DNA of 64,000 nt from Phycisphaeraceae bacterium. Its GTDB lineage: Bacteria > Planctomycetota > Phycisphaerae > Phycisphaerales > Phycisphaeraceae. The translations under genes were made by a program, and so were the position numbers. The DNA lies in the NCBI GenBank assembly GCA_028284155.1, contig JANQSF010000028.1:1-64000 (forward strand), given 5' to 3'. Positions within the stretch are counted from its first letter, which is position 1. Every line of letters begins with the position of its first letter. Below, one piece after another: positions 1-64,000 of this stretch. The notes beneath the pieces are model-generated. The model was not told the origin of the DNA. It saw only the letters and a list, made by a program, of their open reading frames with translations, and ran no database searches.

Positions 1-959
1 ACGGTCTGTCGCAGCGGGTCGTCAGTCGAGGTCGACGCAGCGGGCCCAGTGCCGCTGAGCAAAGCCGACACGCTCGGCGCCGTCGGCGACTCGTTGACCG
101 TGTCCAGTTCGAGCCCGACTTGTTCCAGCGCATCGAACGCGGCGGTGAGCGCGTCGGTCGGGCAGTTTTCGACGATCACGTCGCCGTTGGTCACGGCCGC
201 GGCCATGATGTACGTGCCGGCCACGATGCGGTCAGCCATGACCGTGTGATTGACGCCGCCGAGTCGATCGACACCCTCGATGGTGATGCGCGGCGAACCC
301 GCGCCGGTGATACGTGCGCCCATCGCGTTGAGCATCTCGGCCAGATCGACAATCTCCGGCTCGCAGGCGGCGCATTCGATGATGGTCGTGCCCTCTGCCA
401 ACACGGCCGCGCACAGCACGTTGGCTGTACCCGTCACGGTCGCGCCGAACGGGCCGCCCAAGAAGACGCGCGTCCCGCGCAGCCGACCGCCGGGCCCGCC
501 CGGCGCCTCAGCCACGATGTAGCCTTCGTCGAGGTGGATGCGCGCCCCCAGCGCCTTCATACCGCGCAGGTGGATATCAACAGGACGGTCGCCGATGTTG
601 CAGCCGCCCGGCATCGACACCTTCGCGTAGCCCCGACGCCCGAGCAGCGGCCCGAGGACGCAGATGCTCGCCCGCATCGTGCGGACGATGTCGTAGTGAG
701 CCATCGACTTGCCCGCGTCGTCGACCTTGATCGTGACCGCCCGGCAGACGTCGTCGCCGTGCTCGTCGACCGCGCAACCCAGCTCGCGCAGCAGACGGGC
801 CATGTTGCGGATGTCGGACAGGTCCGGCGCGTCGCGGAGCGTGACCGGCTCGTCGCCGAGCAACGCCGCAGCCATCAGCGGCAACGCCGCGTTCTTCGAC
901 CCATGCACGCGGACGCGGCCGCGCAGCCGTTTACCACCGTGGATGAGGAATGCGTCCAT
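1..959 (-). CDS. murA: UDP-N-acetylglucosamine 1-carboxyvinyltransferase, C-terminus outside window
   Basis: MurA transfers enolpyruvate from PEP to UDP-GlcNAc, the first committed step of peptidoglycan synthesis in the cytoplasm. The visible 319 residues carry the family signatures: the N-terminal SKNAALP motif with Lys22/Asn23, the MRASICVLGPLL strand near residue 95, and the mobile loop PGGCNIGDRP with the reactive Cys120. Full-length enzymes are about 420 residues, so roughly the last 100 lie beyond base 1. The ATG at 959 gives the canonical start. The last ~30 visible residues (bases 1-95) do not resemble the usual strand leading to the PGFPTD region, while other frames give GPLR-like and VDL-like pieces, so a frameshift or sequence error near the edge is possible. 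Identity as MurA is secure. It lies 125 nt downstream of apt on the same strand. Confidence 0.93.
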   Translation of the reverse strand, partial: MDAFLIHGGKRLRGRVRVHGSKNAALPLMAAALLGDEPVTLRDAPDLSDIRNMARLLRELGCAVDEHGDDVCRAVTIKVDDAGKSMAHYDIVRTMRASICVLGPLLGRRGYAKVSMPGGCNIGDRPVDIHLRGMKALGARIHLDEGYIVAEAPGGPGGRLRGTRVFLGGPFGATVTGTANVLCAAVLAEGTTIIECAACEPEIVDLAEMLNAMGARITGAGSPRITIEGVDRLGGVNHTVMADRIVAGTYIMAAAVTNGDVIVENCPTDALTAAFDALEQVGLELDTVNESPTAPSVSALLSGTGPAASTSTDDPLRQT

Positions 960-1084
960 GCTTTGATCAGGCGTCAGGGGAACGGAGTCAGAAAGACGTC
1001 GGTGCGCAAAGCGACACACGACCCGACCTATTAAGGATCGGACTCGACGGGGCGCAGGCATGAAAAGGGCCGACCGTCGACGCC

Positions 1085-1609
1085 TCACTCGCCCTCATAC
1101 GCGAGCACGGCGTGCACGTCGCCGAAATCCATGAGCAGGTCGCGGCCGGGCAGGAAGGACAACTCGATCAGCACGGTGATACCCACAATCTCGCCGCCGA
1201 GTTGCCGGACCAGGTCGCACGCGGCCTTCATCGTCCCGCCCGTCGCCAGCAGGTCGTCGACCATGAGCACCTTTTGGCCCGGCGCGATCGCGTCGGTGTG
1301 GATTTCGAGCGTGTCCGTGCCGTATTCCAGGCCGTACTCGACGCTGTGCTTGGTGAACGGGAGTTTGTTCGGCTTGCGGAGCGGGACGAAGCCGGCCGAC
1401 AGGGCCTGCGCGACGGCCGTGCCAAAGATGAAACCGCGGCTCTCCGCCCCGACGCACAGGTCGACGTGCGTCGCGCGGTACGGGTTGGCCATCCGCTCGA
1501 CCGCCATCGCCAGCCCGGCCGGGCTCTGGAGCAGCGGCGTGATGTCCTTGAACATGATGCCCGGCTTGGGCCAATCGGGGATGTCGCGGATCAAGTTGTC
1601 CAGGTTCAT
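1085..1609 (-). CDS. apt: adenine phosphoribosyltransferase
   Basis: Salvages adenine to AMP using PRPP in the cytoplasm. The 174-residue product has the expected length. It begins MNLDNLIRDIPDWPKPG, carries FKDITPLL near residue 20 and GAESRGFIFG near residue 54, and has the PRPP-binding loop VLMVDDLLATGGTM at residues 114-127. An in-frame start about 100 nt upstream would add a low-complexity tail running into an intergenic palindrome, so the ATG at 1609 is preferred. It is followed by murA on the same strand and preceded by the ABC permease. Whether it is co-transcribed with either cannot be told. Confidence 0.93.
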   Translation of the reverse strand: MNLDNLIRDIPDWPKPGIMFKDITPLLQSPAGLAMAVERMANPYRATHVDLCVGAESRGFIFGTAVAQALSAGFVPLRKPNKLPFTKHSVEYGLEYGTDTLEIHTDAIAPGQKVLMVDDLLATGGTMKAACDLVRQLGGEIVGITVLIELSFLPGRDLLMDFGDVHAVLAYEGE

Positions 1610-1694
1610 CGTCGGGTCCGTTTTGTGTCGTTCATCGCAGGCGTGCCGGAGCGTTGTATCAGTATTACGACCACGATGCGAACCGGGGCAAGGC

Positions 1695-1807
1695 GGGGAG
1701 AAAGGGAGCACGGGAGAAAGGGAGAGGTTGTGAACCCGACCCGGTCCCGAATGCTACAGATCATCCACACTCCGACACGCCCCTTCTCCCGTGCTCCCTT
1801 TCTCCCC
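1695..1807. repeat. 24-bp perfect inverted repeat, GGGAGAAA family
   Basis: Left arm 1695-1718 and right arm 1784-1807 are exact reverse complements built from GGGAGAAA-type words, separated by 65 nt. More copies of the same words follow the right arm up to the permease stop at 1840. The element fills the apt/permease gap. No transposase is nearby. Confidence 0.85.
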
Positions 1808-1839
1808 TTCTCCCCGCCTCCCTTTCTCCCCCGCTCCCC

Positions 1840-3342
1840 TCACTCCCGCCACAAGACGCGCAACACCCAGGCCCCCACGCCCACGATCACCACCGGCACA
1901 GCCATCATCAGCACGACCATGGCCGACAGATAAAACGCCTGGTTGAAGTGCATGAAGCTGTAGACACGGACGATCATCGGGTCGCCGCCGGTCGGGTACA
2001 GCGCGGTCGCGGCGACCGCCTCAAAGTAGGCGAGTACGAACAGCACGGCCCCGACCCAGAAGATCGGCCGACCCCGCATCGCCCACGCCAACCGCCGCGC
2101 GGCGCGGCGTGGCCGAACGGCGGCGGACTTGCGCAACAGCCGGGCTGAGTGAAGCGACGTGTCCACCCGCCCGACGCGGACCGACCAGCACAGCAGCACC
2201 GCCACCGGCGCGAGCCAGAGCGTGTGCGCCGCGACGAGACCGATCGGCGTGTCGTAGACGGCGTCGAACGCCGGCTGAATGATCACCGCCTGCACGGCGA
2301 GCGCCAGCACCAACGACCCAAGCAATCCGGGGGCGCACACCAGCAGTACGACCCACCACCGTCCGCGCCGAACACGCAGCGCGACCCACGCCAACCCCAA
2401 TGCCCCGATCGCGGCGAGCACGCCGTACATGACACTGTTGCGCAACAGGTCGAGATACCAGTCGTGCTTGGGTAACGTCGCTACGCCTCGCAAGGCGTCG
2501 ATGGAGACCAACACCAATGGCAAGATGCTGGTGAACAGCACGGCGACGACGACATACGCCCAAGTCACTGGGAGGGCGAGGCTCCGTCCGAGCCGTGGTG
2601 TAGATTGTGCGCCGCCTTCGACCCGCGGCTCGGACGGAGCCACCGGAGCCCCGCCCTCCCGCAAGCTGAACCCGGTCCCCGCCCACTCCCCGCGCGTCAA
2701 TGTCAGCAATTCCATCGCACCCAACAGCACAGCCATCTGTATCGCCATCGGCACCACAATGCTGCGCAGCGCGTGGGTCAGCGTCGGCGCGAGCACCTGG
2801 TTGTCGAACACCCAGATCGTCCACGAGTACGCGATGGTCGTTCGGCCGGCCGACGCGTGGAACAGGTTCGCCATCTCCAGATCGCTGAATGCCAACAGAA
2901 ACACAGCCGACGCCGCGAGCAGGCCGGTGCGCAGGCGCGACCGGATCAGGAACGACAAGAACGACGCTACACCCCGCACGCGGCTTGTGTCGGCCGACAA
3001 GCGCCGCGCGTGCGCCGCGGCCGGGTCGATCGGCGGCGACGGCGCGAGCAACCAAACGCCCACGGCGACCGGCGTCAGCCGCATGAGCAGCACCGTCGAA
3101 TACAACGCCTCGTTGAGCGCCGGGTATGGCACCGCTAGCGCCCAAAGACTGCCGTACGCGTAACCGACCAGCGCCGCGGGCGTCAACAACGGCGCGATCA
3201 AGGCCACAGCCAGACACCGCCGCGCCCAAGTTGTTTTGATCGCCCTCCACAACCGGGCAACCGCCCATCCGATCAACGCGGCGAGGCCGGCCACGACCAC
3301 CGCGCGCCCAAGCGCCCACCAGATCCCCGCCTCGAGCGTCAC
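1840..3342 (-). CDS. ABC transporter permease, fused two-domain iron(III)/thiamine type
   Basis: About 500 residues with roughly twelve hydrophobic segments arranged as two homologous halves, the layout of FbpB/ThiP-type permeases of ferric-iron, thiamine or sulfate importers. It would form the membrane channel for the binding protein encoded just upstream. Start choice: a GTG at 3342 overlaps the upstream stop as GTGA, a typical translational coupling; a longer in-frame start would overlap the receptor gene by about 85 nt. No ATPase gene follows; apt does. The transporter must therefore use an ATPase encoded elsewhere. Substrate is inferred from the receptor type, not shown. Confidence 0.82.
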   Translation of the reverse strand: MTLEAGIWWALGRAVVVAGLAALIGWAVARLWRAIKTTWARRCLAVALIAPLLTPAALVGYAYGSLWALAVPYPALNEALYSTVLLMRLTPVAVGVWLLAPSPPIDPAAAHARRLSADTSRVRGVASFLSFLIRSRLRTGLLAASAVFLLAFSDLEMANLFHASAGRTTIAYSWTIWVFDNQVLAPTLTHALRSIVVPMAIQMAVLLGAMELLTLTRGEWAGTGFSLREGGAPVAPSEPRVEGGAQSTPRLGRSLALPVTWAYVVVAVLFTSILPLVLVSIDALRGVATLPKHDWYLDLLRNSVMYGVLAAIGALGLAWVALRVRRGRWWVVLLVCAPGLLGSLVLALAVQAVIIQPAFDAVYDTPIGLVAAHTLWLAPVAVLLCWSVRVGRVDTSLHSARLLRKSAAVRPRRAARRLAWAMRGRPIFWVGAVLFVLAYFEAVAATALYPTGGDPMIVRVYSFMHFNQAFYLSAMVVLMMAVPVVIVGVGAWVLRVLWRE

Positions 3343-4418
3343 CGCGCGTACTCCGGCGTCAGCCAGTCGAGGCAATCGTCCGCCGCGTCGCCCAGGCCGG
3401 ACAACGGGTACGGATTCTTTGACCACTCATACAAGTCCTTGACGTCCTGTGGGAGTTCTTTGACATCGATCGGCCCAAGCGGGATCTGCCGCGACGGCGA
3501 CCAGGCCAAATTCTTCTCGTTCTTGCGCGACAACAGGTACTCGACCAACCGCTTGGCCTTCTCCAGGCGCTTCGTGCCGTTGATAATGCCCACCGTGTTC
3601 GGGATGCAGATCACTCGGCCGTCCGCCAACCGGAACGGCGCCATCGCCACCGGGTCTTTGCGGTCGAGCGCGACGTAGAAATCATCAGTATCCGTCAGCC
3701 CATAATCGCACGACCCGCGCGCGACCAGATTCATGACCACGCCGTTGCCGTTGACCTCCGTCACGCCACGGTCCCGCCAATCGCCGTGCCAGGCTTTGAG
3801 CTTGCCCGCGCCCCACGCGTCCCAGAACACCGTGTAGTGCGTGCGCGTCGTGCCGAACAGCGGCTTGGCGATCGCCACCCGCGACAGGTCGCCCGCCTGC
3901 GTGCGTTGCCAAAGCGCTGCGGCGTCGGCCTCGATGCCCTTGTCCGCGGCTTTGGTGTTGACGATCCAAACACGCAGCCGCGCGGCGAAACCGCACCAAT
4001 AACCGTCGGGGTCCTTGTACGCGTCCGGCATGCGCGCGAACCCCTCGCCCTTGTAGGGCTGCAACAACCCCTCGCGCTGCAATTGCATCATGCCAAGTTG
4101 CTCGTTATTCCAGAACACGTCGCACCGCGGGCGGTCACGCTCGCGCATGATCAACTGGACCAGCCCCAGCGACTTCGACGCCTCGGTATCGAAACGCGGC
4201 ACGACCTCGATCCCCGTCTCGTCCTCGAAGTCGCGTAGCACTTTCTCCGAAAAAACCGCGTCGTGTGCGCAGTACACGACCAGCGGGCCGTCATCGTCGC
4301 CCGAAGACGACGTGCCGCCACCGCCGTTGTCACACCCGGTCAACAACGCACAGAACAAGGCAAGGCCGCAGACACACGCGGATGCACGCAGATTGAAAAG
4401 TGTCATCGTTGCGTGCAT
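3339..4418 (-). CDS. ABC transporter substrate-binding lipoprotein, Fe(III)-type
   Basis: Extracytoplasmic receptor of family 1 (FbpA/FutA-like). It opens with a signal peptide ending in the lipobox LLTGC, followed by a Gly/Ser/Asp-rich linker, so it should be lipid-anchored. The mature part starts PLVVYCAHDAVFSEKVLRDF with ETGIEVVPRFDTEASKS, the usual opening of iron-type receptors, and includes DVFWNNEQ near residue 100. Start is uncertain between ATGs at 4418 and 4406; both leave a complete signal peptide, and upstream frames read into a palindrome. Its stop overlaps the permease start by 4 nt. Ferric ion or another oxyanion or metal is the likely ligand, but binding residues were not verified. 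Confidence 0.85.
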   Translation of the reverse strand: MHATMTLFNLRASACVCGLALFCALLTGCDNGGGGTSSSGDDDGPLVVYCAHDAVFSEKVLRDFEDETGIEVVPRFDTEASKSLGLVQLIMRERDRPRCDVFWNNEQLGMMQLQREGLLQPYKGEGFARMPDAYKDPDGYWCGFAARLRVWIVNTKAADKGIEADAAALWQRTQAGDLSRVAIAKPLFGTTRTHYTVFWDAWGAGKLKAWHGDWRDRGVTEVNGNGVVMNLVARGSCDYGLTDTDDFYVALDRKDPVAMAPFRLADGRVICIPNTVGIINGTKRLEKAKRLVEYLLSRKNEKNLAWSPSRQIPLGPIDVKELPQDVKDLYEWSKNPYPLSGLGDAADDCLDWLTPEYAR

Positions 4419-4453
4419 GGGAAACACAAGACTTGCCCGAACGACCAAACCCC

Positions 4454-4562
4454 ATTTAGCCGCGTCGCTTGCGACGCGCTTCCAAACGCGGCATGGGGAA
4501 CCTGTCAATAAGGCGCGGCGTCGCGGCGACACCGACGCGCGTCGCAAGCGACGCGGCTAAAT
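4454..4562. repeat. 25-bp perfect inverted repeat, TTTAGCCGCG family
   Basis: Arms 4454-4478 and 4538-4562 are exact reverse complements, loop 59 nt. Each arm holds an inner palindrome (GTCGC tt GCGAC type). The right arm ends 1 nt before the stop codon of the coiled-coil gene at 4564. A related half-site occurs at 34291-34312 and a right-arm-like fragment at 58246-58265. Confidence 0.88.
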
Positions 4563-4563
4563 G

Positions 4564-6258
4564 TCAATCGTCGCCCGACTTCTTCTCGCCGCCCGCCGGC
4601 TTCGCGTTCCGTTCGAGTGAGTCGAAATACTTCTTGATCACTTCGTGATAGCCCGGCGGCACCTGCTCCTGCACGAGCGCTTCGGGCACGCCGTCCTGCA
4701 GTTTGCGGGCCGCTTCCTGGAAGTCCAGCTCCGATTGGCCGCCGGACGCCAACTCGTCGCTCTTCCACTTGAGCAGGATCTTGCCGGCCTGCACATGCGA
4801 CTTGGACTTGCGGGTTACGAAGTTCGACTGAGCCGAGTCGTCTTCCGACACCTCGCCCTTCCCCTGGCCGCGACCGCCCGAACCCTGGCCGTCATTCTGG
4901 GCCTGCTCGCTCCCACCCTGACCCTGCTGGCCCTGACCCTGCATCAGCTCGTTGTAAAGCTTCGCGTAGTCAGCCATCGTCTTGCAGTTGGCGCATTCCT
5001 TGCCGTCCAGACCCTGACCGTCCTGCTGACCTTTGTTCGCCTGCTGCGCGTTCTGGATCGCCTCCATCGCCTGCTTCAGACTTTGCAGGTTGCGCGCCTG
5101 CTGCGCCATCTGCTTCATCTGCTGCTCGCTCAGGTTCATCTGCTGCTGCAGCGCGTCCATCGCGGCCTGCTTGGCGCCCTCTTCGTTGCCCGCCTGGAGC
5201 TGCTGCAACGCCTTGTCCAACGCCTGCGCCATCTGCTGCCCGCCGGGCTGCCCCTGCGCGAAGTCCTTCATCTGCTGCATCTGCTGACGCAGTTCCTGCT
5301 TGGCCTGTTGCTCTTCTTCCTTCGTCTTCGCATTGGCGATCTTGTCCAGCGTGTCGCGCATCTGCTTGAACTGCTGCTCTAAGCTGTCGGTGCTGCCTTG
5401 GTCCAACTCGTCCTTGAATTTCTTGGTCAACGCCTTGTTCACAAAAGTGTCGAAACCGCGCGGCAGCGTCCCGCCGTTCGCCTCTTTGTCGCGTTCCTGC
5501 CGTTCCTTCTGGACGTCCTTCCACTTGTCGTTGACGACCTTCCGCTGCTCAGCCAACTTGCGCTGGTTCAGCTCGCGCTCCTGCGGCTTCATCTGGTTGA
5601 ACGTCTTGCGCAGGTCGTCCAGCACGCGCTCGACGTCCTGCGAATGCTTGGCCTCGACAGCCTGCCGCTTCAGCTCCGCGGCCTTCTTCACCGCGATCTG
5701 CTTGTCCTTGTTCAGCTCCGCGATCTGTCGTTCTTCCTGTAAGCGTTCTTCCTCCGAGCCAAACACGTCGAACACGGGGATGAAGGTCAGCCCGACCGCC
5801 AGCAGCAGCGCGCCCAGCGCCCGCGTGGTGTTCGGCGACCAGTCGAAGGGTACGACTGTCTGCGGCCGAATGTCGCCCGCCCGCTGCTCCGCCGCAGCCG
5901 AGACCAGAGGCTTGTATTGACCCGGCGCTTCGCCCGCGCCGTCGCCGCCGTGCATCGTCGCGGTCGTCAGGTACAGGTCTTTCGCATCCATCCGCAGGTC
6001 GACCAGCCGGGCGGCGTCCGCCATCTTCAAACCGCGGTGCGCGAACAACGCCGCCACCACCGCCGCGCAAGGCACCACGCCGACCGTCATCCAGTTGAAC
6101 ATGTCGTTGGAGAGCCAGACAAAGACCCGAGCGCACAACAGACCGACGATGTAGACCGCGCTGAAAATCAGCACGAACCGGTACGTCCACAATCCCAACA
6201 CCGCCACGCGGTGGCGTGTCGCGACACGTTCGAGCAGCCGACGGGTCTTGTCAGGCAT
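4564..6258 (-). CDS. planctomycete membrane protein with long Gln-rich coiled coil
   Basis: 564 residues of no recognised enzymatic family. Three hydrophobic segments lie near residues 24-48, 54-74 and 146-165. Then comes a long charged coiled coil (about 170-400) very rich in Gln, Lys and Glu, a Gly/Gln-rich linker (about 430-470) and a conserved-looking C-terminus with EALVQEQVPPGYHEVIKKYFDSL. Similar proteins are often seen beside MoxR/DUF58 gene clusters in planctomycetes; no such neighbours are visible here. The ATG at 6258 has an AGGGAG about 10 nt upstream. Probable role at the envelope, perhaps as a scaffold; this is a guess from architecture. Confidence 0.8.
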   Translation of the reverse strand: MPDKTRRLLERVATRHRVAVLGLWTYRFVLIFSAVYIVGLLCARVFVWLSNDMFNWMTVGVVPCAAVVAALFAHRGLKMADAARLVDLRMDAKDLYLTTATMHGGDGAGEAPGQYKPLVSAAAEQRAGDIRPQTVVPFDWSPNTTRALGALLLAVGLTFIPVFDVFGSEEERLQEERQIAELNKDKQIAVKKAAELKRQAVEAKHSQDVERVLDDLRKTFNQMKPQERELNQRKLAEQRKVVNDKWKDVQKERQERDKEANGGTLPRGFDTFVNKALTKKFKDELDQGSTDSLEQQFKQMRDTLDKIANAKTKEEEQQAKQELRQQMQQMKDFAQGQPGGQQMAQALDKALQQLQAGNEEGAKQAAMDALQQQMNLSEQQMKQMAQQARNLQSLKQAMEAIQNAQQANKGQQDGQGLDGKECANCKTMADYAKLYNELMQGQGQQGQGGSEQAQNDGQGSGGRGQGKGEVSEDDSAQSNFVTRKSKSHVQAGKILLKWKSDELASGGQSELDFQEAARKLQDGVPEALVQEQVPPGYHEVIKKYFDSLERNAKPAGGEKKSGDD

Positions 6259-6348
6259 GACGAGGCTCCCTGATGACAGAGACTTCTATAAGTATAGACG
6301 AGCGAGAGGGGCGTCGGGTTTAGAAAAACCCGTCGAAATCAGGACATC

Positions 6349-6432
6349 AGGAAAACAGGAGAGCAGGAAATCTGCAAACGGCAACCCGCCGCCCTGCTCT
6401 TATTTCCTGCCTTCCTGCTCTCCTGTTTTCCT
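6349..6432. repeat. 21-bp perfect inverted repeat, AGGAAAACAGGAGAG family
   Basis: Arms 6349-6369 and 6412-6432 are exact reverse complements, loop 42 nt. The right arm lies inside the 3' end of the SDR gene and supplies its last codons. A one-sided relative of the same word family is at 18721-18757, next to a DUF1501 stop codon. Confidence 0.87.
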
Positions 6433-7212
6433 GCTTTCCCGCTTGCCCTGATACCCCAAACCTGCCCCACCGTCGACGCTCACGGCCTGCCCCGTCACGA
6501 ACCGCGCGGCGTCGGAGGCCAGGAACGCCACGACCTCGCCCACCTCGTCGATGGTGGCCATACGCCCTAGCGCGTGGTTGGCGTCCTCCCGCTGCAAGGC
6601 CGAATCGGGGTCGTCCAGCGTCCCGGCCCACGCTTCCATCATCGGCGTCCGCACGCCGGCCGGGCACACGGCGTTCACACGCACGCCGAACGGGCCGAGG
6701 TCGAGCGCCAGCGCCTTGGTCAACCCGATCTGGCCGGCCTTGGTCGTCACGTAACTGACAGCCCTGGCTTGCCCGACCTGCCCGACCTTACTCGCCATGT
6801 TGACGATCGAGCCGCGCGTTTGTTTCAAGTGAGGTGTCGCATACTTGCAGCCCCAGAACGTGCTCGTGAGATTGAGGCGAACCAGCGCCTCGAAGTCAGC
6901 CGTCGTGATGTCGCCGATCTCGGCAGCGGGCGGGTGCGAGCCGACGTTGTTGACGACGCAGTCGAGTCGCCCGTGTTGCGCCGCCGTGCCGTCGATCAAA
7001 CTACGCACCGCGTCTTCGTCACGCACGTCCGCCTCAATCCAGGTCGCATCGACGCCGTCATCGCGCAACGCCTGCTCAGCCGACCGACCGTCCCCGAAGT
7101 CAGGCGAGCAGAACACAACCTTCGCGCCATACCCGCCCATGACCCGGCAACACCCCAACCCAATCCCCATCGACCCGCCGGTCACGACGCAGACTTTGCC
7201 TTTGAGATCCAT
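6400..7212 (-). CDS. SDR-family NAD(P)-dependent oxidoreductase with repeat-encoded tail
   Basis: Classical short-chain dehydrogenase/reductase. The cofactor motif TGGSMGIG is at residues 11-18, NNVG at 88-91, and the catalytic set is Ser141, Tyr154 and Lys158 (YVTTK). The domain should end at SVDGGAGLGY around residue 254. The remaining 16 residues are highly charged (Lys, Arg, Glu, Gln) and are encoded by the right arm of the inverted repeat at 6349-6432, so the element has replaced the original stop. Substrate cannot be told; the motif set and length fit 3-oxoacyl-ACP-reductase-like or sugar/alcohol dehydrogenases. ATG at 7212; no obvious Shine-Dalgarno. Confidence 0.88.
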   Translation of the reverse strand: MDLKGKVCVVTGGSMGIGLGCCRVMGGYGAKVVFCSPDFGDGRSAEQALRDDGVDATWIEADVRDEDAVRSLIDGTAAQHGRLDCVVNNVGSHPPAAEIGDITTADFEALVRLNLTSTFWGCKYATPHLKQTRGSIVNMASKVGQVGQARAVSYVTTKAGQIGLTKALALDLGPFGVRVNAVCPAGVRTPMMEAWAGTLDDPDSALQREDANHALGRMATIDEVGEVVAFLASDAARFVTGQAVSVDGGAGLGYQGKRESRKTGEQEGRK

Positions 7213-7366
7213 GTCGAGCAGTGTAATGGAAGTGCACGGTGTTCATGCGAAGACGACAATCGCGGATGACGCGGATCGCACGGAAGGGACCGAGCTTATT
7301 GAGAGTCGGGACTGGCAATTCATGACGGTTCGACGGGACTGAACAGTCGTCAAAACCAACAAGAAG

Positions 7367-7388
7367 CCGGGCCTTTCCGAAGGCCCGG
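7367..7388. other. 9-bp GC hairpin in the 350-nt gap upstream of the aroF promoter
   Basis: CCGGGCCTT (7367-7375) pairs with AAGGCCCGG (7380-7388) around a 4-nt loop. On the minus strand it is followed by a T-rich stretch, so it could stop antisense transcription. It does not follow a recognisable gene. The rest of 7213-7562 holds no gene I can support; a small GGGGC/GCCCC hairpin lies near 7508-7521. Confidence 0.5.
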
Positions 7389-7562
7389 ATCCAGTCCGCC
7401 CCCACCGCACCCCAACAACCAAACGCACCAACTTCACAGCCCCTCGCCCGCGAAATCCGCGGTTCTCCTATCCCCCTCGATCCCGGCGGCCGCACGGCGA
7501 TCATGAGCGGGGCAAGCCCCGTCGCAAAACGACGTAAATGGTCGATTGTTCGACCAACACGC

Positions 7563-7591
7563 TTGACCCCACGCCGCCTGCGCGCCATAGT
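7563..7591 (+). promoter_or_regulatory. promoter of the aroF leader, TTGACC-17-CATAGT
   Basis: TTGACC at 7563-7568 and CATAGT at 7586-7591 are 17 nt apart, a good sigma70-type match. The -10 ends 9 nt before the leader-peptide ATG at 7601, so the transcript should begin at or within a few nucleotides of that codon. Confidence 0.65.
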
Positions 7592-7600
7592 TCCACCGAC

Positions 7601-7678
7601 ATGACTCCCGCCAACCCCTACGCCCGCTTTTTTGGCTTCTGGTTTACCCGGCCCCACGCCGCGGCGGGATCGCGTTAG
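7601..7678 (+). CDS. aromatic-amino-acid leader peptide (25 aa) of the aroF attenuator
   Basis: A 25-codon frame starting ATG ACT CCC and ending TAG. Its centre reads FFGFWF: four Phe and one Trp within six codons, with a Tyr three residues earlier. Three of the Phe codons are TTT, uncommon in this GC-rich genome. It is followed after 27 nt by an intrinsic terminator and then by the DAHP synthase gene. Such peptides act in cis: ribosome stalling at Phe or Trp codons when the charged tRNA is scarce changes RNA folding downstream and lets polymerase read through. The composition and position show this; the mechanism is inferred from the pheA/trp paradigm. No separate Shine-Dalgarno is seen, in line with a near-leaderless start. 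Confidence 0.8.
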   Translation: MTPANPYARFFGFWFTRPHAAAGSR

Positions 7679-7705
7679 GCTCTTTTTCAAGCCCGACCTG
7701 ACCAG

Positions 7706-7739
7706 ACCCCGATGCGGCAAAGCGTCGGGGTTTGTTTTT
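7706..7739 (+). terminator. intrinsic terminator (attenuator) upstream of aroF
   Basis: Ten-base-pair stem: ACCCCGATGC at 7706-7715 with GCGTCGGGGT at 7722-7731 (one G-T wobble), loop GGCAAA, then TTTGTTTTT to 7739. It sits between the leader peptide and the aroF ribosome-binding site, so by default it would end transcription before the gene. Competing pairings visible upstream are TCTGGT (7638-7643, within the Phe/Trp codons) with ACCAGA (7701-7706), and GTTAGG (7674-7679, over the leader stop codon) with CCTGAC (7697-7702). A 6-bp candidate antiterminator pairs 7658-7663 with 7713-7718; I am not sure of it. Confidence 0.85.
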
Positions 7740-7784
7740 ATCCACTCACCGAAACAGACCCCAGCACACACGGAGCGATTCACC

Positions 7785-8834
7785 ATGGTCATTGTCATGC
7801 GACCCGAAGCCAGCGAAAACGACGTCGAACACGTGGTCGAACTCGTCCGCGAGATGGGCTTGAAAGAGCACGTGATCGTCGGCTCCGACCTGACCGTCGT
7901 CGCGGTCATCGGCGACGACCGCAAGAAGGAAAAGACCAAGCTCGAGCAGGCGCCCAACGTCGACCGCGTCGTGCCGATCCTCGCGCCGTACAAAATGGCG
8001 GCCAAGGAGAGCAAGGCCGAACGCACCCGCGTGCCGATCAACGACACCTGCGTCATCGGCGGCGAGGCCGTGCACGTCATGGCCGGGCCGTGCAGCGTCG
8101 AGAGCGAAGAACAAATCATGGACGCCGCGCGCCGCTGCAAGGCGGCCGGCGCGACCGCGCTGCGCGGCGGCGCATTCAAGCCGCGCACCAACCCGTACTC
8201 GTTCCAGGGCCTGGGCGAAGACGGCCTGAAACTGCTCGCCGCCGCCCGCGAAGAGACGGGGTTAGCCGTCGTCACCGAAGTGCTCACCCCAACCGACGTC
8301 GACCTCGTCGCCCGCTACGCCGACTGCCTGCAGGTCGGCACGCGCAACGCGCAGAACTTCAAACTACTCGAAGCGTGTGGCCAATCCGGCAAGCCCGTCC
8401 TCTACAAACGCGGCATGTCGATGACCATCTCCGAATGGTTGCAGGCCGCCGAATACATCCTCGCGGAAGGCAACCCCAACGTCATCCTCTGCGAACGCGG
8501 CATCCGCACTTTCGAGGACCACACGCGCAACACGCTGAGCCTGTCGGTCGTGCCCGAGGTCCACTACCGCTCGCACCTGCCGATCGTGATCGACCCGTCA
8601 CAGGGCACCGGCCACGCCCGCCTCGTCCCCGACATGTGCAAAGCCTCCGTCGCGGCCGGAGCGGACGGCCTGATCATCGAAGTCCACCCCGACCCCGAAC
8701 ACGCCATGACCGACGGCGGCCAATCGATCACACCCGATGCGTTGACCGAAACGATGCAGTCGCTACGACGCGTGGCGGAGGCGGTGGATCGGGTGTTGGG
8801 TGGGAGTGACGTAATGGACACGGCTAGTGTCTGA
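7785..8834 (+). CDS. aroF: 3-deoxy-7-phosphoheptulonate synthase (DAHP synthase), type I-beta
   Basis: Condenses PEP with erythrose 4-phosphate, the entry reaction of the shikimate pathway. 349 residues: an N-terminal ferredoxin-like regulatory domain (about 1-70) as in the Thermotoga-type enzymes, then the barrel with GPCSVE near 101, [49 protein letters not shown] and IDPSQGTGH, all hallmark segments including the metal and PEP sites. The ATG at 7785 follows CGGAG by about 9 nt; an in-frame TTG at 7632 is rejected because it lies inside the leader peptide. Expression is probably attenuated by the upstream leader; the ACT-like N-domain would add feedback control of the protein. Confidence 0.95.
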
Positions 8835-8871
8835 TTGTTGAATGTCCTTCCATAATTGCCTGGGGCAATCA

Positions 8872-9072
8872 ATGAGCGCCGACAAAAGACCCTTCCCAGA
8901 AGGTGAGAAGTGGGCTCAGATGATTGCTGAACTCGCAACGGATGGGCTGCTCTCCGCCGGCTTGATTGCCAACGATCAATTCGAACGTGCGGCCGAGATC
9001 ATTAGTGAAGAGATATTCGTGAGACTGTGTTTGCATGACTATCCGCCCAAGTTCGACCATGTGGACGACTGA
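8872..9072 (+). CDS. small hypothetical protein
   Basis: 66 residues, no family recognised. The sequence is mostly amphipathic helix with alternating acidic and hydrophobic residues (MIAELATDGLLSAGLI, AAEIISEEIFVRLCLHDYPP) and looks like a real folded protein rather than a shadow. The ATG at 8872 is preceded by GGGGC; a longer in-frame ATG at 8842 is less likely. It lies between aroF and the ACT-domain gene on the same strand and may be co-transcribed with aroF. Confidence 0.55.
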   Translation: MSADKRPFPEGEKWAQMIAELATDGLLSAGLIANDQFERAAEIISEEIFVRLCLHDYPPKFDHVDD

Positions 9073-9106
9073 CGACACTCGATCATTCCACTAACGCTCA
9101 CCACCC

Positions 9107-9637
9107 ATGCCCCACCTCGTCATCACCGCCGTCGGACCCGACCGGGCCGGTCTCGTGGACGACCTGACCGCGCACCTGCAGGCCGCGAACGTCAACATCG
9201 GCGACTCGCGCATGGCCAGGCTCGGCGGCCAATTCGCCCTGATCATGGAGGTCGAGGGCGACGCCGCGCAACTCACGTCGCTCCGCAACGACCTGCCGTC
9301 GGCCGGCGAGCAGTTCGGGCTGACGATCACACTCGCCGCGCAGGACGACGCAACCGACGGCTCGGCTGAATCAGCCGACACAACGACCTGCCGTGTGACC
9401 GTCACCGCGAAAGACCGTCCCGGCATCGTGCACAAGGTCGCGCACACGCTTTACGGTTTCGACGCCAACATCGAAGACCTCACGACCCACCCGCTCGAGG
9501 GCGAGTACGGCGCGACCCCGACGTTCAACATGTCACTGACCGTCACACTCCCGAAGCAGACCGACATGAATCAACTGCGCACCGCCCTGAACGACCTGGC
9601 CAACGACCTCGGCGGCGAGGTCGTCATCGACGATTGA
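9107..9637 (+). CDS. tandem ACT-domain protein, GcvR-like
   Basis: 176 residues with two ACT domains, roughly residues 1-80 (HLVITAVGPDRAGLVDDLTAHL) and 95-172 (CRVTVTAKDRPGIVHKVAHTL). This is the whole-protein layout of GcvR, the glycine-cleavage repressor accessory protein, and its relatives. ACT domains bind amino acids at domain interfaces. There is no DNA-binding or catalytic domain, so it probably senses an amino acid and acts on a partner. Position downstream of the attenuated aroF raises the possibility of an aromatic ligand; a glycine role is equally possible. Confidence 0.85.
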   Translation: MPHLVITAVGPDRAGLVDDLTAHLQAANVNIGDSRMARLGGQFALIMEVEGDAAQLTSLRNDLPSAGEQFGLTITLAAQDDATDGSAESADTTTCRVTVTAKDRPGIVHKVAHTLYGFDANIEDLTTHPLEGEYGATPTFNMSLTVTLPKQTDMNQLRTALNDLANDLGGEVVIDD

Positions 9638-9716
9638 CAAAAGACCGGCGACGCAAGCATCCGTCACCCCCAAACCGGGCTTTCCAAAGGTACAAATCTC
9701 ACCATTTCACATCGAC

Positions 9717-10130
9717 ATGCACTGCCGCCCCGCCACGCCCGACGACGCCCCGTTGCTGGCCGCGATGAACCACCGACTCATCTGCGATGAAGGCCACCGC
9801 AACACGATGAACGTCGAGCAACTGACCGAACGCATGGCCAACTGGCTCGCCGGTGAGTACGAAGCAACCGTCATCGAATACAACGGCGCCGACATCGGCT
9901 ACGCACTGTTCCGCCGTGAGCCCGAGCACGTCTACCTGCGACAGTTCTACATCGAACCCGCACACCGCCGGCGGGGCCTCGGCCGATCAGCGATGCGCTG
10001 GCTGCGCGACAACGCCTGGCGGGACGCCAAACGCATCCGCCTCGACGTGCTGACCCACAACGACCGCGCCATCGCGTTCTGGCGATCAGTTGGATTTGTC
10101 GATTATTGTGTCACGATGGAGTGGGAATGA
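9717..10130 (+). CDS. GNAT-family N-acetyltransferase
   Basis: 137 residues with a standard GNAT fold reading: N-terminal CRPATPDDAPLLAAM, central strand YLRQFYIEP, the acetyl-CoA-binding loop RRRGLGRSA at residues 84-92, and C-terminal VLTHNDRAIAFWRSVGFVDY. It transfers an acetyl group from acetyl-CoA to an amine; the acceptor is unknown. It ends 21 nt from the convergent YHS-domain gene. Confidence 0.88.
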   Translation: MHCRPATPDDAPLLAAMNHRLICDEGHRNTMNVEQLTERMANWLAGEYEATVIEYNGADIGYALFRREPEHVYLRQFYIEPAHRRRGLGRSAMRWLRDNAWRDAKRIRLDVLTHNDRAIAFWRSVGFVDYCVTMEWE

Positions 10131-10151
10131 CTCGATCCGCCCCCACTCCGA

Positions 10152-10898
10152 TCACCCCTTCTCCTTCGCGTCCTTCTTCTCCTTCGCCTTTTTCGCCTCG
10201 TATTCCGCGATGACCTCCTCGGCGTTCTCGGCGAAGTAATCCGCGCAGCCTTTGCAGCAGACGTAGTACGACTTGCCCTTGTAGGTGACGGTGCGTGACG
10301 ACTCGCCGCCGGTCACGACGCACTCGTTGGCCGTGCCCGTCCCGCCGAAGTTGCTACCCTCGCGTGTGTAACCGACCTGCGCCAACCGGGCGTTCGTGCT
10401 GCCCGACTTACGCGTCAGCAGTACGACGAGGCGGTCGCCCTGCGCGACGATGCGGAACATGATGCGGTCCGGGCGACCGTCGTCAGCCTTGGGGTTTTCA
10501 ACGACCAGTGCGCCACGGTCGTCAAGCGAACCGGTAAACCGTTCTGTCTTCTTCCCGTCCGGAAGCGTACCGACGAAGACGAACGTGCCCGCCTTCTCGC
10601 CCGGCTCAATCCGCCCCTTGGAAAAGTACTTGGCTGTGGTGGCGTTGAACGTCAAGGCGGTGGCCTTCTCGTCAAAGGTGTACGACCACTCCGCCTTCTC
10701 CTGCCACGCCCCGTCCGTCGAGCCACGCCGAGGCAGCCCGACACCCCGCCAATCGCCGACCAGGTCGCGCAAGGGCTTGAGCGCCTCAACAGCCTTCTTG
10801 TCGATGGCCTTGGGCTTGTCGTCCTTAGCCGCGCCGGTGAGTACGGCGGCGGCGAATAAAGCGAGGGCGACGGCGGGAACGAATCGAGGCATGTGCAT
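10152..10898 (-). CDS. exported protein with C-terminal YHS-like metal-binding domain
   Basis: 248 residues with an N-terminal signal peptide (FVPAVALALFAAAVLTG). The middle (about 40-185) is a beta-rich domain of a kind seen in exported planctomycete proteins, with WRGVGLPRRG near residue 52. Residues 187-230 match a YHS domain: Cys193 in ECVVTGG, then VTYKGKSYYVCCKGCADYF with Cys214, Cys215 and Cys218. The last 15 residues are Lys/Glu repeats. YHS domains bind soft metals such as copper; this one would act outside the cytoplasm. ATG at 10898 with GGAG about 8 nt upstream. It lies downstream of a DUF1501 gene on the same strand. Confidence 0.75.
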   Translation of the reverse strand: MHMPRFVPAVALALFAAAVLTGAAKDDKPKAIDKKAVEALKPLRDLVGDWRGVGLPRRGSTDGAWQEKAEWSYTFDEKATALTFNATTAKYFSKGRIEPGEKAGTFVFVGTLPDGKKTERFTGSLDDRGALVVENPKADDGRPDRIMFRIVAQGDRLVVLLTRKSGSTNARLAQVGYTREGSNFGGTGTANECVVTGGESSRTVTYKGKSYYVCCKGCADYFAENAEEVIAEYEAKKAKEKKDAKEKG

Positions 10899-11096
10899 GA
10901 GGGGCTCCGATGGTGTCCTGTACGGTTGTTCTGCATCCGACTCAAACGCGAAGACGCGAGGGGGAGGAAATCGCGAAGGTGTTTGAGCGTTGTCGTCAGG
11001 CGGGGTCGGTCATCTATCGATTGAACCGTCGTGTGCGTGGGTTACAACGTGGACCACCACCCCTGATCAGCGCCGCTGCTAACAGCGTCGACCGCC

Positions 11097-12524
11097 TCAC
11101 GCAAACAGTGCGTCGATCGGTTGGCCTTTGCCGTCCTTCGTTACGTAGAACGGCCGCTTCTCGACTTCGATTGCATAGCGCGGCGAGACGCCCATCGCCT
11201 TGTAGATCGACGCGTGCAGGTCGGTGATCGTCACCGGGTCGGCGATCGTCGTGCACGGGCTTTCCTCAGCCGTTTGGCCGTGCAGGTGGCCCTGCTTCAC
11301 ACCGCCGCCGAACATCAGCACGCTGCCCGCGCCGGTGAAGTGGCGGTGCATGCCGAAAAACTTCAGGTCGTTGATGACGGCAGGCTGCTGCACCTGGTCG
11401 CGCACCGGTTTGTCCGTCTTGCCCTCGACAAGCACGCTGCGGCTGAATTCGCTGGCCAAAACGATCAGCGTGCGTTCAAGTCGGCCCGTCTTCGCCAGGT
11501 CACGCACGAGCTGCGCGATCGGGCGGTCGATCATCTGCTTGAGCTTGGCCAACCGCGTGTGGCCGTTGTCGTGCGTGTCCCACCACTTGAATGGGATGTA
11601 CTCGGTGGTCACCTCGATAAACCGCGCGCCCGCCTCGGTCAATCGCTTGGCCAGCAGACAGCCCAAACCGAATCGGCCGGTGTTGTACGTCTCGTAAGAG
11701 GCCTTTGGCTCCAGCGACAGGTCGAACGCCTTGGCCGCGGGTGAGTCTAATAACTTGTAAGCGTTGTCGAGGCTGCGCAACAACGACTCGCGTTGATAAT
11801 CGATGCCGTGCTCGGCGATCGGGCTCGCTTTGAGCATCCGCTTGTAAGCCTCGTACCGCGCACGGAAACGCTTGCGGCTCATGCCGGCCGGCGGACGCAC
11901 CGCCTCGACCGCCTGCGTCGGCTCGGGAATCCGAAACGGCCCGTACTCACTGCCCAATACGCCGGCCGTCTGAAAGGCCTTCAGTTCCTCCGCCTCGCCG
12001 TTGCCCTCATAGGGCTGCCCGATATCGATAAACGACGGGATCGCGTCGTTGTTCGGCCCAAGCGCCTGCGCGACCCACGCACCGAGGTGCGGCGCGGTCA
12101 CCGTCAGCGGCGGCTCGTAGCCGGTGTGCCAGTGGTACTGATGCCGCGAGTGCAGAATGTGCCCCAGGTCGCCAACGACATGCGAGCGTATCAGCGTCGC
12201 CTTGTCCATCACCGACCCGATGTTCTCAAGGTGTTGCGTGAGCTTGATGTGGTCGACGTTCGTGTCGATCGTCGGAAACGTCGAAACCACATCCGCCGCC
12301 TTCATGCCCTTCTTGAACGGCGTGTGCCGCTTCGGGTCAAACGTTTCCGTGTGGGCCATGCCGCCGCCCATCCACAACAGGATGAGCGTGTCAGCCTTGG
12401 CGTTCGGCTTGTCAACGAGGTCAGCGCCGCTGACAACCTGCGGCGCGCCGGCCGCCAGTGCGCCCAGCGTCGCGGCACTGGCGGTTTTGAGGAAGTCGCG
12501 GCGTGAAGCGTCTGAATGTCTCAT
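11097..12524 (-). CDS. DUF1501 family protein, Tat-exported
   Basis: 475 residues with a twin-arginine signal near the start (ASRRDFLKTASAATLGALAAG). The mature part shows the sulfatase/alkaline-phosphatase-like DUF1501 fold: LILLWMGGGMAHTETFDPK near residue 45, a central ARFIEVTTEYIPFKWWDTHDNG, and LIVLASEFSRS then FGGGVKQGHLHG towards the end. Catalysis is unproven for this family. It is encoded 38 nt downstream of a DUF1549/DUF1553 gene; such pairs recur in planctomycetes and are thought to act together at the cell surface, possibly on polysaccharides. The ATG at 12524 is chosen because it places the twin-arginine motif 7-8 residues in. Confidence 0.9.
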   Translation of the reverse strand: MRHSDASRRDFLKTASAATLGALAAGAPQVVSGADLVDKPNAKADTLILLWMGGGMAHTETFDPKRHTPFKKGMKAADVVSTFPTIDTNVDHIKLTQHLENIGSVMDKATLIRSHVVGDLGHILHSRHQYHWHTGYEPPLTVTAPHLGAWVAQALGPNNDAIPSFIDIGQPYEGNGEAEELKAFQTAGVLGSEYGPFRIPEPTQAVEAVRPPAGMSRKRFRARYEAYKRMLKASPIAEHGIDYQRESLLRSLDNAYKLLDSPAAKAFDLSLEPKASYETYNTGRFGLGCLLAKRLTEAGARFIEVTTEYIPFKWWDTHDNGHTRLAKLKQMIDRPIAQLVRDLAKTGRLERTLIVLASEFSRSVLVEGKTDKPVRDQVQQPAVINDLKFFGMHRHFTGAGSVLMFGGGVKQGHLHGQTAEESPCTTIADPVTITDLHASIYKAMGVSPRYAIEVEKRPFYVTKDGKGQPIDALFA

Positions 12525-12562
12525 GGTGAGTCGTCCAGGGTCGTTCTCGATCAATCCAGCCA

Positions 12563-15121
12563 CTATTGAATCAACTGAAACTCCGGCAACATCGTCAACA
12601 CCCACAGCAGGTCCTGAAACCCCTCCGCAGACGCCCGTTCACCGACCAGGTCGCGGGCTACGCCAGCCTCTTCCACGTTCGGCGATCTGCCCAGCGTCGC
12701 GCGATACAGGGCGTCGATACTCGCCGCCGCATCGCCGCCCCCGTGACCCACCCAATGCCGCCCACCTGCCTTGAGTAACCGGTCGAGCGTTTCGCCGTTC
12801 GTCAGTTCCAAGGTCTGCAACGTCGTCGCGGCCGACTCGCGTCGGGTGACGACCTGTTCGCGGTTGGGGCGCCCAAGCGCCTGCATCAGCGCGTCGCGAT
12901 CGGCGAAGACCGCGCGGACGCGGTCGGCCGACGCGGGTGCCGCCTTGCTGTCAGCCGACAGCGTCAACACCGCGCCAAGTTTCCACGGCCCGCCCGTTCC
13001 CGGGGCGAGCACAGCCGCGTGCTTCCAGTTCTTCACGTCGTGCTGTAACGTGTTCCATCCTTTGGCCAGCACCTTCCGCCAAAGCCAAGTCGCGTCGCTG
13101 GCGACGAACCAATCGGCCTTACCGTTCTTCACACCCATCATCGTCAGGGCGAAGCCGGCCGGGTTCGCGCCTTTGACTTCCAAACCGGCGCGCGTTTCCG
13201 GATCGGGCCAATTGATCGCCTCGGCCGCGATGACGTTCTCGCCGGCCCGCAGGTGCTTGGCCACGTCCACGCGGATCGGCTTGGTCCACTCCCGCGTGGC
13301 GCCGACGCGCCGGCCATTGACGTAAAGCGCCAGCGTGTTGTCGGCCGTCGCGACGACGACCGCGCGGTCCGGCTTGGCGCTCAACTTCACGACCTTGCGC
13401 AGGAAGATCCGCCCGCCCGGGTCGGCGCTGGCCGCGTTCTTGTGGCTCCAGATCCATTGCCCCGCGACGCGCGGACCTTGCTTCGAACGCTGCGTCGCGC
13501 TCGGACGAGTCGAACCGATCACTGTCTGCGCCGCAGTCAATTGACCGCCCTGCCCGCGACCCGCGCCCTTTGTCATCGCCCCGGTCACCGGCTGCCACTG
13601 ACCCGTCAGCATGCTCACCGAATCGATGAACTGCTCAGCAGACATCCGCTTGACCCACGGGCCGCGGAACACAAAGTTGCGTGCCTCCGCCGACTCCGGC
13701 ACCGGTGCGCCGACGCTCGGCAACTGGTACGCCCGCGACGTGCAGATCAACTTCAATGTCCGCTTCAGGTCGTAGCCGTTGTCCTGCAAATCCGCCGCGA
13801 GCCAATCCAGCAGGTCGGCGTCGAACGGCGTCTGATCCAGATCGTCGACCAACTCAACGATGCCGCGCCCCATCAGCCGTTCCCACAGACGGTTGACGAT
13901 CGTGCGCGTCAACCGGCCGTTGTCGGCGCTGGTCACGATGCGGGCGAGTTGCTCGATGCGTTTGGCCTTGGGCGCAGCCGCGTCGATCTTGCCGAGTTGC
14001 GGGTAAAGGAAGTGCACGTCGGCCATTTTGCCCGTCGGCTTGTCGCAACGGTGGATCTCCAGTTTCCCGTCGGCGAACACGGCCGCGAGGCCGTACGCGT
14101 CGGTCAGTTTCCAGTCGTTGATGAACGAGTCGTGACACGACGCGCACTTGATGTTCGTACCGAGGAAGACCTGCGAGATCGTCTGTGCCGCCTGCAACTC
14201 ACGCCGCTGCGAGTCGTTCACGACGCCCCGCCACTTGATGCCGTAAGTGAATCCTTCCGCACCAGACACGCCGGTAATCAACTCATAGACAAACCGGTCG
14301 TACGTCTTGTTCTCGTACAGTGCGCGATAAAGCCAACCGGTGATCTGCTTCCGCCCGCCGTCGATGTAGCCCGTCCCGCGGTAGGCGTTGCGCAGCGCGT
14401 CGTTCCAAAACGTCATCCAGTGGTCGGCGTAGGCGCGGTTGTCTTCGAGCAGCGCATCGACCAGCCGGGCGCGCTTGTCCGGACGTTTGTCGTTTTCAAA
14501 CGCCGCCAACACTTGCGGGGTCGGCAGCAAGCCGGTCAGGTCAAGATGCACACGCCGGGCGAACAGCCGATCGCTGACGACCTGTCGACGTGTCACGCCG
14601 TGCTTCTTGAAGTACGGGTCGAGCAGACGATCAATCGGATGAGCCGTCGCGCTATTCGGGCCGACATTCGGCAAGGCCGGGCGACGCGGCTTGACGTCCT
14701 TCTTTGTCTGCGACCCAAACGCAAAGCCCTTCGGCCAATCCGCGCCTTGATTGATCCAGGCCTTGAGCACGGCGATCTGCTTGGCGCTCAGCGCGTCACT
14801 CTCAGCGGGCATTCGTAACTCGGGGCTTTCACTGGTGATCAGCTCGATCAGCAGGCTTTGGTCAGCCTTGCCCGGGACGATCGCCGCGTCCGTGCTGCCT
14901 CCCTTGAGCAGCGCCTCGCGCGTGTTGATCGACAGCTTGCCCTTGCTCTGCGAACCGGCGTGACACTTCGAACAATGGTGTTGCAGGATCGGCTTGACCT
15001 GCCGATCGAAGTCGATGCGCTGGGCGGGCGCGTCGGCGGCGGTGGTCACCTGGCATAGCAGAGCCGACACCGCGAACAGGCTCGATGCAACGAAAAACGA
15101 AGTGGTATTTCCAAGATTCAT
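12563..15121 (-). CDS. DUF1549/DUF1553 protein with N-terminal Planctomycete-type cytochrome c
   Basis: 852 residues, exported. After the signal peptide, residues 35-130 form a c-type haem domain with CSKCH at 50-54 and MPAES near 110 as a likely distal Met. DUF1549 follows (HPIDRLLDPYFKKHGV, MTFWNDALRNAYRG) with a second haem-like motif CASCHDSF. DUF1553 makes the C-terminus (TIVNRLWERLMGRGIVELVDDLDQTPF). Between them, about residues 540-700, is a beta-rich insert with WIWSHKNAASADPGGRIFLRK, a galactose-binding-like jelly roll by appearance. It heads a two-gene unit with DUF1501. The ATG at 15121 is preferred over an in-frame GTG three codons upstream. Confidence 0.9.
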   Translation of the reverse strand: MNLGNTTSFFVASSLFAVSALLCQVTTAADAPAQRIDFDRQVKPILQHHCSKCHAGSQSKGKLSINTREALLKGGSTDAAIVPGKADQSLLIELITSESPELRMPAESDALSAKQIAVLKAWINQGADWPKGFAFGSQTKKDVKPRRPALPNVGPNSATAHPIDRLLDPYFKKHGVTRRQVVSDRLFARRVHLDLTGLLPTPQVLAAFENDKRPDKRARLVDALLEDNRAYADHWMTFWNDALRNAYRGTGYIDGGRKQITGWLYRALYENKTYDRFVYELITGVSGAEGFTYGIKWRGVVNDSQRRELQAAQTISQVFLGTNIKCASCHDSFINDWKLTDAYGLAAVFADGKLEIHRCDKPTGKMADVHFLYPQLGKIDAAAPKAKRIEQLARIVTSADNGRLTRTIVNRLWERLMGRGIVELVDDLDQTPFDADLLDWLAADLQDNGYDLKRTLKLICTSRAYQLPSVGAPVPESAEARNFVFRGPWVKRMSAEQFIDSVSMLTGQWQPVTGAMTKGAGRGQGGQLTAAQTVIGSTRPSATQRSKQGPRVAGQWIWSHKNAASADPGGRIFLRKVVKLSAKPDRAVVVATADNTLALYVNGRRVGATREWTKPIRVDVAKHLRAGENVIAAEAINWPDPETRAGLEVKGANPAGFALTMMGVKNGKADWFVASDATWLWRKVLAKGWNTLQHDVKNWKHAAVLAPGTGGPWKLGAVLTLSADSKAAPASADRVRAVFADRDALMQALGRPNREQVVTRRESAATTLQTLELTNGETLDRLLKAGGRHWVGHGGGDAAASIDALYRATLGRSPNVEEAGVARDLVGERASAEGFQDLLWVLTMLPEFQLIQ

Positions 15122-15192
15122 AAGCCTCACATCTTACGCACCATTCCTGAGCACATCGTTAATCCGGCCGTAGTTCGCTTTGACGTCAAGAT

Positions 15193-15263
15193 TCGTGCCA
15201 CGGCCGTGTCGGCCGTGCGGCTCGTCGATGGTGTTTCGCACGGCCGACACGGCCGTGGCACGA
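15193..15263. repeat. 27-bp perfect inverted repeat, GGCCGTGTCGGCC family
   Basis: Arms 15193-15219 and 15237-15263, loop 17 nt. Outside the perfect arms the symmetry continues imperfectly for about 20 bp each side (CTTTGACGTCAAG against CGGGTCAAAGTG). The core GGCCGTGTCGGCC recurs in the 24-mers at 31246 and 35912. It fills the gap between the DUF1549 gene and the VOC gene. Confidence 0.88.
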
Positions 15264-15296
15264 GACAAGCGTACGGGTCAAAGTGAACGACTGCGG

Positions 15297-15782
15297 TCAA
15301 TCCGTCCGCCGTTTGTATTCGCACAGTTCGAGCAGATTCCCCTCGGGGTCGTGAAAATAAACCAGCCGCTTCCGCACCCCGCCCGCATAGGTCACCTGCG
15401 CATCAGGCACTTGCTGCACGTCGCTGAAAAACGTGACGCCCGCGTCGCGCAGCCGGGCCGCCGCCGCGTCGATGTCCGACACGCGGAACGCCAGGTGACG
15501 CAGCCCCGCCGTGTTGCTCACACCAAGACCGTCGGGCCGAATGCCGTCGGGCGCCTCGTAACGGATCAACTCCAAACGTGTGCCGCCCGACTCGATCGCA
15601 GCCGGTGCCTCCAAGTAGACGACGTGCGCGACGACACCTGTCAACCCGACCGTCCGCTCGACCCACTCGCCGCTGATGGTGACTTCTTTGGTCACCGCCA
15701 ACCCGATCGCGTCGCGGTAAAACGCCGTCATCGCCGGCAGGTCGTTGACAACCATGTTGACGTGGTCCAACTGCTCGATCAT
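15297..15782 (-). CDS. VOC superfamily protein (glyoxalase / methylmalonyl-CoA epimerase-like)
   Basis: 161 residues with paired beta-alpha-beta-beta-beta units: LDHVNMVVNDLPAMTAFYRDAIGL at the N-terminus and LRHLAFRVSDIDAAAARLRDAGVTF in the second half, ending YFHDPEGNLLELCEY. Candidate metal ligands are His7, a Glu in LELIRYE, His in LRHLAF and the terminal Glu in NLLELCE. The fold is sure; the reaction (isomerase, dioxygenase or lyase) cannot be assigned. ATG at 15782 with GAGGG about 10 nt upstream. Confidence 0.85.
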   Translation of the reverse strand: MIEQLDHVNMVVNDLPAMTAFYRDAIGLAVTKEVTISGEWVERTVGLTGVVAHVVYLEAPAAIESGGTRLELIRYEAPDGIRPDGLGVSNTAGLRHLAFRVSDIDAAAARLRDAGVTFFSDVQQVPDAQVTYAGGVRKRLVYFHDPEGNLLELCEYKRRTD

Positions 15783-15894
15783 TGCAATTCAATCCCTCGA
15801 CGACGACAACGAAACCAGAAACCCGTATCGCAAGGCCCCGCGGGGACCTGCTTAATTCACCACAACCGCCCGCACCACGATAGCGTCTCAAACT

Positions 15895-15900
15895 TAGAAT
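15895..15900 (+). promoter_or_regulatory. -10 element TAGAAT, leaderless start of nadE
   Basis: TAGAAT ends 6 nt before the nadE ATG, so transcription should begin at or next to the start codon. No Shine-Dalgarno and no good -35 box are seen. Confidence 0.6.
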
Positions 15901-15906
15901 ACCGCC

Positions 15907-17640
15907 ATGCGGTTCGCCCTTGCACAGATCAACCCGACCGTCGGCGACGTGGCCGGCAATGCCAAGCTCATCCGCGACGCGATCGACGCCGCGGCTGAAG
16001 GCGGGGCGCGCATCGTGATCTTCCCCGAGTTGGCGGTGCTCGGCTACCCGCCCAAAGACCTGCTGCTCAAGCCGGCCGTCGTCGAGCGTTGCGTCGAAGC
16101 CGTCGAGCAATTGGCCACGCACCGCGACGACATCGCCGCCATCATCGGCTACCCCTGCCCAGCCGTCACGCCCGTCGGCCGACCGCTGCACAACGCCGTG
16201 GCTGTGTGCGACGGCGGGCGGATTGTCGCGCGACGCTACAAGAGCCTGCTGCCGACCTATGACGTGTTCGACGAGCACCGCTACTTCGAGCCTGCCGGCC
16301 ACGACGATTCGCACGACCCCGTCACGATCGACGGCGTCAACGTCGGCCTGACCATCTGCGAAGACCTGTGGAACGACGACACTCTCTTCGACCGCCCGCG
16401 TTATCACGTCGAACCCGTGCAACGCCTGGCCGACGCGGGAGCCGACGTCATCGTCAACTGCTCGGCCTCGCCGTTCGTCCTCGACAAACACGACTTCCGG
16501 CAAGACCTGTTCAAGTCGGCCGCGCGACGTGCGCAGCGCCCGCTCTTGTTTTGCAACCAGGTCGGCGGCAACGACGAGTTGGTCTTCGACGGCAATAGTT
16601 GCGCGATCGATGCGGCAGGCGACTTGATCGCGCACGGCCGCGACTTTGAAGACGACCTGCTATTTGTTGACATCGACCCCCGGCATAACGACGCTCGACC
16701 AGATCACGCTCGCATCGACGCCCCGCGCACGGGCATCGCCAGCGTCTACCACGCGCTCGTGCTCGGCCTGCGCGACTACTGCCGCAAGTGCGGGTTCAAG
16801 TCGGTCGTCGTCGGCCTGTCCGGCGGCATCGACTCGGCCGTGACCGCTGCGCTCTGCGTCGCGGCGCTGGGCCGCGAACAGGTGCGCGGCATCACCATGC
16901 CGTCACGCTACAGCAGCGAAGGCAGTGTGACCGACGCGCAGGACCTGGCGCAACGACTTCACATCCAGTTCGACAACGTGCCCATCGAGGCCGCGCACAA
17001 CGCCTTCACCGACATGCTCGGCGACGTGTTCAAAGGCACGGATGCGGGCGTCGCCGAAGAAAACATCCAGGCCCGCGCACGCGGCGTTGTGCTCATGGCC
17101 GTGAGCAACAAGTTCGGCTCGATGCTCGTCACCACCGGCAACAAGTCTGAACTGGCCGTCGGCTACTGCACGCTCTACGGCGACATGGCCGGCGGGTTGG
17201 CCATCCTCTCCGACGTGCCCAAGACGATGGTCTACGACCTGGCCCGCTGGATCAACACCTCGCCCGACTCGCCCCTGCTCCGCGACTTCGGCCTGCCCGT
17301 CATCCCCGAAGACACGATTACCAAACCGCCCAGCGCCGAGTTGCGGCCCGACCAGACCGACCAGGACACGCTACCACCCTATGACGAACTCGACGCCATC
17401 ATCGAACGCTACGTCGAACGCGAACAGAGCGTACGGCAGATCGTGGCCGAGACCGGCCTCGACGCCAAGGTCGTCCAGCGCATCGCCCGCCTGATCGACC
17501 GCAACGAGTACAAACGCAAACAGGCCGCCCCCGGCATCAAGGTCACGGGCAAGGCGTTCGGCTTCGGCCGGCGCATGCCGATTGCCCAGCGGTGGGATAA
17601 TCGGCACGACGCGGCGCGCACCGATCCGACCTCGGTTTGA
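15907..17640 (+). CDS. nadE: NAD+ synthase, glutamine-hydrolysing
   Basis: Makes NAD+ from deamido-NAD, ATP and glutamine. 577 residues in two parts. The N-terminal carbon-nitrogen hydrolase domain has the Glu-Lys-Cys triad: Glu41 in FPELAVLGYPPKDLL, Lys in YKSLLPTYDVFDE near 112, and Cys in LTICEDLW near 151. The C-terminal synthetase domain has the PP-loop SGGIDSA near residue 305 and later GNKSELAVGYCTLYGDMAGGLA. The ORF is complete and of normal length for the ammonia-channelling form. It is a single gene on the plus strand between two minus-strand genes. Confidence 0.95.
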   Translation: MRFALAQINPTVGDVAGNAKLIRDAIDAAAEGGARIVIFPELAVLGYPPKDLLLKPAVVERCVEAVEQLATHRDDIAAIIGYPCPAVTPVGRPLHNAVAVCDGGRIVARRYKSLLPTYDVFDEHRYFEPAGHDDSHDPVTIDGVNVGLTICEDLWNDDTLFDRPRYHVEPVQRLADAGADVIVNCSASPFVLDKHDFRQDLFKSAARRAQRPLLFCNQVGGNDELVFDGNSCAIDAAGDLIAHGRDFEDDLLFVDIDPRHNDARPDHARIDAPRTGIASVYHALVLGLRDYCRKCGFKSVVVGLSGGIDSAVTAALCVAALGREQVRGITMPSRYSSEGSVTDAQDLAQRLHIQFDNVPIEAAHNAFTDMLGDVFKGTDAGVAEENIQARARGVVLMAVSNKFGSMLVTTGNKSELAVGYCTLYGDMAGGLAILSDVPKTMVYDLARWINTSPDSPLLRDFGLPVIPEDTITKPPSAELRPDQTDQDTLPPYDELDAIIERYVEREQSVRQIVAETGLDAKVVQRIARLIDRNEYKRKQAAPGIKVTGKAFGFGRRMPIAQRWDNRHDAARTDPTSV

Positions 17641-17645
17641 AAAAA

Positions 17646-17660
17646 GCCGGGGTCGCCCCG
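17646..17660 (-). terminator. candidate intrinsic terminator of the ankyrin gene
   Basis: On the minus strand CGGGG/CCCCG (17656-17660 with 17648-17652) forms a short GC stem with a 3-nt loop, followed by GC and a run of six T overlapping the nadE stop. It lies 64 nt beyond the ankyrin stop. The stem is only 5 bp, so strength is uncertain. Confidence 0.5.
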
Positions 17661-17723
17661 CGTGTCGCAGCCTCATCATCATTTTGCGTTGTTGTGAGCG
17701 AGCGAGATGAATGTGTGCATTCA

Positions 17724-18569
17724 TCATTGAGTCAGTGTTCGCAGGTCTTCCGCCCGACGCAGCATCAACGCCACATCCTCGCGCCGATGTCGCTCCGCCA
17801 GATCGAGTGGCGTCTGGTACCAATCGTTCTTCGCGTCGATGTCCGCGCCCGCGTCGATCAGCAGGCGGGCGACCTGTTCCTTGCCGTGCTCGGCCGCGTA
17901 GTGCAGCGGCGTGTAGCCGCGGAAACTGTCTCGTGTGTTCAACGGGACTTCCTGCTTGATCAGCAACTCGACGACGCCGTCACGCCCCGCCACCGCCGCC
18001 CAGTGCAGCGGCGTTCGGCCGACGTCGTCCTGCTGACCGACCGGCTTGCCTTCGTTGATCAATTCCGCGACACGCTCGATCTCGCCCAGGCTCGCGGCGC
18101 GATCGATCGACAGGGGCGGCTCGTGTTCGGTCAGGTGCTCCAGGTCACGCAACGTCGCATACAACTTCGCCGCCAACTCGGCACGTCGCGTCTGTTCCTG
18201 GGCAATTTCGTGCTTCGCGTAGACCAGCGCCCACGGCCCGAAGTCCATCGTCGTGCGTCGGCCGATCTCGTTGGGCGTCGAGCCGAACGGCGAAACGTAC
18301 CTCGCCCGCTTCGCGGCGATCGCCTTGCTCCGCGCGATTGCGCGCGCTGAATACGAGACGATGTTGTACGCCCGCTTCCGCGCCGCGCTCTCACGCAGAC
18401 GCTGCCGCCGCTTCGCCTTGGCCTTGTTGATCGCCTTGCGTATGGCCGACGACGCCGCGCGCTGCTTCGCGCACCTCGCGCTCGCCGCATCCGCCTCGAA
18501 CGCCACGCCCCACGTGACAACCAGCAACACGAGGGCGGGGAGCAGGATGGGGAGTCGTCGGAGCATCAT
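17724..18569 (-). CDS. exported ankyrin-repeat protein with basic N-terminal region
   Basis: 281 residues. An N-terminal signal peptide (LPILLPALVLLVVTWGVAFEADA) is followed by a very basic Ala/Lys/Arg-rich stretch (about 30-92) and a region of unknown fold. Residues about 150-280 hold three to four ankyrin repeats: GRTPLHWAAVAGRDGVVELLI, GYTPLHYAAEHGKEQVARLLI and QTPLDLAERHRREDVALML. Ankyrin repeats mediate protein binding. The basic stretch could bind nucleic acid or acidic polymer outside the cytoplasm; that is speculative. A TATGAT box ends 12 nt before the start at 18569. Confidence 0.8.
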   Translation of the reverse strand: MMLRRLPILLPALVLLVVTWGVAFEADAASARCAKQRAASSAIRKAINKAKAKRRQRLRESAARKRAYNIVSYSARAIARSKAIAAKRARYVSPFGSTPNEIGRRTTMDFGPWALVYAKHEIAQEQTRRAELAAKLYATLRDLEHLTEHEPPLSIDRAASLGEIERVAELINEGKPVGQQDDVGRTPLHWAAVAGRDGVVELLIKQEVPLNTRDSFRGYTPLHYAAEHGKEQVARLLIDAGADIDAKNDWYQTPLDLAERHRREDVALMLRRAEDLRTLTQ

Positions 18570-18720
18570 CGCCGTCCAGACATCATATCCGTTGAATCAT
18601 CGGTTTGCGGGGTGCTGTCGATTCAATGCCGGTGACCGGTGTATACCGGACGGGGGGAAGGCGGCCCTGCGGGCCAGCCGCTAAACGAGGGACAAGTCAT
18701 ATGTGTCCCACCGCGCAACA

Positions 18721-18757
18721 TTTCCTGCTTTCCTGTTGTCCTGTTTTCCTGCTCTCC
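18721..18757. repeat. one-armed relative of the AGGAAAACAGGAGAG repeat family
   Basis: Contains TTTCCTGCTTTCCTG and TCCTGTTTTCCTGCTCTCC, closely matching the right arm of the repeat at 6412-6432 and the bases after it. It ends 3 nt before the stop of the DUF1501 gene at 18760. No matching left arm was found in the preceding gap, which instead holds a short GGCCCTGCGGGCC palindrome near 18664. Confidence 0.7.
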
Positions 18758-18759
18758 AG

Positions 18760-20244
18760 TCACCCCAACACTTGCCGCACCACATCCCCGTACACGTCGG
18801 TCAACCGGAAGTGCCGCCCGCCGTGCTCGTACGTCAGTTTTTCGTGGTCGAGGCCCATCGCGTGCAGGATCGTCGCGTGCAGGTCGTGGATGGAGACCTT
18901 GTCGCGCACGGCGTAGTAGCCGTATTCGTCGGTCGCGCCGTGGTGGTAACCCGCGCGCACCCCGCCGCCGGCGAACCACATCGTAAAGCCGTGTGGGTTG
19001 TGGTCTCTGCCGTTGCGCAACCGACCCATGCCGCCGTCCATGAACTCGAACGTCGGCGTTCGGCCGAACTCGCTGCCACACATCACGAGTGTGTTGTCGA
19101 GCAGGCCGCGCGATCGCAGGTCGGCCAGCAGGCCGGCGATCGGCGTGTCCACGGCCCTCGCGTTGCCGCGGTGACCCGACTCCAGGTTCGAGTGCTGGTC
19201 CCACAGGTTGCCGTAACGCTGCGTCGCGTGCGTGACGGTGACATACCGCACGCCGGCCTCGCTGAACCGGCGGGCCAGCAGCAGCGCTCGGCCGAACTGA
19301 TCGGTATGCGGCTCACCGACGCCGTACAACGCCTGCGTCGCCAGCGTCTCTTTGGATAAGTCCATCAGGTCCGGCGCTTCAGCCTGCATCCGGAAGGCAA
19401 GCTCCATGTTCTGAATCTCAGCCTCGAGCGCGCTCTCCGACGCGCTTTGCACGTCGTCCCCACCGCCCGTTCGCTTCAGGTGCTCGCGGTTCATCTGCTG
19501 GACGAAGTCGATGTGTTTGCGTTGCGACTTTCGATCCTGCGCCGCCTTGAGGTTTTCCCACTGGAAGTCGCGCGACTTCTTGTCGGGTCGACCGACGGCT
19601 GTGCCGCGATACCGAGCGGGCAGGAAGCCCGTCGGCCGACTCTTGGGCGCGTCGGGCACGATGTCAATATAGCCCGGCAGGTTCGCATTGAACGAACCCA
19701 GCCCGTACACCAGCCACGACCCGAGCGTCGGGCGGATCTCGTTGGCGACGCCCGTGTGGATGAACGTCTTGGCGGTGATGTGGTCGTTCTGCGTGTGGTG
19801 CAGCGCGTGCATGAAACACAGGTCGTCGATGAACTTCTCATTGACGCGCGGGAACAGATCGCTGGCCCACGTGCCGTTGTCGCCCCACTGCTTCCAGCCA
19901 AACGGCGACTTGATGATCTTGCCCTGCGGCGCGAACGTGAACTTGGGTGGACGGATCGACTCCGGCAGTGGCTTGCCGTGGTCGGTTTGCAAACGCGGCT
20001 TGTAGTCGTACGAATCGACCTGCGACAGGCCGCCTTCGAGGAAGATGTAGATCACACGGTCGACGCGCGGTGTGAAGTGGCCCCCGGACGGTGCCCCAGT
20101 TACAGCCAACGACGATTGCTTTGATAACAGGTCCGCCAACGCGACGCCGCCGATGCCCAGCATCGCGCTGCGCAGCACGTCGCGGCGCGAGGGTGCGCCG
20201 AGCGGCAAGGGGTTGGGGCGGGTTGGATCAGACTGACGATTCAT
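18760..20244 (-). CDS. DUF1501 family protein, Tat-exported (second copy)
   Basis: 494 residues. Twin-arginine signal PSRRDVLRSAMLGIGGVALADLL, then VDRVIYIFLEGGLSQVDSYDYKP near 60, HALHHTQNDHITAKTFIHTG near 145, VMCGSEFGRTPTFEF and YHHGATDEYGYYAV. This is the longer sub-type of DUF1501, distinct from the copies at 11.1 and 56.8 kb. Its presumed partner is the DUF1549/DUF1553 gene upstream on the same strand, 560 nt away across two inverted repeats. Exact biochemical role unknown. Confidence 0.9.
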   Translation of the reverse strand: MNRQSDPTRPNPLPLGAPSRRDVLRSAMLGIGGVALADLLSKQSSLAVTGAPSGGHFTPRVDRVIYIFLEGGLSQVDSYDYKPRLQTDHGKPLPESIRPPKFTFAPQGKIIKSPFGWKQWGDNGTWASDLFPRVNEKFIDDLCFMHALHHTQNDHITAKTFIHTGVANEIRPTLGSWLVYGLGSFNANLPGYIDIVPDAPKSRPTGFLPARYRGTAVGRPDKKSRDFQWENLKAAQDRKSQRKHIDFVQQMNREHLKRTGGGDDVQSASESALEAEIQNMELAFRMQAEAPDLMDLSKETLATQALYGVGEPHTDQFGRALLLARRFSEAGVRYVTVTHATQRYGNLWDQHSNLESGHRGNARAVDTPIAGLLADLRSRGLLDNTLVMCGSEFGRTPTFEFMDGGMGRLRNGRDHNPHGFTMWFAGGGVRAGYHHGATDEYGYYAVRDKVSIHDLHATILHAMGLDHEKLTYEHGGRHFRLTDVYGDVVRQVLG

Positions 20245-20286
20245 GCTGTCTTTCGTGTTTGAACAGGCCTATTCTGGCCCTGGCGC

Positions 20287-20360
20287 GTGCCACTGGCGGC
20301 TTGCCCGCCAGTGCTTGAGACGGACAGCCGCAACACTGGCGGGCAAGCCGCCAGTGGCAC
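20287..20360. repeat. 27-bp perfect inverted repeat, GTGCCACTGGCGGC family, copy 1
   Basis: Arms 20287-20313 and 20334-20360, loop exactly 20 nt. Each arm has an inner palindrome around TTGCCC. Copy 2 is at 45425-45498: the left arms differ at one base and the loop is again 20 nt but unrelated in sequence. Confidence 0.9.
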
Positions 20361-20709
20361 CCGAACCAATCGAAACCCACGTCGTGCGCACCGTTGCGCC
20401 ACTTGGCGTGTTGGCGGGGCGCAGGCTCCCGTTCGGCCGCTGGCGCGACGCAACCCGTGCTCGCGCCAATACTCATGCGCGGCGTGGGCGATGTCATCCC
20501 TGACACGCAGATCGGCTGTTGCATAGCCATCAACGCAGTCGGTGTGGCGGGCTTGACACACCCTGTCACGGCGTGTCCGTGCGCACGCGGGTGCCGTCCT
20601 TCGCATGGGGCAATCAGGCTGTCGTGTTCTTGTGAACATCGCTATCTATATTGATCTGCGGGGGTCGTTTGTTACGGCTTGTCACGTATTCATGCGTTGT
20701 CTTGTCCGC
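20361..20709. other. intergenic stretch without a recognisable gene
   Basis: About 350 nt between two inverted repeats. Open frames exist on both strands but none has a convincing start signal, composition or motif. No tRNA, terminator or promoter stands out. It may be degraded coding sequence or spacer. Confidence 0.4.
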
Positions 20710-20783
20710 CGTAGGGTGGGCACTGCCCACCATCGTCTGTCGTTGTGTTGCCGTGCTCTGTGGTGGGCAATGCCCACCCTACG
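20710..20783. repeat. 23-bp inverted repeat, GTAGGGTGGGC family
   Basis: Arms 20710-20732 and 20761-20783 with one mismatch, loop 28 nt. The outer CGTAGGGTGGGC / GCCCACCCTACG is shared with the elements at 29606-29705 and 49503-49619. It ends 21 nt from the DUF1549 stop. Confidence 0.87.
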
Positions 20784-20804
20784 GGGAAGGCGTCCCATGC
20801 CACC

Positions 20805-23603
20805 TTAATCCAGATACCGAAACGCATTCGCTGAATACAGCGCCCGTCCCAACCGCGCCCAAGCCGCTTGTCGGCTTAGCGCTTCTTCCTTGACCAAACC
20901 TTCGACATACGCCACCGCCCCGTCCACCCACGCCTCGCTGGCCGGCCGACTGAACGCGACGAAGTACGCGTGTTTCGCGCGCCGCCGATCGTCGATCTTC
21001 AACGCGAGCAGACGTTGCGCAAACCGTTCGGCGAAGTGGCCCGGCAGCGGGTTGTTCAGGAAGAACAGGGCTTGCGCGGGCGTCTGCGACACGTCGCGCT
21101 TCTCGACGTGCGTGCCCGTGTCGTCGAAGTCGAACAGGGTGAGCATCTTGCGGATGTCGTCGCCCAGGCCGGCCGGCGATCGGCCGGAGGTCAGGACGTA
21201 CAACGCCCGGTCGCTCGACATGTCCACATCAAGCGGTGCGCCGGGCTTCTGCGGCTCAAACGCGCCCGTGCTCATCAGCATCGCGTCGTACACCGCCTCG
21301 GCCTCGAGCCGACGCGGCGACCAACGCCAATACGCCTTGTTCGACGGGTCGATCCGCGTGTTCGTCTCCGTCGCACGCGACGAAAGGCGGTATACATTCG
21401 ACCGCATGATCAGACGATGGATGTGCTTCACGGACCAGCCGGACGACACAAACTCGGCCGCGAGCCAATCGAGCAGTTCGGGGTGCGAAGGCTTGGCCCC
21501 CTGCGTGCCGAAGTCGCTGGTCGTCTCGACCAGGCCCCTCCCGAAATGCCACGCCCAGATGCGGTTGACCATGACCCGCGCGGTGAGCGGGTGGTCCTTG
21601 TGCGTGATCCATTGGGCGAGTTGGAGTCGGCCACTGGCCTTGTCGGGCACGACCGGCGGTTTGACGTTCGGCGCGAGTGTCGAAGGGACGCCGCGCGGGA
21701 CGGGGTCGCCGGCGGTGGCGTAGGTCATGCCTCGGGTGTGGATGGGCAGGTTGATCGGTTTGTACAACGATCTAACTGAGAGGGCCGTGGGCAGGTCAAC
21801 GAGTTTCGATCGGAGTGAGCGGCATGACTCGCGGCGGTCCGCGACAATCGTAGCCATCGGTTCGTGGAACTTAGCAAAGTCAAGGGGCGTGGGGAGCGTG
21901 TACTTGCCCGCAACCAACCAGTCCCGCAATCGAGCTTCATTAAGGTCATGCTTCTTCGCATATTCAGCAACGCGCCGAGCATTCTCATCGTGTCGAACAA
22001 ATCGCCACTTGTCGATTGCGGGGAACGGCCCACCTTTTGCAACCCGGATGCGTAAGAAGTTCAAGCCTTCCCGTATCTCGAACCTCCCGACAGACGCCCA
22101 GGTAAAGTGCCACCAAGTCTTACCTAGCGTGGCGACTCCTGCGGCCGACTCGGCGACCACTTTCCCATTGAGTTCGACCTTGATTGGGGCAGGCTCACCA
22201 CTCGCAAGTCGAAGCTCGAAGTCATACGTTCCACCGATCGGGAATGCGACCTCGTATTTGACCCAACGGTCGAGTGGCTTGAGTGAGTCGATGTAGACCA
22301 ATTGTGCGTCCTGTTCGCCCTCTGGCCCCAATGACTCGGCCTTGCGGATAGCGATATTGTCCACGCCTGCAAACTGCTCAGCCTCGAACGCGACAACGGT
22401 TGGCTTGGGAAGAGCCCGAATCGCCCGGGCATATGCTTTCGTGTTTTCGTTATCGCCCCAAGCGAGAAGGTGGCGAGAAAACACGCGCGCGCTTTCGGGT
22501 TCCTCTTCCTCAAGAAGCGCACGGATAACCTGGTTCGACTCTGCGATGCGCGGCAATCCCAACTCCCGCGTCAACCGCGGCCGACCGTCGCGCCAGAACT
22601 CACTGAACTTCGACGTAATGCGTGTCGAGCGGAAGATGCCGGCCAGGGCGTAGTAGTCGCGTGTCGGGATCGGATCGAACTTGTGGTCGTGACAGCGGGC
22701 GCAGTTGAAGTTGACGCCGAGGAACGCCTTGCCCATCGTCGTCATCTGTTCGTCGATGATGTCGAGGCGGAGTTTGTTGGGGTCGGTGCATTCGTCGAAC
22801 CAGTCGCCGATCGAGAGGAACGCGGGGGCGATGAGTTGGTCGAAGTAAGCTTGTTTGAGTTGCGGCGAGATTGGATCATCGACCGACGCCTTGGCCACTT
22901 TCGGTGACGGCGGTAACAGGTCACCCGCCAACTGCTCGGTGATGAACCGGTCGTACGGTTTGTCTTCATTGAACGCGCGGACGACGTAGTCGCGGTAGTC
23001 GGCGGCCATATCGACGCGGTCGATGCCCAGCACCTTGACCTTGCCGGGCACGTATCTCGCAACGTCGAGCCAGTGTCGGCCCCACCGTTCGCCATAGTGC
23101 GGCGAGGCGAGCAGGCGGTCTATCAACTTGTCATACGCATCCGGCGACTTGTCCTTGATGAACGCGACGATCTCGTCCGGCGTCGGCGGCAGGCCGGTCA
23201 GGCCGAGTGTGGCCCGGCAGATGAACGTGTACTTGCTAGCGACGTTCGCGGGCTTGAGGCCCTGGCGTTCGAGCCCGCGCAGGATGAAGGCATCGATCGG
23301 TGTGCGGACCCACGTGTCGTCGCCAAACTGCGGGACGGGTGGGCGGCGAACGGGTTGGAAGGACCAGTGCCCCGGACGGGATTGGGTGGTTGAAGGTTGC
23401 GCTGTGGGTTGGGTGGATTGGGTTGTGGCGCTGGGGGCGGCCGGGGGGGTCGCGCTAAGCCGCAAGCGGTCGGGGTTGTATGTGGATGGGTCGGCCAGCA
23501 GCGTGGGGCCGACGATCAGGAGCGCTGCGAGGGACAGCACTGCGGCGGCCGTCATCACGGCCGGGCCGCGTCGCGTCAGCGCGTTGTTGGCCGTCCGTCG
23601 CAT
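20805..23603 (-). CDS. DUF1549/DUF1553 protein with carbohydrate-binding-like insert
   Basis: About 932 residues with an N-terminal membrane or signal segment (MTAAAVLSLAALLIVGPTLLA) and a Pro/Thr/Gln-rich linker. DUF1549 begins at RTPIDAFILRGLERQGL and includes a haem-type motif NCARCHDHKFDPIPTRDYYALAG near residue 300. Residues about 404-535 (FEAEQFAGV to IDKWRFV) look like a CBM6/35-type jelly roll. DUF1553 forms the C-terminus (TARVMVNRIWAWHFGRGLVETTSDFG). Unlike the copy at 12.6 kb it has no separate N-terminal cytochrome c domain. The start is uncertain: ATGs at 23648, 23603 and 23555 are in frame; 23603 leaves the signal segment about 17 residues in. Confidence 0.87.
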   Translation of the reverse strand: MRRTANNALTRRGPAVMTAAAVLSLAALLIVGPTLLADPSTYNPDRLRLSATPPAAPSATTQSTQPTAQPSTTQSRPGHWSFQPVRRPPVPQFGDDTWVRTPIDAFILRGLERQGLKPANVASKYTFICRATLGLTGLPPTPDEIVAFIKDKSPDAYDKLIDRLLASPHYGERWGRHWLDVARYVPGKVKVLGIDRVDMAADYRDYVVRAFNEDKPYDRFITEQLAGDLLPPSPKVAKASVDDPISPQLKQAYFDQLIAPAFLSIGDWFDECTDPNKLRLDIIDEQMTTMGKAFLGVNFNCARCHDHKFDPIPTRDYYALAGIFRSTRITSKFSEFWRDGRPRLTRELGLPRIAESNQVIRALLEEEEPESARVFSRHLLAWGDNENTKAYARAIRALPKPTVVAFEAEQFAGVDNIAIRKAESLGPEGEQDAQLVYIDSLKPLDRWVKYEVAFPIGGTYDFELRLASGEPAPIKVELNGKVVAESAAGVATLGKTWWHFTWASVGRFEIREGLNFLRIRVAKGGPFPAIDKWRFVRHDENARRVAEYAKKHDLNEARLRDWLVAGKYTLPTPLDFAKFHEPMATIVADRRESCRSLRSKLVDLPTALSVRSLYKPINLPIHTRGMTYATAGDPVPRGVPSTLAPNVKPPVVPDKASGRLQLAQWITHKDHPLTARVMVNRIWAWHFGRGLVETTSDFGTQGAKPSHPELLDWLAAEFVSSGWSVKHIHRLIMRSNVYRLSSRATETNTRIDPSNKAYWRWSPRRLEAEAVYDAMLMSTGAFEPQKPGAPLDVDMSSDRALYVLTSGRSPAGLGDDIRKMLTLFDFDDTGTHVEKRDVSQTPAQALFFLNNPLPGHFAERFAQRLLALKIDDRRRAKHAYFVAFSRPASEAWVDGAVAYVEGLVKEEALSRQAAWARLGRALYSANAFRYLD

Positions 23604-23705
23604 GGTTCTTGTATCGGCTCTTGGGCCCTGTAGAACAGTACGGGGCATCGTATTGGACCGGTCACGGGGCCAGCAAGGTGTGCAGGTGGGTGGGGGAGAA
23701 GCACG

Positions 23706-23785
23706 AAGGCACGGAGGCACTTAGGCACGAAGGGGTGGTGGGCTGGGTGATGTCTGTCCCTCCCCATGCATCGACTCCGTGCCTT
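23706..23785. repeat. imperfect inverted repeat, GCACGAAGGCACGG family
   Basis: AAGGCACGGAG at 23706-23716 pairs exactly with 23775-23785. Around it, tandem GAAGGCAC/GAGGCAC words on the left face CCTTCGCGTCTTCGCGC on the right. The words resemble the repeat flanking the gap at 36830-37019. Confidence 0.65.
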
Positions 23786-23857
23786 GGATTGGTCCTTCGC
23801 GTCTTCGCGCTGAAAACGAATACGGCGGGCGATCCGGCGACCTCCCGGCGGCGGTCC

Positions 23858-23881
23858 GCGGGCAGGATGAATCCTGCCCGC
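23858..23881. repeat. 11-bp hairpin GCGGGCAGGAT / ATCCTGCCCGC
   Basis: Perfect arms 23858-23868 and 23871-23881 with a 2-nt centre, in the leader region of the 1302-aa PQQ gene. No T-run follows on either strand. It could be a small dispersed palindrome or an operator. Confidence 0.6.
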
Positions 23882-23933
23882 CTGGGCTGAGGCTCGGTTG
23901 TGATAGGATGCGCGGATCGACAGGAGACCGCAC

Positions 23934-26900
23934 ATGCGACATCACCGCGCAACCGCCCCACTGTTGCTCGCGCTAGCCCTGCTGGTTGGTCTGACCACCG
24001 CCAACCGCGTGCTCGCCGACGCGGCGAGCGACGCGCAGCAGATCCTGAAACAGGCCGACGTCGCCGGCGGGTTGGTCGTGCATCTGGGCAGTGGGGACGG
24101 GCGACTGACGGCCGCGTTGCGAGCACACGACGGGCTGCTCGTTCAGGGCCTGGACACCGACCGCAACAAGGTTGCCGCGGCGCGCAAGTACATCCGTGGT
24201 TTGCGGAAATACGGACCGGTCAGTGTTGACTACTACGACGGGACCGCGCTGCCCTATTCGGACAACCTGGTCAACCTGATCGTCGTATCGAACTCGGGCA
24301 ACGTCAAGACGGCTGAGATGATGCGCGTCCTCGCGCCGCGCGGGGTCATCATGTGGCACGACGATGAGAAGTGGAACAAGAAAGTCAAACCCGTGCCCGA
24401 CACGATCGACGAGTGGTCGCACTACCTGCACGACGCGACGGGCAACGCGGTGGCGAATGACGACGAGGTCGGCCTGCCGCAGCACCTCCAATGGATCGGC
24501 GGGCCGCGCTGGTCGCGCCACCACGACCGCATGGCGTCGATGAGTGCATTAGTCACTTCCGGGGGGCGGATGTTTTACATCATGGACGAAGGGTCACGGG
24601 TCTCGATCCAACTGCCGCCCAAGTGGATGCTCGTCGCCCGCGACGCGTTCAGCGGCGTCATTCTCTGGAAGCGTCCGATCGGCAAGTGGCATTCGCACCT
24701 TTGGCCGCTCAAGAGCGGGCCGACGCAGCTTGCGAGGCGGCTCATCGCGACGCCGGACCGTGTGTACGTCACGCTCGACATCAACGGCCCGCTGGTCGCG
24801 CTCGACGCGGCGACGGGCAAGACGCTGGCGACGTACGCCGACACGAAGGCGACCGAAGAAGTCATCCGCGTCGAGGGTACGCTGCTGGCGCTCGTGTCGG
24901 ACGAGCCGTGGGAGCAGGACAAGTACACGCCGAAGTTCGGCCGAACGGGCGATCAGGCCGCGGTTCGGCAGGTCTTCTGGAACAAGAAGCCGCGGCACAT
25001 CGTCGCGATCGACGAGAAGACCGGCAACGTCAAGTGGAAGAAGAAGTCGCTGGTCTCGCCGTTGACGCTGACGTCCGACGGCGGCAAGGTCACGTTCTTC
25101 GACACTCAACACGTGCGCAGCCTCGACATCAACGACGGGTACGAGGTGTGGAAGTCCGAGCCGGTCGGCACACGGTCGCGATACACGTTCAACTTCGGAC
25201 CGAAGCTGGTGACCTACAAGGGTGTCGTGCTGTTCGCCGGTGGCGACCGGAAGATGCATGCGTTCGACGCGACCAGCGGCAAGAAACTGTGGGGCACGGA
25301 GCACGAACGCGGCGGCTACGAGTCGCCCGAAGACCTGCTGGTGTCAGGCGGGCTGATCTGGTCGGCCCCGCTGACCAGCGGCCGCGACTCCGGCCAGTTC
25401 GTCGGCCGAGACCCGAAGACAGGCGAGATCAAGCAACGGTTCGACAACGAGGTCGATACCTACTGGTTCCACCACCGCTGCTACATCGCCAAGGCGACGG
25501 ACAAGTTCCTCATGCCGTCGCGGACGGGCGTGGAGTTTGTCGATACCGGCAAGCAGAAGTGGGAGATCAACCACTGGGTGCGCGGCGGCTGCCTGTACGG
25601 CGTGATGCCTGCCAACGGCCTGACGTACGCCCCGCCGCACAACTGCGCCTGCTACCCCGAGGCCAAGCTATACGGCTTCAACGCGCTGGCGGCGACGAAC
25701 CTGTCACGCCAGTCGTGGAAGCTGCTCGCGCCGGACCAACGGCTTGAGAAAGGCCCGGCTTTTGGCTGGACGGACGAACAACGACACGGCCCCGCGACCA
25801 AGCCCGGCGATTGGCCGACCTATCGCGGTGACAACGAGCGACGTGGCCGATCCAACACGACCATCCCCGCCAACGTCAAACCGGCGTGGTCCACGCAACT
25901 CGACGGCAAGCTCTCCGCGTTGACCGTCGCCGACGGCCGCGTCTACGTCGCGCAGGTCGATGCCCACACCGTTCACGCGCTCGACGCCAAGACGGGCAAG
26001 CCCGTCTGGTCGTTCACCGCGGGCGGGCGTGTTGATTCGCCGCCGACGATCCATAGCAACGGCACGGCCTTGTTCGGCTCGGTCGACGGCTACGTCTACT
26101 GCGTGCGGGCTGACACGGGCGAGCTGATCTGGCGGTTCCGCGCCGCGCCGACCGACCGCCGGCTCACGTCGTTCAACCAGGTCGAATCGGTTTGGCCGGT
26201 GCACGGCAACATCCTGATCGAAGGCGGCGCGGCCTACTTCGTCGCGGGTCGTTCGATGTTCCTCGATGGTGGCATCTGGTTCTACAAGCTCGACCCGGCA
26301 ACCGGCCGCGTCCTGCAGCAGCGGAACTACGACGACCTGGACCCGCAGACCAAGAAGAGCCTGCAGGACCGCATCGCGACGTTGCAGATGCCGGTCGGCC
26401 TGCCCGACGTGCTGTCCAGCGACGGCAAGCGGATTTACATGCGGTCGCAGGTGTTTGACAAGGAAGGCGTGCGTCAGTTCCTCGGCCCGCACTCGGGCAA
26501 CGCGGCTGAACACGGCTCGGTGCAGCGCGGCGAGACGGCGCACATCTTCTCGCCGACCGGCTTCCTCGACGACACGTGGTTCCACCGGTCGTACTGGATC
26601 TATGGCCGAAGCTTTGCCGGCGGTCACAACGGCTACTACCAGGCGGGCAAGTACACGCCGGCCGGCCGACTGCTCGTGGCCGACGACGACAACATCTACG
26701 GCTTCGGTCGTAAGGCCCAGTACTACCGCTGGACGACGACGCTCGAACACCAACTCTTCGCCGCGCCCAAGGCCCAGCCGGACATCCCCAAGCCGACGGT
26801 CAACCGCCGCGGACAACCCGTTGCCCAGGGACCGAACGTCGACATTCCCAACAAGCCGACCCTTGACCCGACGGGCAAGCCGATCACCGTCAGCGCGTGG

Positions 26901-27842
26901 GTCAAGGCCGACAAGCCCAACGGCGTGATCGTCGCCCGCGGCGGGCCGGCCAACGGCTACGCGCTCGTGCTGATCAAGGGGAAGGTCACGTTCATGGTCC
27001 GCTCGGCTGAGCAGTTGTTCAGCGTTGACGCGCCAGCAAGAATCGGCGGCAAATGGGCGCACGTCGCCGGCGTGCTCACGGCTGACAAGCAGTTGAAGGT
27101 TTACATCGACGGCCAACTCGCCTCGACGACGAAGAAGGCGGCGCACGTCGCGTCCGAGCCGTTGCAGGCCACGCAGATCGGCGCGGACGAGGGCGGCGCG
27201 GTGGGCGACTTCCAATCGCCCTTCACGCTGACCGGCCTCATCGATGAGGTCCGCATCTACCACGCCGCGCTGACCGACAAGCAGATCGCCGAAGCCGCCG
27301 GCGGGCAGGAGCCGGCCGCGAACGACGCGCTGGTTCTGTCGCTGTCGTTCGACAAGGGCGCGGCCGACGCGTCGAAGTACAAGCACGCCGGCAAGGTCAC
27401 CGGCGTCAAAGTCGTCGAAGGACGATTCGGCAAGGCGTTGCAGTTCGCCCCCCGCGGCAACGCGCGTCGGCCGGGCCGGCAGCAGCCCGGTTCGATCGTT
27501 CAGCACACGTGGGCGCAGGACGTGCCGCTGATGGTGCAGGCGATGGCGATGGCCGGCGACACGATCTTCATCATGGGCGCGCCCGACTTCATCGACGAGG
27601 AAGAGACGTTCAGCCGACTCGCCGCCAACGACGACGCCGTGCTCAAGAAGCTGGAAGAACAAGACCGCGCCCTGAACGGTGAAAAGGGAGCGCTGCTCTG
27701 GGCCGTGTCCGCCAAGGACGGCAAGCCGCTGTCGAAAACGACGCTCGACGCCCTACCCGTTTTCGACGGCATGGCCGCCGCGCAAGGCCGTTTGTACGTC
27801 GCGACGCGCGACGGGAAGGTCGTTTGTTTGACGGGCGAGTGA
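23934..27842 (+). CDS. exported fusion: methyltransferase-like domain, PQQ-type beta-propeller, LamG domain
   Basis: 1302 residues. A signal peptide (1-28) precedes a class I methyltransferase-like domain with motif I at LGSGDG (51-56), LDTDRNKVAAARKY, DGTALPYSDNLVNLIVVSN and MRVLAPRGVIMW. From about 180 to 900 come pyrrolo-quinoline-quinone-type propeller blades (repeats like DAATGKTLATY, DATSGKKLW, DAKTGKPVWSF). A LamG/concanavalin-like domain fills about 965-1125 (TVSAWVKADKPNGVIVARG, IDEVRIYHAALTDKQIAEA), and blade-like sequence returns at the end. S-adenosylmethionine is not expected outside the cytoplasm, so the first domain may be a relic or a binding fold. GGAG lies about 8 nt before the ATG at 23934. 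Confidence 0.85.
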   Translation: MRHHRATAPLLLALALLVGLTTANRVLADAASDAQQILKQADVAGGLVVHLGSGDGRLTAALRAHDGLLVQGLDTDRNKVAAARKYIRGLRKYGPVSVDYYDGTALPYSDNLVNLIVVSNSGNVKTAEMMRVLAPRGVIMWHDDEKWNKKVKPVPDTIDEWSHYLHDATGNAVANDDEVGLPQHLQWIGGPRWSRHHDRMASMSALVTSGGRMFYIMDEGSRVSIQLPPKWMLVARDAFSGVILWKRPIGKWHSHLWPLKSGPTQLARRLIATPDRVYVTLDINGPLVALDAATGKTLATYADTKATEEVIRVEGTLLALVSDEPWEQDKYTPKFGRTGDQAAVRQVFWNKKPRHIVAIDEKTGNVKWKKKSLVSPLTLTSDGGKVTFFDTQHVRSLDINDGYEVWKSEPVGTRSRYTFNFGPKLVTYKGVVLFAGGDRKMHAFDATSGKKLWGTEHERGGYESPEDLLVSGGLIWSAPLTSGRDSGQFVGRDPKTGEIKQRFDNEVDTYWFHHRCYIAKATDKFLMPSRTGVEFVDTGKQKWEINHWVRGGCLYGVMPANGLTYAPPHNCACYPEAKLYGFNALAATNLSRQSWKLLAPDQRLEKGPAFGWTDEQRHGPATKPGDWPTYRGDNERRGRSNTTIPANVKPAWSTQLDGKLSALTVADGRVYVAQVDAHTVHALDAKTGKPVWSFTAGGRVDSPPTIHSNGTALFGSVDGYVYCVRADTGELIWRFRAAPTDRRLTSFNQVESVWPVHGNILIEGGAAYFVAGRSMFLDGGIWFYKLDPATGRVLQQRNYDDLDPQTKKSLQDRIATLQMPVGLPDVLSSDGKRIYMRSQVFDKEGVRQFLGPHSGNAAEHGSVQRGETAHIFSPTGFLDDTWFHRSYWIYGRSFAGGHNGYYQAGKYTPAGRLLVADDDNIYGFGRKAQYYRWTTTLEHQLFAAPKAQPDIPKPTVNRRGQPVAQGPNVDIPNKPTLDPTGKPITVSAWVKADKPNGVIVARGGPANGYALVLIKGKVTFMVRSAEQLFSVDAPARIGGKWAHVAGVLTADKQLKVYIDGQLASTTKKAAHVASEPLQATQIGADEGGAVGDFQSPFTLTGLIDEVRIYHAALTDKQIAEAAGGQEPAANDALVLSLSFDKGAADASKYKHAGKVTGVKVVEGRFGKALQFAPRGNARRPGRQQPGSIVQHTWAQDVPLMVQAMAMAGDTIFIMGAPDFIDEEETFSRLAANDDAVLKKLEEQDRALNGEKGALLWAVSAKDGKPLSKTTLDALPVFDGMAAAQGRLYVATRDGKVVCLTGE

Positions 27843-27917
27843 ATTGATCTCGACATTGTGAACGCGGTCCGATGCTACTCATCCCGCCAGGCATCGACGC
27901 AACTTCCGAGAGCCGCA

Positions 27918-28631
27918 ATGTACACCGTCGGCAGGGTATTCGATCTGCTCGATCAGTGGCGGCATCTTCCAGACTATCAACTGGAACGCCGCACCGACAT
28001 CTTCTTCGCCATCTACCTGCCCGCCTTCCTGAGTCGGCGGTACGGGGTCACCGTCAACCCCTTGCTCGTCCCCGAATTCCCCGTGCATATCGGCACGATC
28101 TACCCCCACATCCCGACCAACAGGTCGTTCAAGATCGATTATCTCGCGTTGGCGGACGACCTGTCACGGGCCTGGTTCGTCGAACTGAAAACCGATTCCT
28201 CGTCGCGCCGCCCCAAACAGAACGCCTATCTCGAAGCCTCGCAACGCGTCGGCCTGCCCGCGCTGATCGACGGCACAGTCAAGATCGTCGCCGCCACCCG
28301 AGCCAAGCACAAGTATTGCCAACTCCTGCGGCTGTTGGAACGGTTGTCTCTTGTCACGTTACCCGACGAACTGGACGACGCGTTGGCCTCACACCATTGG
28401 GCTTCGGCGGTCGACGCCTGTCTGCCCCACATTGGCAATTGTTGCCCAACGATGCAGATCGATATTGTTTTTCTTCAGCCTGTTGCGTCAATGTCCGCTG
28501 AGATCGGCTTTGATGAGTTTGCCGATTGGATCGCTTACCAATCCGATGAAGCCAGTCGGTTTGCAGAATCACTGCGCGCGTGGACCGCTACGGAGGCGGG
28601 GCGGCCGGTAGCAAGTAAACCGGGCGAGTAA
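27918..28631 (+). CDS. PD-(D/E)XK nuclease-like protein
   Basis: 237 residues of unknown function. Residues 70-93 read FKIDYLALADDLSRAWFVELKTD: Asp74, Glu89 and Lys91 give the D...ExK signature of the PD-(D/E)XK nuclease fold, preceded by helix ERRTDIFFAIYLPAFLSRRYG that could supply another acidic residue (Glu23). The C-terminal half has no recognised motif. The ATG at 27918 is preceded by GAG; an in-frame ATG at 27858 is possible but adds a Cys/Ser/Gln-rich tail of poor quality. The next two plus-strand genes are also of unknown function. Nuclease activity is inferred from three residues only. Confidence 0.6.
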   Translation: MYTVGRVFDLLDQWRHLPDYQLERRTDIFFAIYLPAFLSRRYGVTVNPLLVPEFPVHIGTIYPHIPTNRSFKIDYLALADDLSRAWFVELKTDSSSRRPKQNAYLEASQRVGLPALIDGTVKIVAATRAKHKYCQLLRLLERLSLVTLPDELDDALASHHWASAVDACLPHIGNCCPTMQIDIVFLQPVASMSAEIGFDEFADWIAYQSDEASRFAESLRAWTATEAGRPVASKPGE

Positions 28632-28684
28632 AGCGGCCGTTCACGACTCAGACTCTATGCAGGACCGAACTCCCGAATACGGGC

Positions 28685-29185
28685 TTGGCCATGAATCCGA
28701 AGATCCGTGTCAACATCGGCGCCCTATCTGAAAAGAGTCGGCGTTCGTGGAACATCCCGGAGTTCTGGGAAGACATTCACTACCAGTGTCGAGACTGTCG
28801 GGCGGAATGTGTCTTCCCCGCGGAGACACAACGTGATTGGTATGAACGCCAGAAACGCTACATCTGGCAACGTCCCAACAGGTGTTTGAAATGCCGCAAA
28901 GTGCGGAATCAGAAACGCATCGCCAAGACGATGATGGACGGGCGTCTGGGGGAGTTGAAGAAACACCCCGACGACGAATCAACGATCGCCAATGCCATTC
29001 TTGCGATCGTACACCACCACCGGCTGAACAACACCGGCGACCTCCAATTTGCTATTGCGCTTTCTAGACGACTCTCCGAGAACAAGCAAGCCAGCCGCGC
29101 CGTGCGTGACGCGACGGACTATTGCGCAACTCACGTCGTTGGCCAAGCAGACAGAAACTCGACGCCCAAGATGGAAGAGGGTTAG
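28685..29185 (+). CDS. zinc-ribbon protein
   Basis: 166 residues. Residues 33-70 form a four-Cys zinc ribbon: CRDC (35-38) and CLKC (67-70), with FPAETQRDWYERQKRYIWQRPN between. This pattern matches the family of probable zinc-ribbon proteins often found as short stand-alone ORFs. The C-terminal half is helical and basic. The ribbon may bind nucleic acid or a protein partner. Alternative start at codon 3. Encoded 53 nt after the nuclease-like gene. Confidence 0.7.
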   Translation: MAMNPKIRVNIGALSEKSRRSWNIPEFWEDIHYQCRDCRAECVFPAETQRDWYERQKRYIWQRPNRCLKCRKVRNQKRIAKTMMDGRLGELKKHPDDESTIANAILAIVHHHRLNNTGDLQFAIALSRRLSENKQASRAVRDATDYCATHVVGQADRNSTPKMEEG

Positions 29186-29197
29186 AAAGCAATCTGT

Positions 29198-29596
29198 ATG
29201 AACGACCCTTCGTTCAACCCGGGCTTCCGCTTCTCACCCTTCGACGCCGTCATCCTCCTGCTCGGCGGCGCGGCGGCTGTGAGCATGTCGTTTCTCGACC
29301 CGCACATCGGCCCGGCGGTCGGGTTTGTCGTGTTGCACTTCTTTCTGTTCTGCAACGTCGTGCGGATGTCGCGGCCGTTCGAACTGACGTGGGCCGGCGC
29401 GTTCGTGGTCGGCGTTGCGCTGTTCGCGGCCGACGTCGCGGCCTGGCCCGCCGTGTTCGGCGTCTGCCTCGGCCTGACGGTCGTACTGGTCGCGCTTGAG
29501 ACGCGCCGGCCCTCGTATCATGGTGTGGGTTGGCGAACGTTGAATCCCGAGTTGCCCGAGTGGTGGCGTGCGCGAAAGGCAACACAACCTGAATAG
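29198..29596 (+). CDS. small integral membrane protein
   Basis: 132 residues with three to four hydrophobic segments: AVILLLGGAAAVSMSFL, GPAVGFVVLHFFLFCNVV, GAFVVGVALFAADVAAW and AVFGVCLGLTVVLVAL. The C-terminus is hydrophilic with WWRARK. No family recognised. It follows the zinc-ribbon gene by 12 nt and probably belongs to the same transcript. A TAGAAA box overlaps the end of the upstream gene. Confidence 0.65.
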   Translation: MNDPSFNPGFRFSPFDAVILLLGGAAAVSMSFLDPHIGPAVGFVVLHFFLFCNVVRMSRPFELTWAGAFVVGVALFAADVAAWPAVFGVCLGLTVVLVALETRRPSYHGVGWRTLNPELPEWWRARKATQPE

Positions 29597-29605
29597 ACAT
29601 AGGGG

Positions 29606-29705
29606 CGGGACAAGGATTGGCGCCACCCACCACTGACGGGTTGCTCTACACGTTGACGCGCACGTTGCATGCGGTGGGCCGCGCCGAGCCTTGGCCCACC
29701 CTACC
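29606..29705. repeat. degenerate inverted repeat, GTAGGGTGGGC family, second copy
   Basis: The right arm at 29673-29705 is identical over 33 nt to the right arm at 49587-49619. The left side (29606-29637) matches it only loosely. It sits 10 nt after a stop codon and 20 nt before the convergent stop at 29725. Confidence 0.8.
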
Positions 29706-29724
29706 CTCAACAAACGGCGCTTGG

Positions 29725-31074
29725 CTATTTAGGATCGACGATCCGGGCGCGCAGGATCAGGACGACTTCGGAGTCGCCCTTCTCCGTCGCTTTGATGCCC
29801 GTCGACCCGCTGGTCAACACGACCGCCCCGCCGTCGGGGATGCGTACGCTCGTGCGGAAGGTGACGAGGTCTTGTTGGGGTTTTTCGATTTCGACTTCGC
29901 CGGATGTTGCCGGGGCGTTTCCGATCTTGACGCCGGCGGGAACGGTGGACTTGGTCAATTCGAGAGCGGTAGCGACCTGGCTGCGCACGGTGACGATGAC
30001 ACCGGTGCGCGAGTAGTTCGCCGTCGGCTGAACGTCCAGGATAGCGCCCCGCTGAGCGAGGCTCAGGACCGGATCGACACCCGCCGCGTTGGCGTCGGCG
30101 TCGGAAAGAAAGGCGGTGTGCTTGACCGAATGCGTCCAGACTCGCTGACCGTCAAACCCAAGCGTCCGGGCTGTACCAACGGCCTTGGCGCCCGCGCCTG
30201 GGTTGGCCAATTCGGTTAAGAGTTTGTCGGCCGCCCCCGCGTCCAACACGCGCGACCGACTCGGGCCGAGCAGTTTGTCGAGGGTCGCTGTGGGCAGGAC
30301 GACCCAACGTGCTTCGGTGGCAACCTGCGTCGTCGCGGCTTTGGCCAATTCCTGGAGCAACTTACCGATCTGCTCGTGCTGCTCGGGAGTGGTCCTCACG
30401 ATCAGTTGGCCGTTGTACTCACGCAGGGAACTGATCTCGCCGCCGTACGCCGCCCACTCATCCTGCCGACCAACGGTGTCTTGAATCATGGTGATGACGC
30501 CTTCGACGCCCTCGGCGCGTGTCAGTCTGTTCTCACCGTCGTCGGACTCGAAGATTGACGGGATACTGAACGGCTCACGCCCGTGAGCGAGGTTGACACC
30601 ATCGGCGGCATCGATCGACGGCGACCAGAAGTCCGGCTGCTCGGCTGTGAGTGATTGAATCACGTACGACCGCGTCACCACAGACCGCTTCGCCAAACGG
30701 CTCCGATGGCCGATGACGACCATGCCCCGCGTGATGTCCCAATCGATGTCGTCAAGTTCATGGGCGTCGCGCAACAGGTCGAGCACGTCGATCACGCGCA
30801 TCGACGCCGATGACAGCGTGACGGGCAAGTTCGAACGGTCGCCCATGCCGGGATCCACGACCACCGTCAACCCCGTCGCCTCCTGCAACGTCTCGGCCAC
30901 GCGCGTCAACGGCGTCGCGCGGAACTCGACCTTGATCTTCTTCTCCAGTGCTTCCTTCAACGGCTCGATCTGCGACCTGGCTGGGCGGGCGAATGCGGGG
31001 AGGGCCGACACGAGGGCGAGCATCGCGGCGGCCGCCAACGGGAGGCGTGTCGAGGGACGGGTACGGCTGATCAA
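29725..31074 (-). CDS. exported secretin-like protein with STN-type N-domain
   Basis: 449 residues. Signal peptide (PLAAAAMLALVSALPAFARPA), then an STN-like secretin N-domain near residues 45-125 (VEFRATPLTRVAETLQEATGLTVVVDPGM). About 195-245 resembles a secretin N1/N3 ring-building domain, followed by a region ending in secretin-like strands (RGAILDVQPTANYSRTGVIVTVRSQVA, SVRIPDGGAVVLTSG, VVLILRARIV). Secretins form outer-membrane pores for type II/III/IV systems; this one is short and has no pilus or secretion genes around it. The start is TTG at 31074, fixed by an ideal GGAGGTG 6 nt upstream. Confidence 0.72.
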   Translation of the reverse strand: MISRTRPSTRLPLAAAAMLALVSALPAFARPARSQIEPLKEALEKKIKVEFRATPLTRVAETLQEATGLTVVVDPGMGDRSNLPVTLSSASMRVIDVLDLLRDAHELDDIDWDITRGMVVIGHRSRLAKRSVVTRSYVIQSLTAEQPDFWSPSIDAADGVNLAHGREPFSIPSIFESDDGENRLTRAEGVEGVITMIQDTVGRQDEWAAYGGEISSLREYNGQLIVRTTPEQHEQIGKLLQELAKAATTQVATEARWVVLPTATLDKLLGPSRSRVLDAGAADKLLTELANPGAGAKAVGTARTLGFDGQRVWTHSVKHTAFLSDADANAAGVDPVLSLAQRGAILDVQPTANYSRTGVIVTVRSQVATALELTKSTVPAGVKIGNAPATSGEVEIEKPQQDLVTFRTSVRIPDGGAVVLTSGSTGIKATEKGDSEVVLILRARIVDPK

Positions 31075-31245
31075 GAGACACCTCCGGGGTGATTGGTTGC
31101 GGTCGGTTGGCGTGGGCGGTTGATCGGGGTCTGCGGACAGACCCGGCTTGGGGGCGCGGGCGGGCGTCCATGGTAATAGACGTATCGGGCGGGGGTTTGT
31201 CGGGATTGAGGGTGGGTGTGTGGGATGAAGGTGTGGGGTGGGCGT

Positions 31246-31269
31246 GCGAGCCGGGCCGTGTCGGCCCGG
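31246..31269. repeat. 24-bp dispersed palindromic word, copy 1
   Basis: The 24-mer starting GCGAGCCGGG with core CCGGGCCG tgt CGGCCCGG is identical to bases 35912-35935, which lie inside the second sulfatase gene. Here it is intergenic, between the divergent secretin-like and sulfatase genes. Confidence 0.85.
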
Positions 31270-31292
31270 ACAGGCGGGACCTTCCGCGGGGT

Positions 31293-31298
31293 TATGAT
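31293..31298 (+). promoter_or_regulatory. -10 element TATGAT of the first sulfatase gene
   Basis: TATGAT ends 33 nt before the sulfatase ATG, giving a predicted leader of about 26 nt. No clear -35 is visible. Confidence 0.4.
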
Positions 31299-31331
31299 GG
31301 GCGAGGACACCAAACGAGGTCAGGACGACAA

Positions 31332-33206
31332 ATGGACATGATGATGCGAGACAGGCGGTTGGAGCGTGGGTTGGGCCGGCGCGTGTGGGCGGCGGTGTGT
31401 TGGTCCGTCATTCTGGCGTGGGGGGCGGCTGGGGTGGCCGGCGCCAGGCCGCAAGCGTCGGGAGCGGACAGGCCGCCCAATGTCGTGCTGATCATGACGG
31501 ACGACCAGGGCTGGGGGGACGTGGGCATCCACGGCAACAAGCAACTCGACACGCCCCACCTCGACCGACTCGCCCGCGATGGCGTTCGGCTGAACCACTT
31601 CTACGTCAGCCCGGTCTGCGCCCCGACGCGCGCGAGCCTGTTGACCGGCCGATACCACGAGCGCACCGGTGTGTTCGGCGTCACGCGCGGCGAGGAGAAC
31701 ATGTACACCGACGAGGTGACGCTCGCCGAGGTGTTCAAAGCGGCCGGCTACGCGACGGGCTGTTTCGGCAAGTGGCACAACGGCTCGAATTGGCCGCACC
31801 ACCCCAACGCGCAGGGGTTCGACGAGTTCATCGGCTTCTGCGGCGGGCACTGGAACAACTACTTCGACACCGAGCTGGAACACAACGGCAAGACGTTCCG
31901 AAGCAGCGGCTACATCACCGACGTGATCACCGGCGCGGCGACGCGCTTCATCGCCACGAACAAGGACAAGCCATTCTTCTGTTACGTCCCGTACAACGCC
32001 CCGCACTCGCCGTGGCAGGTGCCGGACAAGTTTTACGACAAGTACAAGCAGCGCGGTTTGGACAACACGTTGGCCTGTGCATTCGGCATGGTCGAGAACA
32101 TCGACCACAACGTCGGCGTGCTGCTCAAGCAACTGGATGACCTTGGCGTGGCTGACAACACGATCGTGATCTTCATCACGGACAACGGGCCGAACACAGA
32201 TCGGTACAACGGCAACATGCGCGGCCGAAAGGGCAGCCCGGACGAGGGCGGCGTGCGTGTGCCGTGTTTCATCCGTTGGCCGAAGGGGATCAAGGGCGGA
32301 CGCGTGGTCGAGTCGATCACGTCGCACATCGACCTGCTGCCGACGTTGCGCACGCTCTGCGGCATCGACCCGAAGCAGACGCAGACCAAGCCGCTGGACG
32401 GTATCGATGTCAGCCCGTTGGTGCTGGGCGAGAAGGTTGACGCGGATTGGCCTAACCGGACGATCTTCAACCGATGGCGCACGCGCGGCTCGGTGCGGAC
32501 GCAACGCTGGCGGGCGACCCCGACGAAGGGCGGCGTGCCCGGTCAGGGATGGAAGCTTTACGACATGCAAGCCGACCCGGGGCAGACGAAAGATGTGGCG
32601 GTGCAGCATCCGGACGTCTTGAAAAAACTGCGCAACGCCTATGTCGAGAACACAACCGACGTGAACCGCATGCGCGGCCGGGACAAGCCCGTCTGGGTCG
32701 GGCACGAGAAGTGGCCGACCACCGAGTTGCGTGGCCACGAGGCGCATTTGCGACCGGTCAAGGGCAAGGGCATCAGCTACGTCGGCCGATCCGGCTGGGC
32801 CAACGACTGGATCACGAACTGGACGGACAAGAGCGCGCACGCGGTCTGGCCGGTGAAGGTCGTTCGCGAGGGGAACTACCGCGTGTCATTGCTCTACACC
32901 TGCCCGCCCAAGGCCGTCGGCAGCGCCGTGTACATCGGGGCGTCGTACGCGTCGGCCGAGCCGGACGTGTCGATCTTTCCCACGACCAAGAAGGTGAAGG
33001 TCAACGAGGCGTACGACCCGAAGCACGTGCCCAGCCCCGACCGCGTGCCACGCAAAGAGGTCTACGAAAAGGTGTGGCGAACGCTAAACCTCGGCCAGAT
33101 CAAATTGCTCCAGGGCGAGGCCGGCATCCACCTGCGCGCGGCCGCCATGCCCAACGGCCGGGCGATCGATGTCAAGGCGGTTCGGATTGAGTGGGTCGGG
33201 CCTTAG
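31332..33206 (+). CDS. exported sulfatase (arylsulfatase family)
   Basis: Hydrolyses sulfate esters, probably on polysaccharides outside the cytoplasm. 624 residues from the ATG at 31332. After a signal peptide (VCWSVILAWGAAGVAGA) the catalytic domain has PPNVVLIMTDDQGWGD (metal-binding Asp pair), the formylglycine motif C96-A-P-T-R100 followed by ASLLTGR, the active-site strand YATGCFGKWHNG, and the second metal site FITDNGPN. From about 510 a beta-rich C-terminal module follows (WITNWTDKSAHAVWPVKVV) that may bind carbohydrate. Formylglycine maturation needs a separate enzyme not in this window. Longer in-frame starts are rejected because they read through the divergent promoter region. Confidence 0.93.
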   Translation: MDMMMRDRRLERGLGRRVWAAVCWSVILAWGAAGVAGARPQASGADRPPNVVLIMTDDQGWGDVGIHGNKQLDTPHLDRLARDGVRLNHFYVSPVCAPTRASLLTGRYHERTGVFGVTRGEENMYTDEVTLAEVFKAAGYATGCFGKWHNGSNWPHHPNAQGFDEFIGFCGGHWNNYFDTELEHNGKTFRSSGYITDVITGAATRFIATNKDKPFFCYVPYNAPHSPWQVPDKFYDKYKQRGLDNTLACAFGMVENIDHNVGVLLKQLDDLGVADNTIVIFITDNGPNTDRYNGNMRGRKGSPDEGGVRVPCFIRWPKGIKGGRVVESITSHIDLLPTLRTLCGIDPKQTQTKPLDGIDVSPLVLGEKVDADWPNRTIFNRWRTRGSVRTQRWRATPTKGGVPGQGWKLYDMQADPGQTKDVAVQHPDVLKKLRNAYVENTTDVNRMRGRDKPVWVGHEKWPTTELRGHEAHLRPVKGKGISYVGRSGWANDWITNWTDKSAHAVWPVKVVREGNYRVSLLYTCPPKAVGSAVYIGASYASAEPDVSIFPTTKKVKVNEAYDPKHVPSPDRVPRKEVYEKVWRTLNLGQIKLLQGEAGIHLRAAAMPNGRAIDVKAVRIEWVGP

Positions 33207-33266
33207 CGCCTCGGCCGGCAAATCTGTTACATTGCCCTGCCCAACCTGAACCCCACGGAGGTCCAC

Positions 33267-34250
33267 ATGACAACCCCGAACCAACCCACCCGTCGCGGCG
33301 TGCTCAAGGGCGCCGCCACCGTCGCCGCAGCCGGCGTTGCCGCAACCGTCGTCGGCCCCGGCTGCGCCCACGCCAAACCCGCCAAGGTGCCGCCCAAGGA
33401 CTTCAAGGTGAGCAAAGGCAACATCAATCAGTCCGTCGTCCACTGGTGTTTCAACATCACCGAGAAGCCTGGGCACAAACCGATGACCGTCGCCGAGTTG
33501 GCCGGCCACGCCAAGAAGATGGGCGCCAACTCGATCGAACTGGTCAGCCCCGACAACTTCAAGATGCTGACCAACAACGGCATGACCTGCGCCATCGGCA
33601 CGGTTGACATCGGCGGCCCTCCGTTCATGAAGGGCTACAACAACCCGCGCTACTGGAAGCTGGTCATGGACGCGACGAAGAAGGCGATCGACGCCGCGGC
33701 CGAGCACAAGGTCAAGAGCGTGATCTGCTTCAACGGCTACTCGCAGCGTGACCTGGACGATGCGAACAGCGGCCACATCGGCCGAGAGGAAGGCGCGGAC
33801 AACTGCGTCAAGGGCCTGAAGCAAGTCATCGGCTACGCGGAGCAGAAGGACGTCACCCTCTGCCTCGAAATGCTCAACACCCGCGACGACTCGCACCCGA
33901 TGAAGGGCCACCCCGGCTACCAGGGCGACGACGTCGAATACTGCATCGACATCATCGAGCGCGTGGGGTCGAAGCACATGAAACTGCTGTTCGACGTGTA
34001 TCACGTGCAGATCATGAACGGCGACGTCATCCGTCGCATTCAGCAGCACCACGAGCACATCGGCCACTACCACACGGCCGGCAACCCCGGTCGGCGTGAG
34101 CTGGACGACGACCAGGAAATCAATTACCCAGCCGTCATGGAAGCGATCGCCAAGACAAATTACAAGGGGTACGTCGCGCAGGAATTCATCCCGACGTGGG
34201 ACGACAAGATGGCGGCGCTGCGCCACGCGGTGGCGTTGTGTGACGTTTAA
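33267..34250 (+). CDS. Tat-exported hydroxypyruvate-isomerase-like TIM barrel (1)
   Basis: 327 residues with twin-arginine signal TRRGVLKGAATVAAAGVAATVVG. The mature part is a xylose-isomerase-like TIM barrel of the hydroxypyruvate isomerase group: Glu in CLEMLNTRDDSHPMKGHPGY, Asp/His in LLFDVYHVQIMNGD, GHYHTAGNPGRRELDDDQEINYP and the final Glu in GYVAQEFIPT are the expected metal and catalytic positions. It would isomerise a small sugar or sugar acid outside the cytoplasm. GGAGG lies 6 nt upstream of the ATG. About half its residues match the next gene. Confidence 0.88.
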   Translation: MTTPNQPTRRGVLKGAATVAAAGVAATVVGPGCAHAKPAKVPPKDFKVSKGNINQSVVHWCFNITEKPGHKPMTVAELAGHAKKMGANSIELVSPDNFKMLTNNGMTCAIGTVDIGGPPFMKGYNNPRYWKLVMDATKKAIDAAAEHKVKSVICFNGYSQRDLDDANSGHIGREEGADNCVKGLKQVIGYAEQKDVTLCLEMLNTRDDSHPMKGHPGYQGDDVEYCIDIIERVGSKHMKLLFDVYHVQIMNGDVIRRIQQHHEHIGHYHTAGNPGRRELDDDQEINYPAVMEAIAKTNYKGYVAQEFIPTWDDKMAALRHAVALCDV

Positions 34251-34294
34251 GCGAGAAGCGATTAGCCATTAGCGGTCAGCATTCAGGGTTTAGC

Positions 34295-34312
34295 CGCGGA
34301 GCTTGCTCCGCG
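34295..34312. repeat. short hairpin of the TTTAGCCGCG family
   Basis: CGCGGAGC tt GCTCCGCG, 8-bp stem and 2-nt loop, preceded by TTTAGC. It has the same layout as the arm at 4455-4478. It lies between the two tandem isomerase-like genes. Confidence 0.6.
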
Positions 34313-34342
34313 CGTTGACGTGCCCACATCACGAGACCACCC

Positions 34343-35254
34343 ATGCTCAACCGACGCGAACTGATCCAGACGACGGCACTCACCGGCGCCGCGGCGCTCG
34401 TCGCCACCGGCCCGTCGTCCAACGCCCACGCCCACGACCGGCAGGCCTCACAACCGCCCAAGGACTGGAAGGTCAAGAACGGCCGCATCCGTCAGTCGGT
34501 CATGGGCTGGTGTCTCAAGCCGATCGCCGGGCCGGAGCTCGCCAAGCACTGCAAGGCGATGGGCCTGGTCGCGATGGAGGGCATCTCGGCGAAAGACTAC
34601 CCGGCTGTGCGCAAGCTCGGCCTGGGCATCTCGCTGGTCGGCAGCCACGGTTTCAAGAAAGGCCCGTGCGACTCAGCAAACAAGGACTTTTGCGTCGAGC
34701 GGCTGACCAAAGGTATCGACCTGGCGGCCGAGATCGGGAGCCCGAGCGTGATCACCTTCACCGGCATGCGCGCCAAGGGCAAAACCGACGCGCAACAGGA
34801 CGCCGCCTGCGTCGACGCTTGGAAGGCCGTCATCAAGCACGCCGAATCGAAGAAGATCAACCTCGTTCTCGAACACTTGAATAGCCGCGACGGCTCACAC
34901 CCGATGAAGGGCCACCCCGGCTATTACGGCGACCACGTCGACCACTGCGTCGACCTGATCAAGAAGGTCGGCTCGCCCAACATGAAGCTGCTGTTCGACG
35001 TGTACCATGTGCAGATCATGGACGGCGACGTGATCCGGCGGATCAATCAACACAAGGACGTGATCGGCCACTACCACACGGCCGGCAACCCCGGTCGGGG
35101 CGAGCTCGACGCGCACCAGGAGATCAACTACCCGGCCGTGATGCGCGCGATCGTCGCGACGGGCTACAAGGGCTACGTCGCGCAGGAGTTCATCCCGACC
35201 TGGGAAGATAAGGTCGCGTCGCTCCGCCACGGCGCGTGGGTGTGTGACGTGTAG
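34343..35254 (+). CDS. Tat-exported hydroxypyruvate-isomerase-like TIM barrel (2)
   Basis: 303 residues, tandem paralogue of the preceding gene. Twin-arginine signal NRRELIQTTALTGAAALVA. It shares NSRDGSHPMKGHPGYYGDH, LLFDVYHVQIMDGDVIRRI, GHYHTAGNPGR and GYVAQEFIPTWEDK with its neighbour, so the metal-site Glu, Asp, His and Glu are all kept. The first third differs more (LSKHCKAMG-type barrel start, CLKPIAGPELAKHC), which may reflect a different substrate. Both paralogues lie between two sulfatase genes on the same strand. Confidence 0.88.
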   Translation: MLNRRELIQTTALTGAAALVATGPSSNAHAHDRQASQPPKDWKVKNGRIRQSVMGWCLKPIAGPELAKHCKAMGLVAMEGISAKDYPAVRKLGLGISLVGSHGFKKGPCDSANKDFCVERLTKGIDLAAEIGSPSVITFTGMRAKGKTDAQQDAACVDAWKAVIKHAESKKINLVLEHLNSRDGSHPMKGHPGYYGDHVDHCVDLIKKVGSPNMKLLFDVYHVQIMDGDVIRRINQHKDVIGHYHTAGNPGRGELDAHQEINYPAVMRAIVATGYKGYVAQEFIPTWEDKVASLRHGAWVCDV

Positions 35255-35304
35255 CCGCTTGCAACTTAGCGCGATCCCAATCGTCAACGCGGCCGGGTCA
35301 TGTT

Positions 35305-35335
35305 TTGATCACCTGGTCAACAGGAGCGGTATACT
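35305..35335 (+). promoter_or_regulatory. promoter TTGATC-19-TATACT, near-leaderless, second sulfatase
   Basis: TTGATC at 35305-35310 and TATACT at 35330-35335. The -10 ends 9 nt before the GTG start, leaving a leader of at most a few nucleotides. No Shine-Dalgarno is seen between them. Confidence 0.5.
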
Positions 35336-35344
35336 CTCCGCCCC

Positions 35345-36823
35345 GTGACACCCGACCGCCCGAACATCCTGTGGCTTTGCACCGACCAGCAGCGGTACGA
35401 CACCGTCCGCGCGCTGGGCAACGACAAGATCAACACGCCGAACATCGATGCGCTGGTCGCGTCGGGCACGTCGTTTGATCGGGCGTATTGCCAAAGCCCC
35501 GTTTGTGCCCCGAGCCGGGCGTCGTTCCTGACCGGGCGGTACCCACGCACGACGGGCTGCCGGCAGAACGGCCAACAGATCAACGCCACCGAACGGCTCG
35601 TCCCGCGCATCATGGCCGACCAGGGCTATGCCTGCGGCCTGGCGGGTAAGCTGCACCTGGCCGCGTGTCAAGACCGCGTCGAGACGCGCATCGACGATGG
35701 CTACGCCGAGTTTCACTGGTCGCACCACCCCCCGCCGGACTGGGAAGAAAACGCGTACGCACAATGGCTGGCGGCGAAGGGCGTGCGTTGGGACGACATC
35801 TACCAACCGCCCGAAGACCCGCGCGAACGACTCGCATTCGCGGGCGCGCCGGCGGAACACCACCAGACGACCTTCTGCGCCGACAAGGCGATCGAGTTCA
35901 TCAACAAGCAAGCGAGCCGGGCCGTGTCGGCCCGGTCCCCCGGACACCCGTGGCTCTTCAGCTTCAACTGCTTCGACCCGCACCACCCGTTCGACCCGCC
36001 CGCGGACTTCTTGTCGAGGTACGACCCAGCCGACATGCCGTTGCCCGCGCGGCGTGTCGATGAATTAACCAACAAGCCGCGCTGGCAGCGCATCGATCAC
36101 ACCGCGTCGCGCGACGGCATCACCGGCTACAACGACGCCGAAATGACCGACGATGATCGCCGGCGTGTCACCGCCGCGTACTACGCGATGGTCGAACTGA
36201 TCGACCACAACGTCGGCCGCATGGTCGACGCGCTGCGCGAGACGGGCCAACTCGAGAACACGCTAGTCATCTTCATGTCCGACCACGGCGAGATGCTGGG
36301 CGACCACGGGTTTTATCTCAAAGGCCCCCACTTCTACGAGTCGGCCGTGCGCGTCCCGCTGGTCGTGTCCTGGCCGGGCCAGGTCAAGGCGGGCCAACGA
36401 TCCGACGCGCTGGTCGAATTGACCGACTTGGCGCCGACACTGCTCGACGCGGCCGGACTGGACGCGGCCAACGACCGCCAGCGGATGCAAGGGCGATCGC
36501 TTTGGCAGATCCTGACCGGCAAGGCCGACCCGACCCGCCACCGCGACGCCGTGTTCAGTGAGTACTACAACGCCTGGTCGCACCGCGGTGAGGCGTACGG
36601 GACGATGCTGCGCACCGACGACCACAAGATCGTGGTCTATCACGGCCTGGACGAGGACGACATCAACGGCGAACTGTACGACCTGCGCAGCGACCCGAAC
36701 GAGTTTGAAAACCTGTGGAACGACCCGGCCCACGGCGAGCTAAAGTCGCGCATGCTAAAGCGATGCTTTGACGCGAGTGTGTTTACGATGGACCCTGCGC
36801 CGCAGCGACTGGGGGACTTTTGA
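35345..36823 (+). CDS. sulfatase without signal peptide
   Basis: 492 residues starting at GTG 35345 directly with the catalytic domain (RPNILWLCTDQQRYDT). Formylglycine motif C54-A-P-S-R58 followed by ASFLTGR; further metal-site elements are CGLAGKLHLAA and FMSDHGEMLGDHGFYLKGPHFYE. No export signal is visible, so it probably works in the cytoplasm on imported fragments, in contrast to the first sulfatase. Residues 190-197 are encoded by a 24-bp dispersed repeat also found upstream at 31246. The C-terminus (YDLRSDPNEFENLW) is typical of the family. Substrate unknown. Confidence 0.92.
   Translation: MTPDRPNILWLCTDQQRYDTVRALGNDKINTPNIDALVASGTSFDRAYCQSPVCAPSRASFLTGRYPRTTGCRQNGQQINATERLVPRIMADQGYACGLAGKLHLAACQDRVETRIDDGYAEFHWSHHPPPDWEENAYAQWLAAKGVRWDDIYQPPEDPRERLAFAGAPAEHHQTTFCADKAIEFINKQASRAVSARSPGHPWLFSFNCFDPHHPFDPPADFLSRYDPADMPLPARRVDELTNKPRWQRIDHTASRDGITGYNDAEMTDDDRRRVTAAYYAMVELIDHNVGRMVDALRETGQLENTLVIFMSDHGEMLGDHGFYLKGPHFYESAVRVPLVVSWPGQVKAGQRSDALVELTDLAPTLLDAAGLDAANDRQRMQGRSLWQILTGKADPTRHRDAVFSEYYNAWSHRGEAYGTMLRTDDHKIVVYHGLDEDDINGELYDLRSDPNEFENLWNDPAHGELKSRMLKRCFDASVFTMDPAPQRLGDF
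35912..35935. repeat. 24-bp dispersed palindromic word, copy 2, inside a coding sequence
   Basis: Identical to 31246-31269. It is in frame and codes for residues 190-197 (ASRAVSAR) of the second sulfatase, in a loop just before the strand PWLFSFNCFDPHHPF. Confidence 0.85.
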
Positions 36824-36829
36824 CATTGT

Positions 36830-37019
36830 GAAGAGGATTAACGCAAAGTCGCGGAGGCGCGAAGGCGCCGAGTCTAAAAGGGGTTTGAAATCATGACTTC
36901 GACTCTAATTGCCCATCCAGTGCTGATCGTATGAATCTGAAATGACGCTCCAACTGTTCGTTTGATCGAATCCAACCCACCCACCTTCGCGCCTCTGCGT
37001 CTTCGCGTTCAACCTCTTC
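36830..37019. repeat. 36-bp imperfect inverted repeat, GAAGAGG...GGCGCGAAGG family
   Basis: Arms 36830-36865 and 36984-37019 match over 36 positions with five mismatches, enclosing 118 nt. The arms carry the AACGC-AAG-CGC-GAGGCGCGAAGG pattern; related words occur near 10938-10975 and in the gap at 23.7 kb. It fills the gap between the second sulfatase and the next isomerase-like gene. Confidence 0.8.
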
Positions 37020-37036
37020 CCCCCAAAGACCCAACC

Positions 37037-37855
37037 ATGCCCTTCACCCTCTGCCTAAACACTAGCACGATCAAACCGACCCCGTTGCTCGACAAGGTTC
37101 GGCTCACCGCCGAGGCGGGCTTCAAGGGCGTCGAGCTTTGGTTGAACGATATCTACGAGCACGTCGGCCAAGGCGGTGAGGTGCGCGACGTTGAGAAGGC
37201 GATCGCCGACCACGGGTTGATCGTGCCGTGCACGATCGCCATGCGTGCGTGGGGCGAGGCGAGCGACCTCGAATACCCGCTCATGCTCGACGAGTGCAAA
37301 CGCCGCATGGAGTTGGCCGCGCGCATCGGCTCGCCATACATCGTCGCGACACCGCCGCGTGATCCGTTCGACCTCGACGTCATCGCCGCCCGCTACAAAG
37401 ACCTGCTCGATATCGGGCGCGACGTCGGCATCAAGCCGGTCATGGAATACATCTCGTTCTTCAACTCAGTCACCCGGCTCGACCAGGCGTGGGCGATCGT
37501 ACAACAAGTGAACGACCCGGACGCGACGATCATCCTCGACGCGTTCCACACTTGGAACAGCGGCGGGTCGTTGGACGACGTGCGTGCGATCCCCGTCGAC
37601 CGCTTCGCCCACTACCACATCGACGACGGGTTAGCCCAGACGCCCGAGGGCAAGAAGCCCGGCCAGCAGACCGACCCCGACCGGGTCATGCCGGGCGACG
37701 GCGTGATCGACTTGGCTGCCGAGATCGCCGTTCTCCGCGAGGGCGGTTACGACGGCACGGTCAGCCTGGAACTGTTCAACCGCGACCTGTGGCAACGGGA
37801 CCCAGCCGACGTGCTCAAGCTCGGTTTTGAACGCGTCTCAGCCTTGCTTGACTGA
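37037..37855 (+). CDS. sugar phosphate isomerase/epimerase family TIM barrel, cytoplasmic
   Basis: 272 residues, xylose-isomerase-like barrel without a signal peptide. Barrel strands and likely metal ligands: GFKGVELWLND (Glu), KPVMEYISFFNS (Glu), TIILDAFHTWNSGGS (Asp, His), FAHYHIDDG (His) and YDGTVSLELFN (Glu). It resembles inosose/keto-sugar isomerases more than the two exported barrels upstream. The ATG at 37037 is chosen because the in-frame extension reads through the right arm of an inverted repeat. It probably continues the carbohydrate pathway of this locus. Confidence 0.88.
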   Translation: MPFTLCLNTSTIKPTPLLDKVRLTAEAGFKGVELWLNDIYEHVGQGGEVRDVEKAIADHGLIVPCTIAMRAWGEASDLEYPLMLDECKRRMELAARIGSPYIVATPPRDPFDLDVIAARYKDLLDIGRDVGIKPVMEYISFFNSVTRLDQAWAIVQQVNDPDATIILDAFHTWNSGGSLDDVRAIPVDRFAHYHIDDGLAQTPEGKKPGQQTDPDRVMPGDGVIDLAAEIAVLREGGYDGTVSLELFNRDLWQRDPADVLKLGFERVSALLD

Positions 37856-37926
37856 CGTCGGCATCGAATCGCCAAGGTCGATCGGAAGTCCGATAGTGTG
37901 ATCGCTGTCCGTATCGCCGGAAACCC

Positions 37927-37955
37927 TTGTGAAATCCGTCACTATCAGCTATGAT
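37927..37955 (+). promoter_or_regulatory. promoter TTGTGA-17-TATGAT of the 2072-aa FHA gene
   Basis: TTGTGA at 37927-37932 and TATGAT at 37950-37955, spacing 17 nt. It is the best promoter match in the 402-nt gap and predicts a leader of almost 300 nt before the ATG at 38258. Confidence 0.5.
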
Positions 37956-37969
37956 CGGCGTCGAGAGAC

Positions 37970-38036
37970 GGGGCGGACCAGGGCTGAATTGGGGGCAGGT
38001 TGGGGGGCGGGCCGGGGGCGGACCGGGGCTTGGGGG
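37970..38036 (+). other. G-tract cluster (G-quadruplex candidate) in the FHA gene leader
   Basis: Eight runs of three to six G occur within 67 nt, at 37970, 37981, 37991, 38002, 38009, 38014, 38025 and 38032. Loops between the last six are 1-6 nt, meeting the usual pattern for a G-quadruplex in either the non-template DNA strand or the mRNA. It lies just downstream of the predicted transcription start. The rest of the gap to 38257 shows no gene. Confidence 0.5.
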
Positions 38037-38257
38037 TAGCACGACGGTTTGGACGATCAGGCTCGGCGGCGCGCCGTTTGGCCGACCGCGACCTTGCAGG
38101 TTCGGTGTCCGCGTGTCGGCGGGTGTGCCGATGTTGAAGCCGTGACCACGCCACACAACCAACCCGACATTCGCACACCGCGTCTGCCCGCGTTTCGCGC
38201 CACGTCGGTCGGTCCCCGCCCGACGCCACCGCCTACCGCCCCGACAGGAGCGCGACC

Positions 38258-41200
38258 ATGATCATCATCAGCGTCGCCCGCGGCGCCGACGAGGGGCGCG
38301 TATTCAAGCTGCCGGAGGACGAGCCGATCCGCATCGGCCGACGCACCGGCGACGTGCCGCTCGACGACACGCGCGTCTCGAAAGACCACGCCGAGATCCG
38401 CCTCGAAAACGGCGAGCTGGTCATCGAAGACCTCAACTCGTCCAACGGAACCTACCTCAACCGCCGACTCGTCCGCAAGCCCACGCCGATCAACGACGGC
38501 GACCGCATCCGGCTGGGCAGAACGAAGCTCCTGTTCACGACCACGGCCGGCGCGGCCGCGCGTCAGGAAGACGAAGACGCCGCGTTCGACATCAGCGACC
38601 TGGCGCAGATCGACGACGAGTCGGAAGGCTCGGCCGTTGAGATGACGGTGGACGCCGAGTCGTCCGACGCGGTCGATCTGGGCGGCGCGCTGGTCAAGAT
38701 TCAACGGCGACTCGACGCGATTGCCAAACAGAGCGAGTCGGAGGACATCCTCCACGACATCCTTCAGAAGTTAGACGAACGGGCAACAACGCATGTGGAC
38801 GAGAAGGCGGACGATCGGCTCGACACCGTCGTTCAACAGGTCGAGCGTCTGGCTTCGCAGCCGACGACGCAATCGCTGATCGACGACTTACGTGAAACCC
38901 TGCAGACCGAGTTGGCGAAGGTCGCGCCGTCGAGCGAGATGGATGAGGCGACCGCCCAGCGGCTTGACGCGATTGTCGAGTCGATCGAGCAGCACGGGCA
39001 GCGGCAGCGTGAACTGGAAGCCAAGATTGCCGAAGCGTTGGAGGCGACGCAGGCGTCGGCCGTTGACCCCAAGACGTTGGCTGACGACATCCGCCAGGCG
39101 GTGGCCGACGCATCGCCCGACCTGCAAGGCAAACTCGACGAGTTGGCTGAACGGATCGACGCCGCGCAAGCACCGCGCGACGACGCCAGCCGCCTCGACT
39201 CAATCGTTGAACAGGTCGAGTCCCTGTCGTCGGACGAGCGCGACGCCGCGCTGGTCGAACGTATCGTCGCCGCCTTGCCGAAATCCAAGACCGACAAGAA
39301 AGTGCGTGATGCGCTGGACGCTTTGCTCAAGAAGGCGGACGCCGAACCGGCGGATGACCCGCGTATCGGGCAGATACTGGAAGCCGTTTCCGCCGACCGG
39401 ACCGACGATGTCGCCGAGCTGAATGCGACGCTCGACGCGCTGCTCGAAAAAGTGAACGCCGAGCCGGCGGACGACCCGCGCATCGGGCAGATCCTCGAGG
39501 CCGTTTCGACGGAACGGACCGATGACATCGCCGAACTGAAAGCAACACTCGACGCGTTACTCGAAAGAGCGAACGCCGCGCCAGCGGACGACCCGCGCAT
39601 CGGGCAAATTCTCGAAGCCGTTTCCGCCGCGCCGACCGACGACGTCGCCGACTTGAAGACGACGCTCGACGCGGCGCTCGAAAAACTTGACGCCCTCTCG
39701 GCCGCGCAGGCGGAGCGCGACGACACGCAGCGCGTGCTCGACGCGATCGCCGCCCTGCCCGAACCGGTGACGGCCGCGCAGATTGAAACCTTGACAGCGA
39801 AGCTCGACCTGCTGCAAGCGGCGCAAGAGAACAACGATACCGATCAGCCTGTGATCGAGGCCGTGCGTGAAGCGGGCGAGCAGAGCGCCGCGCGGATCGA
39901 GCAGGCCATCCAAGACCTGCGTGAGCAGATCGCGGCTCAGGCCGAAGCCGATGCATCGGCCGAGGACGACGACGCGCAGTCGATGCTGCTCAACAGCGTA
40001 CTGACGCGCGTCGAACAGTTGGCGTCGCCGCAACACCAGGCGCAACTCGTCGAGGCCGTACGCCAGGCGGTCGAAGCCGAGCAGGCCGGTGACGCGTCGG
40101 CCGACGAGATCCGTCAGAAGCTCGACGACCTGATCGAACGCATGCCGGACGACTCAGCCGGTCGCGACGCAAACGACAAACTCGACCTGCTGATCGAGAA
40201 AGCGGCGGCCGAGGCGAAGCTGGTCGCCGTCTTCGACGAGCGCATGACCGACCTGCTGGCGAAAGTCGAGCAGTCGTCCGGCGACACGCAACGCGATCAG
40301 ATCATTGAGGCGGTCCGGCAGGCCGTCGGCGAGCAATTGAATTCACAGGACGACTCGGCTGAACGCGAAGCGGCGTTGGCCGAGCGGCTTGACGCGATAC
40401 TGGAAGCGGTCACCGCCCCGCCGGCGGAGGCCACGCCCGACCCGCGGATCGACGCGTTGCAGACGACGCTTGCGGACGTGGCCGCCAAACTCGACGCATC
40501 GGGCAATCAGCAAGGCCAGACGTCGGGCGAAGGCCTTGCCGCGCTGCTTGCGCCGTTGCGCGAAGCCGTCGAAGCGCTGCAAGCGCAGCAAGGTCAGATC
40601 AACGATCGGCTCGCGCAGACCCCCACGCAGGCCAGCCAGGACGAGGCGCTCAAGCGCGTGACTGAAGCGGTCGAAGCGTCAACCACGCTACAAACCGAGT
40701 TGCGGAGCAACCCGCCGGCCGACGACCAGACGGCCGAGTTACTTGAGCAGGTGTTGGAGGCCGTCACCGAGCCGAAGACCGAGTCGGCCAACCCCGACCT
40801 CGCCGCAAAGCTCGACCAGTTGAACGAACGTTTGCAAAACCTGTCGCCGCCGTCGGCGGACGACTCGAACGGCAAGCAGGCCGAGCGAACGCTCGAGCTC
40901 TTGCAGTCCATCCACGACCGCCTCGGCGCGGAGGATCGGCTGGACAACGTGCTCGAAGCGGTCACGTCGCCGCAGGACGAGAAGGTCGCCGAGCGTCTGG
41001 CGGCGCTGGAATCGAAATTGGCTGAACTGCCCACGGCTGAGGAACAGCAAGACGCGCTGGCCGATATCGCACAACGTTTGCAATCGAGCGACGCTCCCGC
41101 AGATCAGTCGGCGCTGCTCGAACAAATCCGCGACATGGTGGCGCCGAGGGGCGAGAGCAATCTTGAGGCGATGCTGCAACAGGTGCTCGGCGCGGTCAAC

Positions 41201-44200
41201 GACAAGTCGGACGAGTCGGCGACGCGCCACACGCTGCAACAGATCGTCACCGCGTTGCGGACGCAGCAGAAGGTCCAGCGACAGACCTTCGCCGCGCTGG
41301 AACAGCTCGCCGACGCGACCGGCACCAAGCTCGACCTGCCGAAACCGAAGTCGACGCAGCTGGATGACGTACCCGAGCCGAGCGAGCCGGCAGCGCCTAG
41401 AGCCGCACCGGAATCGTTGGCTGAGTCGGCGCCCGACATGTCGGAGGCCGCGGCGATCGGGTCGATCTTCACGTCATCGCCACAAGACCTGACTCGCTGG
41501 CAACGGCTGACGCACCGCGCGCAGCAGCAGCCGATCGCCGCCGCGTTGCTGCTGGTCGGCGTGGTGGCGTTCATCGTCATCATGTACATGGTGATCACCG
41601 ACACGATGTTCGATCGTTCGGGCGGCGACACGGATGGCGGACTGGCCAACGCCAAGGCGGACGACAAGCAGGACGGCACGGACCCGGACGGCAGGTCGAG
41701 AAGTGCGGCCGACCTGCTGAAGGGGATGGGCCAACAGAACGGCTCGCGGACGAACGTCACACCGGTCGGTACAAACCCGGGCGCCGCCGACCTGAGCAGC
41801 ATCAAACGCGCGGTCTTCATTCTCGACATCTCCGGTCTGGAACCCGCCGACGCGCGGCGTGCGTTGGAGGCGGTTGACGCGCCGCTGATGAAGCTCCAGC
41901 CCACGCAGCAGGTCACGTTGATGGTGATCAACGGCGACTCACTGGAAGAAGCGCCGCCGACGGGGCTGAAGGCGGCGTCGGCGGAAGTGCAACGACAGCT
42001 ACGCCGCTGGGCGGACGGGTACGCCCAGTCTGCACGGGCCGAAGAAGTCGGCAAGCCGAGCGTGGCGATCAATCACGCGACGACGCAGTACGACCCCGAC
42101 CTGATCTGGATCTTCTCGGCCAATGTCGCGGGTGATCACCCGCGTCAGATGAAACCGGGCGTGTTGCTGGAGTTGCTCGACTACCTGAACGACAGCCGGT
42201 CGATCCGCATCAACACGACGCAGTTGTTTAAGATCGATCCGCAAGGCACGCTGCGGAAGATCGCCGACCAGCACGGCGGCGCGTACTCGTTCTACACGCG
42301 GCAGGCCGACCAGTCGCCAACGCCGAACGGCGCGACGCAGAGCGGCGCGAACCCGCGGACGCGCATCTGGCTAGACCCGGCGTCGACCGTGGGCGACCAG
42401 CTCGACGCCGACCGTTCACGCGACCTGGCTTTGCAGCGCAAGCAACAGCACGGCCCGGAGGACCCGCGCACGCTCGAGGCCGAAGTGCAGTGGGCGGTCG
42501 CGCTGCACCGCGAGGGGCAGTTGGCCCAGGCGCAGGCGCTGCTGACGCGCGTGCTGACGACGCTCAACCGTGTGCAGGGCCGATCGCACACGCAGACACT
42601 CGACGCCAAACAACACCTGGCGATGGTGCTGTCCGACCTGCGGCGACCGCAAGAGGCCGAACCGCACCTCCGCCAGGTGTTGTCCGTGCATCGCCAACGA
42701 CTCGGCGACACGCACGACCTGACGTTGATCACGTTCACGATGCTTGGCGAGGTGCTCTCGGCGCAGGGCAAACTGCCGGAGGCTGAACGCTACCTGAGGT
42801 CGGTCTACGACGCGCGGCGGCGCGAGGACGGGGCCGATCATCGCAAGACCTTGCTCGCGCAGGTCGCGTTGGCCGACGTGCTAGAAGCACGCGGTGAACT
42901 GAAAGACTGCGAGCAGATGCGTCGGGATGTGCTGGATGTCTGGCGTCAGAAGTTTGGCGCAGCCGACCCCGGCACACTCGAACGGTCTCTTGAACTGTCC
43001 AAGCTGTTGCGTTTCAAGGTCGGCAAGTTGGCCGAGGCCGACGCGCTGACCACGGCCGTCACCGCCGCGCTGACCCGTTCGGACAACCCGGCCGGCGACC
43101 CGGGCCTGCTCGAACGACGCGCAAGCCAACTGAACACCGATTCAAAACACGCCGAGTCGCTGGCGCTGCACGACAGCGCCATCCGGCTGTGCGTCATGGC
43201 GTTCGGCGACGATCACCGGCAGACGGCGCGCTGGCGGGGCGCGAAGGCGGAACTGCTCATCGAACTCGATCGCAACGGTGAGGCACGCCGGCTGCTCAAG
43301 GATGTGTTGGCCAGCCAGATCAAAGGTGTGGGCGTGCACGCCGAAGACACACAGCGCACGCGGGCCAACCTCGTCAAGCTGTTGCGACACATGGAAGCCC
43401 TGCCCGACGCGGCGATGCTGCAACACGACGTGGTCGTCGGCTACCGCGAGACGCGTGGGATCAACGACGAGAAAACGCTCGCCGCCATCGTCGAGTTGGC
43501 GGAGCTGTTCACCATGCAGCAGAAGTTGCGACAAGCGCTCGACCTGCACCGTTCGGTCCTGACCGCGCGTCGGCTGTCGCTGGGCGACGGCGACCCGGCC
43601 ACGCTGGTGTCGATGAACACGGTGGCCGGCCTGCTCTCGCGGCTGGGCAAGCCGGACGAGGCGTTGGCCATGCAGCAGCAGGCCGTTGACGCGGCCGTCG
43701 CGGCGCAGGGCGAGGAAGACCCGGCCACGCTCGCGTCGATGCACCTGCTCGGCATCGCTCAACGCGCACAGGGCAAACCCACCGAGGCGCAGGCGACGCT
43801 GCAACGCGTGCTCGACCTGCGCATCAAGGTGCTCAAGGAAGACCACGCCGACACGCTGGCGACGCGCGTCGCGCTGGCTTCGGTCCTCAAACAACTGGGC
43901 AAGTTCGACGAGGCGACGCCCCACTACCGCAAACTCGTCGAAGCCAAGAGCGAGCAATTGAGCGACACTAATGAAGACACGCTGGCGCTCAAAGTTGACC
44001 TGGCGGTCTGCCTGCACCAGACTGCCGACGACGCCGAGGCCCAACCGCTGCTCGAGCAGGTCGTCAGCGTCCGCCGCAACGTGCTGGGCGACCACGACCG
44101 CAAGACCCTGTCCGCGTTGAGCACACTGGCCGTCGTGCTGGAAAGCCAGGACAAGCTCAACGAAGCCAAGGCCAAGCGTCAGCTCGTGCACGCGTTGTGC

Positions 44201-44476
44201 CGCGCTCACCTGGGCGAGCGCGACCCGTGGTCGGTCGCCGCGACGCACCGATACGCGCTCGTGCTCGAGAAGCTCGAACAACAACAGCAGGCCGAACAAA
44301 TGCTGCGCGAAGCGGTCGTCGGCTACCACGCCGTGGCGACCGGCCAAAACATCGACCCCGAGTTCGTCGCGATGCTGCGCGAGGGCGTCGCCGCCTGCAA
44401 ACGCGTCCTGGGCAGCACGCACCCCGACACGCTGCGATCGCAGTCGCTGTTGACCACGGTGTTGGAGCAGCGGTGA
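38258..44476 (+). CDS. giant FHA / coiled-coil / transmembrane / VWA-like / TPR protein
   Basis: 2072 residues. An FHA domain (1-95) has the full phosphothreonine-reading core: IGRR near 27, RVSKDHAEI near 40 and DLNSSNGTYLN near 59. Residues about 130-1060 are a long acidic Ala/Asp/Glu/Leu-rich helical rod of degenerate repeats (LDAI, QIxEAV, LxxLxxKL), with 39-residue tandem units near 364-480. One transmembrane helix lies near 1092-1113. After it, about 1180-1345 looks like a von Willebrand A domain (AVFILDISGLEPADARRAL, DLIWIFSANVAGDHP, LRKIADQHGGAYSFY). From about 1380 to the end are many TPR units of the 42-residue bacterial type. Predicted topology: FHA and rod in the cytoplasm, VWA and TPRs outside. 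A signalling scaffold linked to Ser/Thr phosphorylation is plausible; no kinase gene is in the window. ACAGGAGCG precedes the ATG. Confidence 0.9.
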   Translation: MIIISVARGADEGRVFKLPEDEPIRIGRRTGDVPLDDTRVSKDHAEIRLENGELVIEDLNSSNGTYLNRRLVRKPTPINDGDRIRLGRTKLLFTTTAGAAARQEDEDAAFDISDLAQIDDESEGSAVEMTVDAESSDAVDLGGALVKIQRRLDAIAKQSESEDILHDILQKLDERATTHVDEKADDRLDTVVQQVERLASQPTTQSLIDDLRETLQTELAKVAPSSEMDEATAQRLDAIVESIEQHGQRQRELEAKIAEALEATQASAVDPKTLADDIRQAVADASPDLQGKLDELAERIDAAQAPRDDASRLDSIVEQVESLSSDERDAALVERIVAALPKSKTDKKVRDALDALLKKADAEPADDPRIGQILEAVSADRTDDVAELNATLDALLEKVNAEPADDPRIGQILEAVSTERTDDIAELKATLDALLERANAAPADDPRIGQILEAVSAAPTDDVADLKTTLDAALEKLDALSAAQAERDDTQRVLDAIAALPEPVTAAQIETLTAKLDLLQAAQENNDTDQPVIEAVREAGEQSAARIEQAIQDLREQIAAQAEADASAEDDDAQSMLLNSVLTRVEQLASPQHQAQLVEAVRQAVEAEQAGDASADEIRQKLDDLIERMPDDSAGRDANDKLDLLIEKAAAEAKLVAVFDERMTDLLAKVEQSSGDTQRDQIIEAVRQAVGEQLNSQDDSAEREAALAERLDAILEAVTAPPAEATPDPRIDALQTTLADVAAKLDASGNQQGQTSGEGLAALLAPLREAVEALQAQQGQINDRLAQTPTQASQDEALKRVTEAVEASTTLQTELRSNPPADDQTAELLEQVLEAVTEPKTESANPDLAAKLDQLNERLQNLSPPSADDSNGKQAERTLELLQSIHDRLGAEDRLDNVLEAVTSPQDEKVAERLAALESKLAELPTAEEQQDALADIAQRLQSSDAPADQSALLEQIRDMVAPRGESNLEAMLQQVLGAVNDKSDESATRHTLQQIVTALRTQQKVQRQTFAALEQLADATGTKLDLPKPKSTQLDDVPEPSEPAAPRAAPESLAESAPDMSEAAAIGSIFTSSPQDLTRWQRLTHRAQQQPIAAALLLVGVVAFIVIMYMVITDTMFDRSGGDTDGGLANAKADDKQDGTDPDGRSRSAADLLKGMGQQNGSRTNVTPVGTNPGAADLSSIKRAVFILDISGLEPADARRALEAVDAPLMKLQPTQQVTLMVINGDSLEEAPPTGLKAASAEVQRQLRRWADGYAQSARAEEVGKPSVAINHATTQYDPDLIWIFSANVAGDHPRQMKPGVLLELLDYLNDSRSIRINTTQLFKIDPQGTLRKIADQHGGAYSFYTRQADQSPTPNGATQSGANPRTRIWLDPASTVGDQLDADRSRDLALQRKQQHGPEDPRTLEAEVQWAVALHREGQLAQAQALLTRVLTTLNRVQGRSHTQTLDAKQHLAMVLSDLRRPQEAEPHLRQVLSVHRQRLGDTHDLTLITFTMLGEVLSAQGKLPEAERYLRSVYDARRREDGADHRKTLLAQVALADVLEARGELKDCEQMRRDVLDVWRQKFGAADPGTLERSLELSKLLRFKVGKLAEADALTTAVTAALTRSDNPAGDPGLLERRASQLNTDSKHAESLALHDSAIRLCVMAFGDDHRQTARWRGAKAELLIELDRNGEARRLLKDVLASQIKGVGVHAEDTQRTRANLVKLLRHMEALPDAAMLQHDVVVGYRETRGINDEKTLAAIVELAELFTMQQKLRQALDLHRSVLTARRLSLGDGDPATLVSMNTVAGLLSRLGKPDEALAMQQQAVDAAVAAQGEEDPATLASMHLLGIAQRAQGKPTEAQATLQRVLDLRIKVLKEDHADTLATRVALASVLKQLGKFDEATPHYRKLVEAKSEQLSDTNEDTLALKVDLAVCLHQTADDAEAQPLLEQVVSVRRNVLGDHDRKTLSALSTLAVVLESQDKLNEAKAKRQLVHALCRAHLGERDPWSVAATHRYALVLEKLEQQQQAEQMLREAVVGYHAVATGQNIDPEFVAMLREGVAACKRVLGSTHPDTLRSQSLLTTVLEQR
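39347..39697. repeat. three tandem 117-bp units inside the FHA gene
   Basis: Units start at 39347, 39464 and 39581, each coding 39 residues beginning PADDPRIGQILEAVS and ending in LDALLEK-like helix; the third diverges at its end. Codon-level similarity is high, so the expansion is recent relative to the rest of the rod. Confidence 0.85.
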
Positions 44477-44501
44477 CCCTCGATCAGCCAACACTGCCAC
44501 A

Positions 44502-44507
44502 TACAAT
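44502..44507 (+). promoter_or_regulatory. -10 element TACAAT, leaderless start
   Basis: TACAAT ends 6 nt before the ATG at 44514. This favours that ATG over the adjacent in-frame TTG at 44511, which would sit only 3 nt from the box. Confidence 0.6.
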
Positions 44508-44513
44508 CCATTG

Positions 44514-45347
44514 ATGCCTGCCAAAGCGAGCCAGACGACGGACGTCGACGACGCGCAGCTTGTCGCGTGGCGGGACCGTCTGCAAACGCTCGAACGGTGT
44601 CTGGATCAAGCGGCACAGAGCGAGTGGCGATGGGTCTGGAACGTCCGCCGACGCATCGTCGAATACCTGCTTCGACGCTACGGCAGGGAACAGGTCGAAA
44701 ACGCCGGTATCGACTTGCCCGTCGATGGCGATTCACAGGTAGCCGATTACAACGACGTTTCACCGGAGCCGTACCGCTCGCGCCGACTTGCGTCAGCCAA
44801 ACAGCTTCAGCGCGACGAGCACGCGTCATTGCGTGACGCGCAGAGCATCCGCCGGACACTCCAACACACCGAGGAAGCCAACCGGGAGCGGTACGACGAG
44901 TGGGAGCAGGACACGCAACGGTTGCTCGAAGAACACGCCGCGATCATCGCGGAGTTCCGTAGGCGTGCCGGGCCGGTCTGCATTGCATCCCCTGATTGGC
45001 CCGGTCGAAACCCCAAGCCGATTCACCCAACTGCACTCTCGCGTATCCCGCAAGTACTCGCTTTGAGCGTGACCGCGGGGATCGTCCTGTGGCGTTGCAC
45101 TGTTGCCTACGTGATGGACTCTCTCTCACCTGCGTCGTGGTGGTTTGTCGCCGCATCGATTGTCCTGATCGGACTCATTGTCACGCGTATCCGAATCCAA
45201 TCGATGCCGGGCACGACGATCCGTGGACCCATCCGTCCCGTCACGCCCCGTGAATTTGGGTACCACGTGGTCTTGGCGATGGTGAACTACACCGCGTCGT
45301 TCTGCATTGCTGTCTTGACTGTCTCCGATCTTGTTCGCATTGAATGA
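44514..45347 (+). CDS. hypothetical membrane protein with N-terminal coiled coil
   Basis: 277 residues, no family recognised. The first ~145 residues are charged helices (RDRLQTLERCLDQAAQSEWRW, EEANRERYDEWEQDTQRLLEEHAAIIAEF). Three hydrophobic segments follow: IPQVLALSVTAGIVLWRCTVAYV, SWWFVAASIVLIGLIVTRI and VLAMVNYTASFCIAVLTV. So a cytoplasmic coiled-coil head anchored by a C-terminal membrane domain is likely. It lies 37 nt after the giant FHA gene but has its own apparent leaderless promoter. Confidence 0.7.
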   Translation: MPAKASQTTDVDDAQLVAWRDRLQTLERCLDQAAQSEWRWVWNVRRRIVEYLLRRYGREQVENAGIDLPVDGDSQVADYNDVSPEPYRSRRLASAKQLQRDEHASLRDAQSIRRTLQHTEEANRERYDEWEQDTQRLLEEHAAIIAEFRRRAGPVCIASPDWPGRNPKPIHPTALSRIPQVLALSVTAGIVLWRCTVAYVMDSLSPASWWFVAASIVLIGLIVTRIRIQSMPGTTIRGPIRPVTPREFGYHVVLAMVNYTASFCIAVLTVSDLVRIE

Positions 45348-45424
45348 GCAATTCGCGCGGCGGGGCAGACCGTCTACGGGCACCGGCCGGATCGCCAATG
45401 GCCTGTGCAATGCATCTGTAGTGC

Positions 45425-45498
45425 GTGCCACTGGCGGCTTGTCCGCCAGTGTGGTTGTCACACAGTCAATGCACCGGCGGACGAGCCGCCTGTGGCAC
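45425..45498. repeat. 27-bp inverted repeat, GTGCCACTGGCGGC family, copy 2
   Basis: Arms 45425-45451 and 45472-45498 with three mismatches, loop 20 nt. The left arm differs from that of copy 1 (20287-20313) at one base. It lies in the gap before the M29 aminopeptidase gene. Confidence 0.88.
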
Positions 45499-45566
45499 CC
45501 GATTCCACGCTACATCTGATTTGAAAACGCGATAACATGGTCGGCCTCGCCCCGCCGGAGCCTCTC

Positions 45567-46745
45567 ATGCGTGACCCGCGTCTGGACAAACTCGCCCGTG
45601 TCATTGTGGACTATTCCGTCGGCGTCAAGCCGGGGCAGAACGTCCTGATCAAGGCCGACCCGGTGGCCGTGCCCGCTATCGAGGCGATCTACGAGGCCGT
45701 GCTGCGCGCCGGCGGGCACCCCGTCGTGCGCTGCGTGCCCGACTCGCTGAACGACATCTTCTACGAGATCGCCAGCGACGACCAACTCAAGCACGTCAGC
45801 CCGATGGCGTTGCACGACATTGAAACCATCGACGTGTCGATCGGCCTGTGGGCCGAGACGAACACGAAGGCCCTTTCGCAGATCGACCCGAAGCGGCAGG
45901 GCCTGGCCTCGGCCTCGCGTCAGCCGATCATGAAGGTCTTCATGGAACGCGCGTCGCTCGAGAAGGACGATCCGCGCAAGCTGCACTGGTGCGGCACGCT
46001 TTACCCGACTCAGTCCAGCGCGCAGGACGCCGAGATGAGCCTCCGCCAGTACGAAGACTTCGTTTTCAACGCCGGCCACCTCGACAAGGACGACCCCGTG
46101 GCCGAGTGGCGGAAGATCGAGGCCCGCCAGCAGCAGGTCGTCGACTACCTCAACGGCAAGAAGCAAGTCCACTTCAAAACGCCCAACGGCACGGACCTGA
46201 CCGTCAACGTCGAGGGCATGACGTGGATCAACTGCGCCGGGCACGAGAACTTTCCCGACGGCGAGGTGTTCACCGGGCCGAACCTGAACGCGCCGGACGG
46301 CGGGGTGAACGGCGTCGTCAAGTACTCCTTCCCGGCCGTGCACCACGGGCGCGAGGTGCACGACATCGAGTTGACCTTCGAGCGCGGCCGGGTCGTCGAC
46401 GCCAGGGCGTCGCGGAACCTCGACTTCCTGACCCAGATGCTCGATCAGGACCCCGGGGCGCGGAACCTGGGCGAGATCGCGATCGGCACGAACTACAACA
46501 TCCAACGCTACAGCAAGAACACGCTGTTCGACGAGAAGATCGGCGGCACGTTCCACGCGGCCGTCGGGGCCGGCTACCCCGAGTCGGGCAACAGCAACGA
46601 GTCCGGCCTGCACTGGGACATGGTCTGCGACCTGCGCCCGCCTGAGGGCGGCGCGGCCGGCTCGGGCGGAACGATCACGGTCGACGGCGAGGTCATCAGC
46701 CAGGACGGGCGGTTCGTATTCGACGGTTGGCCGGGGCCGACCTGA
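45567..46745 (+). CDS. M29-family aminopeptidase (AmpS / aminopeptidase T-like)
   Basis: Metal-dependent aminopeptidase, cytoplasmic, releasing N-terminal residues from peptides. 392 residues from the ATG at 45567, which follows CCGGAG by 8 nt; a start ten codons upstream is possible. Family landmarks: DPRLDKLARVIVDYSVGVKPGQNVLI at the N-terminus, the metal-binding Glu in NFPDGEVFTGP, the second Glu in FDEKIGGTFHAAVGAGYPESG with His, and SGLHWDMVCDLR near the C-terminus. All expected ligands are present and the length is normal. Confidence 0.9.
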   Translation: MRDPRLDKLARVIVDYSVGVKPGQNVLIKADPVAVPAIEAIYEAVLRAGGHPVVRCVPDSLNDIFYEIASDDQLKHVSPMALHDIETIDVSIGLWAETNTKALSQIDPKRQGLASASRQPIMKVFMERASLEKDDPRKLHWCGTLYPTQSSAQDAEMSLRQYEDFVFNAGHLDKDDPVAEWRKIEARQQQVVDYLNGKKQVHFKTPNGTDLTVNVEGMTWINCAGHENFPDGEVFTGPNLNAPDGGVNGVVKYSFPAVHHGREVHDIELTFERGRVVDARASRNLDFLTQMLDQDPGARNLGEIAIGTNYNIQRYSKNTLFDEKIGGTFHAAVGAGYPESGNSNESGLHWDMVCDLRPPEGGAAGSGGTITVDGEVISQDGRFVFDGWPGPT

Positions 46746-46761
46746 CCCAATCCGCGCGGCG

Positions 46762-46790
46762 TTGTTTGCTTCCTGACGGCTGATTAGAAT
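46762..46790 (+). promoter_or_regulatory. promoter TTGTTT-17-TAGAAT of the first zinc-ribbon/DUF4190 gene
   Basis: TTGTTT at 46762-46767 and TAGAAT at 46785-46790, spacing 17 nt. The leader is about 47 nt, similar to that of the tandem paralogue downstream. Confidence 0.5.
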
Positions 46791-46843
46791 CCCCAAGGAA
46801 CGTCGAGCGTCGTCCGTGATAAACATCACACGGGGGCCCGCAC

Positions 46844-48043
46844 TTGACTGTTCAATGCCCGCAATGCCAGCAGTCTTGCAACGTGCCCGATGATCTGGCC
46901 GGCCAGGCGTGCAGGTGCGACTACTGCGGGCATGCCTTCACGCCTGCCAACGGTCCCCACCGGTCGGCCGACGCGCCCGACAAGTATGGCTCCCCGCACC
47001 GGTCGTCACGAAAGGTCAGCAACGCCGCGATCACCGCGCTGAATTTCGGCCTGCTCGGCATCCTGTTCGCGCCGCTCGGGTTGATCGCCATCATCTTCGG
47101 CGTCATCGCTTTGAAACAGACGGGCGATCCGCAGACGAACAGGGGCGGCGCGGGGCTGGCGATCATCGGTGTGATCTGCGGCGCGCTCGGCCTGCTGGCC
47201 GTCCCGTTCCTGGGTCTCTTGCCCGTACTGAGCCATGTGCGACGCAATGCGCACATGAAGACCAACGCGGTGCAGATGCGCGGTATCCAACAAGGTTTGA
47301 TCACGTTCTGCCCGAGCAACAGAACAGTCACAGGCGACGGCTTCTATCCAGGCCTGAATCGGGACGGAACGCTGAAAGCCCCTTTCGACTGGCCGACGCA
47401 GGCCGGTACTTATCGAGCCAACACGGTGAGCGGATGCCAACCGGCCACTCGTTACACCCTTATGTTGAACGCTTCATACTTTACACCCGGGCACATGCTC
47501 AACCCGCTGGACGTCGGCCACTCGCTCAACCGAAACGACGACAACGAGACGGGAACGTTTGTTGAAATCTCACCGATCGGCACACCCGGCGCGGGCGGGC
47601 CGGACGTCGACACCGTCTTATCGACGAATAACTTTTCGTACGCCATGTTGCAGATCAATAAAGCCGACGAGCACCGCCGCCGGGAATGGGGCGAGACAAT
47701 CAACCCGCAAGCGAGCGTCCTCGGCGACCGCAACATCGGATCGGCCGCCGCCGCCGGGCGGGCTGAGAGTGTCTGGACAGACGAGGGCTCGGGCGAGTGG
47801 GAAGGGACGGTTGTCTTCAACGACGGTTCTACGAAGTTTCTTTCAACGGCGGACTCGGCGGGCAACCTCGCACCGATTGCCCAAAACACTCGCTACAACC
47901 AGCAACCGACCAACGCGTTGGACAACCTGTTCGACGAAAGCGCGCCCGGCGAAGTCCCCGGTGCAAACTGCGAGTTGGTCTTTCAGGATTGCACGAGCGA
48001 CGCGAATCATCACGGCGTGTCGGACGTGATTCAGCCGCCTTGA
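46844..48043 (+). CDS. zinc-ribbon, DUF4190, pilin-like membrane protein (1)
   Basis: 399 residues. It starts at TTG 46844, set by alignment with the ATG of the paralogue (TVQCPQCQ against IVQCPQCQ). Residues 4-31 form a CPQC/CDYC zinc ribbon of the MJ0042/prokaryotic type. After a short linker, 55-130 is a DUF4190-like double transmembrane unit (NAAITALNFGLLGILFAPLGLIAIIFGVIAL, GAGLAIIGVICGALGLL). The rest reads like the exported part of a type IV pilin-like protein: HMKTNAVQMRGIQQGLITF, then SYFTPGHMLNPLD and the strand GTVVFNDGSTKFL. No prepilin peptidase site is visible. Function unknown. Confidence 0.78.
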   Translation: MTVQCPQCQQSCNVPDDLAGQACRCDYCGHAFTPANGPHRSADAPDKYGSPHRSSRKVSNAAITALNFGLLGILFAPLGLIAIIFGVIALKQTGDPQTNRGGAGLAIIGVICGALGLLAVPFLGLLPVLSHVRRNAHMKTNAVQMRGIQQGLITFCPSNRTVTGDGFYPGLNRDGTLKAPFDWPTQAGTYRANTVSGCQPATRYTLMLNASYFTPGHMLNPLDVGHSLNRNDDNETGTFVEISPIGTPGAGGPDVDTVLSTNNFSYAMLQINKADEHRRREWGETINPQASVLGDRNIGSAAAAGRAESVWTDEGSGEWEGTVVFNDGSTKFLSTADSAGNLAPIAQNTRYNQQPTNALDNLFDESAPGEVPGANCELVFQDCTSDANHHGVSDVIQPP

Positions 48044-48127
48044 CTGGTGCCCATCGTGCCGAAGAACGGCAAGCCCGGGCCCAGCCTGCCAGACGGATCG
48101 CCGTTTCCAGCCGCGGCCATCGTCCGT

Positions 48128-48133
48128 TATAAT
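48128..48133 (+). promoter_or_regulatory. -10 element TATAAT of the second zinc-ribbon/DUF4190 gene
   Basis: Perfect TATAAT about 58 nt before the ATG. The surrounding CGTTATAATCC is identical at the HTH/EF-hand gene (49683-49693), so the two may share a regulator or sigma factor. Confidence 0.55.
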
Positions 48134-48191
48134 CCACCCGTCTCGAACGGCGCGTTCGACGTCGCGTTCTTGTTCTTACGGGGGCTCTCCC

Positions 48192-49472
48192 ATGATCGTT
48201 CAATGCCCGCAGTGTCAGAAGTCTTACAACGTGCCTGATGAGCAGGCCGGCAGGCAGGCCAAGTGCGACGCGTGCGGTCAGGTCTTTACGCTTGACACAG
48301 AGGCCTCGGCCGGGCGGGTGGACGAACCGAACCCTTACGGCGGGCATGCGGCGGCCGACCAGTCCGGCGGATACGGCGCAGCGCCGCCGACGGCGCAACC
48401 CGGCTATGGCGGCGGATCGACTTACGCTCAGCCGGCCGTGCCAGCGCGGACGACCAGCGGCGTGGCGGTCGCCGCGCTGGTCTGCGGGCTGATCGGGATC
48501 CTGGTCGCACCGATCGGGTTACTCGCGATCATCCTCGGCATCGTCGCGCTGACGCAGACCGGTAAGGCCGAAAACAATGTGGGCGGCGGCGGCATGGCCG
48601 TCGCCGGCATGGTCTGCGGGGCGATCGGACTGGTGCTTGGCGTCGTATTCCTGCTCATCGCCTTGATGCTGCCCGCTCTTGGCACCGCCCGAAACACCGC
48701 AAGAAAGATGACTAACAGCACGCAGATGCGCGGCATCCATATGGGGATGGTTACGTTTTCACAAAACAACAGGACATCGACCGGCGACGGGTTTTTTCCA
48801 GGCCTCAAGTCGGACGGCAGCACCGTGCCGACGTTCACCTGGCCGAGCGCACAGGGCACTTTCGCTTCGAGTTCGGCCGCCGGCTGCGACCCCGCGACGC
48901 GCTACACCGTCATGCTCAATAAGTCGTTTTTCACACCGGAGTACATGCTCAACCCGGTCGACAAGGGCGCGACGGTGAATCGCAGCAACGCAAACGCGAC
49001 GGGGGTGTTTCAAGAGGTTATGCCGATCGGCTTTCCCGGCGGCGCGGACACGACTGTGTCGTCCAACAACTTCTCGTACGCGATGTTGCAGATCAACGAC
49101 GCCGACGAAGACCGCCGCAAGGAGTGGTCGGAGACGATCAACTCGCAAGCCATCGTCATGGGCGACCGCAACGTCGGGCCGGCAGCCGGCAGTGGGCAGG
49201 CCGAGAGCGTCTGGACCGAGGCGGGGTCGGGCGAGTGGGAAGGGACGGTCGTATTCAACGACGGTTCGACCAACTTCATTTCAGAGATCGACATGAACGG
49301 CAACCTCGGCCCGGTCGCGAGCAACACGCGGTACAACCTGCAGCGGACCAACCCGCTGGACAACCTGTTCGACGAATCAGACCAGGGCGAGACGCCGGGG
49401 GCCAACTGCGAACTAGTCTTCGCTGATTGCACGAGTGACGCCAACCAGTACGGCGCACCGGACAAGCCGTAG
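48192..49472 (+). CDS. zinc-ribbon, DUF4190, pilin-like membrane protein (2)
   Basis: 426 residues, tandem paralogue of the gene before it. CPQC and CDAC ribbons lie in the first 30 residues, then a Gly/Tyr/Ala/Pro-rich linker (about 40-85) longer than in copy 1, the DUF4190 membrane pair (GVAVAALVCGLIGILVAPIGLLAIILGIVAL, MAVAGMVCGAIGLVLGVVFLLIALMLP) and the pilin-like body with LPALGTARNTARKMTNSTQMRGI and GTVVFNDGSTNF. The two copies agree best in the exported half, including the C-terminal GANCELVF-DCTSDAN. GGGGG lies 7 nt before the ATG. Confidence 0.8.
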   Translation: MIVQCPQCQKSYNVPDEQAGRQAKCDACGQVFTLDTEASAGRVDEPNPYGGHAAADQSGGYGAAPPTAQPGYGGGSTYAQPAVPARTTSGVAVAALVCGLIGILVAPIGLLAIILGIVALTQTGKAENNVGGGGMAVAGMVCGAIGLVLGVVFLLIALMLPALGTARNTARKMTNSTQMRGIHMGMVTFSQNNRTSTGDGFFPGLKSDGSTVPTFTWPSAQGTFASSSAAGCDPATRYTVMLNKSFFTPEYMLNPVDKGATVNRSNANATGVFQEVMPIGFPGGADTTVSSNNFSYAMLQINDADEDRRKEWSETINSQAIVMGDRNVGPAAGSGQAESVWTEAGSGEWEGTVVFNDGSTNFISEIDMNGNLGPVASNTRYNLQRTNPLDNLFDESDQGETPGANCELVFADCTSDANQYGAPDKP

Positions 49473-49502
49473 ACCGTTCCCCTAAACCGCGCAGTGCTCG
49501 AC

Positions 49503-49619
49503 GTAGGGTGGGCCAAGGCTTTGCGCGACCCACCGACCGGCGTCCCGTAGACACGTTCCATCAAACGCTTCATTGGACCGCCCATTGGTGGGCCGCGCCG
49601 AGCCTTGGCCCACCCTACC
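49503..49619. repeat. 32-bp inverted repeat, GTAGGGTGGGC family, third copy
   Basis: Left arm 49503-49534 pairs with the right arm 49588-49619 with three mismatches. The right arm with one extra base (49587-49619) is identical to 29673-29705. It lies 30 nt after a stop codon and upstream of the HTH/EF-hand promoter. Confidence 0.88.
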
Positions 49620-49685
49620 TTCGTGAACGGGACCACCGCGGTCAGACCGGACGCCAACGCAAGCGCAAGCCCGCCCGCCGATCGT

Positions 49686-49691
49686 TATAAT
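49686..49691 (+). promoter_or_regulatory. -10 element TATAAT, leaderless start of the HTH/EF-hand gene
   Basis: Consensus TATAAT ends 6 nt before the GTG at 49698. It rules against the upstream in-frame ATG at 49605, which lies inside an inverted repeat. Confidence 0.65.
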
Positions 49692-49697
49692 CCGACC

Positions 49698-50195
49698 GTG
49701 CTCATCGAAACCCTCCAACGTCTGATCGACAACCGCACGACCACTGCCGCCGAGATCGCGGAACTGACCGGCGTCGCGCCGTCGACGGTCTACCGGTGGC
49801 TCAAGAATCAGAGCGAGCCGGGGTTCAACGCCGTGCGCATCCTGCTGCGTCACCTGCCGGACGAGATCGCGCAGGAGGCGATCGTGACGGCCTTCGTCGC
49901 CGGCTCGCAGTGGCAGGTCTCCCGTCTGATGACGGAGCTCGACCTGAACCGTGACGGCAAGATCGACCACGACGACGCGCTGGACGCGTGCATCGAGTCG
50001 GTCCACGCGGCCGGCGAGGCGCTGGCCCGCGTCCGCGGCAACGCGACCGAGTCGGCTGACAAACGCCTGCCCAACCTGGAGTTGGTCGACCTGCTGCACC
50101 AGGTCGTGAGGCATTGTACGACGGCGCAGCAGATCCTCATGCACCTGAGCGAACGGCGGAAGAAGGCAAGGCCGGTTGGGGAAGATGATGAGTGA
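49698..50195 (+). CDS. HTH protein with an EF-hand/dockerin-type calcium loop
   Basis: 165 residues from GTG 49698. Residues 14-41 form a helix-turn-helix (TTTAAEIAELTGVAPSTVYRWLKN) of the Cro/MerR-like type. Residues 82-93 read DLNRDGKIDHDD, a complete EF-hand loop with Asp82, Asn84, Asp86, Asp90 and Asp93 as ligands; Asp at the last position is the dockerin variant. The remaining C-terminus is helical. A DNA-binding protein with a calcium loop is unusual and suggests metal- or calcium-responsive regulation. The target is unknown; the -10 box at its own start is the nearest candidate for autoregulation. Confidence 0.78.
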   Translation: MLIETLQRLIDNRTTTAAEIAELTGVAPSTVYRWLKNQSEPGFNAVRILLRHLPDEIAQEAIVTAFVAGSQWQVSRLMTELDLNRDGKIDHDDALDACIESVHAAGEALARVRGNATESADKRLPNLELVDLLHQVVRHCTTAQQILMHLSERRKKARPVGEDDE

Positions 50196-50288
50196 AGGGG
50201 TGAAGGAGTGAGGTCGTGTATCAGAGGCGGTATGCGCTTCGGTTGCATGACACCCCTTGACCCACTCACCCACAAACCCCCTCATCCC

Positions 50289-50294
50289 TAACAT
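50289..50294 (+). promoter_or_regulatory. -10 element TAACAT, leaderless start of purD
   Basis: TAACAT ends 6 nt before the purD ATG. The preceding 90 nt hold a degenerate GATGAG/GTGAAGG inverted repeat (about 50189-50275) that starts at the HTH gene's stop codon. Confidence 0.55.
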
Positions 50295-50300
50295 CCCGCC

Positions 50301-51602
50301 ATGAATATCCTCGTCATCGGCAGCGGCGGGCGCGAGCACGTGCTCGGTTGGAAACTCAAGCAGTCGCCCCAGTGCGAGAAGCTCTACTTCGCGCCGGGCA
50401 ACGCGGGCACGGCGGGGCTCGGCGAAAACCTGCCCATCAATACCGACACGATCACCACCAAGGTCGTTGACGAGATCGACTACTTCTGCCGGCACAACAG
50501 TGTCGGCCTGATCGTCATCGGCCCAGAAGACCCGCTCTCGCAAGGGTTGGCTGACCGCCTGCAGCACGCCAGCCGCGCGGTGTTTGGCCCGACGAAGGAA
50601 GCCGCGCAGCTCGAAGCCGACAAGGCGTTTTCCAAACAACTCATGCGCGCCGCCAATGTGCCGACGGCCGAGGCGCGCATCTTCACCGACCTCGGCCCCG
50701 CACTGACATTCGTCGAGAATCACGAGACGCCCGTCGTGGTCAAGGCGGCCGGCCTGGCCAAGGGCAAGGGCGTGATCGTTTGCGACGACGCGGAACAGGC
50801 GATCGACGCCGTCAAGCTCATCATGAAAGACAAGGCGTTCGGTGAGGCCGGCGCGTCGATCGTCGTCGAGGAACGACTCACCGGTCAGGAATTGAGCGTG
50901 CTTGCGCTCGTCGATGGGCAGAACATCTTCGTGCTCGACCCGTCGCAGGATCACAAGCAGGTCGGCGAGGGCGACACCGGGCCGAACACCGGCGGCATGG
51001 GCGCGTACTGCCCCACCCCGCTGGTCGACGACGACCTGATGGCGGAGATCGAACGCGAAGTGCTCGTCGGCATAGTCGATGCGCTGCGGCGCGAGGGCAT
51101 CAAGTACCAGGGCGTGCTGTACGCCGGCCTCATGCTCACGCCCGGCGGGCCGAAGACGCTCGAATTCAACTGCCGGTTCGGCGACCCGGAAGTGCAAGCG
51201 CTCATGCCGCGACTGAAGGGTGACCTTGTCGACATCATGGTCGGGACGGCGAACGGCAAGCTCGACGAGGTGAACATCGGCTGGGACGAGCGCTGCTGCT
51301 GCTGCGTCGTCATGTGCTCCGGCGGCTACCCCGGCTCGTACCGCAAGGGCTTACCGATCTCCGGGCTCGAGGAAGCCGCGAAGATGGACGACGTGATCGT
51401 CTTCCACGCGGGCACGGCCATCGACAAGAAGACCGGCGAGGTCGTGACCAACGGCGGGCGTGTACTCAATGTCTGCGCGCTGGGCGACGACCTGGCCGAC
51501 GCCCAGCGCAAAGCCAACGCCGCGTGCGACGTGATTCAATTCGAAGGCGCGTTCTATCGCAGCGACATCGGCGGGCGGGTGATGGGTGGGAACAAAGTGT
51601 GA
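50301..51602 (+). CDS. purD: phosphoribosylamine-glycine ligase
   Basis: ATP-grasp enzyme making GAR from phosphoribosylamine and glycine, step two of purine synthesis. 433 residues, normal length. Landmarks: MNILVIGSGGREHVLGWKL, the GPEDPLSQGLAD loop, KAFSKQLMRAANVPTA, VVVKAAGLAKGKGVIV (ATP), EERLTGQELSVLALVDG, DHKQVGEGDTGPNTGGMGAY and EFNCRFGDPEVQALMPRL. One oddity is CCCC near residue 336, where relatives usually have small hydrophobic residues before the GGYPGSY segment. Other purine genes are not nearby. The stop codon overlaps the start of the next inverted repeat. Confidence 0.95.
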   Translation: MNILVIGSGGREHVLGWKLKQSPQCEKLYFAPGNAGTAGLGENLPINTDTITTKVVDEIDYFCRHNSVGLIVIGPEDPLSQGLADRLQHASRAVFGPTKEAAQLEADKAFSKQLMRAANVPTAEARIFTDLGPALTFVENHETPVVVKAAGLAKGKGVIVCDDAEQAIDAVKLIMKDKAFGEAGASIVVEERLTGQELSVLALVDGQNIFVLDPSQDHKQVGEGDTGPNTGGMGAYCPTPLVDDDLMAEIEREVLVGIVDALRREGIKYQGVLYAGLMLTPGGPKTLEFNCRFGDPEVQALMPRLKGDLVDIMVGTANGKLDEVNIGWDERCCCCVVMCSGGYPGSYRKGLPISGLEEAAKMDDVIVFHAGTAIDKKTGEVVTNGGRVLNVCALGDDLADAQRKANAACDVIQFEGAFYRSDIGGRVMGGNKV

Positions 51603-51723
51603 AGGATAATGGATGAGGGATGAGGGATGAGGTGAAAAACAACCGTGTGGGCCTGCCCGGACACCGCGAAGCGGGGATCAATCCGGACATCGTCCTTCAT
51701 CCATTATCGATCATCCTTCACAC
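51597..51723. repeat. inverted repeat of GGATAATGGATGAGGG words
   Basis: GTGTGAAGGAT and AATGGATGAGGG at 51597-51620 face CCTTCATCCATT and ATCCTTCACAC at 51694-51723, with one 5-nt insertion between the two halves. The left arm includes the purD stop codon. The 70-nt loop holds a short CCGGAC/GTCCGG-type palindrome. Confidence 0.8.
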
Positions 51724-51736
51724 GTAACAGTCGCCC

Positions 51737-51742
51737 TACAAT
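51737..51742 (+). promoter_or_regulatory. -10 element TACAAT, leaderless start
   Basis: TACAAT ends 5 nt before the ATG of the Lon N-domain gene, just after the right arm of the repeat. Confidence 0.55.
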
Positions 51743-51747
51743 CCCCC

Positions 51748-52437
51748 ATGTCCGACCTGCTCACGATCGACTTCGGCGAGCCGATCCCGCTGTTTCCGCT
51801 GCCCAACTGCGTGCTGCTGCCGCACGCGACTGTTCCGTTGCACATTTTCGAACAACGCTACCGCGACATGACGCGCGACGCGCTCGATGACCGTCGACTG
51901 ATCGCGATGGCGACCTTCGAGGGCGACGACTGGAAACACGATTACCAGGGCAAGCCGGACGTTCGGCCGATCGTCTGCATCGGCTACGTCGTGCGTCACC
52001 ATGAGATGGACGACGGACGATTCAACCTGTTGTTGCAGGGCGTCTGCCGCGCCCGCATGCGTGACGAGATCGCACACGACCCGTACCGACTGGCGCTACT
52101 CGAACCGATGGAAACCGACACGCCGATGGAGATCGATATGGACGAGCGGCGCGGCCGACTCGAAACACTGCTCAACGACCCGCTGTTGCAGCAGCTTTCG
52201 TCCGTCAGCGCGATCCAGAATTGGCTCAGCGGCGAGATCCCCACGGCCGTGCTTGTCGACCTGGCAGTGATGACGATGTGTGACGACACCGAGACGCGTT
52301 ACCGCATGCTCAGCGAGACGCGGGCGGGCGCTCGGGCCGACTGGCTCGAAGGCATGCTCGCGCAGACGCGCAAGACGATGCGCATCGCCGACCGGTTCGG
52401 CACCGGCCAATCGCCCGACGGGGTCAACCTCAATTGA
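51748..52437 (+). CDS. Lon N-terminal (LONSB) domain protein
   Basis: 229 residues consisting only of the substrate-recognition domain of Lon-type proteases (PUA-like barrel plus helices): PIPLFPLPNCVLLPHATVPLHIFEQRYRDMTRDAL, then GRFNLLLQGVCRARMRDE and a helical C-terminus. There is no ATPase or protease domain, as in other stand-alone LON-domain proteins of unknown role. It overlaps the next gene by 4 nt, so the two are translationally coupled. Confidence 0.9.
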   Translation: MSDLLTIDFGEPIPLFPLPNCVLLPHATVPLHIFEQRYRDMTRDALDDRRLIAMATFEGDDWKHDYQGKPDVRPIVCIGYVVRHHEMDDGRFNLLLQGVCRARMRDEIAHDPYRLALLEPMETDTPMEIDMDERRGRLETLLNDPLLQQLSSVSAIQNWLSGEIPTAVLVDLAVMTMCDDTETRYRMLSETRAGARADWLEGMLAQTRKTMRIADRFGTGQSPDGVNLN

Positions 52438-53390
52438 CTGTCAGCCGACTCGACCTCGCGCCGACCGCGTTGATCGTCGGCTGTGGCTACGTCGGCACGC
52501 GGCTGGCGGAACGGCTGGTCGACGAGGGCGCGGTCGTTTACGCGACGACGCGCAGCCCGTCGCGCATCGACGCGTTGGCGGCGATCGGTACCCGCCCGCT
52601 CGTGCTGCACGCCGAACGACGCAAGTCGTACGAGGAACTCAAGCCCGTCCTGAATGTTGACTCGCTCGATGTCTACTGGCTCGTGCCGCCGGGCCGAAAC
52701 GTGGACGAACAACCCACACCGCGTCAGGTCGTCATCGACGGGCTGACAAATCTGATAGACGTCCTGCGCGACGCGAACGTGCGACGCATGTTGCTGACCT
52801 CGTCGACCGGGGTGTACGGCCAATCCGACGGCGCGGCCATCGATGTCGACACGCCGTCGCAGCCGAACGACCACCGCGGGCAACTTTTGCTCAACGGTGA
52901 ACAACTGTGGCTCGACGCGGGCGACCACGCGCATGTCGTCCGTCTGGCGGGTCTTTACGGGCCGGGCCGTGTGATCGGCGAAAAGGCGTTACGCGAGGGC
53001 CAACCGATCGTCGGCGACGGCGATGCGTATTTGAATCTCATCCACGTCGATGACGCGGCCGACTTGCTCGTTTCGATCATGACCGCGCCGTCGCCCGGCC
53101 GCGTCGAATTGGGCTGCGACGGGAGCCCGGTCAAACGGATCGACTACTACAGCGAGGTCGCCCGACGGCTGGGTGTTAATCCGCCGAAGCTGGTCCACGG
53201 TGAAGACGTGCTGAAGAAGATGGGCATCGACCCGGCGCGTGTGCGTCGTGCGTCGTCGAAACGGTGTGACCACCGCGTCACATGCGAGCGGACAGGCTGG
53301 CAGCCGCGATTTCGGGACTACCGCGACGGGCTGAACGCGATTCTCCGCGAAGCGTCGTCGGCCACCGCGAGACAAGATGCAAGCGAGTAG
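52434..53390 (+). CDS. extended-SDR NAD(P)-binding protein, YeeZ-like
   Basis: 318 residues starting at TTG 52434, whose TTGA overlaps the previous stop. Rossmann motif GCGYVGTRLAERL near residue 16, then LTSSTGVYG near 121 and VRLAGLYGPGR near 163. The usual Tyr-x3-Lys of SDRs is replaced by LLLNGEQLWL, as in YeeZ-type nucleotide-sugar-epimerase-like proteins, so classical SDR chemistry is doubtful. C-terminal residues 265-318 are basic. Its stop codon TAG doubles as the first three bases of the -10 box of the next gene. Confidence 0.85.
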   Translation: MTVSRLDLAPTALIVGCGYVGTRLAERLVDEGAVVYATTRSPSRIDALAAIGTRPLVLHAERRKSYEELKPVLNVDSLDVYWLVPPGRNVDEQPTPRQVVIDGLTNLIDVLRDANVRRMLLTSSTGVYGQSDGAAIDVDTPSQPNDHRGQLLLNGEQLWLDAGDHAHVVRLAGLYGPGRVIGEKALREGQPIVGDGDAYLNLIHVDDAADLLVSIMTAPSPGRVELGCDGSPVKRIDYYSEVARRLGVNPPKLVHGEDVLKKMGIDPARVRRASSKRCDHRVTCERTGWQPRFRDYRDGLNAILREASSATARQDASE

Positions 53391-53393
53391 AAT
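53388..53393 (+). promoter_or_regulatory. -10 element TAGAAT, leaderless start of the helicase gene
   Basis: TAGAAT ends 6 nt before the helicase ATG and overlaps the upstream stop codon TAG (53388-53390). Confidence 0.55.
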
Positions 53394-53399
53394 GGCAGT

Positions 53400-55748
53400 A
53401 TGAGTGCACGGACGCCTACCGATACCGCTGTTGTGACCGACGACCCCCTCCTGAACGACCTGACCGAGCCGCAGCGTGAGGCCGCGACGCATGTCGACGG
53501 GCCGCTGCTGGTGTTGGCCGGCGCGGGGTCGGGCAAGACGCGGACGATCACCCGCCGCATCGCGCACCTGATCCAGCGCGTGGGCGTCGCGCCGTGGAAT
53601 GTGCTGGCGATCACGTTTACCAACAAAGCGGCGGGCGAGATGCGCGACCGCGTCGCGCAACTGGTCACGGCGGGCCAGGCGCGGGCGACGACGGTGTGCA
53701 CGTTCCACAGCCTGTGCGCCCGCGTGCTGCGTCGCTACGCCGACGAGGCCGACCTGCCGCCGGGTTTCTCGATCTACGACTCGGGCGACCAGCAGCGTGC
53801 GGTCAAGCGCGTGCTCGAACGGCTGGAGATCAGCACGAGCAACTTTCCGCCGAGCAAGGTGCTCGGCACGATCGGCGAGGCCAAACAGAACCTGCTCGAC
53901 GCCGAGACGTACGCATCGCGCGCAGGCGACTTTTACACGCGCAACGTCGCCAAGATCTACACCGGCTATGAGCGGATGCTGCGTGAGAACAGCGCGCTGG
54001 ACTTCGAAGACCTGCTGCTGCGCACGGTGTACCTGATGCGCGAGCACGCCGACGTATTGGCTGAGCTTCGCCAGCGGTACCAGTACATCCTGATCGACGA
54101 GTACCAGGACACGAACCACGCGCAGTTCCTCATCGCGCACGGCCTTGCGAAAGAGCATCAGAACCTGTGCGCGACGGGCGACCCGGACCAGTCGATCTAC
54201 CGCTGGCGGGGCGCGGACATCAAGAACATCCTCGACTTCGAGGAGCACTACCCAGACGCCAAGGTCGTTCGGCTGGAGCAGAACTATCGCTCGACGAAGC
54301 GGATCTGCGCCGCGGCCGATGCGCTGATCCAAAACAACAAACAGCGCAAGCACAAGACGATGTTCACGGAGAACGAGGCGGGCGCACCGATCCGCGTCGT
54401 CACCTGCAACGACGAACGACACGAAGCCCGCGAGGTGATTGAACACTTCCGCGGGTTGCGCGACGAGCACGGGCTGGCGTGGAGCGACATGGCCGTGTTT
54501 TACCGCATCAACTCGCTCAGCCGGGTGATGGAGGACGAGTTGCGCGGTGCGTCGATCCCCTACCAGATCGCCCGCGGCACGTCGTTTTACGAGCGGAAGG
54601 AGATCAAGGACGCGATCGCGTTCCTGCGCGTCATCGCCAACCCGGCTGACGAAATCAACCTCGTGCGCATCGTGAACACGCCGGCCCGCGGGATCAGCAC
54701 CAACTCGGTCAAGTCGATGCAGGCCCACTCGGTCATGAATCGCATGCCGATCGAGTTGGTCATGCGTCAGTCGGTCAACGTCAGCGGGCTGAACACGCGG
54801 GCGGTCAACGCGATCAACAAGTTCATCGCGATGATCGACCGCTGGCGGGCGATCGCCGGGCTGGACAATGCCGTCGCCGCGCCGGCCGACGCACCCGCCT
54901 CGCTGCGCGGGCTGGTCGAGTGCGTGCTGCGCGAGTCCGGGCTGCACGCGCACTACGCGGCCGACAAGGCCGACCCGGACCAGGAACGGCTGGCTAATCT
55001 CGGCGAGTTGGTCAGTTCCGCGCAACAGTTCGAACAGGAGTTCGAGGCTGAGCTTGCGTACGACGACATCCCGGAGCAAGACCGCGTGTCGTACGGCGGC
55101 GCGACGCCGCTCGCTGAGAAGCTGCTGGCATTCCTCGAACGGGTCAGCCTCGTCAGCGATGTCGACGCGGTGGACAACTCAGAAGGCGCTGTCACGCTGA
55201 TGACGTTGCACGCGGCGAAGGGCCTGGAGTTCGGCGCGGTCGCCATGCTCGGTGTCGAAGACGGCCTGCTCCCCCACGAGCGCGCCAACGACAGCCGGGC
55301 CGAGTTGGAAGAGGAACGCCGGCTCTGCTTCGTCGGCATCACACGCGCCATGCGCTTCCTCACGATGAGTCACGCGCAATTCCGCACGGTGTTCGGCCGA
55401 ACGATGCCCACGATCCCCAGCCGCTTCTTCGACGAGTTGCCGCAGGACGACCTGAATCGCATCCGAGCTGAGGGCGACGACGACGCGTGGTCGCCCAGCG
55501 CGGCGCGCGGCGGCGGGTCGTTTGCGCAGCCCGGCGCGAAGCTGGCGCAGCGTTCGTCGTCATACGACGCGCCGAAGCAGTCGCCCTTCTCGCCCGGCAT
55601 GCTGGTGCGTCACGACAAGTTCGGGCTGGGCCGCGTTTTGACCGTCCGCAGCGGGTCGGGCGGCACGCGGGTGCAGGTGCAGTTCAACACGGCCGGCACG
55701 AAAACACTCGTGCAGGAATATGCCAAACTTGAGATCGTTGAGTTATGA
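53400..55748 (+). CDS. pcrA: ATP-dependent 3'-5' DNA helicase, UvrD/PcrA family
   Basis: Superfamily 1 helicase of nucleotide excision repair and replication restart. 782 residues. Motif I AGAGSGKT at 40-47, motif Ia ITFTNKAAGEMRDR, motif II DEYQDTN near 233, motif III GDPDQSIYRWRGA, motif IV RLEQNYRSTKRI, motif V TLHAAKGLEFGAVAMLGVEDGLLPH and motif VI EERRLCFVGITRAM. The C-terminal tail SPGMLVRHDKFGLGRVLTV...VQVQF is the PcrA-type Tudor-like RNA-polymerase-binding domain. Complete and normal. It overlaps the convergent membrane-protein gene by 6 nt. Confidence 0.95.
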   Translation: MSARTPTDTAVVTDDPLLNDLTEPQREAATHVDGPLLVLAGAGSGKTRTITRRIAHLIQRVGVAPWNVLAITFTNKAAGEMRDRVAQLVTAGQARATTVCTFHSLCARVLRRYADEADLPPGFSIYDSGDQQRAVKRVLERLEISTSNFPPSKVLGTIGEAKQNLLDAETYASRAGDFYTRNVAKIYTGYERMLRENSALDFEDLLLRTVYLMREHADVLAELRQRYQYILIDEYQDTNHAQFLIAHGLAKEHQNLCATGDPDQSIYRWRGADIKNILDFEEHYPDAKVVRLEQNYRSTKRICAAADALIQNNKQRKHKTMFTENEAGAPIRVVTCNDERHEAREVIEHFRGLRDEHGLAWSDMAVFYRINSLSRVMEDELRGASIPYQIARGTSFYERKEIKDAIAFLRVIANPADEINLVRIVNTPARGISTNSVKSMQAHSVMNRMPIELVMRQSVNVSGLNTRAVNAINKFIAMIDRWRAIAGLDNAVAAPADAPASLRGLVECVLRESGLHAHYAADKADPDQERLANLGELVSSAQQFEQEFEAELAYDDIPEQDRVSYGGATPLAEKLLAFLERVSLVSDVDAVDNSEGAVTLMTLHAAKGLEFGAVAMLGVEDGLLPHERANDSRAELEEERRLCFVGITRAMRFLTMSHAQFRTVFGRTMPTIPSRFFDELPQDDLNRIRAEGDDDAWSPSAARGGGSFAQPGAKLAQRSSSYDAPKQSPFSPGMLVRHDKFGLGRVLTVRSGSGGTRVQVQFNTAGTKTLVQEYAKLEIVEL

Positions 55749-56555
55749 CGACGCGGGCGGGTCGTCTGACGGGGCGATGTCTTCGACCGGCGGGCGCTCA
55801 TGCGGCACGGCAGGCGGCGCGGCTTCGCCGACGTTCGCCCGGCCCTCCGCCGCGACCTCGTTCTGCCACTGGCCGAGGATGATCATCTTCTGCCAGATCT
55901 TGCGCGACAGGCCGGTCGTCAGGTTCTCGATCGAATCGATCGCGTCGAGCACTACGGCGTCGTGAACGCCCTGCGAGTAGATGCCCGCGACCTTGCCCAG
56001 CAGCGCGAGCAGTTCGCTGCAGTAGTCGAGATACCGGCTCAACTCGAACGGCGACAGGTTGTCCGTCGGAGACGAGGCCGTGCGCTTGTGCGGGCGCAGG
56101 ACGCGCTCCGGGTCTTTCGTGAGCTGGTGCATGTCGATGATGTGCGACAGCTCGCGCAGGTCTTCGATTTCGGTCAGCATCTTCTTACGCTTCATCCGGT
56201 TCTCGACCGTGATGAGGAAGATGATGGCGGCGCCGATGAAGACGCTGGCGCTGATCCCCGCTTCGACGCCCTGCACCGCGTCCCAGCCCGTGTTCAATTC
56301 GAACGATCCATCGAGCAAAACCGCCACGGACGCCGCGACGACCGAAATCAGCAGCAGCAGCAGTATCGCAACGCCCAACCGCAAGAGGATGTTCGGCCGA
56401 CGTGCCGTTTGGGATCGGGACTGCGCCTTGTCCGCAACCTTGTGCACCTGCAACGACACCTGCGACAGCCCCGAATCCGGAAACCGCTCGGCGATCCGGC
56501 GGTTCAGCCGATCGATGGTCTTGATGATCTTTTGTGCGTCCAGGTGCGGGAGCAT
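55743..56555 (-). CDS. hypothetical membrane protein
   Basis: 270 residues, no family recognised. Two transmembrane helices: LLRLGVAILLLLLISVVAASVAVLL near 58-82 and ISASVFIGAAIIFLITV near 99-115. Between them is an outside loop of about 16 residues (GSFELNTGWDAVQGVE). The C-terminal half is cytoplasmic and helical (LSRYLDYCSELLALLGKVAGIYSQGVHDAVVLDAIDSIENLTTGLSRKIWQKM), ending in a Pro/Ala/Asp-rich tail. Good codon use and a consistent start at 56555 support a real gene. It is convergent with pcrA. Confidence 0.72.
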   Translation of the reverse strand: MLPHLDAQKIIKTIDRLNRRIAERFPDSGLSQVSLQVHKVADKAQSRSQTARRPNILLRLGVAILLLLLISVVAASVAVLLDGSFELNTGWDAVQGVEAGISASVFIGAAIIFLITVENRMKRKKMLTEIEDLRELSHIIDMHQLTKDPERVLRPHKRTASSPTDNLSPFELSRYLDYCSELLALLGKVAGIYSQGVHDAVVLDAIDSIENLTTGLSRKIWQKMIILGQWQNEVAAEGRANVGEAAPPAVPHERPPVEDIAPSDDPPASS

Positions 56556-56564
56556 GGTGCGGGG

Positions 56565-56570
56565 AGTTTA
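56565..56570 (-). promoter_or_regulatory. -10 element TAAACT, near-leaderless start
   Basis: On the minus strand TAAACT ends 9 nt before the ATG at 56555. No Shine-Dalgarno is seen in those 9 nt. Confidence 0.5.
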
Positions 56571-56624
56571 GCGAAACTCACGCCCGCTGTGTACCGCGCC
56601 GTTGGAGCGTATGCCTGTACAACC

Positions 56625-56751
56625 CCCTCTCCCCGTGGGAGAGGGTTGGGATGAGGGTTGCGCGCGACGACGTCGCCGCCGACAAGTGATGCACCGGCTG
56701 CGCGAACCCTCACCCGGCGGCGAAGCCGCCGACCTCTCCCAACGGGAGAGG
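56625..56751. repeat. compound palindrome with CCTCTCCC/GGGAGAGG hairpins
   Basis: Hairpin 1 at 56625-56645 (8-bp stem CCCTCTCC/GGAGAGGG), hairpin 2 at 56716-56730 (GGCGGC gaa GCCGCC), hairpin 3 at 56733-56751 (8-bp stem CCTCTCCC/GGGAGAGG). In addition TGAGGGTTGCGCG near 56652-56664 is roughly complementary to CGCGAACCCTCA at 56701-56712. It fills the gap upstream of the membrane-protein gene and ends 15 nt from the DUF1501 stop. Confidence 0.82.
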
Positions 56752-56765
56752 TTGCGCAGAAGATC

Positions 56766-58175
56766 TCACATGAGATTGGGGATCGGCGCACCGGCGTCGA
56801 TCGCCGCGTACACGTCGCGCGGGATGTCCTGCCGCAAGCGCAGCTCGCCCAGGTCGAACAGCGTGTGCATGACGGTGGCCAGCACTTGCCTGGTCGATAC
56901 CGGGTCTTTCTTCGGTACGCTGGCCGTGCGGTCCGACTCGCCGATGACCTGACCCATGTTCAGCCCGCCGCCGGAGAACGCGAGCGTACAGAGGTTGCCC
57001 CAGTGGTCGCGGCCGCCCTTTTTGTTGATCTTGGGCGTTCGGCCGAACTCGCCGGTGACGACCAACAAGACCTTCTCGCTCAGCCCGCGCGCGGCGAGGT
57101 CTTCGATGAACGCGCTAACGGCCTTATCCACGGCCGGGCCGAGCAGCGGCATGCCGTCGTCGACGCCGAACGCATTGCCGTGCATGTCCCAACCCGCGCT
57201 GGTCACCGTAACAAAACCCGCGCCGTACTCGACCAGTCGGCGGGCCATGAGCATCTGCTTACCCAGCGACACGGGCGATTGTCGGAGCAGGTTCTTGTTC
57301 TTCTTTTTGTAAAGCCACTTGGGGATGTCGAACTCCGACGTGTCGTACCGCGCGACGGTCGCCTTGTCTTCCTTCGACAGGTTGAATGCGTCGGCCACGC
57401 CGCCGAGGATCACATCCACGGCCTGCTGCTGGAATCGGTCGGCCCCGTCGAGCGCGCCGGTCTGGTCGATCTCGCGCTTGATGCCGTCGAGTTTCTTGAG
57501 CAGTGACTTGCGGTCGCCGAGCCGGTTCTGCGCGACGCGCAGCTTCATGTTCTCGATCACCTGCCCGCCGCTGCTGGGGTCGAACGCCTTGAACGCAGGC
57601 GGCAGGTCGCCGATCTGCGTCACGCGGTCGGCCGGGCCGCCGATGGTCTTGTACTTCTTCGCGTCGATCGCGGGCGGGCGGACGATGCTGTGCAGTGGCA
57701 GGCCGGTTTTCGGGTTGCTGATGCCGACGACACGTGAATAGAGCGAGCCCATACAGGCGCCGGTCGCGTTGCCGCCGGAGGCCACGTGGTGCGACGCCGA
57801 CGCGTGGCTGCCGTTGCCGTGGCGGTACGAACGCACGACGGCGAGTTTGTCGGCCATGCCGGCCAATCGTTTGAAGTGGCTGCCGAACGTCACGCCCGGC
57901 AGGTTCGTCTTCACCTCGCCGAACATCGCGCGGTATTCCGACGGCGCGGTCATCTTCGGGTCGAACGTCTCGATGTGCGTCGGCCCGCCCTGCAGGAACA
58001 GGACGACGACGGCCTTGTCTTTCACGCCGATACCGAGCTCCGAAGCGTGAGCCTTCGTTGCGAGCAAGCCGGGCAACGTCATGCCGCCCAGACCGAGCGC
58101 CCCGACCTGCAACATCTCCCGCCGCGTATGCCCTTCGCAATCCTTGCTCTGGCCGCCGGTTAGCAATGTCAGCAT
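56766..58175 (-). CDS. DUF1501 family protein, Tat-exported (third copy)
   Basis: 469 residues. Tat-type signal with HTRREMLQVGALGLGGMTLPGLL, then AVVVLFLQGGPTHIETFDPKMTAPSEYR near 55, YRHGNGSHASASHH near 125, FVTVTSAGWDMHGNAFG and VVTGEFGRTPKINKKGGRDHWG. The last segment with Arg-Asp-His is the conserved C-terminal site of this sub-family. Unlike the other two copies it has no DUF1549/DUF1553 partner visible; it follows a DUF885 peptidase gene by 94 nt. GGAG lies 8 nt before the ATG at 58175. Confidence 0.9.
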   Translation of the reverse strand: MLTLLTGGQSKDCEGHTRREMLQVGALGLGGMTLPGLLATKAHASELGIGVKDKAVVVLFLQGGPTHIETFDPKMTAPSEYRAMFGEVKTNLPGVTFGSHFKRLAGMADKLAVVRSYRHGNGSHASASHHVASGGNATGACMGSLYSRVVGISNPKTGLPLHSIVRPPAIDAKKYKTIGGPADRVTQIGDLPPAFKAFDPSSGGQVIENMKLRVAQNRLGDRKSLLKKLDGIKREIDQTGALDGADRFQQQAVDVILGGVADAFNLSKEDKATVARYDTSEFDIPKWLYKKKNKNLLRQSPVSLGKQMLMARRLVEYGAGFVTVTSAGWDMHGNAFGVDDGMPLLGPAVDKAVSAFIEDLAARGLSEKVLLVVTGEFGRTPKINKKGGRDHWGNLCTLAFSGGGLNMGQVIGESDRTASVPKKDPVSTRQVLATVMHTLFDLGELRLRQDIPRDVYAAIDAGAPIPNLM

Positions 58176-58269
58176 GTTGAGGCTCCTGCGGGGTCTATCG
58201 GTCTATTGGCCGATGGGCGGCCAAGGTTTCGGCGCATGCGCGTCCCGAGCGACGCGGCTGAATGGGCGG

Positions 58270-60045
58270 TTACTCGCTCGCCTTGGCCTTCTCCCGCGCG
58301 ATCCAGCCGTTGACGTTCTCCTCCAGCACGTCGAGCGGGACGGCCCCGCTGAGCAGCACGACGTCGTGGAGGGCCTTGATGTCGAACTGGTCGCCCAGTT
58401 CTTTTGTCGCGCGAGCGCGCAACTCGGTGATCTTGAGTTGGCCAATCTTGTAAGCGAGCGCCTGACCCGGCCAGGCGATGTAGCGGTCGATCTCGTTGGT
58501 GATGTCGAGTTCGCTCTTGGCCGCGTAGCTCTTGAAGTAGTCGATCGCCTGCTGACGTGTCCACTTCTTGTGGTGGATACCGGTGTCAACGACGAGCCGG
58601 ATCGCCCGCCACATCTCGTATGTCAGTTGGCCGAACTTGGAGTACGGGTCTTCATAGAGCCCAAGCTCCTGCCCGATCGTCTCGCAGTACAACGCCCAGC
58701 CCTCGACGTACGCGGTGTAGCCGCCGTGCCGCCGGAAGTTGGGCAGGGCGCCCTGTTCCATCGCGAGGGCGATCTGGAAGTGATGGCCGGGCACGGCCTC
58801 ATGTAACGACAGCGCTTCCATCTCATACTTCGGGCGTGTCTCGGGCTTGTACAGGTTGACGAAGTAGTATCCCGCGCGCGACCCGTCGGCCGCGGGCGGC
58901 TGGTAGTAGGCCGTCGTCGTGTCCGGCGCGATGTGCATCGGGATCGGCACGACGCCGTACGGCGTGCGCGGCAGCGTGCGGAACAACTTGACCATGGCCG
59001 GGTCGATGCGTTTGCACAGCGCGCGGTACGCCGCCAACAGGTCGTCGCCGTTCTGGTAGTAGTACCGCTTGTCGGTGCGCAGGTGAGTCAGGAACGCCTC
59101 GAACGACCCCTTGAACTCGACCTGCTTGATGACGTCGTCCATCTCCTTGCGGATGCGGGCGACCTCAGCCAGGCCGATCTCGTGCACCTCGTCCGGCGTC
59201 AGCGTCGTCGAGGTGTGGAAGCCCACCTGCGCCGCGTACATCTTGTCGCCGTCGGGCCACTGCCAGACGCCCGCCTTCTCCGAAGCGCCGGGCAGGTAGT
59301 TGGCCTCAAAGAAGTCGAGCAGCTTCTTGTACGACGGAACGACCTGGTCGCGGATGGCCGTTTGGGCGCGGGTCGAAAGTCGCTCGGCGTCGGCCTGCGA
59401 CACGGCTTCGGGAAGCCGCTGGAATGGCGAGTAGTACAGGCTCTTGGACGGGTCGTCCACGATGTGCGACTGGATCTGCTTCGGCAACCGCTGCATGACC
59501 ACACGCGCGTGCACACGCCCCTCGGCGATGCCCTGCCGCAGCAGCGCGATCGTTTGATCCATGTAGCCGTCGAACGACTCGAGGCGGGCGACCCAGTCTT
59601 CGTAGTCCTTCACGGTCGTAAATCGGAGTCGCTCCGCAAGCGTGTTCGTCGTTTGAATCCCCCACCGGTGGTCGAGCGGGACGAGCCGCCACTTGAACGG
59701 GTACAGCTCGATCCGCCGCTGGATCATGCGTTTGAATAGGCGCAGGTTGAGCAGGTCGGCGTCAGCCAGCGTGGCTGTGTTGATCGCGTTCGCCCGTTCG
59801 AGCGCCGCCTTGTCCGCCGCGTGGCTGCGCTCGAACGCCTCGGCTGACAGGTCCGGCCACTTGTCGTTGAACCGACGATCACCCAGGCTCGAGGCGAACG
59901 TCGGCGCCTCGCGCATCTGGCGGTCCCACTCGTCGGCCAACAGTTGCTTCAGGTCGTCGGTCGCATCGGCCAGCACGGGCGTCGCGACAGCGCACAACCC
60001 CATGCAACACAACCCCACACGGACTAGCCAAGCGTCAATTCGCAT
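58270..60045 (-). CDS. DUF885 family metallopeptidase-like protein, exported
   Basis: 591 residues with a signal peptide ([16 protein letters not shown]). The DUF885 signature HEAVPGHH lies near 414-421, and [27 protein letters not shown] about 35 residues later supplies the second Glu of a gluzincin-like zinc site. The C-terminus carries TRQQAIDYF and [18 protein letters not shown], also typical. The family is thought to cleave peptides or dipeptides. It begins 11 nt inside the upstream PQQ-propeller gene, so the two are translationally coupled. A right-arm-like piece of the TTTAGCCGCG repeat lies just beyond the stop. Confidence 0.88.
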
Positions 60046-61342
60046 GCGTGCCTCGGATACAGATCAAATGCCCGGCCGTGCGGATGAACATGTCGCCGCC
60101 CGCGATGGCAGGCGTCGAACGACACGTCTCGCCCAGGTCATTGACGGCCAGCGGCTTGTACGTGTTCCCCGCCTCGATCACAACGATCTGGCCGCGGTCG
60201 GCGGCGCAAAAAATGCGACCCGAAGCGGCGACAGGCGACCCGTAAAACTTGCCGCCGTCGTTCTCCGCCCGACCTGACCAGACGGTCTTGCCGATCTTGA
60301 CCTCGACACAGGTGATGATGCCCGGGTCGCTCCAAAGGTAAGCTCGGTCGCCGAGCACAAGCACCGTCGGCACATGCGGCACGGCCTTCTCGATCCGCCA
60401 GGTCTCAGCCATCGGCGCGCCCGACTTGCCGGTCGGTCGCAGGGCGACGACGTGCTTGTCTTTGGTCACGAATCCACACGTGCCGATGACGATGTCGCCG
60501 GCCACGACGGGCGAGCCGATCGCGCGCTCCTTGTCCGGCTTGCCGAATACGTCCAGTTCCCAAACGACCTTGCCGGTGCGCGGCTCGACGCCGGTGATGC
60601 CGTGCTGCCAGTTCGTGAAAACCAGCACGGGCGGAAGGCCGTTGGGTTGATAGACAACGGGCGTCGAGTACGTCAGTCGCAGGCTCTTGCGCGGGATGCG
60701 CCAGCGTGTTTTTCCGGTTGACTTGTCCACGGCGATGAGTGAGCTGTCGCCGTCCTGATCGTTCGGCAGGATGACCATGTCCTCGTAGACGATCGGTGAC
60801 ACGCCGAACGCGTGCCCGCCCTTGACCGGGCCGAGGTCGCGCTGCCAGCGCTCGTTGCCCTCGTGATCGAGCGCGACCAGCGTCAGTCGTTTGGTCGAAC
60901 CCCAAGCGCAATAGACGCCTGCCGCATCCACGGCCGGCGTGCTCGTCGCGAAGCTGTTGAACTTGTGCTTACGGTGCGACGCGGCGTCGAAGCGTTTGAC
61001 CCACCGCGTCTTGCCCGTCGCGGCGTCGATGCTGATGATCAGCCGCTGAGCGCCGTCCTTCGACGCACCGTTGAGATAGACCTTGCCCTTGTACACAACC
61101 GGCGAGCCGTGTCCTTCGTCGCCGGGCAACGCGACCTTCCAGCGGTAGTCGGCGTCGGTCCACTTGGCGGGGATCGCGGCGTTGGACACGCCGGCGCCGT
61201 TCGGACCACGGAAGCGTGGCCAATCGTCGGCTGTCGCAGCCCTCGCATAACTCAGCAGGCATGCGATCAGCACAACGGATGTAATCCGGGTCCTCGAAAC
61301 GACCTGGAATGTGGCGTTTGTGTCGTGCTTGCGATCATTCAT
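60035..61342 (-). CDS. exported PQQ-type beta-propeller protein
   Basis: 435 residues. Signal peptide (TSVVLIACLLSYARAATA), then DDWPRFRGPNGAGVSNAAIPAKW, the standard opening of planctomycete PQQ-like propellers. Blades repeat with IDAATGKTRWVK, VDKSTGKTRWRI, VEPRTGKVVWEL and VKIGKTVWSG. These proteins resemble BamB and quinoprotein dehydrogenases but usually lack the metal-quinone site; a binding or scaffold role is likelier than catalysis. Its ATG overlaps the ferredoxin gene by 8 nt, and its stop overlaps the DUF885 start. Confidence 0.88.
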   Translation of the reverse strand: MNDRKHDTNATFQVVSRTRITSVVLIACLLSYARAATADDWPRFRGPNGAGVSNAAIPAKWTDADYRWKVALPGDEGHGSPVVYKGKVYLNGASKDGAQRLIISIDAATGKTRWVKRFDAASHRKHKFNSFATSTPAVDAAGVYCAWGSTKRLTLVALDHEGNERWQRDLGPVKGGHAFGVSPIVYEDMVILPNDQDGDSSLIAVDKSTGKTRWRIPRKSLRLTYSTPVVYQPNGLPPVLVFTNWQHGITGVEPRTGKVVWELDVFGKPDKERAIGSPVVAGDIVIGTCGFVTKDKHVVALRPTGKSGAPMAETWRIEKAVPHVPTVLVLGDRAYLWSDPGIITCVEVKIGKTVWSGRAENDGGKFYGSPVAASGRIFCAADRGQIVVIEAGNTYKPLAVNDLGETCRSTPAIAGGDMFIRTAGHLICIRGTHAN

Positions 61343-61733
61343 CGTTCGCGCCCTCCAACGGCCTCTCGACGATCAAGTAGTCCTCAACGACCTTGCCTTT
61401 GACCAGGTGCTCGTCGACGATGCGCTTCAGCACGGGCGGGTCGCAGGAGTGATACCACGCGCCTTCGGGATAAACCACGGCGATCGGCCCGGCCTTGCAG
61501 ATGCGCAGGCAGTCGGCCTTGGTGCGGAAGACGCCGCCGTCGCCGTCAAGTTTGAGTTCTTTCAAACGCGACTTGAGGTACTGCCACGCTTCGAGGGAAC
61601 GGGCGCGGCCGCAGCACTCGGGCTTGTTCTGGTCGCAGCAGAGAAAGATGTGCCGCTCGGTCTTGGGGATGCCCAGTTTCTTGGCCTTGCGGCGGAGCTT
61701 TTCGGCCTTTTCAGATGGAGACTTCGATGACAT
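61335..61733 (-). CDS. thioredoxin-like [2Fe-2S] ferredoxin
   Basis: 132 residues. Cys33 and Cys41 (CCDQNKPECC) and Cys75 and Cys79 (CLRICKAGP) give the spacing of the thioredoxin-fold [2Fe-2S] ferredoxins, with VVYPEGAWYHSCDPPVLKRIVDEHL closing the fold. The N-terminus has a Lys/Arg-rich helix (KAEKLRRKAKKLG). It carries electrons in the cytoplasm; the partner is unknown. First gene of an overlapping run with PQQ propeller and DUF885. Confidence 0.9.
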   Translation of the reverse strand: MSSKSPSEKAEKLRRKAKKLGIPKTERHIFLCCDQNKPECCGRARSLEAWQYLKSRLKELKLDGDGGVFRTKADCLRICKAGPIAVVYPEGAWYHSCDPPVLKRIVDEHLVKGKVVEDYLIVERPLEGANDE

Positions 61734-61739
61734 GCTCCC

Positions 61740-61745
61740 AGTGTA
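61740..61745 (-). promoter_or_regulatory. -10 element TACACT, leaderless start of the ferredoxin run
   Basis: On the minus strand TACACT ends 6 nt before the ATG at 61733. The 6 nt between read GGGAGC, so a weak Shine-Dalgarno is an alternative reading. Confidence 0.5.
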
Positions 61746-61795
61746 TCAAGCGACCTCGACCGACGCCGCGGCACGCGGATTGGCTGACCCACCCC

Positions 61796-61801
61796 TATCA
61801 T
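61796..61801 (+). promoter_or_regulatory. -10 element TATCAT, leaderless start of the DUF971 gene
   Basis: TATCAT ends 7 nt before the ATG at 61809. It lies 51 nt from the opposing ferredoxin box, so both promoters fit in a 75-nt divergent gap. Confidence 0.5.
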
Positions 61802-61808
61802 CCGCCGC

Positions 61809-62171
61809 ATGGCCGACCCCACGCCGCAATCCGACCGCCCCACCGCGCTCGACCTGAAGAAGGATCGGGGGCTGACCGTCACGTGGGCGGACGGGCGGGT
61901 CAGCTACTACCCGATCGGGTATCTGCGGCGCTCGTCGCCCTCGGCCGACGAGCGGCAACTGCGCGAACAGATGGCCAAAGACCCGCTGACCGTTCTGCCG
62001 ACCAACGTGGCCGAGGCGATGAACAAACCCGTGGTCGCCGTCGACGCGGAACTGGTCGGCAACTACGCGATCAAGATCCGGTTCAGCGACGGGCACGACA
62101 CGGGGCTGTACAGTTGGTCGTACCTGCGACAGATCGACCGGGGGGACCGGCCGCCCAACCCGTCGTCGTGA
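61809..62171 (+). CDS. DUF971 protein (GBBH-like N-terminal domain)
   Basis: 120 residues with the domain found at the N-terminus of gamma-butyrobetaine hydroxylases and as a stand-alone protein near iron-sulfur genes: LTVTWADGRVSYYPIGYLRRSSPSADE, then GNYAIKIRFSDGHDTGLYSWSYLRQI. Stand-alone DUF971 proteins have been linked to Fe-S cluster handling, which fits its divergent ferredoxin neighbour. The zinc-binding Cys/His set of the hydroxylase version is not evident. Confidence 0.85.
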   Translation: MADPTPQSDRPTALDLKKDRGLTVTWADGRVSYYPIGYLRRSSPSADERQLREQMAKDPLTVLPTNVAEAMNKPVVAVDAELVGNYAIKIRFSDGHDTGLYSWSYLRQIDRGDRPPNPSS

Positions 62172-62181
62172 GGAGTTTTCG

Positions 62182-62643
62182 TTGGCAACGCTCCCCCTGA
62201 CGACCGACGCCGGCGCGACGATCGAACTCGACGACGCGCGCCCTTTTCTCCTGAACGTGGCCGTCGAATCCGACGACATCGACGCGCAAGGGCACGTCAA
62301 CAACGCCGTGTACCCGCGCTGGATGGACGCGGCCGCGTACGCCCACTCCGACTCGGTCGGATACGACTGGGACAAGTACCAGTCGATGGGCGCGGCGTTC
62401 GTGGTGCGGCGGCATGAGATCGACTACTTGTCGCCCGCGTTCGCGGACGACCGGATCGTCGTCGCGACCTGGCCGGGCGGGATGAGGCGGTTCACGGCGT
62501 TACGCTATCATCAGATCGTTCGGCTGACCGACGGCCAGACGCTCGCGCGGGCGAAGACGACGTGGGTTTACCTCGACTTGGAAACAGGTCGGCCGCGGCG
62601 GATGCCGGACGAGATGATCGCCGCGTTCGAGCCTCGCGATTGA
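62182..62643 (+). CDS. acyl-CoA thioesterase, 4HBT hotdog fold
   Basis: 153 residues from TTG 62182, set by GAGGAG 6 nt upstream. Hotdog core: SDDIDAQGHVNNAVYPRWMDAA at 31-51 with the catalytic Asp, then AFVVRRHEIDYLSPAFADDRIVVATW and YHQIVRLTDGQTLARAKTTWVYLDLETGRPRRMP. Hydrolyses an acyl-CoA thioester in the cytoplasm; chain length unknown. It starts 10 nt after the DUF971 stop. Confidence 0.88.
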   Translation: MATLPLTTDAGATIELDDARPFLLNVAVESDDIDAQGHVNNAVYPRWMDAAAYAHSDSVGYDWDKYQSMGAAFVVRRHEIDYLSPAFADDRIVVATWPGGMRRFTALRYHQIVRLTDGQTLARAKTTWVYLDLETGRPRRMPDEMIAAFEPRD

Positions 62644-62675
62644 GGCGGATGTCTGAGTAATCCGATGGACCGTCT

Positions 62676-63170
62676 ATGCAACTGCTGATCTTCCGACACG
62701 GCATCGCCGAACCGACCGGCCCCGATGGGACCGACGCCTCGCGACGACTCACCGAGGAAGGGGTCGAGCGCACTCGGCGGGCGGCCGTGGGGCTGGCGTC
62801 GATCGCGGATCGGCCGGACGTCGTGCTGACCAGCCCGCTGGTCCGCGCGGTGCAAACGTCCGAGATCGTCGGACGGGTGTTCAACCGCCCGCCGACGGTC
62901 ATGCAGGAGTTGGCGTACGGCCCGGCCCGCGCAGTGATCGAACGGCTCAAACGACGCGAGGAGCAGATCGTCATGATCGTCGGCCACGAACCGACGCTCA
63001 GCGGGATCATCCGCACACTCTGCGGCGGTCGCGACGAGGGGTCGTTCGTCGTGATGAAAAAAGCGGGCTGCGCGCTGGTCGACACGCCGATCTCCGATCC
63101 GGAAGCGATCGGCGAATCACGACTGCTCTGGTTGACCACGTCGAAAGTGCTGCGCCGGTTGGCGCGGTAG
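62676..63170 (+). CDS. sixA: phosphohistidine phosphatase SixA
   Basis: 164 residues of the histidine phosphatase superfamily, small SixA type. RHGIAEP at 8-14 with the nucleophile His9, the second catalytic His in VGHEPTLSGIIR, and TSPLVRAVQTSEIV between them. SixA removes phosphate from phosphohistidine, in Escherichia coli on ArcB or PTS-linked proteins. It is separated from the convergent next gene by a 30-bp palindrome. Confidence 0.9.
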   Translation: MQLLIFRHGIAEPTGPDGTDASRRLTEEGVERTRRAAVGLASIADRPDVVLTSPLVRAVQTSEIVGRVFNRPPTVMQELAYGPARAVIERLKRREEQIVMIVGHEPTLSGIIRTLCGGRDEGSFVVMKKAGCALVDTPISDPEAIGESRLLWLTTSKVLRRLAR

Positions 63171-63214
63171 GCTGCTTACAACAACGAGCACGGTGGGACA
63201 AAGCGCGACGCAGG

Positions 63215-63289
63215 GTGGCTGTGAATAAGCGAAGCGTTTCACGGGCTGGATGTCCAACACCGTGAAACGCTTCGCTTATTCACAGCCAC
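63215..63289. repeat. 30-bp perfect inverted repeat between convergent genes
   Basis: Arms 63215-63244 and 63260-63289, loop 15 nt, the longest perfect arms in the window. Both arms contain GAATAAGCGAAGCG. The position between convergent stops suggests a bidirectional terminator role, but no T-run follows either arm. Confidence 0.9.
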
Positions 63290-63305
63290 TCACATTTGAT
63301 GCGCG

Positions 63306-64000
63306 TCAGTTTGACGGCGCAGCCGCGGGCCGCGGTGCGGTGATGCTGGCGGCGGCACCGCGAGTCTTGAAGTTGGTCAGTGCGTCGGACTGGGCCTTGG
63401 AAATATTGGCGACGAGTTTAATCCGTGACCCGCTCGCTTGACCGGTATCGGCATGTGCCTGCAAACCATTCAAGGCCTGCTTCTCCGCTGCCAATACCGT
63501 TTGCAGGGCGGCCAATTGGGTTGCAACCGCGGGCGGCAAGCCGCCGACCTCTGCCTCGTTCTGAACGAGGTACTGAAGCGTTGAGCCAAAGACGGCCGCC
63601 GCCTCGATGTGGCTCTGGCGGATACTCGCCTCCGTGACGGTGATCTCGTTCAGCGCGGCGATGATCCAATCCGTTTCACGATCAGGTAGCCCTGCTGTGC
63701 CCTTGGCCGCCTCAAGGTGTTCACGGGCCGACGCCAATTCCGCCAGCGCCTTCGTGTACGGCGCGACGACGTCGTTTGTGTAGGTCGCGGCCAGGGCGGC
63801 CACGCGTTTGTCGATGTCGGCCTTGCCCGACCTCAGGCTGGGTACGAACTTCTCAAGACCGGCCTTAAGCGCGTTCACGTCGCCGCTACCGCCGGCGGAC
63901 ACGACGAGCGTGGCCATGTACTGGAGCGTTTCGGCGTCGGCGTCGCTGCCGGACATGAGGTACTTCTGCGCCTTGTCCAGACGGGCCAACCGCGTTTCGA
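63306..64000 (-). CDS. helical hypothetical protein, N-terminus outside window
   Basis: Open to the window edge; 231 codons are visible, ending at 63306. The sequence is Ala/Leu/Glu-rich helix with no recognised motif (ALAELASAREHLEAAK, TQLAALQTVLAAEKQALNGLQAHA), ending in an Ala/Pro tail (APRPAAAPSN). No transmembrane segment is visible. It reads in frame to base 64000, so the start probably lies beyond. A TTG near 63989 is an unlikely start. Confidence 0.65.
   Translation of the reverse strand, partial: ETRLARLDKAQKYLMSGSDADAETLQYMATLVVSAGGSGDVNALKAGLEKFVPSLRSGKADIDKRVAALAATYTNDVVAPYTKALAELASAREHLEAAKGTAGLPDRETDWIIAALNEITVTEASIRQSHIEAAAVFGSTLQYLVQNEAEVGGLPPAVATQLAALQTVLAAEKQALNGLQAHADTGQASGSRIKLVANISKAQSDALTNFKTRGAAASITAPRPAAAPSN

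Follow-up and report, generated by a model that had tools for sequence, protein, structure and literature searches.

A planctomycete FHA-vWA membrane protein extended by a TPR array

The window, the whole stretch of 64,000 nucleotides analysed here, comes from a Phycisphaeraceae bacterium and encodes a protein of 2072 residues (the window protein) in which an FHA domain, a long helical rod, one transmembrane (TM) helix, a vWA domain and a TPR array follow each other in a single chain. For the FHA-linker-TM-vWA subfamily to which it belongs, no description or name was found in the searched literature. The five-part architecture is well supported, while the function proposed below is put forward tentatively. 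An earlier note on this DNA had read the parts of the protein correctly and had overestimated the isolation of their combination, which it did not recognise: the complete FHA-rod-TM-vWA-TPR chain was indeed found only in this protein, yet the single domains and most of the sequence in which they follow each other are already known, since the FHA-linker-TM-vWA order is recurrent, the vWA family has been published and other FHA-TM-periplasmic proteins are known.

Architecture and predicted topology

The reading frame is open over all 2072 codons of positions 38258-44476 on the forward strand, and a Shine-Dalgarno-like AGGAG lies a short way upstream of its ATG. Third-position G+C is 0.81-0.92 across the segments of the gene and codon-position G+C is alike in all of them, thus no foreign or out-of-frame block is visible. 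The features discussed are the following.

38258..44476, + strand: whole gene, 2072 aa, FHA - rod - TM - vWA - TPR (open reading frame, AGGAG, codon-position G+C)
38258..38557, + strand: FHA domain, aa 1-100, Pfam core 24-87 (PF00498, alignment to GarA/Rv1827)
38558..41497, + strand: helical low-complexity rod, predicted cytoplasmic, aa 101-1080 (periodicity, no Pfam family, likeness to L079)
39312..39685, + strand: 39-aa tandem repeat within the rod, 3.2 copies, aa ~352-476 (Tandem Repeats Finder, period 117 bp)
41528..41602, + strand: single TM helix, aa ~1091-1115, without the S-x3-H motor-contact motif (hydropathy)
41792..42319, + strand: vWA domain, aa ~1179-1354, with degenerate MIDAS (family alignment, HMM, AlphaFold, Foldseek)
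42308..42397, + strand: flexible vWA-TPR linker, aa ~1351-1380 (pLDDT below 50 when vWA and TPR are modelled together)
42389..44473, + strand: ~16 kinesin-light-chain (KLC)-type TPRs, aa 1378-2072 (TPR_12/TPR_10, model, KLC match)
44511..45347, + strand: downstream gene P0002, 278 aa, hydrophobic C-terminal part, no family (34 bp past the stop)

The FHA domain matches Pfam PF00498 over aa 24-87 (E 2.5e-18) and carries R28, S41, H44 and N63-G64 at the canonical places. R28 and S41 align with Arg81 and Ser95 of the solved GarA (Rv1827), residues that contact the phosphothreonine (PMC6151718). The domain, which the earlier note had taken to be intact, is canonical with its phosphothreonine-contact residues in place, and phosphopeptide binding is predicted.

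The rod, estimated earlier at about 900 residues, extends over ~960 (aa ~101-1080), is rich in A/D/L/E/Q and displays a hydrophobic period of 3.4-3.5 (z 12-14 vs shuffles), in agreement with a helical structure. Profile searching gave no significant Pfam family for it; GapR and VMAP-M8 appeared as sub-threshold matches and were discarded as candidates for a known domain. Along 614 residues it aligns with L079, an FHA-rod-TM protein belonging to a different family within this order, at 45 bits, the best score among 100 shuffles being 25.4 bits, which suggests that the rod has a relative in L079 and is not wholly private to the window protein.

A single TM helix had been predicted, and the hydropathy profile agrees, with a mean of 2.96 at aa 1095-1113 and no other 19-residue stretch above ~1.03 in the whole protein. 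The charges flanking this helix (positive-inside rule) fit an N-in orientation in 14 of 17 FHA-type proteins, being equal in two and opposite in one, and a signal-like hydrophobic N terminus is present in 27/28 TPR proteins encoded in the vWA-ExbBD operons described below. Taken together, these two observations suggest that vWA and TPR lie beyond the inner membrane. The predicted topology, with the FHA domain in the cytoplasm and the vWA-TPR part on the far side, concurs with the earlier suggestion of a cytoplasmic phospho-reader linked to a protein-binding array across the membrane.

With Pfam alone the vWA domain is weak (E 0.07-0.18), although 38 of 44 aligned vWA relatives match VWA_3. For this reason a family alignment was built, and the assignment became firm once the relatives were aligned (E 2.8e-49 against the family HMM). 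The AlphaFold model of the domain, with a pLDDT of 87, gave Foldseek matches to solved VWA domains, so that the VWA-like fold proposed from the first reading of the sequence is sustained. An intact MIDAS, taken as DxSxS plus a later Asp, is missing: compared to the aligned relatives the domain has DISGL instead of DxSGS and SAN instead of SDN, and the MIDAS is degenerate, with residues lost. The divergence of the domain is also evident in its end branch of 2.03 in the maximum-likelihood tree.

The C-terminal ~690 residues, previously read as TPRs, match TPR_12 (E 2.8e-69) as well as TPR_10, and their predicted model contains 32 helices forming ~16 hairpins that match the TPRs of kinesin light chain (TMt ~0.85). 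The joint vWA-TPR model (pTM 0.41) gives no fixed orientation between both domains; a mixed alignment of vWA and kinase-TPR sequences, whose kinase rows had aligned onto the vWA, was left out of the folding.

An FHA-vWA subfamily and its genomic context

The FHA-linker-TM-vWA order was detected in at least 13 proteins from 12 further genomes within this GTDB family, counting only those with both domains in one frame and excluding the window protein; L063, L065 and L073, with uncertain FHA calls in a different frame or at a contig end (5' end or frame unclear), were kept apart. FHA-type relatives measure ~620-1310 residues; their FHA domain at the N terminus is followed by a cytoplasmic linker that varies between proteins, a single TM helix and finally the vWA domain. 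Relatives bearing names in public records belong to Phycisphaerales-like planctomycetes. The same GTDB family also contains short TM-vWA proteins (~310-480 residues, some partial loci included), encoded mostly in vWA-(vWA)-TPR-ExbB-ExbD-ExbD operons, in which the motor protein is of the MotA/TolQ/ExbB kind and ExbD is present once or twice. The distribution in planctomycetes, a check proposed in the earlier note, was surveyed, and the vWA family was found in 201/201 genomes of the order and in 216 of the 294 phylum genomes sampled (E <= 1e-8).

In the maximum-likelihood vWA tree, 69 short proteins are split from 16 FHA-type proteins with a branch support of 97/94. One short protein, L037, is the exception; like the FHA-type proteins it has no motor motif, and no ExbB was seen next to it. 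The window vWA pairs with that of L073 (100/89) on a long branch. The TM helix of 56 of the 67 short vWA proteins carries S/T-x3-H, a motif missing from the window protein and 15 FHA-type relatives and, as judged by eye, from a sixteenth (L214), that is, from all 17 FHA-type proteins. Considering their own branch and the missing motor motif, the FHA-type proteins constitute, at the level of sequence, a distinct and motor-uncoupled subfamily, and the vWA domain of the window protein is a paralogue of the one found in the vWA force transducers linked to ExbB/ExbD, which are discussed below.

Although the window protein shares with these relatives the domain order up to the vWA and the lack of the motor motif, it differs from them in several aspects. 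The relatives end 3-42 residues past the vWA, which makes the TPR array particular to the window protein; an FHA-vWA chain bearing TPRs occurs once in 51 genomes of the family, and none of the TPR matches across these genomes lies within another FHA-vWA gene. Most relatives retain the MIDAS. Many of them have an acidic, disordered cytoplasmic linker, whereas that of the window protein is helical. Plasmid records gave matches to the FHA domain only.

With regard to gene neighbourhood, the 278-residue product encoded downstream is a possible operon partner. As a conserved partner it was rejected, since 3 of 40 relatives gave weak homologues, none of them on the contig of an FHA-vWA gene. A Pfam scan of 31-52 kb of the window detected no kinase and no TPR, tolQ-like or tolR-like genes among the flanking genes, and in the FHA-vWA loci no operon or conserved neighbour was found linking them to ExbBD or a kinase, only local synteny among relatives (e.g., a dihydrofolate-reductase-like gene, by sequence reading, at six loci). 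In the own genome, Pkinase was matched 23 times and FHA 9 times; contig C84 carries a motor-type vWA pair, and C76 a TPR-ExbB-ExbD set. The search for a co-occurring Ser/Thr kinase, also proposed previously, was thus positive genome-wide and negative in the flanking 31-52 kb. Co-occurrence carries little weight, since each of the 201 genomes tested from the order has the vWA family.

Comparison with known systems

The short TM-vWA proteins match the vWA force transducers recently reported in the PVC group, which show a TM-linker-vWA arrangement and are encoded with a TPR gene, a tolQ-like gene and a pair of tolR-like genes; in their first family the TM helix typically bears an SHLS/His motor motif (Mol Biol Evol 2025, PMC12204202). 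These proteins were published without any phenotype, and force transduction driven by the PMF is putative for all members (PMC12204202). The window protein resembles them in the vWA family, the single TM helix and the predicted location of the vWA on the far side of the membrane, and a TPR component is present in both cases, in cis in the window protein and as a separate secreted protein in the transducer systems. Conversely, the window protein possesses an N-terminal FHA domain and a rod, lacks the SHLS/His motif, lies outside the operon, and has a degenerate MIDAS and its own KLC-type TPRs, which differ from the TPR protein of the ExbBD operons.

The closest functional analogue is GltG of Myxococcus gliding, an FHA-TM-periplasmic protein with a TonB-like C-terminal domain that interacts with AglR, a TolQ-type motor protein (PMC3169522), in a system with a TolQ/R-type motor and TPR proteins. 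Both proteins have an N-terminal cytoplasmic FHA domain, one TM helix and a large periplasmic part. However, the window protein ends in vWA-TPR instead of a TonB-like domain; the GltG model NF033760 did not match it at E 0.01 and Pfam detected no TonB/TolA family.

A KLC-type array after the TM helix is shared with membrane Ser/Thr kinases bearing C-terminal TPRs, although the window protein has an FHA domain and no Pkinase match, and the kinases have no vWA. The archaellum regulators ArnA (FHA) and ArnB (vWA) of Sulfolobus are described as acting jointly under kinase control (PMC12852372). These are two separate proteins, which associate upon phosphorylation, whereas in the window protein FHA and vWA belong to one chain and would lie on opposite sides of the membrane.

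Candidate roles and alternative explanations

The window protein is tentatively proposed to be a motor-uncoupled, phospho-regulated bitopic inner-membrane adaptor that scaffolds envelope partners through its periplasmic vWA-TPR part. The FHA domain, at the end of a long reach, would bind a Thr-phosphorylated cytoplasmic protein, either a Ser/Thr kinase or its substrate. This binding would recruit, cluster or hold the window protein at a given site, placing there the periplasmic vWA-TPR scaffold, which in turn may bind envelope partners such as the vWA or TPR components of an ExbBD system. The suggested role is that of a tether or adaptor regulated by phosphorylation, and does not include acting itself as an energy-coupled transducer. 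As the window vWA is divergent and its KLC-type TPRs are unlike the operon TPR protein, the idea that these TPRs take the place of that protein is a conjecture from the arrangement.

The main alternative, possible although somewhat unlikely, is a scaffold of Ser/Thr kinase signalling in which the vWA would be a spacer and ExbBD would not be involved; the periplasmic KLC-type TPRs would share ligands or pair with the TPR arrays of kinases while the FHA domain binds the autophosphorylated kinase inside. This possibility is favoured by the intact FHA domain and by the affinities of the TPR array, as the best matches from the order, in 5/5 cases examined, belong to membrane Ser/Thr kinases (with Pkinase) that end in such an array, and the two further TPR matches of the own genome fall within kinase frames (C40, 1116 aa, and C156, 1579 aa). 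Nevertheless, the likeness amounts to 20-35% identity, a level that repeats easily reach, no kinase was found among the flanking genes, and given that the FHA-vWA relatives have no TPRs, such a scaffold could account for the window protein only. Another explanation would be a recent fusion between an FHA-vWA gene and the TPR end of a kinase-TPR gene, the join having little or no selected function. The single occurrence of the architecture, the degenerate MIDAS, the very long branch and the flexible linker at the vWA-TPR join are consistent with this explanation, which is rather improbable considering a 6.2-kb frame without stops, a strong codon-position bias in all parts and a TPR array intact across its whole length. 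A chimera of two genes produced during assembly seems highly improbable, as the frame is continuous across the vWA-TPR join and codon-position G+C is uniform; it gains some room from an assembly of 161 contigs that is the only available genome of the genus, with no close relative in which to compare the join. It is this one genome at hand that keeps recent fusion and assembly chimera under consideration.

A role as an energy-coupled transducer of force, comparable to TolA, TonB or GltG and powered by ExbB-ExbD via the TM helix, would agree with the membership of the vWA in a transducer family and has a precedent in the binding of GltG to its motor protein. This role is very unlikely, given that the motor-contact motif is missing in the window protein and in 16/16 FHA-type relatives looked at, that the gene does not adjoin ExbB/ExbD, and that neither a TonB/TolA domain nor a match to the GltG model was found; this TM helix is thus unlikely to couple energy, and a TolA/GltG-like motor coupling was rejected on account of the missing motif.

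Returning to the phospho-regulated adaptor, a broader and more speculative hypothesis, which we regard as unlikely, is that FHA-vWA proteins serve as a cytoplasmic arm controlling the vWA-TPR-ExbBD machinery of the envelope, with Thr phosphorylation setting where or when the motor-driven vWA proteins act, and that in this species vWA and TPR were joined in a single phospho-tethered chain across the envelope. A subfamily that shares the transducer vWA, dropped the motor contact and added an FHA domain suggests control of these envelope machines by Ser/Thr kinases, and the window protein is useful for testing such control because it unites phospho-reader, vWA and TPRs in one chain.

Rod relative of the FHA protein

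The FHA-rod-TM protein encoded at locus L079 (3827-7315, plus strand; genome G033), from another family of the same order, comprises 1162 aa and contains a rod that resembles the rod of the FHA protein of the window, being followed past the TM by a short tail only.

Layout of the motor-type vWA operon

In most relatives the motor-type vWA and TPR-ExbB-ExbD genes are kept within a single operon, whereas in the genome of the window the motor-type vWA pair (L070, contig C84) and the TPR-ExbB-ExbD set (L169, contig C76) are located on separate contigs. The number of vWA paralogs in the motor operon varies, as evidenced by loci L132 and L182 (0.5-2.4 kb), with three consecutive vWA genes followed by TPR-ExbB-ExbD-ExbD.

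At L184 (4904-7255, minus strand; genome G024) a phosphoribosyltransferase domain precedes the motor-type vWA in the same frame, representing either a fusion or a wrong start.

Genes neighboring the FHA gene

31089-37855: two sulfatases and three AP_endonuc_2-type TIM barrels, interleaved
44511-45347, plus strand: uncharacterized gene
46844-48043 and 48192-49472: adjoining paralog pair, both members combining a zinc ribbon with a DUF4190 membrane domain

The sulfatase/TIM barrel region is likely a polysaccharide or sulfate-ester cluster. The uncharacterized gene, for which almost no homologs were detected, starts 34 bp past the FHA gene and encodes a protein with a hydrophobic C-terminal part.
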